Assembly: GCA_016931655.1 (NCBI GenBank)
Contig: JAFGEJ010000216.1
Coordinates: 1-39,862 of the forward strand
Source of the DNA: Phycisphaerae bacterium
Lineage (GTDB): Bacteria; Planctomycetota; Phycisphaerae; SM23-33
Direction: 5' to 3'
Length of the DNA stretch: 39,862 bases
Notes under the pieces: generated by a model
The model's input: only the letters and a program-made list of their open reading frames with translations
Told to the model about the DNA's origin: nothing
Databases searched by the model: none
Shown here: positions 1-39,862 of the stretch, piece by piece
Numbering within the stretch: the stretch's first letter is position 1
Layout of the letters: each line of letters starts with the position of its first letter
Made by a program: the position numbers and the translations under genes

Positions 1-1824
1 GCGGGATACCTCGATGATGAAATCATCGTCTTACCGGATACGGGTCATAACTGGATCACGAAAACCGTCACTCCCGGCGGGGAGAATGACAACAAACTCC
101 TACTGGAGCACAATGACTGGGATGCGGAGAACACAACCACTGTCGGCAGCCTGATCTCTATCGAGGACGCCGGGGCGGGGATCACGATCACGCCCACCGG
201 CACGCTGCCACCGGAAGGGACGGCGTGGTTCGTCTTTAAGGAATACGAAGACGAATACGACGCGAAGAATCACAGCAAGATTCGCGCCAAGGAAGGTCTG
301 AAATATTTCATTATCGATGTCGCGCAGTTCGCCAATGGCAAGGTGAAAACCGACGGCGACGACGTAACGGCGGGATATCTGGACGACGAAATCCTCGTCA
401 ATACCGGCCCGGGGAATTTTTGGCTGACAAAGACCGTCATACCCGGCGGGGAAAATGACAACCAACTCCTGCTGGAGCATGACGGGTGGAATGATTCCCG
501 AATCAGTTCCACCACGAAAGTCGTGGACATCTTCTCCGCGGGAGGCGGCGTAACATTAACCTCCAATGTCCCTCCGGGGAACAGGGCGTATATCAAATTT
601 GAAGGATGGAACGTATCGAGAGACCCGGCGGGCCATATGAAAATGTCGGGGACGACAGATTATTATGCGTATTGGATGGAGTTGCCCGAGCCAACGGCAG
701 AAGGAGATATGATCTATGCTTCCCTGGGAGCGAATTTACAGTGGTCCGTATTAAACCGGGGAGCAAGTCAGTCCCTTCTGTACATAAATGGATTCACGCC
801 CGAATGGCTGGCCAAGGGAAATAACGAATCTATTTTAACGACACAAGGGGGAAATCTGTCGTGGTTCGATGTGGGGCAGAACGATTCGATATTAACGACG
901 GTATCCGGCTCGTTGACGTGGTACGCCAAGGGCGACGATGAGTCGATTTTATTGACGAGGGCCGGAAGTTTTCATTGGCTTCCCTCTGGGTTGGATCAAT
1001 CACTGCTGTACGTCAACGGAACCCAGGTGGACTGGTTCGGGAATCCGTCGTATGACGCGGTTCTGATCAATTCCGCAACCGCTGGCGGCCTGGCCTGGTT
1101 CCCCAAAGGGGACGACGAATCCATCTATATCACGCGCAACGGTGAATTCAACTGGTTAAGTCCGGGAGGAGATCAGGCTCTGCTGCACATCAACGGCGAC
1201 GCGCTGGCGTGGTTTGATTCCAGCCTGCTCCCGGCGGTCCTCACGTCCGACGAGTCCGGCTTATCCTGGACAATAGCCGGTGACGATGAATCCATTTTCA
1301 TTTCGCGCGGAGGATTGTTCGATTGGCTGGCCAAGGGCAATGACGGCTCACTGCTGTCCGTGGCCACCGGTGCATTGTCCTGGCTGCCCAAGGGCGGCGA
1401 CCAAGCGTTGTTGCATATTGACGGCGATACCCCGGCGTGGTTTGAAGCAGGTGCATCCCAGTCGATGCTGATCGTCGGTTCAACCGGTAACTTGTCATGG
1501 AAACCCAAAGGCCCGGACGAATCCATTTATATCACGCGCGGCGGCAACCTGGACTGGCTGGCCAAGGGTGGCGACAAAGCGGTTTTATACGTCAGTGGTG
1601 GAAATCTGTCGTGGCTTCCCGGCCCGACTTCCGCTACCCAGGTTCTGGGCGGCGATCCCGGCTGGACGGGCAATATGCAGTGGATCACGGTCGTGACCGA
1701 CGTGCGGTACGACTCGAGCGCCCACAAACTCCAGAAAAAGACCCGAAATATTCGTGTCGTAGACGCCGGCACCGAAAGCGGATGGACCGACTTCGCCACA
1801 GCCGTCGAGGGTTGCTCGAATTAG
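1..1824 (+). CDS. Repetitive tail-fibre-like or surface protein (5' partial)
   Basis: The frame is open from the first base, so the true start lies upstream; 607 residues are visible. The first part holds a block of about 123 residues that recurs: AGYLDDEI...GGENDN...LLLEH appears at the window edge and again 369 nt later. From about residue 255 to 545 follow short degenerate units of roughly 20-25 residues with the pattern D-E/Q-S-I/L-L, a short polar stretch and a closing G-x-L-x-W-L. The C-terminus reads VVTDVRYDSSAHKLQKKTR. No signal or membrane segment is visible in this part. Repeats ending in GG-x-LSW resemble phage tail-fibre and planctomycete prophage-like proteins, but this is recognition by pattern only; a cell-surface protein is the alternative. 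It is followed 11 nt later by a Cys/Trp-rich gene, so the two are probably co-transcribed. Confidence 0.75.
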   Translation, partial: AGYLDDEIIVLPDTGHNWITKTVTPGGENDNKLLLEHNDWDAENTTTVGSLISIEDAGAGITITPTGTLPPEGTAWFVFKEYEDEYDAKNHSKIRAKEGLKYFIIDVAQFANGKVKTDGDDVTAGYLDDEILVNTGPGNFWLTKTVIPGGENDNQLLLEHDGWNDSRISSTTKVVDIFSAGGGVTLTSNVPPGNRAYIKFEGWNVSRDPAGHMKMSGTTDYYAYWMELPEPTAEGDMIYASLGANLQWSVLNRGASQSLLYINGFTPEWLAKGNNESILTTQGGNLSWFDVGQNDSILTTVSGSLTWYAKGDDESILLTRAGSFHWLPSGLDQSLLYVNGTQVDWFGNPSYDAVLINSATAGGLAWFPKGDDESIYITRNGEFNWLSPGGDQALLHINGDALAWFDSSLLPAVLTSDESGLSWTIAGDDESIFISRGGLFDWLAKGNDGSLLSVATGALSWLPKGGDQALLHIDGDTPAWFEAGASQSMLIVGSTGNLSWKPKGPDESIYITRGGNLDWLAKGGDKAVLYVSGGNLSWLPGPTSATQVLGGDPGWTGNMQWITVVTDVRYDSSAHKLQKKTRNIRVVDAGTESGWTDFATAVEGCSN

Positions 1825-1835
1825 GAATTTTTTAC

Positions 1836-2462
1836 ATGGCACACGATTCCTTGATCTACGAGCCGGTGAATGGGCAACTGCTTTATGATCCCAATACGGG
1901 GCAATTGATCTATGGCGACAATTGCGGTTGCTGCGACACCGGCTGTCCTCCGTGCATTGAGGGAACCCAGAGTGACGCGAATGTGAGTATCGAAGGCTCT
2001 TGCATGGAAGCACCGTTTCTGGAAAGCGGTATCGTGCAAATGACGCCGGGGATGTTTTATCCCTGTCCCTCCTGGCCGGGCGAATGTTGCTGGGTATGGA
2101 TGAATCATATCGACGCCAGCCAGTGGATGGGGCCGGATATCGTGTTTTTTTATGTATTCATCGTTTGTTACGACACGTCGGGGGCGGAGCCGAAATACAA
2201 CGCCAATCTTTACATGGGTGCGGGTTGGCTGCATGAAGATGACGATTGCTGGTGGATGGTAAACGAATTGCCGGAATTTATCGCCGATGACATTGCCACC
2301 AGCGCCCTGGACGACCCGAACTATTATTTTGAGTGCAATCCTGAAACGAAAAAGATATCCGCGAATTTTACGATGATCGGCCAGCGGATTCCGCCGACCG
2401 GCCCGATCATCGGCGGCTGGAACGCCGAAGGCTGCACAGCCACGATTACAATAACGCCGTAA
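1836..2462 (+). CDS. Cys/Trp-rich protein, unknown function
   Basis: A 208-residue protein. The ATG at 1836 is chosen because AGGA lies 8 nt upstream, just after the stop of the preceding gene; an in-frame extension upstream would overlap that gene and is unlikely. The N-terminus contains a near-repeat, LIYEPVNGQLLYDPNTGQ, then a Cys cluster (CGCCDTGCPPC). Cysteines and tryptophans recur through the middle (CPSWPGECCWVW, DDDCWWM), and the C-terminus ends in an alternating beta-like TITITP. There is no signal peptide or membrane helix. I do not recognise a family. Its position after a tail-fibre-like gene suggests a structural protein of a phage-like module, or a small secreted or metal-binding protein. 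The function is unknown. Confidence 0.75.
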   Translation: MAHDSLIYEPVNGQLLYDPNTGQLIYGDNCGCCDTGCPPCIEGTQSDANVSIEGSCMEAPFLESGIVQMTPGMFYPCPSWPGECCWVWMNHIDASQWMGPDIVFFYVFIVCYDTSGAEPKYNANLYMGAGWLHEDDDCWWMVNELPEFIADDIATSALDDPNYYFECNPETKKISANFTMIGQRIPPTGPIIGGWNAEGCTATITITP

Positions 2463-2473
2463 CGGAGGAAATT

Positions 2474-2806
2474 GTGACTTTGATGAACGACGATACGACC
2501 GGTGATTCACAGGCGCTGAAAGATTTCGGCCGAGTTCCGGATGGCATATCTGTTATTCGCAGCAAAGATTTTCCTGCTCGAAAGCAATTATCGAGATCCC
2601 CGCGCCGATATTCATCTTCCGATTCAAATGAAACAACCGATCCACCGTCCAATCCTCCCGACTGGTTTTGCGGCTGCCATGCCTGCCGATATCGCCTCGC
2701 GCAGGAACGTCAAAAACCTTGCTGGTTCAAAAACCAACAAGCCCGCGCCAAAAAACGCGGTCATCCCCTTGGCATCCACTGCGAATCTGGGCATTGGGAG
2801 GTTTGA
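2474..2806 (+). CDS. Small Cys-containing hypothetical protein
   Basis: A 110-residue reading frame that begins with GTG at 2474, with GGAGG at 2464-2468 just upstream, directly after the stop of the preceding gene. An ATG at 2483 is the alternative start. The first half is polar and Ser/Pro/Arg-rich. The second half contains WFCGCHACRYR, then a further Cys, a basic stretch and CESGHWEV at the end; the Cys/His spacing could bind a metal. The good ribosome binding site and gene order argue that it is real, but two other frames are open over the same bases and the composition is not strongly coding. I do not recognise it. Confidence 0.45.
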   Translation: MTLMNDDTTGDSQALKDFGRVPDGISVIRSKDFPARKQLSRSPRRYSSSDSNETTDPPSNPPDWFCGCHACRYRLAQERQKPCWFKNQQARAKKRGHPLGIHCESGHWEV

Positions 2807-3030
2807 ACGTCTTGCGATACATACTGCGGCTACGAGATGAAATCCCTCTTCGCCGTCGAAGACTGGGCGGTCAAGGGCGGATTTGAGTTTCAGTAGAAAT
2901 AGACATAGTCTTGTCAGACTAGAAGATAAATCTGTATTGAAACTTAATATTAGATGACATAATCGAAACATAAAAAAGAATGCAGAAGGCAATCATGGTG
3001 GATTATAAATCAATTTTCCACTTATGGAAT
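2807..3030. other. AT-rich intergenic gap
   Basis: No convincing gene is seen. The gap holds a short hairpin, TAGTCT-tgtc-AGACTA at 2906-2921, without a following T-run, and lies between convergent transcription units. Confidence 0.4.
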
Positions 3031-3720
3031 CTAGAAACCAAAATTTAAATTCCAGTTCTCAAACAATACACTTTTTCTGTAGAGATACCATTGAGCGTAG
3101 ATATGAGTTGCGCCGTCGGGTGGTTTTATCTCGGCCGGACAATATGCCAATCCTATTTCTTCGGCTAGAAATTCCCTGGAAATCGCCAGTCGAATTGCTT
3201 CGCTGTCTCTATCCAAGATACGAATGCGATATACATGAAAAAGTCCTACATTGCGGGATGTCCGACCTTCTTTCACCTTTCCGCTTCGAACATCCTCTAC
3301 CAGAGAAGTTAAATCATCCTGGCTGTACCAGACGGCGATACGAAGAGGAACTTTCAGCCACCCCAGAAAGAGTATCAGACATATTGATCCAGGAAGAATT
3401 AACCAGCGGAGGAATTCGCCATTCGTCAGAACGCGTCGTCCCATAAACCATGTGATCACGCATACAATTAGTCGCCCTGCCCAAATAAAAACAAAAAATG
3501 CTGTTATCACCAGCCACCATTGAAAGATATCATAGGGATCTTCATACAGGTACGCTGAGAGTTCTATCATTGGCCACAGGAATATGGGAATCAATGCCGT
3601 CTCAATCCATCCCGGCTTGCGAAAGTACCGGAATTCTCGATTATGCGGCTTGGCAAATCCCTTTTGAGGTGCATTGGTATCTGTATTTTTCAATGGGTCC
3701 AACGATGGGAGATTCATCAT
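3031..3720 (-). CDS. Small multi-pass membrane protein, unknown function
   Basis: About 229 residues from the MM pair at 3720; GGAG sits 3-6 nt before the two ATGs. A TTG at 3753 would add 11 residues. Hydrophobic segments at about residues 40-60, 70-95 and 110-130 suggest two or three membrane passes. A soluble C-terminal half follows, containing YSQDDLTSLVEDVRSG and a run of Cys/Pro/Trp residues. The second half looks like a small alpha/beta domain outside or inside the membrane, but I recognise no family. It lies 70 nt downstream of the giant extracellular protein on the same strand and could share its transcript. The local base composition is AT-rich like the N-terminal part of that neighbour. 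Confidence 0.65.
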   Translation of the reverse strand: MMNLPSLDPLKNTDTNAPQKGFAKPHNREFRYFRKPGWIETALIPIFLWPMIELSAYLYEDPYDIFQWWLVITAFFVFIWAGRLIVCVITWFMGRRVLTNGEFLRWLILPGSICLILFLGWLKVPLRIAVWYSQDDLTSLVEDVRSGKVKEGRTSRNVGLFHVYRIRILDRDSEAIRLAISREFLAEEIGLAYCPAEIKPPDGATHIYAQWYLYRKSVLFENWNLNFGF

Positions 3721-3790
3721 ATTCTCCACAGCTGGAAATTCGCCGTCTTTCAATTTGATGACAAACTCAATAAACCACTGAAATGCAACA

Positions 3791-6700
3791 CTACACTACT
3801 ATATTCACAAGCGAATCATTGCCAAGAGGTTTTCCCGGTCGCCAGAACCAGGAGTTACTGCGGTCGCCTATATCTATGTGGCGGATATAGCTGATATTGC
3901 CCTCGCGGTCCAGGATATGGAATCCGACACTGCCCAGGTCAGCATTGAGAATGTTTCCCCCGCCAATCTTCCCGGCTGTGAAATGCGTATCGGTGACATA
4001 TCGTGTAGCCGGGGCAGTACCGCGTAGGCCCAGGATTCGGATCAGCCAAATCTTCGCCGATTCGTTTACGAAGTCATTCCTGTCCTCGGAAAATGCGCCC
4101 TGGAACGATTTGTCCACGCCGGCGAGATAATTGCTGTTGTGGGACGCACCCAGGAATAACAGCCGGATATCACCCGTGGTTTGCAGGCGACTGTCCCGGG
4201 CTGTGCCGCGCACCAGGAACCGGCTGATCATGCCTGTGACGTTCCACTGGCTGTTGGTCAAATTGCCGGCGATATAGACCGACCCAATCGTTATCAGTCT
4301 TGGATTCGCCGATCCGCTCAGCGTCACGGTCGCGGAGAAGGTGCCGACCAATCCGGTGGTTCTGAGGTTTTGCACGGATTTCGCCTCGATCTTGCCGCCC
4401 AGCCATTGTGTTGCGATGATACTGCTGACGTTGCCCGCGACGGCTACGTTCGCTGATTGGACATTGCCCAGTCGCAACAAGCGAAGATTGGTCAGTTGGC
4501 CCACGCCGCCGTCAAGCGACCAACCGTCTACCATACCCCTGGCATAGATGCTGTAAACCTGACCGGCGATATTCCAGTTGGCGTCTTTCAAATCACCAGT
4601 GATGCAGGCGCTGGTGAGTGTATAATACCGCGCATTCTTACCTGTGAGATTCAGTTCCGCCAGGAAATCTCCCGCCGCACCGATCTTGCCGGTCGTGTAA
4701 AGCGTGCCGAGAGTGCCGGCCTGCACGTTTCCACTCAGCCATCGATTGGCAATAATGTAGCCGATATTTCCTGTCACCGCCACGTCGGCTGACTGCACAT
4801 CTCCCAGGCGCAACAAGCGAAGATTGGTCAGCTGCCCCGCCCCGCCGTTCAACGACCAGCCGTTCACTATGCCGGCGGCATAAATAGTGCTCACTTGGCC
4901 AGCAATGTTCCAGTCAGCGTTTGTCAGATTTCCTGCGACATAAGCGCTGATCAGTGTATAGCGTATCGCCCCCAAGCCGCTCAAATTCAAATTTGCCTGG
5001 AAGTTGCCATTAACCTTCGGATTTCGCCGATCCCCCGTGATTTTCAGTATGCCAATCCAGGGCGCATTAATCGAGTCAGCCTCGCTTCCGTCCGTGTCCA
5101 GCCATTCTGTAGCGATCAAAGTACGGATCGGCATTGCAGAATTGATAATCAAATCCTGCACGGAACCGAAAATCATAGACACCATTTGCCGGGCGTTAGC
5201 TGCCGGGCCGATAGTGATGTGGTGATCGTCCGCGACGTTACGAAGCCGCAATATCTGCAGATTACCTGAAATGTCAATATCACCCAGAAGATCAACATTC
5301 GTGCCGATCAGAGAATAGAGGGAGCCTTCCACGACAATATCCTCAATTGTCGTCGTGGCATACCGACTGAATATGGTCAATCGTGAACGACTTGTTGTGC
5401 CGGCAAGTATCAGCCGCATCAGATCGCAATTACCCTGATGTGCGAAATACAGCATCCCCGCGCCCGGCCCGGCCAACTGAATCGTGATGCGGTCACCACT
5501 GGCGTCGGTGTACTGGTATCGGCCACGGGCGTCGAGCTGCACCTCGTAGCCGGTGTTCAGCGTGACCGTCGCCGGCAGACTGGTCAATGCATTGCCCGGC
5601 GTGCCGGCTGGGTCGCCAGTATCCGTAACGGTATAGGTGAAACCATCCTCGCCGGTAAAATTAGCTTCGGGTGTGTAGCGGTATTGCCCCTGGCCGATGT
5701 TTTCCAATAAACCATGCCCTGGCCCGGCTGTGATATTGAAAATCAGATCACTATAATCTGTCTCAACATCCTCCCCTGCCAGATTTACTACCACCGCCTG
5801 CCCCAGTTCGATATCCAGCGACTGTCCCTGAACCGTCGGCCGATCATTGACGGCACTGACATCAACTATTTTTGTTGCAGGATCACTCCAATTCTCCCCA
5901 TCGAAGACTGAAAAAGTAATGGCGCGGGATAGGACATTAGGATTATCGCTAGTATTGACGTACGTTACAGATCGCAAGGCGTTCTCAAAAGCGGATGCAT
6001 CAGTTTGGCCATATACTCGCGAAAGAGTTAGAATACCATTCTCGGAATTATAGCTTGCGTAGATAGAACCACTGGAACCACCAGAAGAAGACCAAGTATA
6101 ATGACCCCCACTTAATACATCTTCATTTTTTATAAAATTTCCTGATATTTCGACTTTTGCTTCAAATATAGTTCTGTTTTCCGGATCATTTATATTCAAT
6201 TCAGGAGCAACGATAATTGGATTCGCGTTTTCGTTGTAAACGGAAACATCCTCTGATAAATTCAATTCAGGAGCATCGGGTTGAACTTTGTAGGAGGCTA
6301 TATTTTCATTGCTTACCCACATCCCATCTTTCCACCCACGTGCGCGCAGGATAGTGGATTTTGTCAATTCAATGGTATTTCCATCGTATATACTTGATGT
6401 GGAAGTTACGGCAGATCCGTCTGTCGTATAACGAATAATAGCTCCTTCCGTTTCACAAGATATACTCACAACAACATTATCAATGTAAGTATCAGCTACG
6501 TCAGGCGAGAAGGTTGGAGTAGCCACTTGTTCATAGATTGACAGGGATACTGGTATGCTTAATGGTTCTGCATTATTATCAACATCTCTAATAATCAGTG
6601 TGTCCGTATATATTCCGGCATCCAATGCTCCCGCGCCAAAGCTCAATATTATAGATTGTGCTGTTGTCGTTAAAGTGCCGCCGGTAAAATTTGGCAATAA

Positions 6701-9700
6701 CCAGGAAGATGAATTTTCTATTGTATAATTCAACGTTCCCAAGCTGCCGTTCCAAATATCGATTGTGGTATCGCCGGGATTTTCACCTCGACGACACTGT
6801 ACTTCAACTTCTGTGGGATTCGCGGAAATGACAGGTTGCATAACCCCAAAGGTCACAGGTATGATCAATGGGTCGCCCTCTGCATTTGTATCCGTTATTA
6901 TGATATTGGCTGTATGGTAACCATAAGACAAAGACGTTGAATCAAAATGAACCGTGATTTGTTTTTGCTCACCGTTGCTACTGCCGGTTGTGCCGTCTGA
7001 TATTATCAGCCATTCTTGATCCGTTTGGACGGCATATTCAAGCTTTCCCGTTCCTTCATTCCAGACATTAAACACAACGTCATCAGAATCGTCCGCTCCC
7101 TTAACTGTTTCGACACAAATACTATCAATTTCCGTTGCGATTTGGGGAACCACTCGCTGCCCTTCGTAGGTTACACGAAGAACAGGATGCTTGGTACCGT
7201 CAGGATCTTCCGTGGAAACGAATTCCCATTCGCCGTCATCATAATCATGTTCATCAACAACTACTTGGATTGTCTTTAGACGCAAACCATAATTTTCCCC
7301 ATTACGCCAATAATTTTCAATCCAGTCGAGAATGTCGATTGAACCGTAATCAGTTAACGTAAGTGTGCAATAAGCGTTTTCCGTAATACTATTTTTTATT
7401 TTTTCGGCATAGTTCCATTCTTCGATGTCATAAGAAGGCATTCCGCTTGTAATGGTTTCCTCATCCCAATCTGACGTGTTGCGCTGAATCTCAAGTCCAT
7501 ATCGATTGGAGGGAACCTCTTTGCAGTATAGAATCAATTCAACGCTAGTAATACGAGCACCGTCAGGAATTTGTGAGACATCAAATTTAAAAATTGCTTC
7601 TTGAAGTTTTTGGCCATCTTGATGTTCTACCTTTAGTTCTGCATAATCTCCTTTATTTCTCCGCCCATCCGTACCAAGTTTGTCAGGCGAATCTCCTTTG
7701 AGTGTTGCATCGGCTATGCAAGGCAGTGAAATCGTATACTCCACCGTTTCGTCCCAGGCGAACACAGCCTTCAGTTGTTTATCGTTCGCTCCGTCCATTG
7801 TAATGGCGACGGTGGCCTGATCGCTGAAAAATTCACCGTTAAGTTTCCATTCGACAAAATGAGCTTCGGAAGTCGGTATTGCCGATAACTGAACTTGCTG
7901 TCCAACGGAAAATTCATGTGGGCCATCGGCAAGATTCACACTACCTGGGCCGGAAGTGTCAATGTGCAATATCCGCTGGTTGGCATTGATTCTTCGGAAA
8001 TATACCTCGATCATCTGTACGGGATTATAGCCTTCTCTATTAATACAATGGCCGATAGTAATCCGAGCGGTGTTTCCTGTCACATTGTTGATGGGATACC
8101 ATCGTTCCGGTGTTTCCGTTCGGTCATAGAGCGTCTGCCAGTGATCTACTTCCCACCCATAATCCGGATAAGCAGTGAGGTACAGGACATCCCCTTCAGA
8201 ATAACGCTCAGAAGACAGTATAGCCGGCTCGATAGAGCCGCCGTTACCTGATATGGAAACACCATCGAGAGAATAGGTTCTAACTTTGATTTCTGTATCG
8301 CCTTCAAAAACCCCTCCTTCATTCACAGTGGGGCCAGTGTAGATTTCAGTTCCCAATGCGTTTCCGGCGCTATCCTTGAAGGAAAAACGATAATTATGAT
8401 CGCCAGCGGATAAGTTATTCTTCACGAATATATATGTTCCATGAGCTGAGTTGCCCGATTCCAAAACCATATTGTACGGATTGTTGTCGATATATACCTT
8501 CTTTTCAATAGGTGCCATACCGGAAGGATCGAAATAGTCAACACGATAAGCGTAACTCTGACATGTATCTCCTGAGCCCGGACTGACAGAAGGATTGGTG
8601 ATGTTAGCTCCAACGGTAACTACTGTTGAGGCAGATTCACTCCAAACACCATCATTATCTTGTGCTCTAGCGAAGAAGCGATAGCTTCCTGGTTCCCACG
8701 TTACCGTACCAAGCCAGTCGTAGGATCCTCCTGATGGATTTGTGTCCAATCCCAGGAAATTATCCTGTTCCAAATCTAAAACGCCATTATTATTAGAGTC
8801 TAGATAGAACTCAACTTGACTGATACTGCCATTTAAATCAGATGCCGAGGCCGATAATAAAAGCTGTCCGCCTTGTACAACTGGATACGGACTGCCGTAG
8901 TTGGAGAAATTAATAATATGAGGTGAGTTGATATCTGATGAAATAACAGATACTTTTTCAAGATTGCATGATACAAAGGAATATGCACTAATGCCGTCGC
9001 CCACAAAAGCATTTACAAATACATCTGAATTAAGCCTGAAAATCCAATTATAGGTAACGCCGGCTTCTAGCCATGCATTTACCTCAAAGTCAAATTGTTT
9101 ATCAATTGTTATTGGTATGCTGCTGCTAAAATAATCACCAATTTTAATCAACTTCCAAGTATCTTTAGATATTTGTAGAAATGGTATACTGCTACCTCCC
9201 CCTAGAATATCTAGTGCCATTGAAATAGTATTCTCTGCACCAATTTTAATATAATCCACAGCGCTAAGTTTGTCGACATAGATAGGATCATGCGATGATA
9301 TTGTTGTGCCGTTTCCAACAATTTCAGCCAATAATTGAATATTATATTCCGCTCCTTGCCAACTTGGAGTATAAGGAAAATCTGCGGATAATGTGTGGAC
9401 TATGCCATTAGCACTCCCTTCAAATAGAATTATATACTGTCCAGAATGTGGAACTTGAAATATATGCTTTATTCCACTAGTTACGTTTGCTCCGGCAGCA
9501 CCAACGCCTCCTGTTAAAGTATAAATCTGTTGTTCAAATTGCCCCTCTTTAAATTCAGAGTAATTGTTAATCTGATAAATAGCAGCACCTGATACCCAAT
9601 CTCCTGTGTTAGCTTCAGAATGAGGTAGCGCTAATTCAAACGGCGTTTCAAAACAGGATACTGTATTGCTTAGAAGCAATCTTGCTTCAAGGTATTCAAA

Positions 9701-9736
9701 TGAGGGTTTTATTGTATTGCCAATCGCGGTGAACAT
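3791..9736 (-). CDS. Giant multidomain secreted protein, LEPR-XLL type
   Basis: A 1,981-residue protein whose N-terminus carries LEARLLLS at residues 16-23, the LEPR-XLL-type sequence of large exported planctomycete proteins. Start ATG at 9736 has GGGAGA about 10 nt upstream. Domains by eye: an unknown beta region (30-265); an Ig-like domain (about 270-378); two divergent InlB B-type repeats (about 490-660); a DNRLRE/CBM96-like module (about 664-855); two BACON-like domains (about 862-965 and 967-1069); a chitobiase C-terminal-like domain (about 1070-1152); cadherin-like domains with VNDRP (about 1153-1397); and a C-terminal right-handed solenoid-like region to the end. The solenoid has near-identical 112-residue repeats (LTNLRLLRLG, 336 nt apart). 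There is no catalytic domain, so adhesion or carbohydrate binding at the cell surface is the likely role. DNA for the last third is much more GC-rich than the rest. Confidence 0.93.
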   Translation of the reverse strand: MFTAIGNTIKPSFEYLEARLLLSNTVSCFETPFELALPHSEANTGDWVSGAAIYQINNYSEFKEGQFEQQIYTLTGGVGAAGANVTSGIKHIFQVPHSGQYIILFEGSANGIVHTLSADFPYTPSWQGAEYNIQLLAEIVGNGTTISSHDPIYVDKLSAVDYIKIGAENTISMALDILGGGSSIPFLQISKDTWKLIKIGDYFSSSIPITIDKQFDFEVNAWLEAGVTYNWIFRLNSDVFVNAFVGDGISAYSFVSCNLEKVSVISSDINSPHIINFSNYGSPYPVVQGGQLLLSASASDLNGSISQVEFYLDSNNNGVLDLEQDNFLGLDTNPSGGSYDWLGTVTWEPGSYRFFARAQDNDGVWSESASTVVTVGANITNPSVSPGSGDTCQSYAYRVDYFDPSGMAPIEKKVYIDNNPYNMVLESGNSAHGTYIFVKNNLSAGDHNYRFSFKDSAGNALGTEIYTGPTVNEGGVFEGDTEIKVRTYSLDGVSISGNGGSIEPAILSSERYSEGDVLYLTAYPDYGWEVDHWQTLYDRTETPERWYPINNVTGNTARITIGHCINREGYNPVQMIEVYFRRINANQRILHIDTSGPGSVNLADGPHEFSVGQQVQLSAIPTSEAHFVEWKLNGEFFSDQATVAITMDGANDKQLKAVFAWDETVEYTISLPCIADATLKGDSPDKLGTDGRRNKGDYAELKVEHQDGQKLQEAIFKFDVSQIPDGARITSVELILYCKEVPSNRYGLEIQRNTSDWDEETITSGMPSYDIEEWNYAEKIKNSITENAYCTLTLTDYGSIDILDWIENYWRNGENYGLRLKTIQVVVDEHDYDDGEWEFVSTEDPDGTKHPVLRVTYEGQRVVPQIATEIDSICVETVKGADDSDDVVFNVWNEGTGKLEYAVQTDQEWLIISDGTTGSSNGEQKQITVHFDSTSLSYGYHTANIIITDTNAEGDPLIIPVTFGVMQPVISANPTEVEVQCRRGENPGDTTIDIWNGSLGTLNYTIENSSSWLLPNFTGGTLTTTAQSIILSFGAGALDAGIYTDTLIIRDVDNNAEPLSIPVSLSIYEQVATPTFSPDVADTYIDNVVVSISCETEGAIIRYTTDGSAVTSTSSIYDGNTIELTKSTILRARGWKDGMWVSNENIASYKVQPDAPELNLSEDVSVYNENANPIIVAPELNINDPENRTIFEAKVEISGNFIKNEDVLSGGHYTWSSSGGSSGSIYASYNSENGILTLSRVYGQTDASAFENALRSVTYVNTSDNPNVLSRAITFSVFDGENWSDPATKIVDVSAVNDRPTVQGQSLDIELGQAVVVNLAGEDVETDYSDLIFNITAGPGHGLLENIGQGQYRYTPEANFTGEDGFTYTVTDTGDPAGTPGNALTSLPATVTLNTGYEVQLDARGRYQYTDASGDRITIQLAGPGAGMLYFAHQGNCDLMRLILAGTTSRSRLTIFSRYATTTIEDIVVEGSLYSLIGTNVDLLGDIDISGNLQILRLRNVADDHHITIGPAANARQMVSMIFGSVQDLIINSAMPIRTLIATEWLDTDGSEADSINAPWIGILKITGDRRNPKVNGNFQANLNLSGLGAIRYTLISAYVAGNLTNADWNIAGQVSTIYAAGIVNGWSLNGGAGQLTNLRLLRLGDVQSADVAVTGNIGYIIANRWLSGNVQAGTLGTLYTTGKIGAAGDFLAELNLTGKNARYYTLTSACITGDLKDANWNIAGQVYSIYARGMVDGWSLDGGVGQLTNLRLLRLGNVQSANVAVAGNVSSIIATQWLGGKIEAKSVQNLRTTGLVGTFSATVTLSGSANPRLITIGSVYIAGNLTNSQWNVTGMISRFLVRGTARDSRLQTTGDIRLLFLGASHNSNYLAGVDKSFQGAFSEDRNDFVNESAKIWLIRILGLRGTAPATRYVTDTHFTAGKIGGGNILNADLGSVGFHILDREGNISYIRHIDIGDRSNSWFWRPGKPLGNDSLVNIVV
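4464..4835 (-). repeat. Direct repeat inside the giant gene (period 336 nt)
   Basis: Two copies of a 336-nt unit encode the same solenoid segment (NWNIAGQV...GWSL-G-G-GQLTNLRLLRLG). The marker gcgaagattg occurs at 4481 and again at 4817. A third, more diverged unit follows near the C-terminus of the protein. Confidence 0.7.
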
Positions 9737-10096
9737 GAGTAAAACTTCTCCCGTATTTATTTTGATTGTCGGAACAAGGCGGATGGATTCCCTTTGCTTG
9801 TCACCTACTCTTTGCGCAAACGCAAAAAGAACGGCTTGGAGAATGCGGCTTGAATTCCCCGTTGTCGTTCCCGCGCAGAAAATCCATCTCCCTTACATCC
9901 GTTTAAGATCAGGTCAAACATAAGCGGATTCCTGTAAAAGTCAAGGGTTATTTACGACATTTCTCTCAATAACATATTGCCAAATAGAATCTTATGTGTA
10001 CCTTTTGGCTATGCCGCATTCACGATGTCTTTTTGGCGAAATCCCACAAACCTTATCAGAAACGCGACATAGCACAATTCGACAATCCCAATGTCA
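9737..10096. other. Intergenic leader region of the giant gene
   Basis: A 360-nt gap between the start of the giant protein and the stop of the LuxR-type gene. It must hold the promoter for the minus-strand giant gene. Beyond the Shine-Dalgarno-like GGGAGA near 9747 and a short inverted motif, tttgcgcaaacgcaaa near 9815, I see no convincing promoter, repeat or gene. Confidence 0.35.
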
Positions 10097-10378
10097 TCAG
10101 ATTCGATGACATCCCGCTTCCCGGCAGCCAGCCAGGAAATGATTGAACACGTGCAGGATGAGTTCTATGCGATCCTGCAGGCCAAGTTTGCCGAACAGCC
10201 GGCATAGATGCGTTCGCACGGTGGCTACGGATATTCCCAATTCCGTGGCGATTTGCGAGTCACTCCGGCCTTGCAGGAGGCACAGAACGATCTGCTCCTG
10301 CCGTCGGCTAAGCCTCATTTCACTGGCTATTTCGGCCCATGCCTGTTTGGAGAATATTGTGCATTTGGTTCGTTTCAT
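10097..10378 (-). CDS. Stand-alone LuxR/GerE-type HTH regulator
   Basis: A protein of about 93 residues consisting almost only of a GerE/LuxR helix-turn-helix: LSRRQEQIVLCLLQGRSD, then SQIATELGISVATVRTHL and a closing KLGLQDRIELI. No receiver or ligand-binding domain is attached. I prefer the ATG at 10378, with AAGG 6 nt upstream. A TTG at 10411 would add 11 residues and overlap the stop of the STAS gene by 4 nt (TTGA), which would suggest translational coupling. It is the second gene of a pair after a STAS-domain protein, so the pair may form a small partner-switching and transcription module. Targets cannot be read from the sequence; the product is likely a DNA-binding transcription factor. 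Confidence 0.85.
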   Translation of the reverse strand: MKRTKCTIFSKQAWAEIASEMRLSRRQEQIVLCLLQGRSDSQIATELGISVATVRTHLCRLFGKLGLQDRIELILHVFNHFLAGCREAGCHRI

Positions 10379-10407
10379 GTCAGGCCTTGTCTTTATAGAC
10401 GAAACCG

Positions 10408-10692
10408 TCAATTCATCATGGGAAGAATTCGAGACATGCGGTTGATTTCATAGACGGCCTTGGCTTTTCGATTCAGGCCAAGGATGCGAAGATCGCCGCC
10501 TCGCTGTAACAAATGACGCCGCAGAAGCACCAATCTTGCCATCGCTGCCGTGCATGTTTGGCTTGTCCGGCTGAGATCGATAATCACACCCGCTGCAGGT
10601 GATCCCAGAGCCTGTGTTGCCAGGCAGCAGGCGTCTTGATAACTGAATTCCTCGCTTTCATGCCGTATCGTAATGTTATTCCCAGCCACCAT
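10408..10692 (-). CDS. STAS-domain protein (anti-sigma antagonist-like)
   Basis: A 94-residue protein with the STAS fold pattern: a short N-terminal beta strand, GVIIDLSRTSQTCTAAMARL in the middle, then a helix and RGGDLRILGLNRKAKAVYE. In SpoIIAA-like antagonists the middle motif carries a phosphorylated Ser in D-S-S-G; here the same place reads TCTAA, so the canonical Ser is missing and phosphorylation could only be on Thr, if it happens at all. Start ATG at 10692 has a strong AAAGGAG 6 nt upstream. The gene overlaps or abuts the LuxR-type gene downstream. By family it would bind an anti-sigma or other regulatory kinase partner, but none is encoded in the window. Confidence 0.8.
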   Translation of the reverse strand: MVAGNNITIRHESEEFSYQDACCLATQALGSPAAGVIIDLSRTSQTCTAAMARLVLLRRHLLQRGGDLRILGLNRKAKAVYEINRMSRILPMMN

Positions 10693-10709
10693 GATGTTCT
10701 CCTTTCATC

Positions 10710-11336
10710 ATGGGATACCAAGTATCGTCGTTACTTGAGGAAACATTTTCTTTTATCGAAAAAGAGACTTGTACAGAGGTTGAAGCACAGCAGGAGAAGC
10801 CTCCTACTTTGACTCGAAAAGTTATCGAACACATCGCCAAAATCGCGCCAACTTCATCGCTGGGTGCGAAATGCGAGTTTACGGTACGGCATGCCGATAT
10901 TAACAGAAAGCGTCGGTCAGAATCCATCCATTCGGTTATTACTCAAATGGACTCGCTTTATTTCGACCGAGTGGAAATTATGAGGCAGCAATATGCGCGA
11001 GAAGAAAGTTTTCAGAGAGAAGTATACAAGTGTTATGTAACAGATCTTCATAAAGACTCCCCATCAGAACCCCCTTCACCAGGAAACCTTACGGTTGGAG
11101 AGTGGCAACCACCACCAAAAGAACACAAAATCACGGTTGAACTCCGAGCAGGTAGCAGTCGTAGAAAACTGCGTCTTACTGTTTTGCCCAAACAATATAG
11201 TGAGGCTGTTCATTGGCATGATGAGGAAATAGCCCTGTTGATTGACGCAACAATCGACAAGAGAACAAGCAACTGGTCAGTAAGTGAATTGCACGAGTTC
11301 CGACCCTATTCCAAAAAAGATCCACGATTGTTCTAA
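10710..11336 (+). CDS. Hypothetical protein, possibly missing its 5' end
   Basis: A 208-residue frame from the only ATG available before an upstream in-frame stop. There is no Shine-Dalgarno, and the ATG sits inside the leader of the divergent STAS gene, 17 nt from its start codon. The C-terminal half has the pattern ITVELRAGSS...RKLRLTVLPKQYSEAVHWH, followed by IALLIDATIDKRTSNWSV and FRPY. This resembles the C-terminal domain of uncharacterised proteins in which a conserved alanine-histidine turn precedes a small beta meander ending in a Trp. The N-terminal part is charged and helical. Codon use is AT-richer than the neighbours. It may be a real accessory gene or the 3' part of a longer gene whose front was replaced. 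Confidence 0.55.
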   Translation: MGYQVSSLLEETFSFIEKETCTEVEAQQEKPPTLTRKVIEHIAKIAPTSSLGAKCEFTVRHADINRKRRSESIHSVITQMDSLYFDRVEIMRQQYAREESFQREVYKCYVTDLHKDSPSEPPSPGNLTVGEWQPPPKEHKITVELRAGSSRRKLRLTVLPKQYSEAVHWHDEEIALLIDATIDKRTSNWSVSELHEFRPYSKKDPRLF

Positions 11337-11383
11337 GACTGTTTGTAATCGATTTTGCATTATGCTAAATGGAGCATCAAATC

Positions 11384-11575
11384 ATGACCTATGATGAACT
11401 GCCTGCACATGAAATTCTTGATGACATTCAACACGAAAATGTCCCTGATAATGCATTGTTAGATGCGCAATGTTGGCGCACCATATGTGATGTGCAAGCA
11501 AGATATCCACGCGACGTCGATCCAGACATTTGGAAGGAATTGTGTCGACGTCGTGGTCAACTAAGAAACCACTGA
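11384..11575 (+). CDS. Small acidic hypothetical protein
   Basis: A 63-residue protein starting at the ATG at 11384, which has GGAG 9 nt upstream; an ATG at 11369 lacks such a site. The sequence begins MTYDELPAHEILDDIQ and ends in a basic tail, RRRGQLRNH. It is strongly acidic in its first half with one WR and one IW pair. No family is recognised. It follows the preceding hypothetical gene by about 47 nt on the same strand and shares its AT-richer composition, so the two may belong together as an accessory pair; an antitoxin-like role is possible but nothing in the sequence shows it. Confidence 0.5.
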   Translation: MTYDELPAHEILDDIQHENVPDNALLDAQCWRTICDVQARYPRDVDPDIWKELCRRRGQLRNH

Positions 11576-11670
11576 ATTACTTTTTTCCCCATTAAATCAT
11601 CCCCTCCCTTGCTCGCTACTCGTTAACCGCGTATGCCCTTTGAATCCATCGCTTTACATTCTCCCCACCG

Positions 11671-11712
11671 TTTGACCCTTCGACAGGCTCAGGATTCACT
11701 CGTTCGGGCGGA
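11671..11712. repeat. Fragment of the TCATCCTGAGC/CTTCGAC repeat family
   Basis: A partial copy (cccttcgacaggctcaggat followed by cactcgttcgggcgg) of the dispersed palindromic family seen complete at 23511 and 28670. It lies in the gap before the MNT gene. Confidence 0.5.
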
Positions 11713-11754
11713 AGGGACTGGACTTTTTGCATCAATCATCCGAAAATAGATTTT

Positions 11755-12075
11755 ATGGGTATCGATGAACAAACCGTAGAGACGATTGTCCGGCGGATAT
11801 TGTCGGTGGCTGCCCCGGATAAGATTATCCTGTTCGGTTCGGCGGCTACGGGAGAGATGACCCGCGACAGCGACATCGACTTGCTGATCGTCGAGTCGGA
11901 CATTCCCGACCGGCAGGCGGAATACGTCCGCATTCGCCGTGCGTTGAGCGACATGTGCTTCCCCTTCGACATTCTCTTCATCACCACACAATGGTTCGAG
12001 GAAAGCAAGGATGTCGTCGGCGGAATTGCCTATCCCGCGAACAAATACGGCAAGGTGATCTATGACGCCGCATGA
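11755..12075 (+). CDS. MNT-type minimal nucleotidyltransferase
   Basis: A 106-residue DNA polymerase beta-like nucleotidyltransferase. The catalytic motif is complete: G28-S29 followed by D40 and D42 (FGSAATGEMTRDSDIDLL), with the third carboxylate D72 in FDILF. Family members of this size are the antitoxin half of HEPN-MNT modules and act by adding AMP residues to the HEPN toxin. The ATG at 11755 has no obvious Shine-Dalgarno. The stop overlaps the start of a HEPN-like reading frame by 14 nt, the typical arrangement. Here the HEPN partner is cut short after about 32 residues, so this antitoxin appears to be an orphan. Confidence 0.88.
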   Translation: MGIDEQTVETIVRRILSVAAPDKIILFGSAATGEMTRDSDIDLLIVESDIPDRQAEYVRIRRALSDMCFPFDILFITTQWFEESKDVVGGIAYPANKYGKVIYDAA

Positions 12076-12157
12076 AAAAGGCATGAGCAAGGTTTTGGCG
12101 GAATGGTTTCGCAAGGCCGATAAGGATATGGCTGTGGCGGAACGTTTGGCCGCAGTG
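12062..12157 (+). pseudogene. HEPN-domain toxin remnant
   Basis: The frame begins MTPHEKGMSKVLAEWFRKA and continues DKDMAVAERLAAV, the usual first helix of HEPN proteins (W..KA..D...A). At 12158 it runs into one arm of a palindromic repeat and reads on through repeat sequence to a stop at 12346 with no HEPN-like residues, including no R-x4-6-H motif. The rest of the domain is not found before the next gene. The gene therefore looks disrupted and deleted. Confidence 0.75.
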
Positions 12158-12430
12158 CGTAGGGCGTGCAACTCGCTTGCACGCGCAATCTTCATTCGAT
12201 TTTCAATCTGCGTGCAAGCAAGTTGCACGCCCTACGATTCCCCCCTCTGCTCGCTACCCTTCGACTCGCTTCGTTCGCTCAGGATATCCGATTCTCGGAG
12301 ATCGAGGCTGTCGGCCCGGGGAATGGGCAGGGCGTGCAATACCTAAGGCCTCTACGATTCGCTTCGATTTGTTGCACGCTCAAGGTTCATTCCATCATCA
12401 ATCTGCGTGCAGGCGAGTTGCACTCCTTAG
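12158..12430. repeat. Compound palindromic repeat element
   Basis: A near-perfect hairpin has arms 12158-12184 and 12210-12236 (27 bp, one mismatch) around a 25-nt loop; the arm core is GGGCGTGCAACTCGCTTGCA. A diverged second copy of the right half lies at about 12400-12430 (atctgcgtgcaggcgagttg), ending at the stop codon of the GNAT gene. Between them is a fragment of a second family (cccttcgactcgcttcgttc). It replaces most of the HEPN gene. Confidence 0.8.
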
Positions 12431-12954
12431 GAACTTGAAACCGGCCCGGTGGCTTGGAAGGCTTTGTGGAATTCGACGGTTCCCCGCGGGACGCAGCCGT
12501 CGAAGGACAAAACGAAAAAAGCGTCCGGGGGAACGCCTTCGTGGCGGAGGCCTTGGACGTTTCTGAATCCGAAGCGCGTGTAATAGCCCGGATGGCCCAC
12601 GAGGCAGCAGCCCCGGGCGCTGATAGCCTTTAGGCGCGACAGGCCCTCCTCGATCAGCGCCCCGCCGATGCCCTTGCGCTGTTGTTCCGGCAGGACGGAC
12701 ACGGGCCCCAGGCCGTACCAGTCGGCTGTGCCGTCGGAAAGCGTCACCGGCGAGAAGGCGATGTGCCCCACAACGCAGCCGTCCACTTCCGCCACGAGCG
12801 AAATCGTAAGCGCCCCGGCTGCCCGCAGCGCGGAGATAACGAATTGCTCCGTGTGCCGGCTGATTTCCAGTGTGCGGAACGCCGCTTCTGTGACGTTGGT
12901 GATATCGTTCACGTCGGCGGGGGTTTCCGGCCGGATGAGCATATGGTCTTTCAC
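12427..12954 (-). CDS. GNAT N-acetyltransferase, YhbS-like
   Basis: A 175-residue GCN5-related acetyltransferase. The acetyl-CoA binding loop is clear as VLPEQQRKGIGGALIEEGL, preceded by VVGHIAFSPV and the strand WYGLGPVSV, and followed by the YhbS-type ending VGHPGYYTRFGF. Family members transfer acetyl groups from acetyl-CoA to small amines or to proteins or tRNA; the substrate is not evident. The start is GTG at 12954, with AAAGG about 10 nt upstream; an ATG four codons later is an alternative. It starts 13 nt after the stop of the secreted protein gene on the same strand, so the two are likely co-transcribed. Its 3' end touches a palindromic repeat. Confidence 0.9.
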   Translation of the reverse strand: MKDHMLIRPETPADVNDITNVTEAAFRTLEISRHTEQFVISALRAAGALTISLVAEVDGCVVGHIAFSPVTLSDGTADWYGLGPVSVLPEQQRKGIGGALIEEGLSRLKAISARGCCLVGHPGYYTRFGFRNVQGLRHEGVPPDAFFVLSFDGCVPRGTVEFHKAFQATGPVSSS

Positions 12955-12967
12955 TTGCGGGCCTTTC

Positions 12968-14143
12968 TTAGAACTCGTCCATGTTGCGTTGGCGGAGGAC
13001 CTTGCGGAGCATCAGATATCGCTTGCCCCTGTAATAGGTCACGTCGCCGGAGACGCGCAGGAGCATGTCGCTCTTTCCGCTGTCAGCCATCATCATCTTG
13101 ATCCATTCCAGCCGCAGGCCCGGCAGGATGCGCAGGGGCGGTTCGCGGAGCGTGTTATCGCTCTCGAAACGGGCCTGCCACCATTTCCCTTCAGGTTCCT
13201 GAATGACCCGGATGATTCGATCGACCACCAGCTCGCGTTTTCCGGGCGTAAAGGGGGTTTCCCCCGCCGGGGCGACGGAGTTGACGTTTTCGTCGGCTTT
13301 GCGTCGCGGCGCGGGAGTGGTTCGGATGGCCCGGCCGGGGCGGTCCTGGAGCATCTCCGCGATCAGCCCAGTGGTGGTGTCCTCTCCGGCCGGCTGGGTG
13401 GTTGCCTTCCGCGCCGGCGACTTGGCGACGGGGGGCGGCTCGACGTCGGTGACGTCCTCCTCGACAATGGCAACGCGCTGCAGCAGCAGGTAGGAATATT
13501 TCGTATCCCGCGTGGTTTCGCCGGAGAAACGAAACCGCACGTCGGGATGCGCCTCGAGGTAGGTTTCGACCTCCTCCAGCAGACGGCAGGGCAGCAGGCG
13601 TCGCGGGGATTCGTACGGCAGGCGGCGGTTGTTCTCGAACGTCACGACGAAGGCCTCGGCTTCCGTGCCGGGGCGGGGGATTTTTTTCACGCGCCCGATG
13701 CGTCCGGCGACGGCCTGGCCTTCCGAGGCGCTGGGGCCTCCGTCCGATTCGCCGCCGCTCGTCGCCGCCGCGACGGCGGCGGAACGAGCCTTGACGCCCC
13801 GGGGCAGAACCACGGGCGAAGCGCCCTTCGAGCGCAGGCGGCGAGCGATTTCTTCCGGGCTAAGGCGGGGAGGGGGGGGCGGAGCTTCCGAATCCGGCCC
13901 AGCCGATTCGTCCTCACTCGGCGCCGAAGTCGGCGATTTGCCGGTCGGTTCGGCCTGTTCTTCGGGCAGCGTTTCCGGGGTCGCCGGTTGGGTCCTGGAC
14001 GACCAATGGTGCAACGTCGCCCGCTCAATTTCTTCCAGCGGCACGGGGATCCATTCGTCGTCGGCTTCCGAGGGCTCTTCGGCGCAGAACTCCGCGCAGG
14101 CAAGGCCGAGAACCAACAGGATGACGAAACCCTTTTTCATCAT
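12968..14143 (-). CDS. Secreted protein with a duplicated uncharacterised domain
   Basis: A 391-residue protein with an N-terminal signal sequence (MMKKGFVILLVLGLACAEF). Residues about 25-145 are low-complexity, rich in Pro, Glu and Ser, with six prolines in a row encoded by a G/C homopolymer-like tract near 13870. Two related domains follow, at about 148-235 and 300-385. Each begins G/D-R-I-x-R-V, carries a strand of the type AFVVTFENN or WQARFESDN, then R-x-LPG/LLP, and ends in YSYLLLQRVAIV or KRYLMLRKVL. I recognise no family; the duplicated small beta domain (OB- or SH3-like?) in the envelope suggests a structural or binding role. It forms a pair with the downstream GNAT gene. Confidence 0.75.
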   Translation of the reverse strand: MMKKGFVILLVLGLACAEFCAEEPSEADDEWIPVPLEEIERATLHHWSSRTQPATPETLPEEQAEPTGKSPTSAPSEDESAGPDSEAPPPPPRLSPEEIARRLRSKGASPVVLPRGVKARSAAVAAATSGGESDGGPSASEGQAVAGRIGRVKKIPRPGTEAEAFVVTFENNRRLPYESPRRLLPCRLLEEVETYLEAHPDVRFRFSGETTRDTKYSYLLLQRVAIVEEDVTDVEPPPVAKSPARKATTQPAGEDTTTGLIAEMLQDRPGRAIRTTPAPRRKADENVNSVAPAGETPFTPGKRELVVDRIIRVIQEPEGKWWQARFESDNTLREPPLRILPGLRLEWIKMMMADSGKSDMLLRVSGDVTYYRGKRYLMLRKVLRQRNMDEF

Positions 14144-14188
14144 ATTGGGGGTATTGTACCGGTTCTCTCCCCCGCGAACAACAAGACG

Positions 14189-14299
14189 GTGGCACCTTCA
14201 AGCGAGTCCGCGAGCTTGTGGGTGCTTGTAGTTCGTTAAAAAAAGCACCCACAAGAATGGGAAAACGTGATTACGTTTTCCCATTCTTGAAGGTGCCAC
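14189..14299. repeat. Cloverleaf-forming palindromic element
   Basis: The outer arms GTGGCACCTTCAAG (14189-14202) and CTTGAAGGTGCCAC (14286-14299) are perfect complements. Inside are two perfect 13-bp hairpins: CTTGTGGGTGCTT (14215-14227) with AAGCACCCACAAG (14243-14255), and AATGGGAAAACGT (14256-14268) with ACGTTTTCCCATT (14273-14285). The second hairpin abuts both the first hairpin and the outer arm, making a three-way junction. It lies just past the stop of the L-fucose isomerase gene. Confidence 0.85.
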
Positions 14300-14314
14300 G
14301 AATATGGAATTTTT

Positions 14315-16036
14315 TTACTGTTTTGCCCGCAGGAGTTTGGCCTGGTCGGAACCGCCGTTTATGACGTGCAGCAACGGAAGGGGCCGGTCCACGCCTTCGA
14401 CGAAGCCCGGCCTGGCCTGCCAGGGGGTAACGGAAATCACGTTGGCCAGGTCCATCCAGTGCTCCAGCCGCGCGGGCGGCAGGTTCCACGTCATGTGGAA
14501 GTGGTTCGCCGGGGCGTACTGCTTGTACTCGGCCATCGTGGCGTATTTCGGCACGACGAACGTGTGAGGCCAGGTGACGTTGGACGTGTTGGCGACGGCC
14601 CGGGCGAGTTTGGCGGGCATTTCGACGGTGCAGGCCTCGTCCCAGACCAGACTGAACATGCCCGAAAGCTCGCTGTACGCCAGTCGGCTGGCGATGCCCT
14701 CGACGCCGCCGGGCGTGAGGAACGTCACGCTGTTTCCGCCGCCGGGGAAGTAATACAACTCCGCGCCGGGCATGGAGACGCCCTTCATCACGTCGGCGGG
14801 TTTCGCGCCGGGCGTCGCGGCCCAGTCGAAACTGGCCGAGCCGCTGTTGTCGCCGTCCACAAACCCCCGCTGCGCCCAGAGAGCGTTTTTTCCGAACTTC
14901 ACGCCGAGTTTTTTCGCCAGGCCCTGGATTTCCCACGGCTCCCAGACTTTTCGGAAGTCCATGAACAGCGGGGGATTTCCGCCCGACAGCCAGGTCTTGA
15001 AGAGCATCGTCAGCAGGCCCTGCACGTCGGCCTCGGTGGCGAAGGGCAGGGGGGCCTTTGGGCCGTTATGGTCGAACGTGGAGTTAAAGAGGCTCTCGGC
15101 TGTGTCGCAGATCGGCAGGGGCATGCCGCGACGATCCGAGCCCCATTCGAGCTGGTTCATGAACCCGCCGCCGACGGCGTTCAGGTCGGTCAGCAGGTCG
15201 CGCATGATGAGATACATCGCCAGGCCCTGGTCGAACTTTTCGCTCGCGTCGGTTTGGGAAAGGTCCAGCCGAGAACCGACGTGGCGATTGACCCAGCCGC
15301 GGAGTTTTTGTAATTCTTTTTTATCGTACGCGCCCTTGTTGAGCATGTCGGCAAGGAGTTTCATGTCTAATCGCGTGATCTCCAGGCCGAACGTCCGGCG
15401 GGTGGGCAGAATATGCGCCAGGGCGGTTTCCATGCCCATCGAATCGTGGCCGAAGACGACGACGCGTCGGCCTTTCAGGCCGGCGTACGTCATCGCCGCG
15501 TAGCACCAGTCGATCAGGGCCTGGGCGGTGTTGTCGGTCATTTTGGGCTTCATGCCCGCGTCCGGCCAGGTGCCGACGTTCAGGGCCGCCAGTCGGCCCG
15601 TCTGGGCCAGGGCGCCGTTGACGGCGTGGGCGTATACCACGCCGGGCTTCGGGCCGCTGTTGCCGCAGGTGATGTTCACGGGCATATCGCCGGGCAACTG
15701 TGACAGCAGGCTCATGAGCGTCAGTTGCGGAAAGGCCCAGGTATCCGGCGCACAGATCAGCGCGTCGACGCCGGCGTTGCGGAACTGCTTTGCGACGATG
15801 TCGGCCTGCTTCTCGCCGTCGATCAGAACGGTGGAGTACACCACCTCCACGGGCGAACCGTCGGGCAATTTCACGCCGCCGGCTACCGCGTTGGCGACCA
15901 TTTCCACGATATTTGCGCATCGCTGCCGGGACGGCTTGTCCACGCGAGGATCACTCGTGGCGCACACGCCGAACGTGACAGTTTTCGCCTTGCCCTGCTT
16001 GCTCGCCGTCAGCCGTCTTGCCGTTGCCTTCGCCAT
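14315..16036 (-). CDS. fucI: L-fucose isomerase family protein
   Basis: A 573-residue protein close in length to E. coli FucI (about 590). FucI converts L-fucose to L-fuculose, and D-arabinose to D-ribulose, using Mn2+ in the cytoplasm. Family features are visible: TFGVCATSDPRVD at the N-terminus, CDTAESLFNSTFDHNG before the active site, the metal-ligand Glu in FATEADVQG (about residue 335) and Asp in LFMDFRKVW (about residue 360), and a late NHFHMTW near the third ligand position. ATG at 16036 has GGGAAA about 7 nt upstream. It is the last gene of the minus arm, after the kinase, with a perfect 32-bp palindrome in between. It would supply the first step of deoxyhexose breakdown. L-rhamnose as substrate would be unusual for this family, so fucose is the better guess. 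Confidence 0.9.
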   Translation of the reverse strand: MAKATARRLTASKQGKAKTVTFGVCATSDPRVDKPSRQRCANIVEMVANAVAGGVKLPDGSPVEVVYSTVLIDGEKQADIVAKQFRNAGVDALICAPDTWAFPQLTLMSLLSQLPGDMPVNITCGNSGPKPGVVYAHAVNGALAQTGRLAALNVGTWPDAGMKPKMTDNTAQALIDWCYAAMTYAGLKGRRVVVFGHDSMGMETALAHILPTRRTFGLEITRLDMKLLADMLNKGAYDKKELQKLRGWVNRHVGSRLDLSQTDASEKFDQGLAMYLIMRDLLTDLNAVGGGFMNQLEWGSDRRGMPLPICDTAESLFNSTFDHNGPKAPLPFATEADVQGLLTMLFKTWLSGGNPPLFMDFRKVWEPWEIQGLAKKLGVKFGKNALWAQRGFVDGDNSGSASFDWAATPGAKPADVMKGVSMPGAELYYFPGGGNSVTFLTPGGVEGIASRLAYSELSGMFSLVWDEACTVEMPAKLARAVANTSNVTWPHTFVVPKYATMAEYKQYAPANHFHMTWNLPPARLEHWMDLANVISVTPWQARPGFVEGVDRPLPLLHVINGGSDQAKLLRAKQ

Positions 16037-16061
16037 GAGGGTTTCCCTTCACGCCTGGGAC

Positions 16062-16093
16062 TTGCCTGGCGGAGCAGGTGCTCCGCCAGGCAA
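16062..16093. promoter_or_regulatory. Perfect 15-bp palindrome upstream of fucI
   Basis: The arm TTGCCTGGCGGAGCA at 16062-16076 and its exact complement at 16079-16093 are separated by GG. It lies 25 nt before the fucI start codon on the coding strand. It could be a leader hairpin, an operator or a repeat copy. Confidence 0.6.
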
Positions 16094-16109
16094 TTCTTCA
16101 GACTCGAAT

Positions 16110-16207
16110 TATCCACGGATTTCACGGATTGAAGAAGATTACACGGATTTTTTCATATTTTTATCCGTGTAATCTCTTTTTCTTATCCGTGTAATCCGTG
16201 GAGGATT
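16110..16207. repeat. CACGGATT palindromic repeat, copy 1
   Basis: An imperfect inverted repeat: atccacggatttcacggatt on the left, a central acacggatt...atccgtgt hairpin, and aatccgtggaggat on the right. It is the same family as 24641-24742 and 27294-27335. It fills the gap between the kinase and fucI. Confidence 0.75.
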
Positions 16208-16218
16208 ATGTTGTTTCT

Positions 16219-17682
16219 TTATTTCCGAAGCTTCCGATACGCCTCTCGTCTTTTCGTCCACGCGGCTGGATCGCGGGGCTGGTAGGTGGTCATTTCGGTG
16301 GAATTTCGCATTACCTTACGGACGTCGGCGGGGCTTTTCAGCACACCCATCGCAACCGCCTGTGTTAAAGCGTTACCCAGTGCGGTGCATTCCTCCGCGC
16401 CGGTGTGGACGGGCATACCGCAGGCGTCGGCCGTCAACTGGCAGAGCAGCCTGTTGCGGATGCCGCCGCCGACCATGTACAGCGTTTGAATCGTTTCGCC
16501 CGCCAGTTCATTCAGCGTCTGAAGCTGCCGGGCGTATTCCAGCGCCAGGGATTCCAGAACGCAGCGGATCAGCTGGCCGTGCGATTCGCACTGCGGCTGA
16601 TTGTGTTTCGCCAGCACCGCCCGCAATGCTTCTTCCATGTCCGCCGGGGCCATCAGCGTTTCGTCCGTCACGTCCAGTACAGCGTTGCAGGTTGCCTTTG
16701 TCGCCTCCTCGGTGATTCGGACATAATCCCACGGGTCGGCCTGCGTGTCCCATTTGCGTTTGCATTCCTGTACCAGCCAAAGGCCCAGGATATGGTTGCA
16801 CAGGTACCATCCGCCGAGCGTATATTCGTTGCAGAACCCCGACGCGAAGCACTCCGGCGTGACGACGGGTTCCTTGACCAGCGAGCCGAGAATACTCCAC
16901 GTGCCGCAGGACAAAAACGCCCAGTGTTCGCCCTCGGCCGGTATCGCCGCCACCACCGCCGCCGTGTCATGCCCGCAACTTGCGACGACGGGCAGGTCAT
17001 GCAACCCCGTTTCCTCCGCCACCTCCGGCTGCAACGGCCCGACGAGAGTGCCCGGCTCGACGATCTCGCCGAAGATGTCCGGCACGTTAAACCGGCGGAA
17101 CAAGTCCGTCGGCCATTGACGATCCACGCCCATCAGACTCGAACCGCTGATGATCGACCGCTCGTTGCATTGCTTGCCGGTCAGCAGATAGATAAACAGG
17201 TTCGGCATATTCAGCAGCGACTTGGCCGTCGTAAGCAGGGGGTCGCCGTCTCGCTGCATGGAGAGAAGTTGATAGAGTGTGCCGATGGCCCAGGTTTCCT
17301 CGCCGAGGGCCTGGAAGGCCTCCTGGCGGGGGACGATTGCGTCGGCGTACTCGTGGATGTTCTGCGTTCGCCCGTCGCGGTAACTTACGGGCAGCCCCAA
17401 CAGCTTGCCCCGCGCGTCCAGCAGGCCGAAGTCCACGGCCCAGGTATCGACGGCCATCGAGGTGAGTTTCACTCCCTTCCGGGCGCAAATCTTCATCGCC
17501 TCGAACATTTCGGCGACGAGGAACGGAAAATCCCAGTACATCGTACCGGCCAGCGTCACCCGCCGATTGGGAAAACGGTGAATTTCCTCCTTGGCAGCCT
17601 TGCCGTCGGCGAGCGTGACGAGAATCCCCCGCCCGCTCTCCGCGCCGAAGTCCATCGCAAGAAAATGATGCTCTTTACCCAT
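16219..17682 (-). CDS. FGGY carbohydrate kinase, rhamnulokinase-like
   Basis: A 487-residue sugar kinase of the FGGY family, most like RhaB (about 490). The N-terminal phosphate-binding motif is AMDFGAESGRG, the substrate-side Trp/Asp segment is AVDTWAVDFGLLD, and the second half has SCGHDTAAVVAAIP, LSCGTWSILGS and the late GGGIRNRLLCQLTAD. RhaB-type kinases phosphorylate L-rhamnulose, and relatives act on L-fuculose, at O1 with ATP. ATG at 17682 has GGGAGAG about 10 nt upstream. It lies between the AEC transporter and fucI on the same strand. With FucI it would yield L-fuculose 1-phosphate. The usual next enzyme, a class II aldolase, is not in the window. Which ketose it prefers cannot be told from the sequence. 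Confidence 0.9.
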   Translation of the reverse strand: MGKEHHFLAMDFGAESGRGILVTLADGKAAKEEIHRFPNRRVTLAGTMYWDFPFLVAEMFEAMKICARKGVKLTSMAVDTWAVDFGLLDARGKLLGLPVSYRDGRTQNIHEYADAIVPRQEAFQALGEETWAIGTLYQLLSMQRDGDPLLTTAKSLLNMPNLFIYLLTGKQCNERSIISGSSLMGVDRQWPTDLFRRFNVPDIFGEIVEPGTLVGPLQPEVAEETGLHDLPVVASCGHDTAAVVAAIPAEGEHWAFLSCGTWSILGSLVKEPVVTPECFASGFCNEYTLGGWYLCNHILGLWLVQECKRKWDTQADPWDYVRITEEATKATCNAVLDVTDETLMAPADMEEALRAVLAKHNQPQCESHGQLIRCVLESLALEYARQLQTLNELAGETIQTLYMVGGGIRNRLLCQLTADACGMPVHTGAEECTALGNALTQAVAMGVLKSPADVRKVMRNSTEMTTYQPRDPAAWTKRREAYRKLRK

Positions 17683-17732
17683 GTCCTGCTCTCCCGAATG
17701 GTCACATGCCTTCGGTGTTCTTTTTCGTTTTT

Positions 17733-17890
17733 GATAGTAACCCGGGGCGCAAGCCCTGGGTGTGAGTCCGATTTATCATTTCGAGCCCTTCAGGGCGATT
17801 GATTTTTTGGGAAAAGATTTCAATCGTCCCTTCGGGACTCGGGTATGTATTTGATTGTTATTCCCCGGGCTTGCGCCCGGGGCTACTATC
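17733..17890. repeat. Palindromic repeat, CCCGGGGCGCAAGCCC family
   Basis: Outer arms gatagtaacccggggcgcaa and ccgggcttgcgcccggggct...actatc are complementary. Inner segments gagcccttcagggcgattga and caatcgtcccttcgggactc repeat the theme. It spans the whole gap between the AEC transporter and the kinase and touches the transporter stop codon. Confidence 0.75.
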
Positions 17891-18842
17891 ATAACGTCCA
17901 TGCCAGTAGCAGGGGAATCGTCGCCAAGGCCAGCAGGTGACTCAGCAGCACCGTGCCGTTAATCAAATCCTTGTCTCCGCCGTACAATTCGCTGAACAGC
18001 ATACTGGCGACGGACACGGGCATGACCGCCACGACGGTCATCACCTGGCGGACCGTTTCCGTCAGCGGCAGGACGTGCAGCAGCGCGACAGCCGCCAGGG
18101 GAATCGCCACCAGGCGCAGGGCGGTCGTCGCCCACGTCAGCGGCAGGTGGACGTCCTTCCACGTCAACGTCGCCAAGCGCGCCCCGGCGATAATCATCGC
18201 CAGCGGGATGGTTCCCTGCCCAAGAATATACAGTGAATTGTGCAGAACGTACACATTGCTTCCCGGCTCGGCCAGGATGCTCCGGCTGATTCCGCCCAGG
18301 TGCATTCCCACGAGGCAGGCGCCGGCTGCGTACATCGCCAGCAGCGGCGGGCTGAGCAGATGGCGCAGATGTTCCCGGCCCAGCCCCTTTCCGCCAATGG
18401 CGTGGACGCCCAGCGTCCAGAGGGCCAGCTCCGCTCCCAGCGTGGAAAGAAGCAGCGCCGCGACGTAGTCCGATCCGAACAGCCCGCTGATCAGCGTCAG
18501 GGGCAGAAAGGAGTAATTGTTGATCGTACATTGGAACTGCATGGCGGATTTTTGAGGGCCGGGGTGCAGGCGCATGGCCGTCCCCGCCGCCAGGCCGATC
18601 CCCCAGCCCAGCACCATGATTCCGAGCGAACAGGCCGGCAGGACCCACGCACGCTCCAGGTCCGCCAGCGAGAACTGGCGCGTGATCGTGGTAAAGATCA
18701 GGCAGGGGTAGATGGCGCCGACGTGCACGCGCGCCAGACCCGTGACCATCTCGGCTGTGATGTACCCGCGCCGCCGGGCGATGTATCCGGGCAGCATCAT
18801 CACGAACGCGCCCAAAACCGTCAGCAACAATCGCAAAAACAT
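17889..18842 (-). CDS. AEC-family (auxin efflux carrier-like) transporter
   Basis: About 317 residues from the ATG at 18842, which has AAGGAA about 6 nt upstream; a GTG at 18911 would add 23 polar residues ahead of the first membrane helix and is less likely. About ten hydrophobic segments in two halves, N-terminal MFLRLLLTVLGAFVMMLPGY, the conserved break QFQCTINNYSFLPL after helix 4, and a second-half NSLYILGQGTIPLAMI fit the AEC family. Members move small organic acids or related anions across the inner membrane by secondary transport. In this operon it could import a substrate or export an acid end product; the sequence does not tell which. It lies between E3 and the kinase, flanked on both sides by palindromic repeats. 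Confidence 0.88.
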   Translation of the reverse strand: MFLRLLLTVLGAFVMMLPGYIARRRGYITAEMVTGLARVHVGAIYPCLIFTTITRQFSLADLERAWVLPACSLGIMVLGWGIGLAAGTAMRLHPGPQKSAMQFQCTINNYSFLPLTLISGLFGSDYVAALLLSTLGAELALWTLGVHAIGGKGLGREHLRHLLSPPLLAMYAAGACLVGMHLGGISRSILAEPGSNVYVLHNSLYILGQGTIPLAMIIAGARLATLTWKDVHLPLTWATTALRLVAIPLAAVALLHVLPLTETVRQVMTVVAVMPVSVASMLFSELYGGDKDLINGTVLLSHLLALATIPLLLAWTL

Positions 18843-18930
18843 GGCTTTTCCTTCCGGCGCCTCGTTCCGGTCGGCAACGCGGAAACGGAATTCATACGGA
18901 TCCTTTATCACCCCTAAGGGGTAAACTCCG

Positions 18931-19050
<120 letters not shown>

Positions 19051-19060
19051 AATATCCGGA

Positions 19061-20491
19061 TTAACTCTCGGCGGTTACTTCCACCACGCGCCGGGGCGGT
19101 AAGTGCAGGGCCACGCCGAGGGCGTCCTCGGCGGCTTCCTTTACGCCTTCGCTTAAGGTCGGGTGGGCGAAGATCATCTCCGCCAGGTCGCTCGCCGTGC
19201 CTTTTTGGCTCATCACCGCCGCCGCGGCGTGGATCATTTCCGTTGCATTATGGCCGAGGATGTGCACGCCCAGCAATTCGTCCGTTTCGCGGTGGCGAAT
19301 CACCTTTACGAACCCGTCCGTGTGCTCGGCCGCCATCGCCTTGCCGAGATACCCCAGCGGGAACGTGCCGACGGCGATGGGCAAGGCCTTCTCCGTCGCC
19401 CGCTGCTCGGTCACACCGACACCGGCGATTTCGGGGAAGGTGTACACCGCCCAGGGGATCGGTTTGTCGAACGAAACGTCCTGGCCGAGGGCGTTTTGAG
19501 CGGCGACGACGCCCTGGGCGCTGGCGGCGTGGGCGAGCAAAGCTCGGCCGTTCGCGTCGCCAATGCAATACACGCCCATCGCGGAGGTTTCCATTTTGTC
19601 GTTCACGGGGATGAATCCGCGATTCGTCGTGATACCCACGGATTCCAGTCCCACGTCGTCCGTTGCGGGCCGCCGGCCTGTCGCCACGAGCACACGGTCG
19701 GCTTCGATGGTCTCCCCGCTGGACAGGACGGCCTTGACGCCCGCCTTCGTCACGTCGAGCGATTCGACCTTCGTGCCGACGTGCACGGCTACGCCTCGTT
19801 TTTTCAGCACGCCCGCCATTGCGTCGGCAAGTTCGGCGTCCATTTCCGGCAGCAGGCGGGGCATCATCTCCACGAGGGTCACGTCCACGCCCAGCGGCTG
19901 CATCATGCATGCGAACTCACAGCCGATCACGCCGCCGCCGACAAGGATGAGTTTTTTTGGCAAATCTTTCCAGTGCAGCGATTCGTCGGACGTACAGACC
20001 CGCGTGGGATCGTCAGGCCAGCCGGGGATGCGCGCCGGCGTCGAGCCGACAGCCAGGATTACCTTGCCGGCGGCGAGTTCTTCGATTTTTCCGTCCGCGC
20101 CCGTGACCGTTACCTTGCCCGCACCAGCCAGTCGTCCAACGCCCCGGAACGTCGCGACCTTCCGCGCGGCGAACAGGCCCTTCACGCCGCCGCGAAGCTT
20201 GGCGATGACTTTGTCCTTGCGTTTCTGGACGGCGGCCCAGTCGAAGGACGCCTTGCCGTCGACCGACACGCCGAGATGTTTCGCTTCCTCAATGGTGTGC
20301 AACAACTCCGCCGTCGCCAGCAGGGCCTTGGAGGGAATGCAGCCGAAGTTCAGACACGTCCCGCCGAAGAACGGCTGCTTCTCGACGACGGCGACGCTCG
20401 CGCCCAACTGGGCGGCCTTGAGGGCCGCCACGTACCCGCCCGGCCCGGAACCGATCACGACAATGTCAAAAGAATCATATTGCTTCGTCAT
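19061..20491 (-). CDS. lpdA: Dihydrolipoamide dehydrogenase (E3)
   Basis: A 476-residue flavoprotein disulfide reductase that reoxidises dihydrolipoyl groups with NAD+. The FAD motif GSGPGG is at residues 14-19, the redox-active pair is C46 and C51 in GGTCLNFGCIPSKALL, the NAD motif is GGGVIGCE, and the C-terminal His/Glu pair is in FAHPTLSE. Length and order match Lpd. ATG at 20491 has AGGATG about 10 nt upstream. It is encoded in the same direction as the E2 gene but separated from it by the AAA ATPase gene, whose stop is 25 nt upstream. It should serve as E3 for the TPP complex in this cluster. Confidence 0.96.
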   Translation of the reverse strand: MTKQYDSFDIVVIGSGPGGYVAALKAAQLGASVAVVEKQPFFGGTCLNFGCIPSKALLATAELLHTIEEAKHLGVSVDGKASFDWAAVQKRKDKVIAKLRGGVKGLFAARKVATFRGVGRLAGAGKVTVTGADGKIEELAAGKVILAVGSTPARIPGWPDDPTRVCTSDESLHWKDLPKKLILVGGGVIGCEFACMMQPLGVDVTLVEMMPRLLPEMDAELADAMAGVLKKRGVAVHVGTKVESLDVTKAGVKAVLSSGETIEADRVLVATGRRPATDDVGLESVGITTNRGFIPVNDKMETSAMGVYCIGDANGRALLAHAASAQGVVAAQNALGQDVSFDKPIPWAVYTFPEIAGVGVTEQRATEKALPIAVGTFPLGYLGKAMAAEHTDGFVKVIRHRETDELLGVHILGHNATEMIHAAAAVMSQKGTASDLAEMIFAHPTLSEGVKEAAEDALGVALHLPPRRVVEVTAES

Positions 20492-20516
20492 GCGTTTTTA
20501 TCATCCTGTTTCTTCG

Positions 20517-21746
20517 TTAGAAAAGACTGGGCTGGTTATCATTCTCCTGCTGTCGCTTGATAAATTCACCCAGTAAGGGAACGGCAAACGAATATTTTCC
20601 GTGTCGATTTTTAAAGATCAACCCAGCCTCCGCCAGGGCGGCCAATACCAAGCTCACGTTGCTGCTGCGGAATGGTTTTTCCGGGCCGGACTTTGATTGC
20701 TCAACAATTTCCTGGATGGTAAACTCCGTGTCACAATTCGGGAGTGTTGAAATCACAATCATAAGATCACGTTGCCGATCCGTAGCTCGCGACCAACGAC
20801 CCGCAAAGAAATCCGTGTCCAGTTTCCGGCAAATCTCCGCGATCGGAACCGCCGCCTGTCTCCCCTCCCGCATTCGCTGAATCCAGACATCGTAGACTTC
20901 CCGACAAATAAATTGAATAAAATACGGATAACCACCGGAAACTTGGATTACGGTATTTACGGAGGTATCATTAAATCGAACCCGACAGTTTTCTTTTTCG
21001 ATCGGTTTCTTGATCGCTTCCCGGCTTTGTTCCGGGGTTAATCGGTCGAGAAATACGACACGAAACATTCGCTCAGAGTATGTTCTGGCTTCGACAAGTT
21101 TGGGAAACAAAGTTGGCAAACCAGTCAACGCCAGCATGAATGGAATGTTTTTGCGTTGAATAGACTGAAATACATCCAGCAACAACGAAAGAGGATACTG
21201 TTCCTTCTCCGCGTGGTCGGAAAGATTCTGTGCTTCATCATAGGCGAAAACAATTCCCCCGGATTTCTTGCTTCGCATGGCTTGCCATACGATTTCCAGA
21301 ACACACTTTAATTTGTCCGAAACAAGTCCAGGCGTCGCGTTAAAAATGCTCCGTAAACTCTGATAATCCAGGACATAATCCCGGCGTTCCACGTCGGGAC
21401 GAAATCCCATACCCTGCACGGTTTGGCTTTGAACGACCCAATTCGACGTGATCACAGCCAGGTCCGTAATCAAACGCTCCGCGATCTTCTCCTCGCTGAT
21501 ACTCGTGGACTCGGACATATCCGTTCCAACCCATTGCCAGCCTCGTTCCTGCGCGAGCGGCTTAAAGGTTTCCAACAACACCGTTTTGCCCACACCGCGC
21601 AGACCGGTAAGAACAAGATTTTCGAGAATTGTCTCCTGTTCCAGAAGGCGAAGAAATTCCTCGCGTTCTTTCTCACGTCCCGCCAGATAGGGAGGCATGT
21701 GGCCGGCGCCGGGACGAAACGGATTTTTGAAGTCAGTGATATTCAT
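20517..21746 (-). CDS. AAA-family ATPase with winged-helix tail, inserted in the operon
   Basis: A 409-residue P-loop ATPase of the type often annotated as ATP-binding protein or archaeal-type AAA ATPase. Walker A is GLRGVGKT at 48-55, Walker B is GIVFAYDEAQ at about 163-172, an arginine-rich sensor region follows (AEARTYSERMFRVVFLDRL-like), and the C-terminal 110 residues look like a winged helix (IQEIVEQS...SSNVSLVLAALAEAGLI). ATG at 21746 has GGGAG 8 nt upstream. Its composition is AT-richer than the flanking E2 and E3 genes, and it carries its own array of four palindromes directly upstream. It has no obvious role in sugar breakdown. I read it as an independent, probably mobile or selfish, gene lodged between E2 and E3; an alternative is a dedicated regulator or chaperone of the cluster. 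Confidence 0.9.
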   Translation of the reverse strand: MNITDFKNPFRPGAGHMPPYLAGREKEREEFLRLLEQETILENLVLTGLRGVGKTVLLETFKPLAQERGWQWVGTDMSESTSISEEKIAERLITDLAVITSNWVVQSQTVQGMGFRPDVERRDYVLDYQSLRSIFNATPGLVSDKLKCVLEIVWQAMRSKKSGGIVFAYDEAQNLSDHAEKEQYPLSLLLDVFQSIQRKNIPFMLALTGLPTLFPKLVEARTYSERMFRVVFLDRLTPEQSREAIKKPIEKENCRVRFNDTSVNTVIQVSGGYPYFIQFICREVYDVWIQRMREGRQAAVPIAEICRKLDTDFFAGRWSRATDRQRDLMIVISTLPNCDTEFTIQEIVEQSKSGPEKPFRSSNVSLVLAALAEAGLIFKNRHGKYSFAVPLLGEFIKRQQENDNQPSLF

Positions 21747-21764
21747 ACTTATTCTCCCGAAGTA

Positions 21765-21828
21765 CTAAATTTAGCCATTTAACTAAATTTAGCTCTTCAA
21801 CTAAAATTAGTATATTTGCCAAATTTAG
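21765..21828. promoter_or_regulatory. Four palindromes with exact 18-bp spacing
   Basis: CTAAATTTAG occurs at 21765-21774 and 21783-21792, CTAAAATTAG at 21801-21810, and CCAAATTTAG at 21819-21828. The starts are exactly 18 bp apart. The array begins 18 bp upstream of the ATPase start codon, in a very AT-rich gap. It fits an operator or centromere-like site bound by several copies of one protein, plausibly the ATPase with its winged-helix domain. Confidence 0.75.
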
Positions 21829-21901
21829 CAAAGTCAATGCATTTCTGTTATTTTCTTTGTGGGAGAATTTTTAATTTTATTATTCATTATTTTATAATTA
21901 G

Positions 21902-23473
21902 TTATGACAATTCCATAACAGAGGGATTTTCGAGCAGTTCTTTCAGACGGGCCAGGAATTTGGCCGCTTCCAGGCCGTCGATCACGCGATGGTCGCAACT
22001 GAGCGTCAGTGTCATCCGGCGGGCCGGGAGAATCGCACCGTTTTTGACGGCTACGTCTTCGCGGACGGCCCCGACGGCGAGGATGGCTGCTTCGGGCGGA
22101 TTGATGATCGCGCTGAATCGCTCCACGCCGAACATGCCCAGGTTGCTGATCGTGAAGACGCCCTGTCCGAGGCCTTCGATTTTGCCCGCCCGGGCGCGTT
22201 CGGCGATGCGTCGCGTCTCCGCGCCGACTTGTTGCAGGTTCATGCGGTCGGTGGCGACGACCACGGGCACGACCAGCCCGTCGTCCATGCCAACCGCCAC
22301 GCCGATGTTGGCCGTCGGGAAGGTGACAAATTCCTCGCCGTCCACGCGGCTGCGGAAGCGGGGGAATTCCGCGATCGCCCGCCCGCAGGCCAGCACCACC
22401 ACGTCGTTGACGCTGCACGGATACTGGGCCTTCGCGGAGCGGTAATACGACATCAGCGGTTCGGCGTCGATGGTCCTTTCAATATAGAAATGCGGAATGT
22501 TCTGCTTGCTCGCCAGCAGGTTTTTCGCGATGGCTTTGCGCATCGGGCTCATTTTCTCGCGGGTTTTCTCTCCGATCGGCCCTGTCGAGGCCGGTGCGGG
22601 TTGGACGGCCGGCCTGGCGGCTGACCCCGCGGCAGAAACATCGGTAGAGACGATTCGGCCGCCCGGTCCGCTGCCGACACCGACGGCGGCCAAGTCCACG
22701 CCCTGCTGCATGGCAAGACGTCGGGCGGCAGGGGAGGCCTTCACTCGGCCGGCCGACGAGACGGCGGGTGTGGCCGTGGTGGGCGGTGCAACCGGGGGCG
22801 CTGGAGCAACGGGCGGAGGTGCGGCGGCGGATTCGTCCTTCTTTTCAGCAGGCTGCTCTTTGGCGTTTTGGGTATTTTTGGAAAATTCTTTAATAAACGC
22901 GTCCACGTCGGCGGCGCTGTCGGCCAGGTAGGCCACGGGCTTGAGCACATCGATACTGTCGCCTTCCGCGACCACGATGCGGGCGAGCTTGCCGGCGTCG
23001 GTGGCTTCGACCTCGACGGCGGCCTTGTCGGTCTCGACCTCGAAGATCACCTGGCCGACTTCAACGGCGTCGCCCTCGGCGACGTGCCACTTGACCACTG
23101 TGCCTTCTTCCATGGTATTGCTGGCCTGGGGCATCAGCACCGGAATCACCGGGCCTTTCGGACTGCTCATCGGTTTCTCCTTGCTCGTTGTCGTTGGATC
23201 GGCGTGGTTTTTCCCGTCGGCATGGGCGTCCTTTTTGGATATGTCCGCCAGCGACCCGCCGGCGGGGACGGTTTGCCCCGCTTCGACCAGCCGGCGCACC
23301 AGCGAACCAGCCTCGGGCGCCTTTACGAGGATCGTTGCGCGCACACCGGCCAGTTCCACCAGCGCATCGCCTTTCTCAAACACATCGCCGGGGTTTTTCC
23401 GCCAGCGAATTACCGTCGCGTCGGGCGTGCAGTCTTCCGACCGGGGGAATCTGATTGTTTGCGTCATGGCCAT
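21902..23473 (-). CDS. Dihydrolipoyl acyltransferase (E2), two lipoyl-type domains
   Basis: A 523-residue 2-oxoacid/acetoin dehydrogenase E2. Order: lipoyl-like domain 1 (about 5-80), linker, lipoyl domain 2 (about 109-182) with lipoylation Lys K150 in EVETDKAAVE, an Ala/Pro linker, a peripheral subunit-binding domain (about 235-275, ASPAARRLA...GGRIVSTDV), and the catalytic domain with H495 and D499 in LSCDHRVIDG. It moves the acyl group from E1-bound thiamine diphosphate to CoA. In domain 1 the aligned lysine is R45, so that domain cannot be lipoylated. The ATG at 23473 has a weak ribosome site, whereas an in-frame ATG at 23170 (M102) has AAGGAG at the ideal distance. It is the first gene of the minus arm, divergent from the DeoR gene. 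Confidence 0.94.
   Translation of the reverse strand: MAMTQTIRFPRSEDCTPDATVIRWRKNPGDVFEKGDALVELAGVRATILVKAPEAGSLVRRLVEAGQTVPAGGSLADISKKDAHADGKNHADPTTTSKEKPMSSPKGPVIPVLMPQASNTMEEGTVVKWHVAEGDAVEVGQVIFEVETDKAAVEVEATDAGKLARIVVAEGDSIDVLKPVAYLADSAADVDAFIKEFSKNTQNAKEQPAEKKDESAAAPPPVAPAPPVAPPTTATPAVSSAGRVKASPAARRLAMQQGVDLAAVGVGSGPGGRIVSTDVSAAGSAARPAVQPAPASTGPIGEKTREKMSPMRKAIAKNLLASKQNIPHFYIERTIDAEPLMSYYRSAKAQYPCSVNDVVVLACGRAIAEFPRFRSRVDGEEFVTFPTANIGVAVGMDDGLVVPVVVATDRMNLQQVGAETRRIAERARAGKIEGLGQGVFTISNLGMFGVERFSAIINPPEAAILAVGAVREDVAVKNGAILPARRMTLTLSCDHRVIDGLEAAKFLARLKELLENPSVMELS
23170..23182 (-). promoter_or_regulatory. Internal ribosome binding site and start in the E2 gene
   Basis: AAGGAG (complement of 23177-23182) is followed by 6 nt and an in-frame ATG (23168-23170). 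Initiation here would give a 422-residue E2 with a single functional lipoyl domain. It is the best Shine-Dalgarno in the gene, better than the one before the first ATG. Confidence 0.6.
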
Positions 23474-23510
23474 AGTCCACTACCATATAACAGGAATAAA
23501 GCCTGGAAAC

Positions 23511-23618
23511 TGTCATCCTGAGCGGAGCGAAGCGGAGTGGAAGGAACTCACAACCAAAAACTTGTAAGGTCCTTCGACTTCGGTTCTCGCTTTGCTCGAA
23601 CCTTCGCTCAGGATGACA
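23511..23618. repeat. TCATCCTGAGC palindromic repeat, full copy 1
   Basis: The ends tgtcatcctgagcg and cgctcaggatgaca are exact complements. Inside are gaagcggagtggaagga and tccttcgacttcggttctcg. The same family is found at 28670 and as fragments at 11671, 12247 and 39766. Confidence 0.8.
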
Positions 23619-23709
23619 TCTATAGGGTATTTTTCCTGATACTAGGGTTATATCTGCAATCCAGGAGAACTGCCACTACGTATTTATGTTTTAAGCTACT
23701 TACAACTCG

Positions 23710-23737
23710 GTCATAAGTCAATCAAAAATAGTCATAA
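23710..23737. promoter_or_regulatory. Candidate operator between E2 and DeoR
   Basis: Two GTCATAA copies start at 23710 and 23731, 21 bp or two helical turns apart, in the AT-rich part of the divergent control region. This is a plausible binding site for the DeoR-type regulator. The rest of the 381-nt gap holds the repeat above and no clear -35/-10 pair. Confidence 0.4.
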
Positions 23738-23854
23738 CTTTTTCATTTTTATATTGAATTCCGAACAGGAAAAGGTACTATTAAGAGTATAGGAATGGTT
23801 TGTCCCGCATAATACGGCGGAATTTTAGAGTTTTTCCATATTTTTATAAAAACC

Positions 23855-24661
23855 ATGCGCTCTTCCGCACGACAACGACGCGACGCAATACTGTCGGAAC
23901 TGTATGCCTCAAAAGAGGTTACAGCCAGTTTGATGGCCGCGGCCCTGGACGTTTCCGAGGCGACGGTTCGGCGGGACTTGCGCGCACTGGCCGAGGAAGG
24001 CCAGATTGTGCTGAACTACGGCGGGGCGACCCTGCCGAATCACGTGGACTTTTCGTATCGCTCCAAGGCCATGCGAAACGTGGAGGCCAAGCGGATCGTC
24101 GGCGAACTCGCCGGCGGGCTGATTGCCGAGGGCGATCAGGTATTCGTCGATTCCGGCACGACCTGTGCGCAGCTGGCGGGGCATCTGAAGCGAAAGCGGT
24201 CGCTGTCGGTGATCGTGAATTCGGCCCGGCTGGCGCTGGAGCTGGATTCGCCGAATCTCCAGGTGATCCTGCTGGGCGGCGAGTATCGGCCTGACCGCAT
24301 GGACAACGTCGGCCCGCTGGCGAACACGACGCTCAGCGAGTTGCACGGCTACCATGCCTTTATCAGCGCCGACGGACTGAGCCGCGAGGTCGGCCTGATG
24401 GCCAGCGACGTGGAGAGCGCGTATATCTTCCGACTCGCCGTCGCCAACGCCAAGGCCACGACGCTACTGGCGGACCACACGAAATTCCACGCCAACGCGT
24501 TGTGCAAAATCGTCGGCTGGGACCGGGTTGCCCGCGTCGTGACCGACCGCAAACCCGACGAGGAATGGACGGGCTTTTTCGAGGAACGGAATATTGAGGT
24601 GATTTACCCCGACAAATCGTCGGACGAACCTAAAAAAGAGTCCACGGATTTCACGGATTAA
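23855..24661 (+). CDS. DeoR-family transcriptional regulator
   Basis: A 268-residue regulator. An N-terminal winged helix-turn-helix (about 5-57) contains VTASLMAAALDVSEATVRRD and ends in the DeoR signature LRALAEEGQIVLNYGGA. The C-terminal sugar-phosphate sensor (about 75-240) has VFVDSGTTCAQLA, a Gly-rich LLGGEYRPD and LLADHTKFH. Family members usually repress sugar operons and are released by a phosphorylated sugar, here perhaps the ketose 1-phosphate or a later intermediate. The ATG at 23855 lacks a clear ribosome site. It lies between the two arms of the cluster and is the first gene of the plus arm. The last residues, ESTDFTD, are encoded by a dispersed repeat and are probably not part of the ancestral protein. 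Confidence 0.93.
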   Translation: MRSSARQRRDAILSELYASKEVTASLMAAALDVSEATVRRDLRALAEEGQIVLNYGGATLPNHVDFSYRSKAMRNVEAKRIVGELAGGLIAEGDQVFVDSGTTCAQLAGHLKRKRSLSVIVNSARLALELDSPNLQVILLGGEYRPDRMDNVGPLANTTLSELHGYHAFISADGLSREVGLMASDVESAYIFRLAVANAKATTLLADHTKFHANALCKIVGWDRVARVVTDRKPDEEWTGFFEERNIEVIYPDKSSDEPKKESTDFTD

Positions 24662-24742
24662 AGACGGATTACACGGATTATTCTGAATTTTAATAGGAAA
24701 TCCGTGAAATCATGTTGTTTACAAATCCGTGGAATCCGTGGA
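24641..24742. repeat. CACGGATT palindromic repeat, copy 2
   Basis: The left arm tccacggatttcacggatt begins inside the last codons of the DeoR gene; the right arm is aatccgtggaatccgtgga. The centre contains gacggattacacggatt and gaaatccgtgaaatc. It lies between the regulator and E1. Confidence 0.75.
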
Positions 24743-24769
24743 TGGAGTTAAAAACAGGAGAGTGTTTCG

Positions 24770-27241
24770 ATGCCGAAAAGTCAGGAGATTCATCCCAACG
24801 ACGTTCGCAAGAGCGGGCAGATCACGTTCAAGCCGATCCCCCTCAACCAGTACAACAGGTCCATCAGGGAGGAGTTGACGAATTTCACGAAGGACGACCT
24901 GCTTCGCATCCAGCGGGACATGTTTATTCTGCGCGCCTTCGAGAGCATGCTCAACGAGATCAAGCTCCGCGGCAGCTATCAGGGCATTGAGTACACGCAC
25001 CGCGGGCCTGCGCATTTGTCCATCGGCCAGGAGGCCGAGGCCGTCGGACAGGCGTTTGGGCTGGGGATCGACGATCACATTTACGGCTCCCATCGCAGCC
25101 ACAGCGAAATTCTCGCCAAGGGCCTGTCCGCCGTCGCCCAGCTCGACGACGCGAAGCTCATGGCGATCATGGAAGGCTACTTCGACGGCGAGTGCCTGCG
25201 GGTGGTGGAGAAAGATTCCGCCGGCGACACGAAAGCCCTGGCGATCGACTTTCTTGTATACGGTGCGTTGGCGGAAATCTTCGGCCGGCAGGCGGGGTTC
25301 AACAAGGGCATGGGCGGTTCGATGCACGCCTTCTTCCCGCCGTTCGGGATCATGCCCAACAACGCCATCGTCGGCGGATCGGGCGATATCTCCGTCGGAG
25401 CGGCCTTGTTCAAAAAGGTCAACCACAAGCCCGGCATTATCATCTGCAACATCGGCGACGCCTCCAGCGCCTGCGGGCCTGTCTGGGAGGGCATCTGCCT
25501 GGCTACAATGGATCAGTATAAAAAACTCTGGGATGAGAAACACCGCGGCGGCCTGCCGATTATTTTCAACTTCGTGAACAATTTCTACGGCATGGGCGGC
25601 CAGCCCGTCGGCGAGACGATGGGCTTTCAGACGCTTGCCCGCCTTGGCGCGGGGATCAATCCCGACCAGATGCACGCCGAGCGCGTGGACGGATACAATC
25701 CGCTGGCCGTCGTCGACGCGATCCGCCGCAAGCGGGACATTCTCGAAAAGGGCGAGGGGCCGGTGCTGCTGGATACGATCACGTATCGCTTCAGCGGCCA
25801 TTCGCCGTCCGACGCCAGTTCGTATCGCACAAAGGAAGAACTGGCCGCCTGGCAGGAACACGACCCGCTGGAGACTTTCGCCAAACAGCTCGTGGAGGCC
25901 GGCGTCGCCACGCGGGCGGATATTGACAAACTCCGCGAGTCGGCTGACGCGCTGATTCTCAAGGCCTTCAAGAAGGCGGTCGATCTGGAAATCTCCCCGC
26001 GGGCCGATCTGAAAAAAACCGGCTGCCTGCTGGAAAAAACCATGTTCTCCAACCGCAGGATCGAGTCGATGGACCCGGACCGAAAGCCAGAAGTGCTCCT
26101 GCTGAAGGGCGTGGACCCGCGCAGCCAACTACTTGCCAAGCGCAGCCGGAGCGGTTACGACGAGAACGGGAAGGAACTTTCCAAGCAGAAGTGCATCGGC
26201 CTCCGCGACGCGATTTTCGAGGCCGTCCGCGACGGGTTTTACACCGACGCGACGCTGGTCGCCTACGGCGAGGAAAACCGCGACTGGGGCGGGGCGTTCG
26301 CCGTCTATCGCGGCCTGACGGAAATGCTGCCCTATCACCGCCTGTTCAACACGCCCATCAGCGAGGGCGCGATCTGCGGCTCGGCCTGCGGATACGCCAT
26401 CGAAGGCGGGCGCGTAATCGCGGAGTTAATGTACTGCGACTTCATGGGCCGGGCCGGCGACGAAATCTTCAACCAGCTTTCCAAGTGGCAGTCGATGAGC
26501 GGCGGGCTGCTGACGATGGCGGCGATTATTCGCGTGTCGGTCGGAAGCAAGTACGGCGCCCAGCACAGCCAGGACTGGACCAGCATCACCGCGCACATCC
26601 CCGGCTTGAAGGTCGCCTTCCCCGCGACGCCCTACGACGCCAAGGGCCTCATGAACGCGGCTCTTCGCGGCACGGACCCGGTGCTTTTCTTCGAATCGCA
26701 GCGCATCTACGACATGCCGGAGCTGTTCGTACCCGGCGGCGTGCCGGAAGGGTTTTACGAGGTAGAATTCGGCCAGCCGGCGATTCGCAAGGCGGGAACC
26801 GACCTGACGATTCTGACGATTGGCGCGACGCTGTATCGTGCGATCGAGGCCGCCAGGACGCTCGAAGAAAAATACGGCCTGAGTTGCGAAATCATCGACG
26901 CGCGCAGCCTCGTGCCCTTCGATTATACGCTGGTGCTCGAATCCGTCGCCAAAACGCGAAAAATTCTACTCGCCAGCGACGCATGCGAGCGGGGCAGTTT
27001 CCTGCACACGATGGCGTCCCATATCACGCGGGCGGCCTTCGACGAACTCGACGCCCCGCCCGCCGTCGTCGGGGCGAGAAACTGGATCACCCCCGCGGAT
27101 GAAGTGGAAGACGCCTTCTTCCCCCAGCCGGGCGACATCCTCGACGCCGTGCACGAGCACATTCAGCCGTTGAAGGGATACCGCGTCGCCCGCCCGTGCG
27201 ACAACGACGACCTGCTCCGTCGCGGCGCCGAGGGTGTGTGA
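24770..27241 (+). CDS. TPP-dependent dehydrogenase E1, fused alpha and beta subunits
   Basis: An 823-residue fusion of the two E1 subunits of 2-oxoacid/acetoin dehydrogenase complexes. The alpha part (about 40-400) has [19 protein letters not shown], the diphosphate-binding segment from [14 protein letters not shown] (about 229) to FNFVNN (about 269), and the E1-alpha ending [19 protein letters not shown]. The usual GDG is GDA, and the motif is about ten residues longer than normal. The beta part (about 465-823) has [26 protein letters not shown] and [16 protein letters not shown] at 24770 has AGGAGAG 8 nt upstream. E1 forms the C2 carbanion on thiamine diphosphate and passes the acyl group to E2. 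Pyruvate, branched-chain acids and acetoin are the known substrates; the cluster suggests an acetoin-like methyl ketone sugar phosphate. Confidence 0.93.
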
Positions 27242-27293
27242 GAAATTGCGGATTGAAACAAAACACGCGATTCGGATGGGAATGATCAAAATC

Positions 27294-27335
27294 AATCCGT
27301 GAAATCGTTTCTTACCATCCGTGAAATCCGTGGAT
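27294..27335. repeat. CACGGATT repeat, partial copy 3
   Basis: aatccgtgaaatcgtttc followed by catccgtgaaatccgtggat, a right-half copy of the family at 16110 and 24641, between E1 and the PHP gene. Confidence 0.65.
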
Positions 27336-27349
27336 GATTGGGATAAATA

Positions 27350-28657
27350 ATGAAGCAGGAAGGTACAACCACAACCCGATCGGCGGATGACGCGTTCTCG
27401 GCCTTGCGCGAGCTGGGGAGCGTGGAGGAGATGCGCCGTTTCGCGTCGGCCGGCAAAACACCGAGCGTCCGGGTGAAGGTCAATTCTCACATCCACCTGC
27501 CGCCGAATTTCTCGGCCTTTCGGAGCGTTGCCGAGGCGGTGGAACTGGCGGCCGAGCAGGGCGTCCGCGTGCTCTGCGCGAGCAACTATTATGACTTTAC
27601 CGTGTTCGGCGAGTTTTTTGCGAAAGCGAGAAGTAAAAAAATTTTTCCGCTGTTCGGCACGGAGATCATTGCGCGAATCGACGAACTGCTCACCGACGGC
27701 GTGCGCGTGAACGATCCGGGCAATCCGGGACGAATGTACATCTGCGGCAAGGGGATTACCGCCTTCTCCCCGCTTTCCCGGAGGGCGGGCGAACTGCTCG
27801 GATGGATTCGCGCCGCCGACGAGGCGCGGATGGCCGAGATGATCGCGCGGCTGGGCGACGTCTTCGCCGCTCGCGGCCTGGACGTGGGACTCACCGAGCA
27901 GGCCGTGAAGGAAAGGATCGTCCGCCGTCACGGCTGCGATATCGACGCGGTGGTGCTCCAGGAGCGCCACGTCGCCCAGGCGTTTCAAGAGGCGCTGTTT
28001 GAGAAAGTCCCCCGGAAGGATCGCGCCGCGATATTGACGAAAATTCTCGGCGTGGAATACACCGGTGGCCCGGACGAGGCGGTGAAAATCCAGGGCGAAA
28101 TTCGCGCGCACCTCTTAAAGGCGGGCAAGCCCGCGTTCGTAGCCGAGCAGTTCGTAAATTATCCCGAGGCCCGCGAGCTGATTCTGCAACTGGGCGGAAT
28201 TCCATGCTACCCGACGCTCGCCGACGGCGCGAAGGTGATCTGCGAGTACGAAACGCCCGTCGAGGCGCTGATCGAGAATCTTCAGGGCATGGACGTGCAC
28301 ATGGCCGAGATGATTCCGATCCGCAACAGGCCGGACGTGCTGGCGGAATACGTTACGAAGATGCGTGCGGCGGGGGTGGCCGTCGCCGGCGGCACGGAAC
28401 ACAACACGCTCGACAAGATCGGTATGGAGCCGACGTGCCTGGGCGGGCAGCCCGTGCCGGAAGAGGTGAAGGACGTCTTCCGGGAAGGCGCGTGCGTGAT
28501 CGCGGCCCATCAGTTCCTGAGGCTTCACGGCGAGTGCGGATACGTGGACGCCGAGGGCAATCCAAACCCCGACTACGATTCGGCGGAAGATCGCATCCAG
28601 GGCATGGCGAAACTCGGTGCGGCTGTGATAGAAAACTATTTTGAAAAATTGAAGTAG
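27350..28657 (+). CDS. PHP-fold protein, atypical, unknown substrate
   Basis: A 435-residue protein with several polymerase-and-histidinol-phosphatase (PHP) features. The HxH metal motif is in KVNSHIHLPP (about residues 44-53), FGTEIIARID matches the strand with the conserved Glu, and a late His is in AGGTEHNTLD. The second motif, normally ...TDH, reads CASNYYDF, so one or two metal ligands are changed. About 120 residues with no recognised motif (about 150-270) interrupt the fold. PHP proteins are mostly metal-dependent phosphoesterases; some are amidohydrolase-like. In this cluster it could remove a phosphate from, or hydrolyse, a pathway intermediate, but neither reaction is shown. The ATG at 27350 has no strong ribosome site. 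It is in the plus arm, after E1 and before the short-chain dehydrogenase. Confidence 0.75.
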   Translation: MKQEGTTTTRSADDAFSALRELGSVEEMRRFASAGKTPSVRVKVNSHIHLPPNFSAFRSVAEAVELAAEQGVRVLCASNYYDFTVFGEFFAKARSKKIFPLFGTEIIARIDELLTDGVRVNDPGNPGRMYICGKGITAFSPLSRRAGELLGWIRAADEARMAEMIARLGDVFAARGLDVGLTEQAVKERIVRRHGCDIDAVVLQERHVAQAFQEALFEKVPRKDRAAILTKILGVEYTGGPDEAVKIQGEIRAHLLKAGKPAFVAEQFVNYPEARELILQLGGIPCYPTLADGAKVICEYETPVEALIENLQGMDVHMAEMIPIRNRPDVLAEYVTKMRAAGVAVAGGTEHNTLDKIGMEPTCLGGQPVPEEVKDVFREGACVIAAHQFLRLHGECGYVDAEGNPNPDYDSAEDRIQGMAKLGAAVIENYFEKLK

Positions 28658-28669
28658 CGGAATTAATTT

Positions 28670-28793
28670 TGTCATCCTGAGCGAAGGCCTGAAGGGCCGA
28701 AGTCGAAGGACCTAATATTTTCTTCATATTCTTATGTATAAGGTCCTTCGACTTCGCCCCTCGCTTCGCTCGGGGCTTCGCTCAGGATGACAA
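28670..28793. repeat. TCATCCTGAGC palindromic repeat, full copy 2
   Basis: The ends tgtcatcctgagcgaag and cttcgctcaggatgaca are complementary, and a strong inner stem pairs gaagtcgaaggacct with aggtccttcgacttc. It is the same family as 23511-23618 and occupies the gap between the PHP and SDR genes. Confidence 0.85.
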
Positions 28794-28803
28794 TAAGGTG
28801 GTT

Positions 28804-29898
28804 ATGGAAAAAATTATGACTCATCGAGAGATCATCAACACGATTGCCCCGGCCTTGCGGGTGCTGCTGGGTCGGCTGGATACACCCGCGCGAATTGCAT
28901 TCCAGGCCGACGCGAGTGACGACAGCACCCTTGCCGTCACGCTGCCGAAAGACGCCGACGCGCCCGAAGCCATCGTGGCGGCGTTGAAGGAATCCATCAA
29001 AGGCAAAAGCGGAATAACCGCCCTTGCCGTCGCCGGCCTGGGCGTGTTCCGCGCGAGCCAGGCCGTCGGAGAAGGGCGCGTAGGCGGCAAGGTTGCGCTG
29101 GTCACGGGCGCCGCGCAGGGTTTCGGCCTGGAAATCGCCCAGGCGCTGTCGGCCGAGGGCGCGACGGTTGTCTTGGCGGACGTCAACGCCGACGGCGCCA
29201 AGGCGGCGGCGAGGGATATCTGCGCCGCTCGCGGGCAGGGCAGGGCTCTCGGCGTGGCGATGAACGTCACCGACGAAGCCTCCATCGCCTCGGCGCTGGA
29301 TGAAACCGTCCGCACGTTCGGCGGGCTGGATTTGCTCGTATCCAACGCCGGCGTGCTGAAGGCCGGCAGCGTGAAAACCCAGCCGAGGGAGGACTTCGAG
29401 TTCGTCACCGCCGTCAACTACACGGGCTACTTCCTGTGCGTGCAGGCGGTCGCGCCGATCCTCGCCGCCGGTCACCTGGCCGATGCCGCCTACACCAGCG
29501 ACATCATCCAGATCAACTCCAAGAGCGGACTGGTCGGCTCGAATCGCAACGGCGCCTACGCCGGCGGCAAATTCGGCGGCATCGGCCTGACGCAGAGCTT
29601 TGCCCTGGAACTCATCGAGGACGGCGTGAAGGTCAACGCGATCTGCCCGGGGAATTTTTTCGACGGGCCGTTGTGGTCCGACCCGCAGGACGGCCTGTTC
29701 GTGCAGTATCTGCGAACGGAAAAAATTCCCGGCGCGAAAAGCGTTGCCGACGTTCGCGCCGCCTACGAGGCCAAAGTACCCATGAAACGCGGCTGCACCA
29801 CACCCGACGTGATGAAGGCGGTGTTTTACCTCATCGAACAGCAGTACGAAACCGGCCAGGCCGTCCCCGTCACCGGCGGACAGGTGATGCTTGGGTAA
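28804..29898 (+). CDS. Short-chain dehydrogenase, sorbitol-6-phosphate dehydrogenase-like
   Basis: About 364 residues. A 90-residue N-terminal extension of unknown fold precedes a classical SDR. The NAD motif TGAAQGFG is at about 100, NAG in LLVSNAGVLKAG, the catalytic Ser in IIQINSKSGLVGS (about 239) and Tyr/Lys in YAGGK (about 251-255). The segment from INSKSG through KFGGIGLTQSFALEL to VPMKRGC and the end VTGGQVML closely follows my memory of SrlD/SorD, the NAD enzyme that interconverts D-glucitol 6-phosphate and D-fructose 6-phosphate. It would therefore oxidise a hydroxyl of an alditol phosphate to a ketone. AAGG lies just before the ATG at 28804; an ATG at 28816 is also possible. It stands next to the SorE-like gene, its usual partner in L-sorbose use. 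Confidence 0.88.
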   Translation: MEKIMTHREIINTIAPALRVLLGRLDTPARIAFQADASDDSTLAVTLPKDADAPEAIVAALKESIKGKSGITALAVAGLGVFRASQAVGEGRVGGKVALVTGAAQGFGLEIAQALSAEGATVVLADVNADGAKAAARDICAARGQGRALGVAMNVTDEASIASALDETVRTFGGLDLLVSNAGVLKAGSVKTQPREDFEFVTAVNYTGYFLCVQAVAPILAAGHLADAAYTSDIIQINSKSGLVGSNRNGAYAGGKFGGIGLTQSFALELIEDGVKVNAICPGNFFDGPLWSDPQDGLFVQYLRTEKIPGAKSVADVRAAYEAKVPMKRGCTTPDVMKAVFYLIEQQYETGQAVPVTGGQVMLG

Positions 29899-29990
29899 CT
29901 GGTTGATTGGTGAACTGGTTAACTGGTTGATTGGGGAAAATATGTTTTTTCTTCCAGTTAACGAGTCAACCAGTTAACCGGTTGGTTCCA
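29894..29990. repeat. AACTGGTT inverted repeat
   Basis: taactggttgattggtgaac followed by tggttaactggttgattgg on the left pairs with ccagttaacgagtcaaccag and ttaaccggttgg on the right. It begins at the stop codon of the SDR gene, so it may act as its transcript end. Confidence 0.6.
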
Positions 29991-29993
29991 AAG

Positions 29994-30331
29994 ATATATA
30001 TGAGGCCGTCCAGAAATTCAGGCAACCGAAACATGAATGGAGTTTCCCTGAAATTTTGTTGTTTTTTTCTTCGTCCCGAAGGGACAGAAAGCATTTGGCC
30101 GGGGGTGAGCGAAGCGAACCCCCGGAAGAAGGCCTATTTTCTTAGAGCCCCAACGGGGCGACAGAAACGATTCCTTCTCATCAAACTCGCTGCCGTCCCG
30201 TTGGGACTCAAAATGAAGAGATCGTTTCCGGGGATTCGCTTCGCTCATCCCCGGCTAGACGCTCCCCGACCCTTCGGGTCGAAGAGAGGAAAAAACAACA
30301 GGATCATTTCTGGATGGCCTCATATATATAA
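29994..30331. repeat. Long compound palindrome, about 340 bp, copy 1 of its core
   Basis: Outer arms tatatatgaggccgtccaga and tctggatggcctcatatata have one mismatch. Inside are ttgttgtttttt against aaaaaacaaca, cgtcccgaagggac against gacccttcgggtc, ggccgggggtgagcgaagcg against cgcttcgctcatccccggct, and ccccaacgggg with cgtcccgttgggac. The core recurs at 32155. Confidence 0.8.
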
Positions 30332-30371
30332 TTATGTGCCTTGAATATGCACTATGGATGAAGGATTGCAC

Positions 30372-32051
30372 ATGACGCAAACGACGATTCCCGACGCGCA
30401 GTACGCCGTGCAGTTGATCGGCCCGGATGAGCTGACGCTCAACAAAAACAAGCCGGTTCCCCGTCCAGGCCCGACGCAGATGCTCCTGAAGATCGAGGCC
30501 GTCGGATTGTGCTTCAGCGATCTGAAATTATTGAAGCAGTTCTCGAAGCACGTTCGCAAAGGCCCGATCGTCAAGGGACTGGACGCGAACGTGCTGAAGG
30601 AAATTCCCAGCTACGTTCCCGGCGAAGCGCCGACCGTGCCCGGTCACGAAGCCGTCGGGCGAATCGTCGCCGTGGGCGAAAAGGTCGCGCAACACGGGCT
30701 TGGCGAGCGTGTGCTCGTGCAGGCCGACTGGCGAGAAGTCCGCACCGCCGAGACCAACGGTGCATTCGGCTACAACTTCGAGGGCGCCCTGCAGGAATAC
30801 GTGCTTCTCGACGAGCGCGTCGTGATCGATCCGAAAAGCTCCGAGCGATATCTTCTGCCCGTCAGCGAGAAGCGCAGCGCCTCGGCCATCGCGTTGGTCG
30901 AACCGTGGGGCTGCGTGGAGGATTCCTACGTTACCGTCGAACGGCAGGGGCCCAAAGGCGGCGGCGCAATGCTGGTCGTCGCGGAAGCGGGCGCGAACGT
31001 GAAGGGGTTGGACAAAGCCTGTATGCGGAACGGCAAGCCGGGTTCCGTTGTGGCGATGTGCGGGGAGGATTCGCAAAAAAAGGAAATCGAATCGCTCGGT
31101 GCGGCGGTGGAGTTCGTCCAGAGCATCGAGGCACTGAAAAACGAAGCGTTCGACGACATTCTTTATTTCGGCGCGAAAAAAGAAACCGTCGAGGCGCTGA
31201 ACGACAAACTCGCCCCGCGCGGGATTTTCAACGTCGTACTGGGCGGCAAGTCCTTTGGCCGGCCGGTTTCGATTGACGTGGGGCGCATGCATTATGGCCT
31301 GACGCGATGGTGCGGCACGACGGGTGGCGACGCCGCGGAAAGCTACGCGCACATCCCGCGGACGGGCGAAATTCGCGATTCCGAGCGGGTGATGATCGTC
31401 GGGGCGGCCGGGCCGATGGGCCAGATGCACGTCATCCGTACTCTCTGCGCGGGAAAGAAGAACGTCGGCATCGTGGCGACGGACTTCGACTCGGCGCGCC
31501 TGGAATCGCTGCACCAGAAGGTCGGCCCGCTCGCGGAGCGGCAAGGAGTTTCCCTGCGCCTGGTCAATCCGAAGGAAATGCCCCTGAACGAACGTTTTAC
31601 CTACGTCGCCCTGATGGCCCCCGTTCCGGCGCTGGTGAGCCAGGCCGTTCGCGATTGCGACGAAGGCGGAGTCGTCAACATCTTCGCGGGCATCCCCGCC
31701 GGCACGCGGGCCGACGTCGACCTGGACGCCTGCATCGCGCGAAAACTCTGGATCTTCGGCACGAGCGGATCGACCATCGACGACATGCGCCTCGTGCTGG
31801 AAAAGGTCGAAGCGGGCCGGCTGGACACGAATTTTTCCGTGGACGCGGTCTGTGGGCTTTCCGGCGCGATCGACGGCATCCGCGCGGTGGAACATCGCAC
31901 GATCCCGGGGAAAATCCTCGTGTATCCCGCCCTGCGCGACCTGCCCTTAACGCCCCTGGCGAAGCTCAGCCAAACGCATCCCGCCGTCGCGGCGAAACTC
32001 GACGCCGGCCGATGGACCCAGGCCGCCGAAAAGGAATTGCTAAAAGCGTAA
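30372..32051 (+). CDS. Zinc-type dehydrogenase, L-sorbose 1-phosphate reductase (SorE)-like
   Basis: 559 residues from the ATG at 30372, which has AAGGA about 7 nt upstream; an ATG at 30354 is less likely. The N-terminal GroES-like part has the catalytic zinc ligands C47 in VGLCFSDLK and H92-E93 in VPGHEAVGRIVAVG, with EPWGCVED further on. Two Rossmann-like halves follow. The first ends SIDVGRMHYGLTRWCGTTGG; the second has VGAAGPMGQM (about 343) and ends KLWIFGTSGS. The tail VYPALRDLPLTPL matches my memory of SorE. SorE reduces L-sorbose 1-phosphate at C2 to D-glucitol 6-phosphate with NAD(P)H. SorE-type proteins are about 400-450 residues, so the duplicated half is unusual. By analogy it would reduce L-fuculose or L-rhamnulose 1-phosphate. 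Confidence 0.85.
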   Translation: MTQTTIPDAQYAVQLIGPDELTLNKNKPVPRPGPTQMLLKIEAVGLCFSDLKLLKQFSKHVRKGPIVKGLDANVLKEIPSYVPGEAPTVPGHEAVGRIVAVGEKVAQHGLGERVLVQADWREVRTAETNGAFGYNFEGALQEYVLLDERVVIDPKSSERYLLPVSEKRSASAIALVEPWGCVEDSYVTVERQGPKGGGAMLVVAEAGANVKGLDKACMRNGKPGSVVAMCGEDSQKKEIESLGAAVEFVQSIEALKNEAFDDILYFGAKKETVEALNDKLAPRGIFNVVLGGKSFGRPVSIDVGRMHYGLTRWCGTTGGDAAESYAHIPRTGEIRDSERVMIVGAAGPMGQMHVIRTLCAGKKNVGIVATDFDSARLESLHQKVGPLAERQGVSLRLVNPKEMPLNERFTYVALMAPVPALVSQAVRDCDEGGVVNIFAGIPAGTRADVDLDACIARKLWIFGTSGSTIDDMRLVLEKVEAGRLDTNFSVDAVCGLSGAIDGIRAVEHRTIPGKILVYPALRDLPLTPLAKLSQTHPAVAAKLDAGRWTQAAEKELLKA

Positions 32052-32154
32052 ATCATTCATAGGATTTTCTCTACGCCACGTTATTGCATAGAAGTGGTTT
32101 TTACATGAATGACGGCATATTTGTGTTTTTGTTAGATTGATACTAAAAATTGGT

Positions 32155-32397
32155 TTCGGCTATGCTCCTGAAGCCCGAAGGGCTGATAAGCATGTAGCCG
32201 GGGGTGAGCGAAGCGAACCCCCGGTGTGCGGGAATATAATTTCTAGCCCCAACGGGGCGATAGCAATGATGCGCAGGAGCAATATATTGAATACTTGCTG
32301 TCACCCCTTTGGGGTTCAAAAGTTAATATCGCTTTCCGGGGGTTCGCTTCGCTCACCCCCGGCTATGTGCTTTCAGGCCCTCCGGGCCGAAGAAATC
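32155..32397. repeat. Long compound palindrome, copy 2 of the core
   Basis: The arms gaagcccgaagggct...tagccgggggtgagcgaagc and gcttcgctcacccccggcta...aggccctccgggccgaag are complementary, with ctagccccaacggggcgata and gtcacccctttggggttc between. It fills most of the gap before the epimerase-like gene and is the same family as 30071-30286. Confidence 0.8.
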
Positions 32398-32462
32398 AGT
32401 CACATATTTAAACAAGAATGAATATGAAAGTATTCAGCAACAATAAAAAAGGAACAACAGAA

Positions 32463-33614
32463 ATGAAACCCATCGTCAAAACCGTCGCGTCGCAGCCGAG
32501 CTGGATTCTTCGCGGCCGAAACGTGGAACTCGCCGTTACGCAACTCGGGGGACACATGGCCCCGGTGCGGTTCTATCGCAACACGAAACGCCCCGTTCAG
32601 CCGTACTACGTCAGCCCGTGGCAGAGTGAAGGATTGAAAATCAACGATCCCGTGCTCGTGCCGCTGCGCGGCGACTTCTTCTGCGCCCCGTTCGGCGGAA
32701 ACGACGAGCCGTTCCGCGGCGAGCAGCATCGCTGCCACGGCGAGCCGGCGCATGCGAAGTGGCGCTTTGTGCGTCAGGAGAAGGACGGGAAAAAAGCTTC
32801 CCTTACGCTGGCGATGCGAACAAAGGTCCGGCCGGGTAAGGTCACGAAAACCCTGTCCCTTCTCGACGGGCAGAACGTGGTCTATTCCACGGACGTGCTG
32901 GAGGGATATTCCGGCGCCATGCCGATGGGCCATCACGCCACGCTGGCCCCGCGGGACGTCGAGGGATCGCTGTGCGTCACGACCAGCGCGTTTGCTCTGG
33001 GCATGACGTGCAGCGAGCCGGTAAGCGATCCGGCGACGGGTTCGTATCAATCCCTCGCCGTCGGCGCAAAATTCCGCGATCTGCGTGAAGTGCCGTTGCT
33101 GTTCAAGGGGGCCGCGCCGGCCGACTGCACCCGCTTTCCCGCACGGGCGGGATATACGGATATTCTGGCGGTATACAAAAAACCGTCCGACGAGCCGGCC
33201 TGGACGGCCGCCGTCGACGCCGAAGCGGGCTACCTGTGGTTTTCGCTGAAGGACGCGGCTGTCCTGCCGGCGACGCTGCTGTGGATTTCCAACCGCGGGC
33301 GGCACACGGCCCCGTGGAACGGGCGAAACCTCTGCCTCGGCCTGGAGGACGTGTGCGGAAACTTCGCCTTCGGCCTGGCGAAATCCGCCGGGGCCAACCC
33401 GATCAAGAAGGCTGGCTTCGCCACCGCGATTTCGCTGTCGCCCAAAGCGCCCACCGCTGTCAACTACATCCAGGGCGTCGTTCGCGTGCCGAGGAACTTC
33501 GGGCCGGTCAAGGACGTTCGCTTCGGAAAACGTCGCGTTACGTTCGTATCGAAAAACCGCAAGACCGTTTCCGCGCCCGTCTGCTGGGAATTCCTCCAAG
33601 CCGGTGAATTATAG
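32463..33614 (+). CDS. Aldose 1-epimerase-like (galactose mutarotase fold) protein
   Basis: About 383 residues from the ATG at 32463, chosen because AAGGAA lies 8 nt upstream; an ATG at 32418 has none. The start NVELAVTQLGGHMAPVRFY is the typical opening of mutarotase-fold proteins, where a Gly-Gly turn follows the first strands. Later segments are GDFFCAPFGGNDEPFRGEQH, MPMGHHATLAP and NLCLGLEDVCG, with His and Glu residues at places usual for this fold. I cannot assign a precise subfamily. In a sugar cluster it could interconvert anomers before isomerisation or bind a sugar. It ends the plus arm, 35 nt from the convergent phenylalanyl-tRNA synthetase gene. Confidence 0.75.
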   Translation: MKPIVKTVASQPSWILRGRNVELAVTQLGGHMAPVRFYRNTKRPVQPYYVSPWQSEGLKINDPVLVPLRGDFFCAPFGGNDEPFRGEQHRCHGEPAHAKWRFVRQEKDGKKASLTLAMRTKVRPGKVTKTLSLLDGQNVVYSTDVLEGYSGAMPMGHHATLAPRDVEGSLCVTTSAFALGMTCSEPVSDPATGSYQSLAVGAKFRDLREVPLLFKGAAPADCTRFPARAGYTDILAVYKKPSDEPAWTAAVDAEAGYLWFSLKDAAVLPATLLWISNRGRHTAPWNGRNLCLGLEDVCGNFAFGLAKSAGANPIKKAGFATAISLSPKAPTAVNYIQGVVRVPRNFGPVKDVRFGKRRVTFVSKNRKTVSAPVCWEFLQAGEL

Positions 33615-33649
33615 AGGCCGCGGCGGGAAAAGCAGGGCGATGAAATCGC

Positions 33650-35647
33650 CTACGTCCGCAATTCCACGGCCAGGGTTTTTTGCAGGGCCGTTAAAAGCTC
33701 CCGCACCTGCTGGTCCACCTGCTCGTTCGTCAGCGTGCCCTCGTTGGATCGATATTCCAGCGCGACGGTGACGGATTTTTTGCCCTTGGGGATGGGCTTG
33801 CCGCGATAGGTTGTGACGTATTTTTCCTCGACGCGCAGCGGCTGGGCGACGGCGGCCAGGGCGGCGGCCAGTTCGCCCCAGGGGACGGTTTCGTCCACGA
33901 TCAGCGACAGGTCGCGCCGGATGGGCGGGAATTTCGGCAGGGGTTGCGTCGTGCGCGTCAGTTGGGCGCGCCGGGCCAGGGCGTCGAAGCGAAGGGTCGC
34001 GGCGCCCAGGTTTTTCTCCAGGCCGTAGTGCTTGTGGATCGCCTCGGTGAGCGCGGGGGAAATCGTGCCGATCTGCCCGGCCGGCTCGCCGTCGATGAGG
34101 ATCGCGTCGGCGAATCCGTCCGCCGGCTGAATGGTCACCTTCGCGCCCGGGGCGATTCGCCGCATGACGGCCTCCATCGCGCCGCGCACGTCCCGCTGCC
34201 CTTCGGTGCTCACCATCGCCAGTTCGATATATTCCGCCGGCAGGCCGTTCGCCCCGCCGGGCGGGAAGACAGCCGCCAGCTCGAAGAGGCTCACGTCGGC
34301 GTTGCCCACGTCCTGGTTGGTCTTCACCGCCCGCAGCAGGCTCGGCAGCAGCGTGGGGCGCAGGACGTTGTTCGTTCGGCGCACTCGCGCGTCCACGCAC
34401 ACCGGTTCGTCGCAGCCGAAGAGCTTCGCTTCTTCGGCGTCGATGAAACTGAACGTGACGGCTTCGCTGTAGCCCGCCGCCGAGAGCGTGTTCATCGCCA
34501 GGCGGCGAATCCGCTCCGTTTTGCCCATCGGCGCAACGCGGTGCGAAACCTTTCCCAGCGCGGGAATTTCATCGTAGCCGTGCAGGCGGGCGACCTCCTC
34601 GATGAGGTCGGCTTCGCGCCGCAAATCTGCCCGATGTGAGGGGATTGTGCAGACAATGGCATCGCCGTTTTTCTTAGGCGAAAGGCCCAGCCGGGTTAAA
34701 ATGGCCGTCTGCTTTTCGACGGGGATTTCGATGCCCAGCAGCTTGTTTGTCCGACTCGGCCGAAGCGAAACGCTCGGCGCCTCGTAGGGCTTGGCCCACA
34801 CGTCCACGAGTCCCCTGGCGGCTTCGCCGCCGGCCAGTTCGCAGATCAGCGCACAGGCGCGGGCGGAGGCTTCCTCGACGGCTACCGGATCGACGCCGCG
34901 CTCGAAACGGTAGCTGCTCTCGGAAAGAATCCCCAGCGCCCGGCTGGTGCGGCGGGTCGTTAAGGGATCGAACTGGGCCGACTCCAGCAGCACGTTCGTT
35001 GTACCTTCGGTGACTTCCGTGTTCAGCGCGCCCATCACGCCGGCAATGGCGACGGGCTTCTCCGCGTCGGCGATCACGCACATCGAATCGGTCAGTTCGC
35101 ACGTCGTCTCGTCGATGCTCACGAGCGTCTCGCCCTTTTTCGCCCGGCGGACGACGATGCGGTTTTCCGCGAGCTTATCGTAGTCGAAGCTGTGCAGCGG
35201 CTGGGAGTATTCCATCAGCACGAAATTCGTCACGTCCACGACGTTGTTGACGCTTCGCATTCCGACGGCGGCCAGATGGTCCACCAGCCATTGCGGGCTG
35301 GGGCCGACCTTCACGCCGCGGATCACCCGCGCGGTGTATCGCGGGCAGAGGTCTTCGCAGAGCACCTGCACGCTCGTGAGTTCGGCTGTCTCGCCGCTGC
35401 CGGCGGGCGGGTCGAACTTCGGCGGACGGAAGGCGGCGCCCGTCGCGGTCGCCAGTTCTCGCGCCACGCCCAGGTGTCCCAGCAGGTCGGGCCGATTGGA
35501 CGTGACTTCCAGATCGAAAACAATGTCGTCGCCTTTTTCCTCGACGCCGTCGCAGTTCAGGCCGATGCGCGTAAACAACTCCGCCAGCTTCTCTGCAGGG
35601 AGGTTCACGTCCATGTATTCGCTCAGCCAGTTCAATGAAATCAGCAT
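33650..35647 (-). CDS. pheT: Phenylalanyl-tRNA synthetase beta subunit, short form
   Basis: A 665-residue PheT. It begins LISLNWLSEYMDVNLPAEKL, carries DLEVTSNRPDLLGHLGVARE, the B3/B4-type segment LMEYSQPLHSFDYDKL, the B5-type IPSHRADLRREADLIEEVAR, core segments and a C-terminal FDX-ACB domain (about 575-665, FPPIRRDLSLIVDE to the end). PheT with PheS attaches phenylalanine to its tRNA. The bacterial subunit is normally about 800 residues. Here the tRNA-binding OB domain usually inserted after the first 40 residues is absent: ITRIGLNCDGVEE-type sequence runs directly into DLEVTSNRPD. ATG at 35647. PheS is not adjacent. The gene is divergent from padR. Confidence 0.95.
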   Translation of the reverse strand: MLISLNWLSEYMDVNLPAEKLAELFTRIGLNCDGVEEKGDDIVFDLEVTSNRPDLLGHLGVARELATATGAAFRPPKFDPPAGSGETAELTSVQVLCEDLCPRYTARVIRGVKVGPSPQWLVDHLAAVGMRSVNNVVDVTNFVLMEYSQPLHSFDYDKLAENRIVVRRAKKGETLVSIDETTCELTDSMCVIADAEKPVAIAGVMGALNTEVTEGTTNVLLESAQFDPLTTRRTSRALGILSESSYRFERGVDPVAVEEASARACALICELAGGEAARGLVDVWAKPYEAPSVSLRPSRTNKLLGIEIPVEKQTAILTRLGLSPKKNGDAIVCTIPSHRADLRREADLIEEVARLHGYDEIPALGKVSHRVAPMGKTERIRRLAMNTLSAAGYSEAVTFSFIDAEEAKLFGCDEPVCVDARVRRTNNVLRPTLLPSLLRAVKTNQDVGNADVSLFELAAVFPPGGANGLPAEYIELAMVSTEGQRDVRGAMEAVMRRIAPGAKVTIQPADGFADAILIDGEPAGQIGTISPALTEAIHKHYGLEKNLGAATLRFDALARRAQLTRTTQPLPKFPPIRRDLSLIVDETVPWGELAAALAAVAQPLRVEEKYVTTYRGKPIPKGKKSVTVALEYRSNEGTLTNEQVDQQVRELLTALQKTLAVELRT

Positions 35648-35688
35648 GGTTGCATCCTTGTTGAGACCTCTGAAAAAAGGATATTTTT

Positions 35689-35754
35689 ACCACAGAGACA
35701 CAGAGAGCACAGAGAAAACCTTAAGAATTATGTCTTTCTCTGTGGCTCTGTGGT
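35689..35754. repeat. CACAGAG palindromic repeat, copy 2
   Basis: accacagagacacagagagc then acagagaaa on the left pairs with tttctctgtggctctgtggt on the right. It lies 42 nt upstream of the pheT start codon. Confidence 0.75.
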
Positions 35755-35843
35755 AGGTTCTTCAGAATTCTCTGTTCCAAAAAGCCCGCGGAAACGGATG
35801 GTATCATACCCTTTCCCACACGCGACGGCAAAAAAATCCCTTT

Positions 35844-35886
35844 TTGACTTGTCGTACTATGTTTGTCTAGGTATAATACATAGACA
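35844..35886 (+). promoter_or_regulatory. Probable padR promoter and operator
   Basis: TATAAT at 35872-35877 is a consensus -10. TTGACT at 35844-35849 is a consensus -35, but the 22-bp gap is too long, so it may not be used as such. The inverted repeat TGTCTA (35864-35869) and TAGACA (35881-35886) encloses the -10 with an 11-bp spacer, a good place for autorepression by a PadR dimer. Confidence 0.55.
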
Positions 35887-35917
35887 GACGATGTATAGAA
35901 GCCTACGGTTTGTGAAT

Positions 35918-35980
35918 CATGGGCGAGACCCGCCTACCGGCAGGCAGGCGCCCATGAGACACTTGGGCCGGAGGCCCAAG
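35918..35980 (+). promoter_or_regulatory. Two consecutive hairpins in the padR leader
   Basis: CATGGGCG (35918-35925) pairs with CGCCCATG (35949-35956), with gcctaccggcaggc inside. CTTGGGCC (35962-35969) pairs with GGCCCAAG (35973-35980) over a 3-nt loop. Both lie between the -10 and the padR start codon. Confidence 0.6.
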
Positions 35981-36007
35981 CCACGTATCCGGAAAGGACG
36001 GTGGACG

Positions 36008-36346
36008 ATGGATTTCTCACAGGATCTGGTTCGCGGAAGCGTCTTGCCGATTATTTTATCGCTGTTGCGGGAAGAGTCGATGTACGGCTACCAGATGGTC
36101 AAAAAGGTCAACGCGCGGACGAACGGCCTTTTGGAGTGGAAGGAGGGGACGCTGTATCCCGCGTTGCATCGGCTGGAGGGGGCGGGATTGATCGCCAGCC
36201 GTTGGGATACCCTCAGCGGAAAGGACGGTGGGCGAAAGCGGAAGTATTATTCCATCACGCCCAAGGGAAGGCGCGAGCTTGCGAAGCGGTCAGATGAATG
36301 GAGGCTGTTCAGCCAGGCCGTCAACGCCTGCCTGTGGGGGGCGTGA
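36008..36346 (+). CDS. PadR-family transcriptional regulator
   Basis: A 112-residue regulator starting MDFSQDLVRGSVLPIILSLL at 36008, preceded by an AAGGA/GGTGG region; longer in-frame starts upstream run through the promoter and hairpins and are rejected. The PadR winged helix is plain: EESMYGYQMVKKVN, LLEWKEGTLYPALHRLEGAG, then GGRKRKYYSITPKGRRELA. Such proteins act as dimers, usually as repressors, often of membrane-stress or transport genes in the same operon. The stop is 3 nt before the start of the large membrane protein, a coupled pair common in planctomycetes and acidobacteria. An inverted repeat over the -10 suggests autoregulation. Confidence 0.95.
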   Translation: MDFSQDLVRGSVLPIILSLLREESMYGYQMVKKVNARTNGLLEWKEGTLYPALHRLEGAGLIASRWDTLSGKDGGRKRKYYSITPKGRRELAKRSDEWRLFSQAVNACLWGA

Positions 36347-36349
36347 GAG

Positions 36350-38581
36350 ATGGCCGACAACGAGAATAACGATCATAACGAAAAACTCATCGCGCGGCTG
36401 ACCGACCGCCTGGCCGGCGATCCGGAACTGCAGGCCGACGTCGCCCGCGAGCTGCAAACGCACCTCGAAGACGCCGAAGACGAATTCCGCGAAGCAGGCC
36501 TGGATGAAGAAGAGGCCCAAAACGAGGCCGTCAAGGCCCTGGGCGACCCGGAGGATATTTCCCGGCAGCTTTTCCAGGCGAATCGCACGCGAATGCGCTT
36601 CCGTGCGGTTGTCCGCTGGGCCGCCAGCCTGGCGCTGCTGCCCGCGGCGATTGGGGTAGTTGTGTTCGTTGTGGCGGCCCCCTGGACCCCGTGGAATATG
36701 CCGGTAATACCACAACCTTGGTTTACTTCGATTCCCAGGGCATGGACCCGGAGCCTGACGGAAGAACAGGTATTCATTCTTCAGGGCGACCCACAGGCGA
36801 AAGATTATGTCGCACGGGCCAGGTCCATTTCCGACCGTTGGCCCGACGATCCGATCTACTACGGCGACTACTTTGTCACCGCCCAGGGCAAATTCCATCG
36901 AAAGGATGAAAAACTCCCGCTGGACCTCTGGAACGAGCGAATGGCGCTGGCGGAGAAGGGCGAGAAGGTCGACCCCGACAACGCCTTTTACAATTTCGTC
37001 AAGGCCGCCTGGTTGATCAACGCGTCCTGCACATTGGAGGACGATCCTTCACGGACAATTGAGTCGATGAACACCAACGGGGAAATCAAACCGGATTCCT
37101 TATATACAATCACCATTACGGATCCCGCAGGTTTTCAGCAAGGCCTGAAAGAACTCCATCGCGGTTTGCAGAAACCATTTTACTCCTCGCGCACCGTAGA
37201 TATGCTCGAACTTCGCATGTCCTTCCTGCCGCCACCGCGGTCGATGACGGATATTATCAGCCGGATCACCATGCAGGTCAGTACACTTCTTCCTTCTTTA
37301 AGTGATTTTCGCACCCTTGGAAAAGCCTTGGGTGCGTATGCGGTGGACCTGGCGGAACAAGGGAACCCCACGGCTGTGAAAGTCGCGCGGTCCGAAGAGC
37401 AAATGGCGGATATGATCGGCGCAAAAAGCGGAACGATTATCGAGATACTGGTGGCGATGGCGATTCGTCAGAACGCATTGGCCAATCTGGAACTGGTGGG
37501 AAAGGAGTTGCAAAAACCGGCCCTGAGTAAAGAAGCGTTTCAACAACGACGAGAACAGGAAGAACTCTGGCGGGGGTTGAGAAACGGAAATCCTTTGAGT
37601 GTCGAGGAACTTCGACACGCCGGGATGTTCTGGACAATTCTTACACCCGCGATAGCAGGATATCACGTCGATTTCGAACCCATTCGGACCGTGGAGTGTT
37701 TTGTGGTTCTGGAAGTGGCTTTGTTGCTTCTGCTGGTAGGGATGGTGATTCTCTCGTGCGGCTTTGGTCTGGTGGTGCTGATCTGGGCAATCTTCTGCCG
37801 ACGAAGCACGGACAAACCGATTCTGCTGTTTGTCGGCTGGCGAAGAATCGGAAAGATTGTCCAGGTGTCCATCGTAATCCCGCTGGTTGCATTTGGCTTG
37901 TACGTCATCTGGCAAATCTACCGTTCTGATGCCTACGGCTTGAATTTCACACTGGGGCGATGGACGGTGGAGTTGGTTCTTCTGCTGTGCGGAGTATTCG
38001 CCTTGTTGCTGTCGATGAGCTATCGTGCGATCCGGCTGCGATGTCTGGAAGTCGGTCTGGCAACGCCGCCATCGATCACACGCCGAAAACGGATCGGTTT
38101 TCTGATCGCAACGGGATTGATTCTGTTGGTTTGCGGAATCTATATCGTCGGCTGGTGGGCGGGGCCGCTCCGGCTGGATTATCTCAAAGGAAGATATTGG
38201 ATTCCTCCATTTGCATTCGTTTCCGCGTTGATAGGGGAATCCGGGGCATCCAGTAGTCCAAAATTTCTTATAGAAACCTTCCTGGCCATTGTGGTGTTGT
38301 TTTTCTTTGTGGTTTGGTTTTTGAGTGAAGGGGTTGAATTGTTCCGTCGCGGACGCAAGGGGTTCCGTCGGACGTTCATCCGCAGCGCCATGCCGATTCT
38401 CTGCGCAGCCGTTATTGTAATGGGCCTGGCCCTCGGCGGGCTGCTTTCCCTGGGTGAACGTTGCGCCGCACGACGCGTTACCGGCTCGGCGGCGATGAGC
38501 ATACAGGGAGAAATCGAGCGGAGCGATTTTCGCCTCCTGCGCGAAAAATTTATCCAATGGCGGCAAGAGGACGGGAAATAG
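36350..38581 (+). CDS. Multi-pass membrane protein with permease-prefix domain
   Basis: A 743-residue protein. The first 75 residues are a permease-prefix-like helical domain (ARELQTHLEDAEDEFREAGL, EAVKALGDPEDISRQL), the usual companion domain of PadR genes. A membrane helix follows at about 88-108. Residues about 120-440 are soluble, with a pattern of paired helices (for example RSISDRWPDDPIYYGDYFVT) and no recognised enzyme motif. The C-terminal 300 residues hold about six more hydrophobic segments. No ABC-permease FtsX/MacB signature is seen. It is likely an envelope protein whose level is set by PadR. Its start, 3 nt after the padR stop, points to translational coupling. The function is unknown. 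Confidence 0.88.
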   Translation: MADNENNDHNEKLIARLTDRLAGDPELQADVARELQTHLEDAEDEFREAGLDEEEAQNEAVKALGDPEDISRQLFQANRTRMRFRAVVRWAASLALLPAAIGVVVFVVAAPWTPWNMPVIPQPWFTSIPRAWTRSLTEEQVFILQGDPQAKDYVARARSISDRWPDDPIYYGDYFVTAQGKFHRKDEKLPLDLWNERMALAEKGEKVDPDNAFYNFVKAAWLINASCTLEDDPSRTIESMNTNGEIKPDSLYTITITDPAGFQQGLKELHRGLQKPFYSSRTVDMLELRMSFLPPPRSMTDIISRITMQVSTLLPSLSDFRTLGKALGAYAVDLAEQGNPTAVKVARSEEQMADMIGAKSGTIIEILVAMAIRQNALANLELVGKELQKPALSKEAFQQRREQEELWRGLRNGNPLSVEELRHAGMFWTILTPAIAGYHVDFEPIRTVECFVVLEVALLLLLVGMVILSCGFGLVVLIWAIFCRRSTDKPILLFVGWRRIGKIVQVSIVIPLVAFGLYVIWQIYRSDAYGLNFTLGRWTVELVLLLCGVFALLLSMSYRAIRLRCLEVGLATPPSITRRKRIGFLIATGLILLVCGIYIVGWWAGPLRLDYLKGRYWIPPFAFVSALIGESGASSSPKFLIETFLAIVVLFFFVVWFLSEGVELFRRGRKGFRRTFIRSAMPILCAAVIVMGLALGGLLSLGERCAARRVTGSAAMSIQGEIERSDFRLLREKFIQWRQEDGK

Positions 38582-38617
38582 GGACTGGGGATGAAAGAAC
38601 ACCAACATATAACACAT

Positions 38618-38757
38618 AAAAAGAGCGGTGGGCGTAAGCCCACTGATTATTCCAAACACCCATCGCATTGGGAGGAAACGATGGGTTGACACCCATCGCT
38701 CTTTAATTTGTTCGGACAAATCGGCGGGTTTACACCCGCCGCTCTTTAATTCGTTCG
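38618..38757. repeat. GGCGGGTTTACACCCGCCGCTC repeat cluster
   Basis: Three related hairpins in a row: gagcggtgggcgtaagccca, then cgatgggttgacacccatcg, then ggcgggtttacacccgcc, the last two each followed by gctctttaatt. It lies between convergent genes, where the hairpin plus T-rich tail could also end transcription on either strand. Confidence 0.7.
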
Positions 38758-38766
38758 TTTATTCGG

Positions 38767-39705
38767 TTACGCCTTTCGCAGTGTAATCAGCGGCAGTTCG
38801 GGTGGGCAGTTGAAGCGGATGGGAACGGTTACCATGCCCAGGCCTCGGGAGATAAACACGGGGCACGTCGGGCCTTGCACCCATCCTTCGGCGTATTTGC
38901 GATGCTGGATCGGAAGGATCAGCGGGCCGAGCAGCGGCAGGCGCACCTGCCCGCCGTGCGTATGGCCGGCGAGCATCAGGTCGATCTTCACGTCGCGCGG
39001 GGCTACCTCGGCGTAGTCCGGGTTGTGCGACATCACGATGCGCGGAACGTTTTCCGGTGCGCCGGCCAGCGCCGCAGTTGCGTCCGGCGGGGGATTGATG
39101 GACCACACGTCGTTGACCCCGGCTAGACATAAAAGGTCCCCACCGCGACGCAGCAGGACGTGTTTGTTTGTCAGAAGGGGGATCCCGGCTGACTCCAGCG
39201 CCGCGGCCACGCGCGGCGCGTCGGCCCAGTAATCGTGATTGCCCAGAACGGCGTATTTTTCCTTCGCGCGGAGATCGCGGAACACTTCCACCAGCGCCGA
39301 GGTGATCGCCGAGGCACGGCTGACGTAATCGCCCGTCAAGGCCACCACGTCCGGGTTCAGGTCGTTGGTCATTTCCACGACGCGGCGGGCGTCGTCGAAG
39401 TCGGACCACCGCCCGACGTGCACGTCGGTGATCTGGGCGATTTTCGCGCCGTCCCATCCGTCGCCCAGGCCGGGCAGGCGAAACGTGTGATGCGTGACGC
39501 GAAAGCCGTGCGGTTCGATCACGGTCGCGTCGATCACGCCGGCCGTCGCCGCCGCGGCCCCGGCTGCCAGCGCGGAGTATTTGAGAAACCTCCGCCGGGT
39601 GATTTTTTTCCCCGTCCGTTTGGGGCTGCTCTCGGCCTGTTCGTCCGGCAGGGGGGGCATTTCACTCGGAAGGAAGGCGTCGTTGTGCGGCTGAGGGTTC
39701 GTCAT
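38767..39705 (-). CDS. Tat-exported metallophosphoesterase, YkuE-like
   Basis: About 312 residues from the ATG at 39705, with GGA a few bases upstream; an earlier frame extension to 39786 runs through a repeat and is rejected. A twin-arginine signal is present as TRRRFLKYSALAAGAAAA. The calcineurin-like motifs are in order: D-x-H in AQITDVHVGRW, LTGDYV, VLGNHDYW, MSHNPD and AGHTHGGQ, so the two-metal site is intact. Relatives act on phosphoesters such as UDP-diacylglucosamine or other membrane-linked substrates; the exact substrate is unknown. The Tat signal places it in the periplasm or at the membrane. It is convergent with the permease-prefix gene. Confidence 0.93.
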   Translation of the reverse strand: MTNPQPHNDAFLPSEMPPLPDEQAESSPKRTGKKITRRRFLKYSALAAGAAAATAGVIDATVIEPHGFRVTHHTFRLPGLGDGWDGAKIAQITDVHVGRWSDFDDARRVVEMTNDLNPDVVALTGDYVSRASAITSALVEVFRDLRAKEKYAVLGNHDYWADAPRVAAALESAGIPLLTNKHVLLRRGGDLLCLAGVNDVWSINPPPDATAALAGAPENVPRIVMSHNPDYAEVAPRDVKIDLMLAGHTHGGQVRLPLLGPLILPIQHRKYAEGWVQGPTCPVFISRGLGMVTVPIRFNCPPELPLITLRKA

Positions 39706-39765
39706 GATTCCGTAGTATATCGGAACAGGACACAAAGCGCCATAGGGAATTGTCGTTGGGGATAA

Positions 39766-39821
39766 GAGATCCTTCGACTTCGACATTCGCTTCGCTCGTG
39801 TCTCCGCTCAGGATGACAATT
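39766..39821. repeat. TCATCCTGAGC family, half copy
   Basis: gatccttcgacttcgacatt and cgcttcgctcgtgtctccgc, ending ctcaggatgacaattc, match the right half of the full copies at 23511 and 28670. It lies upstream of the metallophosphoesterase start. The last 41 nt of the window hold nothing I can name. Confidence 0.7.
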
Positions 39822-39862
39822 CAATGCCAGGACATGGTGAGCGCAAAAAAAGGGGGCGACAA

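Follow-up and report, generated by a model that had tools for sequence, protein, structure and literature searches.

Several described systems resemble parts of the locus analysed here, a gene for an AAA+ ATPase and its phased palindromes in a window (the whole stretch of DNA analysed) of 39,862 nt. The ATPase matches phrog_6841 over its length (5.6e-74), a family for which PHROGs lists no function, operator or cellular distribution. It shares its AAA+ core, lid and C-terminal winged helix with archaeal Orc1/Cdc6, but carries GGYPYF where that initiator clade has its sensor-2 motif, and its array is read as a promoter operator. The xGRExE start, the GxP after the AAA core, the winged helix and weak Pfam matches recall SSO1545/ATPase_2 and STAND proteins, whereas the ATPase stays below the Pfam cut-offs for these, lacks sensor repeats and an effector domain, and has its own phased operator. 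In organisation, it is similar to prophage morons, being a single gene under an operator and promoter of its own, which sits in a slot flanked by the post-Q gene and terminase and can be exchanged for an anti-restriction gene; unlike them, it also occurs free in the chromosomes of unrelated phyla, with distant relatives on plasmids. The product would repress its own promoter through tandem palindromes, as in self-repressing plasmid and toxin-antitoxin operons, but with one gene only and an AAA+ ATPase as the putative repressor. Regulation by self-repression is already known, and the ATPase clade has been recorded only as a phage family without a name; the open-access literature searched yielded no relevant report of the operator site or the ATPase family, or of the two combined and conserved across phyla.

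Our comparison of the locus with its relatives points to a self-repressed, horizontally mobile one-gene cassette made up of the ATPase, its own promoter and a phased operator, a reading based on sequence to which we assign a probability of about 0.72. An AAA+ ATPase of Orc1/Cdc6-STAND type with a C-terminal winged helix would travel with its promoter and operator (Table 1).

Table 1. Features of the ATPase locus, in window coordinates
Feature	Position	Strand	Basis or remark
E3 (dihydrolipoamide dehydrogenase) gene	19061..20491	-	25 nt downstream of ATPase stop
AAA+ ATPase gene, 409 aa, phrog_6841 family	20517..21746	-	ORF, profile matches and fold
C-terminal QPSLF, beta-clamp-binding-type motif Qxx[LMI]F	20520..20534	-	
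C-terminal winged helix (predicted), about residues 323-390, basic wing KNRHGKY	20577..20780	-	AF2 secondary structure
Walker B region AYDEAQ, residues 168-173	21228..21245	-	D170 E171 Q173 invariant in 21 homologues
Walker A GLRGVGKT, residues 48-55	21582..21605	-	G48 L49 R50 G51 G53 K54 T55 invariant in 21 homologues
Operator palindrome CTAAATTTAG	21765..21774	.	exact
Operator palindrome CTAAATTTAG	21783..21792	.	exact
Operator palindrome CTAAAATTAG	21801..21810	.	1 mismatch, overlaps -10
Operator palindrome CCAAATTTAG	21819..21828	.	1 mismatch, within -35/-10 spacer
ATPase promoter TTGACT-17-TATACT	21809..21837	-	consensus scan 10/12
E2 (acyltransferase) gene, neighbour upstream of ATPase	21902..23473	-	E3 directly next in ATPase-free related clusters

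Structure prediction on the window and locus proteins gave an AlphaFold2 model of the ATPase with pLDDT 80, pTM 0.73 and an uncertain domain orientation (rmsd 8-13 A), including the winged helix that the earlier note had proposed. Archaeal Orc1/Cdc6 structures occupied Foldseek ranks 1, 2 and 4 in the PDB (2qby_A, 1.5e-10; 2v1u_A, 4.1e-10), at 13-16% identity and a TM of about 0.45, with SSO1545 (2fna, TMq 0.52) and then plant NLRs among the further matches. Pfam matches above cut-off were AAA_16 (2.6e-9) and AAA_22 (2.6e-6), while ATPase_2 (25.5 vs 33.2 bits) and nSTAND1 (18 vs 27.1) stayed below theirs. The motifs AGREKE, GLRGVGKT and SGGYPYF are conserved among the homologues; a GRExE N-terminal motif, a P-loop and a GxP replacing the sensor-2 Arg form the STAND/ATPase_2 signature, and the GxP of GGYPYF, standing where Orc1 has its sensor-2 motif, places the ATPase nearer the STAND/ATPase_2 side. 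The protein ends about 20 residues past the winged helix. STAND winged helices are not necessarily DNA-binding; a basic wing (K/R-N-R-x-G-K/R-Y) occurs in all members of the close clade of homologues and in none of a distant one. A Qxx[LMI]F C-terminus was found in 5/26 close homologues from about four lineages, against 0.47 expected and a level reached by 0/5000 shuffles; its lack in most close homologues, L001 included (that of the same-genus genome G645 ends GLSSLF), makes it an accessory feature at best.

The array consists of four 10-bp palindromes spanning 21765-21828 at intervals of 18/18/18 bp, confirming the exact phase and the position 5' of the ATPase that the earlier note had reported for an interval (20517-21901) covering the ATPase gene and the intergenic region. 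One palindrome falls in the promoter spacer, one over the -10 and two in the early transcribed region, and both promoter hexamers and their spacing are identical in the same-genus homologue. No other site in the 39.9-kb window matches the palindrome with 0-1 mismatches, and single 2-mismatch matches occur at chance level (10 observed vs 9.85 expected), so that the phasing is the informative feature of the array. Pairs spaced by 18 bp (<=3 mismatches) were confined to this locus in the 2.8-Mb genome; as a rough estimate, chance alone would give 0.1-0.5 of them per 3 Mb when AT is 50-60%.

Close homologues of the ATPase, at 50-90% identity, come from Planctomycetota, Nitrospirota and viral contigs (phages or prophages), the latter including a group of near relatives among prophage contigs, flanked by sequence that matches Acinetobacter phages. 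Repeating the viral scan with a broader alignment recovered this close set again and added two distant sequences; the search of phage records with the ATPase gave a single match (27%), and nothing came from scanning viral sequences with either the diverged L024 protein or the plasmid protein L016. The upstream regions of nearly all close homologues carry the 18-bp motif. When consensus pairs were scored without alignment at each spacing from 10 to 40 in 24 non-redundant promoters, 18 was the best spacing in 17.5 of them (ties shared), and pairs at 18 scored 17.0 on average, compared with 12-14 for the remaining spacings and about 11 for dinucleotide shuffles; as the scoring consensus came from the window, the sequence match is biased towards it, whereas the choice of spacing is unbiased. 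Three close homologues (L021, L044 and L046) have degenerate 18-bp pairs only. All 13 carrier genomes or viral records scanned have an 18-bp pair (<=3 mismatches) at the ATPase only, once or as one contiguous array, with 0 or 1 matches to the backwards pattern that served as control, and the pair is absent from 5/5 relatives without a known close-clade ATPase. A scan of 2.9 million viral contigs gave only one exact CTAAATTTAG-N8-CTAAATTTAG pair, within the late operon of a phage on a 5-kb contig without an ATPase (L091:4261-4288); this single case could be a chance match, belong to an ATPase copy far away or serve as a decoy.

The sequence of the site changes together with the ATPase. Upstream of a 50% identical homologue (G339), the site is CATAATCTTATG-N6-CATAAGATTATG, still 18 bp from start to start, and occurs once in the 6.4-Mb genome, in which no CTAAATTTAG pair was found. 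The distant clade (26-31% identical; plasmids of Rhodococcus, Arthrobacter, Clavibacter and Pantoea, and some Nitrospirota genomes) showed no 18-bp palindromes upstream of its ATPases. In its promoters, YTAD half-sites recur in a phase of 10 and 20 bp, with 15 half-site pairs at 10 bp vs 2.1 expected and an autocorrelation reached by no shuffle, in a test of 14 sequences of which some are related and which included the promoter hexamers. TATAG-like half-sites also recur every 10 bp at the promoters of plasmid-borne distant ATPases from Rhodococcus, Arthrobacter, Gordonia and others (L016, L110-L115). As far as sequence comparison can establish it, the array was shown to be a dedicated site with conserved spacing that co-varies with the ATPase. 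This co-variation, the phased half-sites of the distant clade and the distribution of the basic wing together suggest that the ATPase itself reads the array.

The ATPase gene lies within an operon for sugar metabolism, and its region has 42-53% GC compared with 62-67% in the flanks. It sits between E2 and E3, as the earlier note had described. Comparison of this junction in relatives revealed E2 and E3 no more than 200 nt apart in eight related clusters (L054, L055, L056, L060, L062, L065, L066 and L067) and the ATPase between them in three, those of its own genome, of G645 and of G663, the GSL.Bin20 MAG of L001. As most related clusters have E2 next to E3, the ATPase is best explained as an insertion. 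The ATPases of these three genomes group together (support 86/91), and the E2 tree is too weak to separate the number of events behind the G000/G645 and G663 insertions. Across the wider ATPase tree, Planctomycetota, Nitrospirota and viral contigs are intermixed, and close-clade members were present in 6/392 Planctomycetota genomes. With the ATPase not constant at E2-E3 and the motif present at other homologues, the idea of a self-contained unit that spreads by insertion, comprising an ATPase with a winged helix and its own putative operator, gains support.

The prophages provide a view of the unit itself. Two otherwise unlike Acinetobacter prophage backbones have in common a 1.33-kb operator-plus-gene block (85% identity) that begins 92 bp 5' of the start codon and ends shortly after the stop. 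The flanks match Vieuvirus B1251 at 92-94%, and its slot holds a Lar-like restriction-alleviation gene and no ATPase. In Acinetobacter Vieuvirus-like prophages, the region between the post-Q gene and terminase is a variable slot, with the ATPase cassette in one (L030:4781-6835) and the Lar-like anti-restriction gene in another (L128:1361-2003). As in a moron-like cassette, the promoter and operator move with the gene, both in the common prophage block and in 13/13 carriers. No transposase and no recognisable ends were found for the cassette. A same-strand gene often directly follows the ATPase 3', such as E3 here or mutS with a 4-nt overlap in L006 and L007, and the cassette promoter may therefore drive the next gene too; at its own locus, the cassette inserted between E2 and E3 probably supplies a promoter to E3, which is probably co-transcribed with the ATPase.

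Given the position of the site, its uniqueness and its co-variation with the ATPase, the most fitting interpretation of the array is a dedicated operator that evolves with the ATPase and serves self-repression. ATPase subunits would bind it cooperatively through their winged helices, with one dimer per 18 bp and about 9 bp per subunit, and the bound protein would cover the -35 and -10 and repress its own gene until released by its ATP state or by a signal. The position over the promoter would also be consistent with a host transcription factor that binds the array and controls the ATPase among other genes, with no DNA binding by the ATPase itself, all the more as contact between ATPase and DNA is deduced from sequence. 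Such a factor is nevertheless unlikely, since the array is single in 13/13 genomes and absent in relatives without the ATPase, the same site recurs across Planctomycetota, Nitrospirota and Acinetobacter prophages, its sequence shifts together with the ATPase, and no regulator gene is conserved in linkage.

Other readings assign the array a role outside transcription. The nearest solved folds are archaeal Orc1/Cdc6 on origin DNA, archaeal origins frequently adjoin a cdc6 gene, and the C-terminal motif is of clamp type, all of which would suit an Orc1-like initiator with the array as its iteron set, in a relic or active replicon. This is quite improbable, however, for an array on a core promoter and not in a separate AT-rich unwinding region, beside a chromosomal, single-copy ATPase in operons, with GxP replacing the Orc1 sensor-2 motif and no other replication genes conserved nearby. 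An AAA_22 match and a TnsC structure at Foldseek rank 34 might instead indicate the remnant of a transposition helper (TnsC/TniB/IstB-like) with the array as a transposon end, but the absence of a conserved transposase or integrase near 26 loci and an array on the promoter side only make this very improbable; no paired inverted repeats were noticed at either end of the cassette when the prophages were compared. The partition-like site considered in the earlier note did not hold: direct phased repeats beside an ATPase gene do recall plasmid par loci, and distant homologues are plasmid-borne, but a centromere served by a ParA-like motor is scarcely credible where the fold is AAA_16/AAA_22 and not the deviant Walker type of ParA, the array lies across the core promoter as a solitary copy in each genome, the carriers being chromosomes and prophages that lack partition genes, and a ParB partner is absent. 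The origin, partition and transposon readings are left unsupported by the lack of their defining partners.

What the proposed self-repressed cassette does for its carriers can be approached through its neighbours. All-against-all ORF comparison around 26 loci identified no conserved partner gene, save in close-kin pairs; kinship explains E1/E2/E3, mutS in two Planctomycetota MAGs and restriction-modification (R-M) genes in Nitrospirota. Conflict-type neighbours at some loci include Eco57I-type R-M, a PDC-M36A candidate, a ResIII helicase, HigB and PemK/MazF toxins and a phage capsid gene, and those at other loci are housekeeping genes (mutS, uvrC, metH, E2/E3). Among the PADLOC 2.0.0 defence profiles, the window ATPase had no match better than 0.028, its close homologues had none and distant homologues had weak P-loop matches only. 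For a family that may be selfish or defence-like, as the earlier note suggested, the prophage carriers, the R-M and toxin-antitoxin neighbours and the place in a phage slot that elsewhere holds an anti-restriction gene speak in favour; no defence library recognised the protein, and it has neither a transposase nor recognisable ends. From this context, our preferred guess, the least certain part of the reading and held tentatively at somewhat less than even odds, is that the cassette is phage or plasmid cargo in inter-element conflict, perhaps with a link to the replication clamp in some lineages; alternatively, it might be a sensor that is associated with replication and linked to the beta clamp. 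A further and doubtful extension would be a new class of mobile AAA+ DNA-surveillance proteins, in which Orc1/STAND-type subunits form a phased filament on their own promoter at 9-10 bp per subunit, some copies are tethered to the clamp, and phage or plasmid replication switches their state, so that filament repression would also be the state in which a defence or replication sensor rests.

If the reading as a self-repressed cassette is true, an Orc1/STAND-like AAA+ protein would act as its own repressor in unrelated phyla. A widespread uncharacterised family of phage and bacterial ATPases (phrog_6841 and relatives) gains a precise, testable DNA target, and the putative operator could serve as a direct assay for the roles of ATP state and winged helix and as a handle on the signal that releases repression.

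Some observations stand apart from this reading. In two Planctomycetota MAGs, the start of mutS overlaps the ATPase gene by 4 nt (L006:6242-8866 and L007:6257-8872), and mutL lies 1.7 kb downstream in L003, which might reflect a link to mismatch repair or coincidence. Elsewhere in the window, a 1981-aa ORF (3791-9736) contains many repeat-like extracellular segments, and short TCTCTGTG / CACAGAGA repeats, possibly a dispersed small genome repeat, occur in opposite orientation in two intergenic regions (19022-19046 and 35691-35753).
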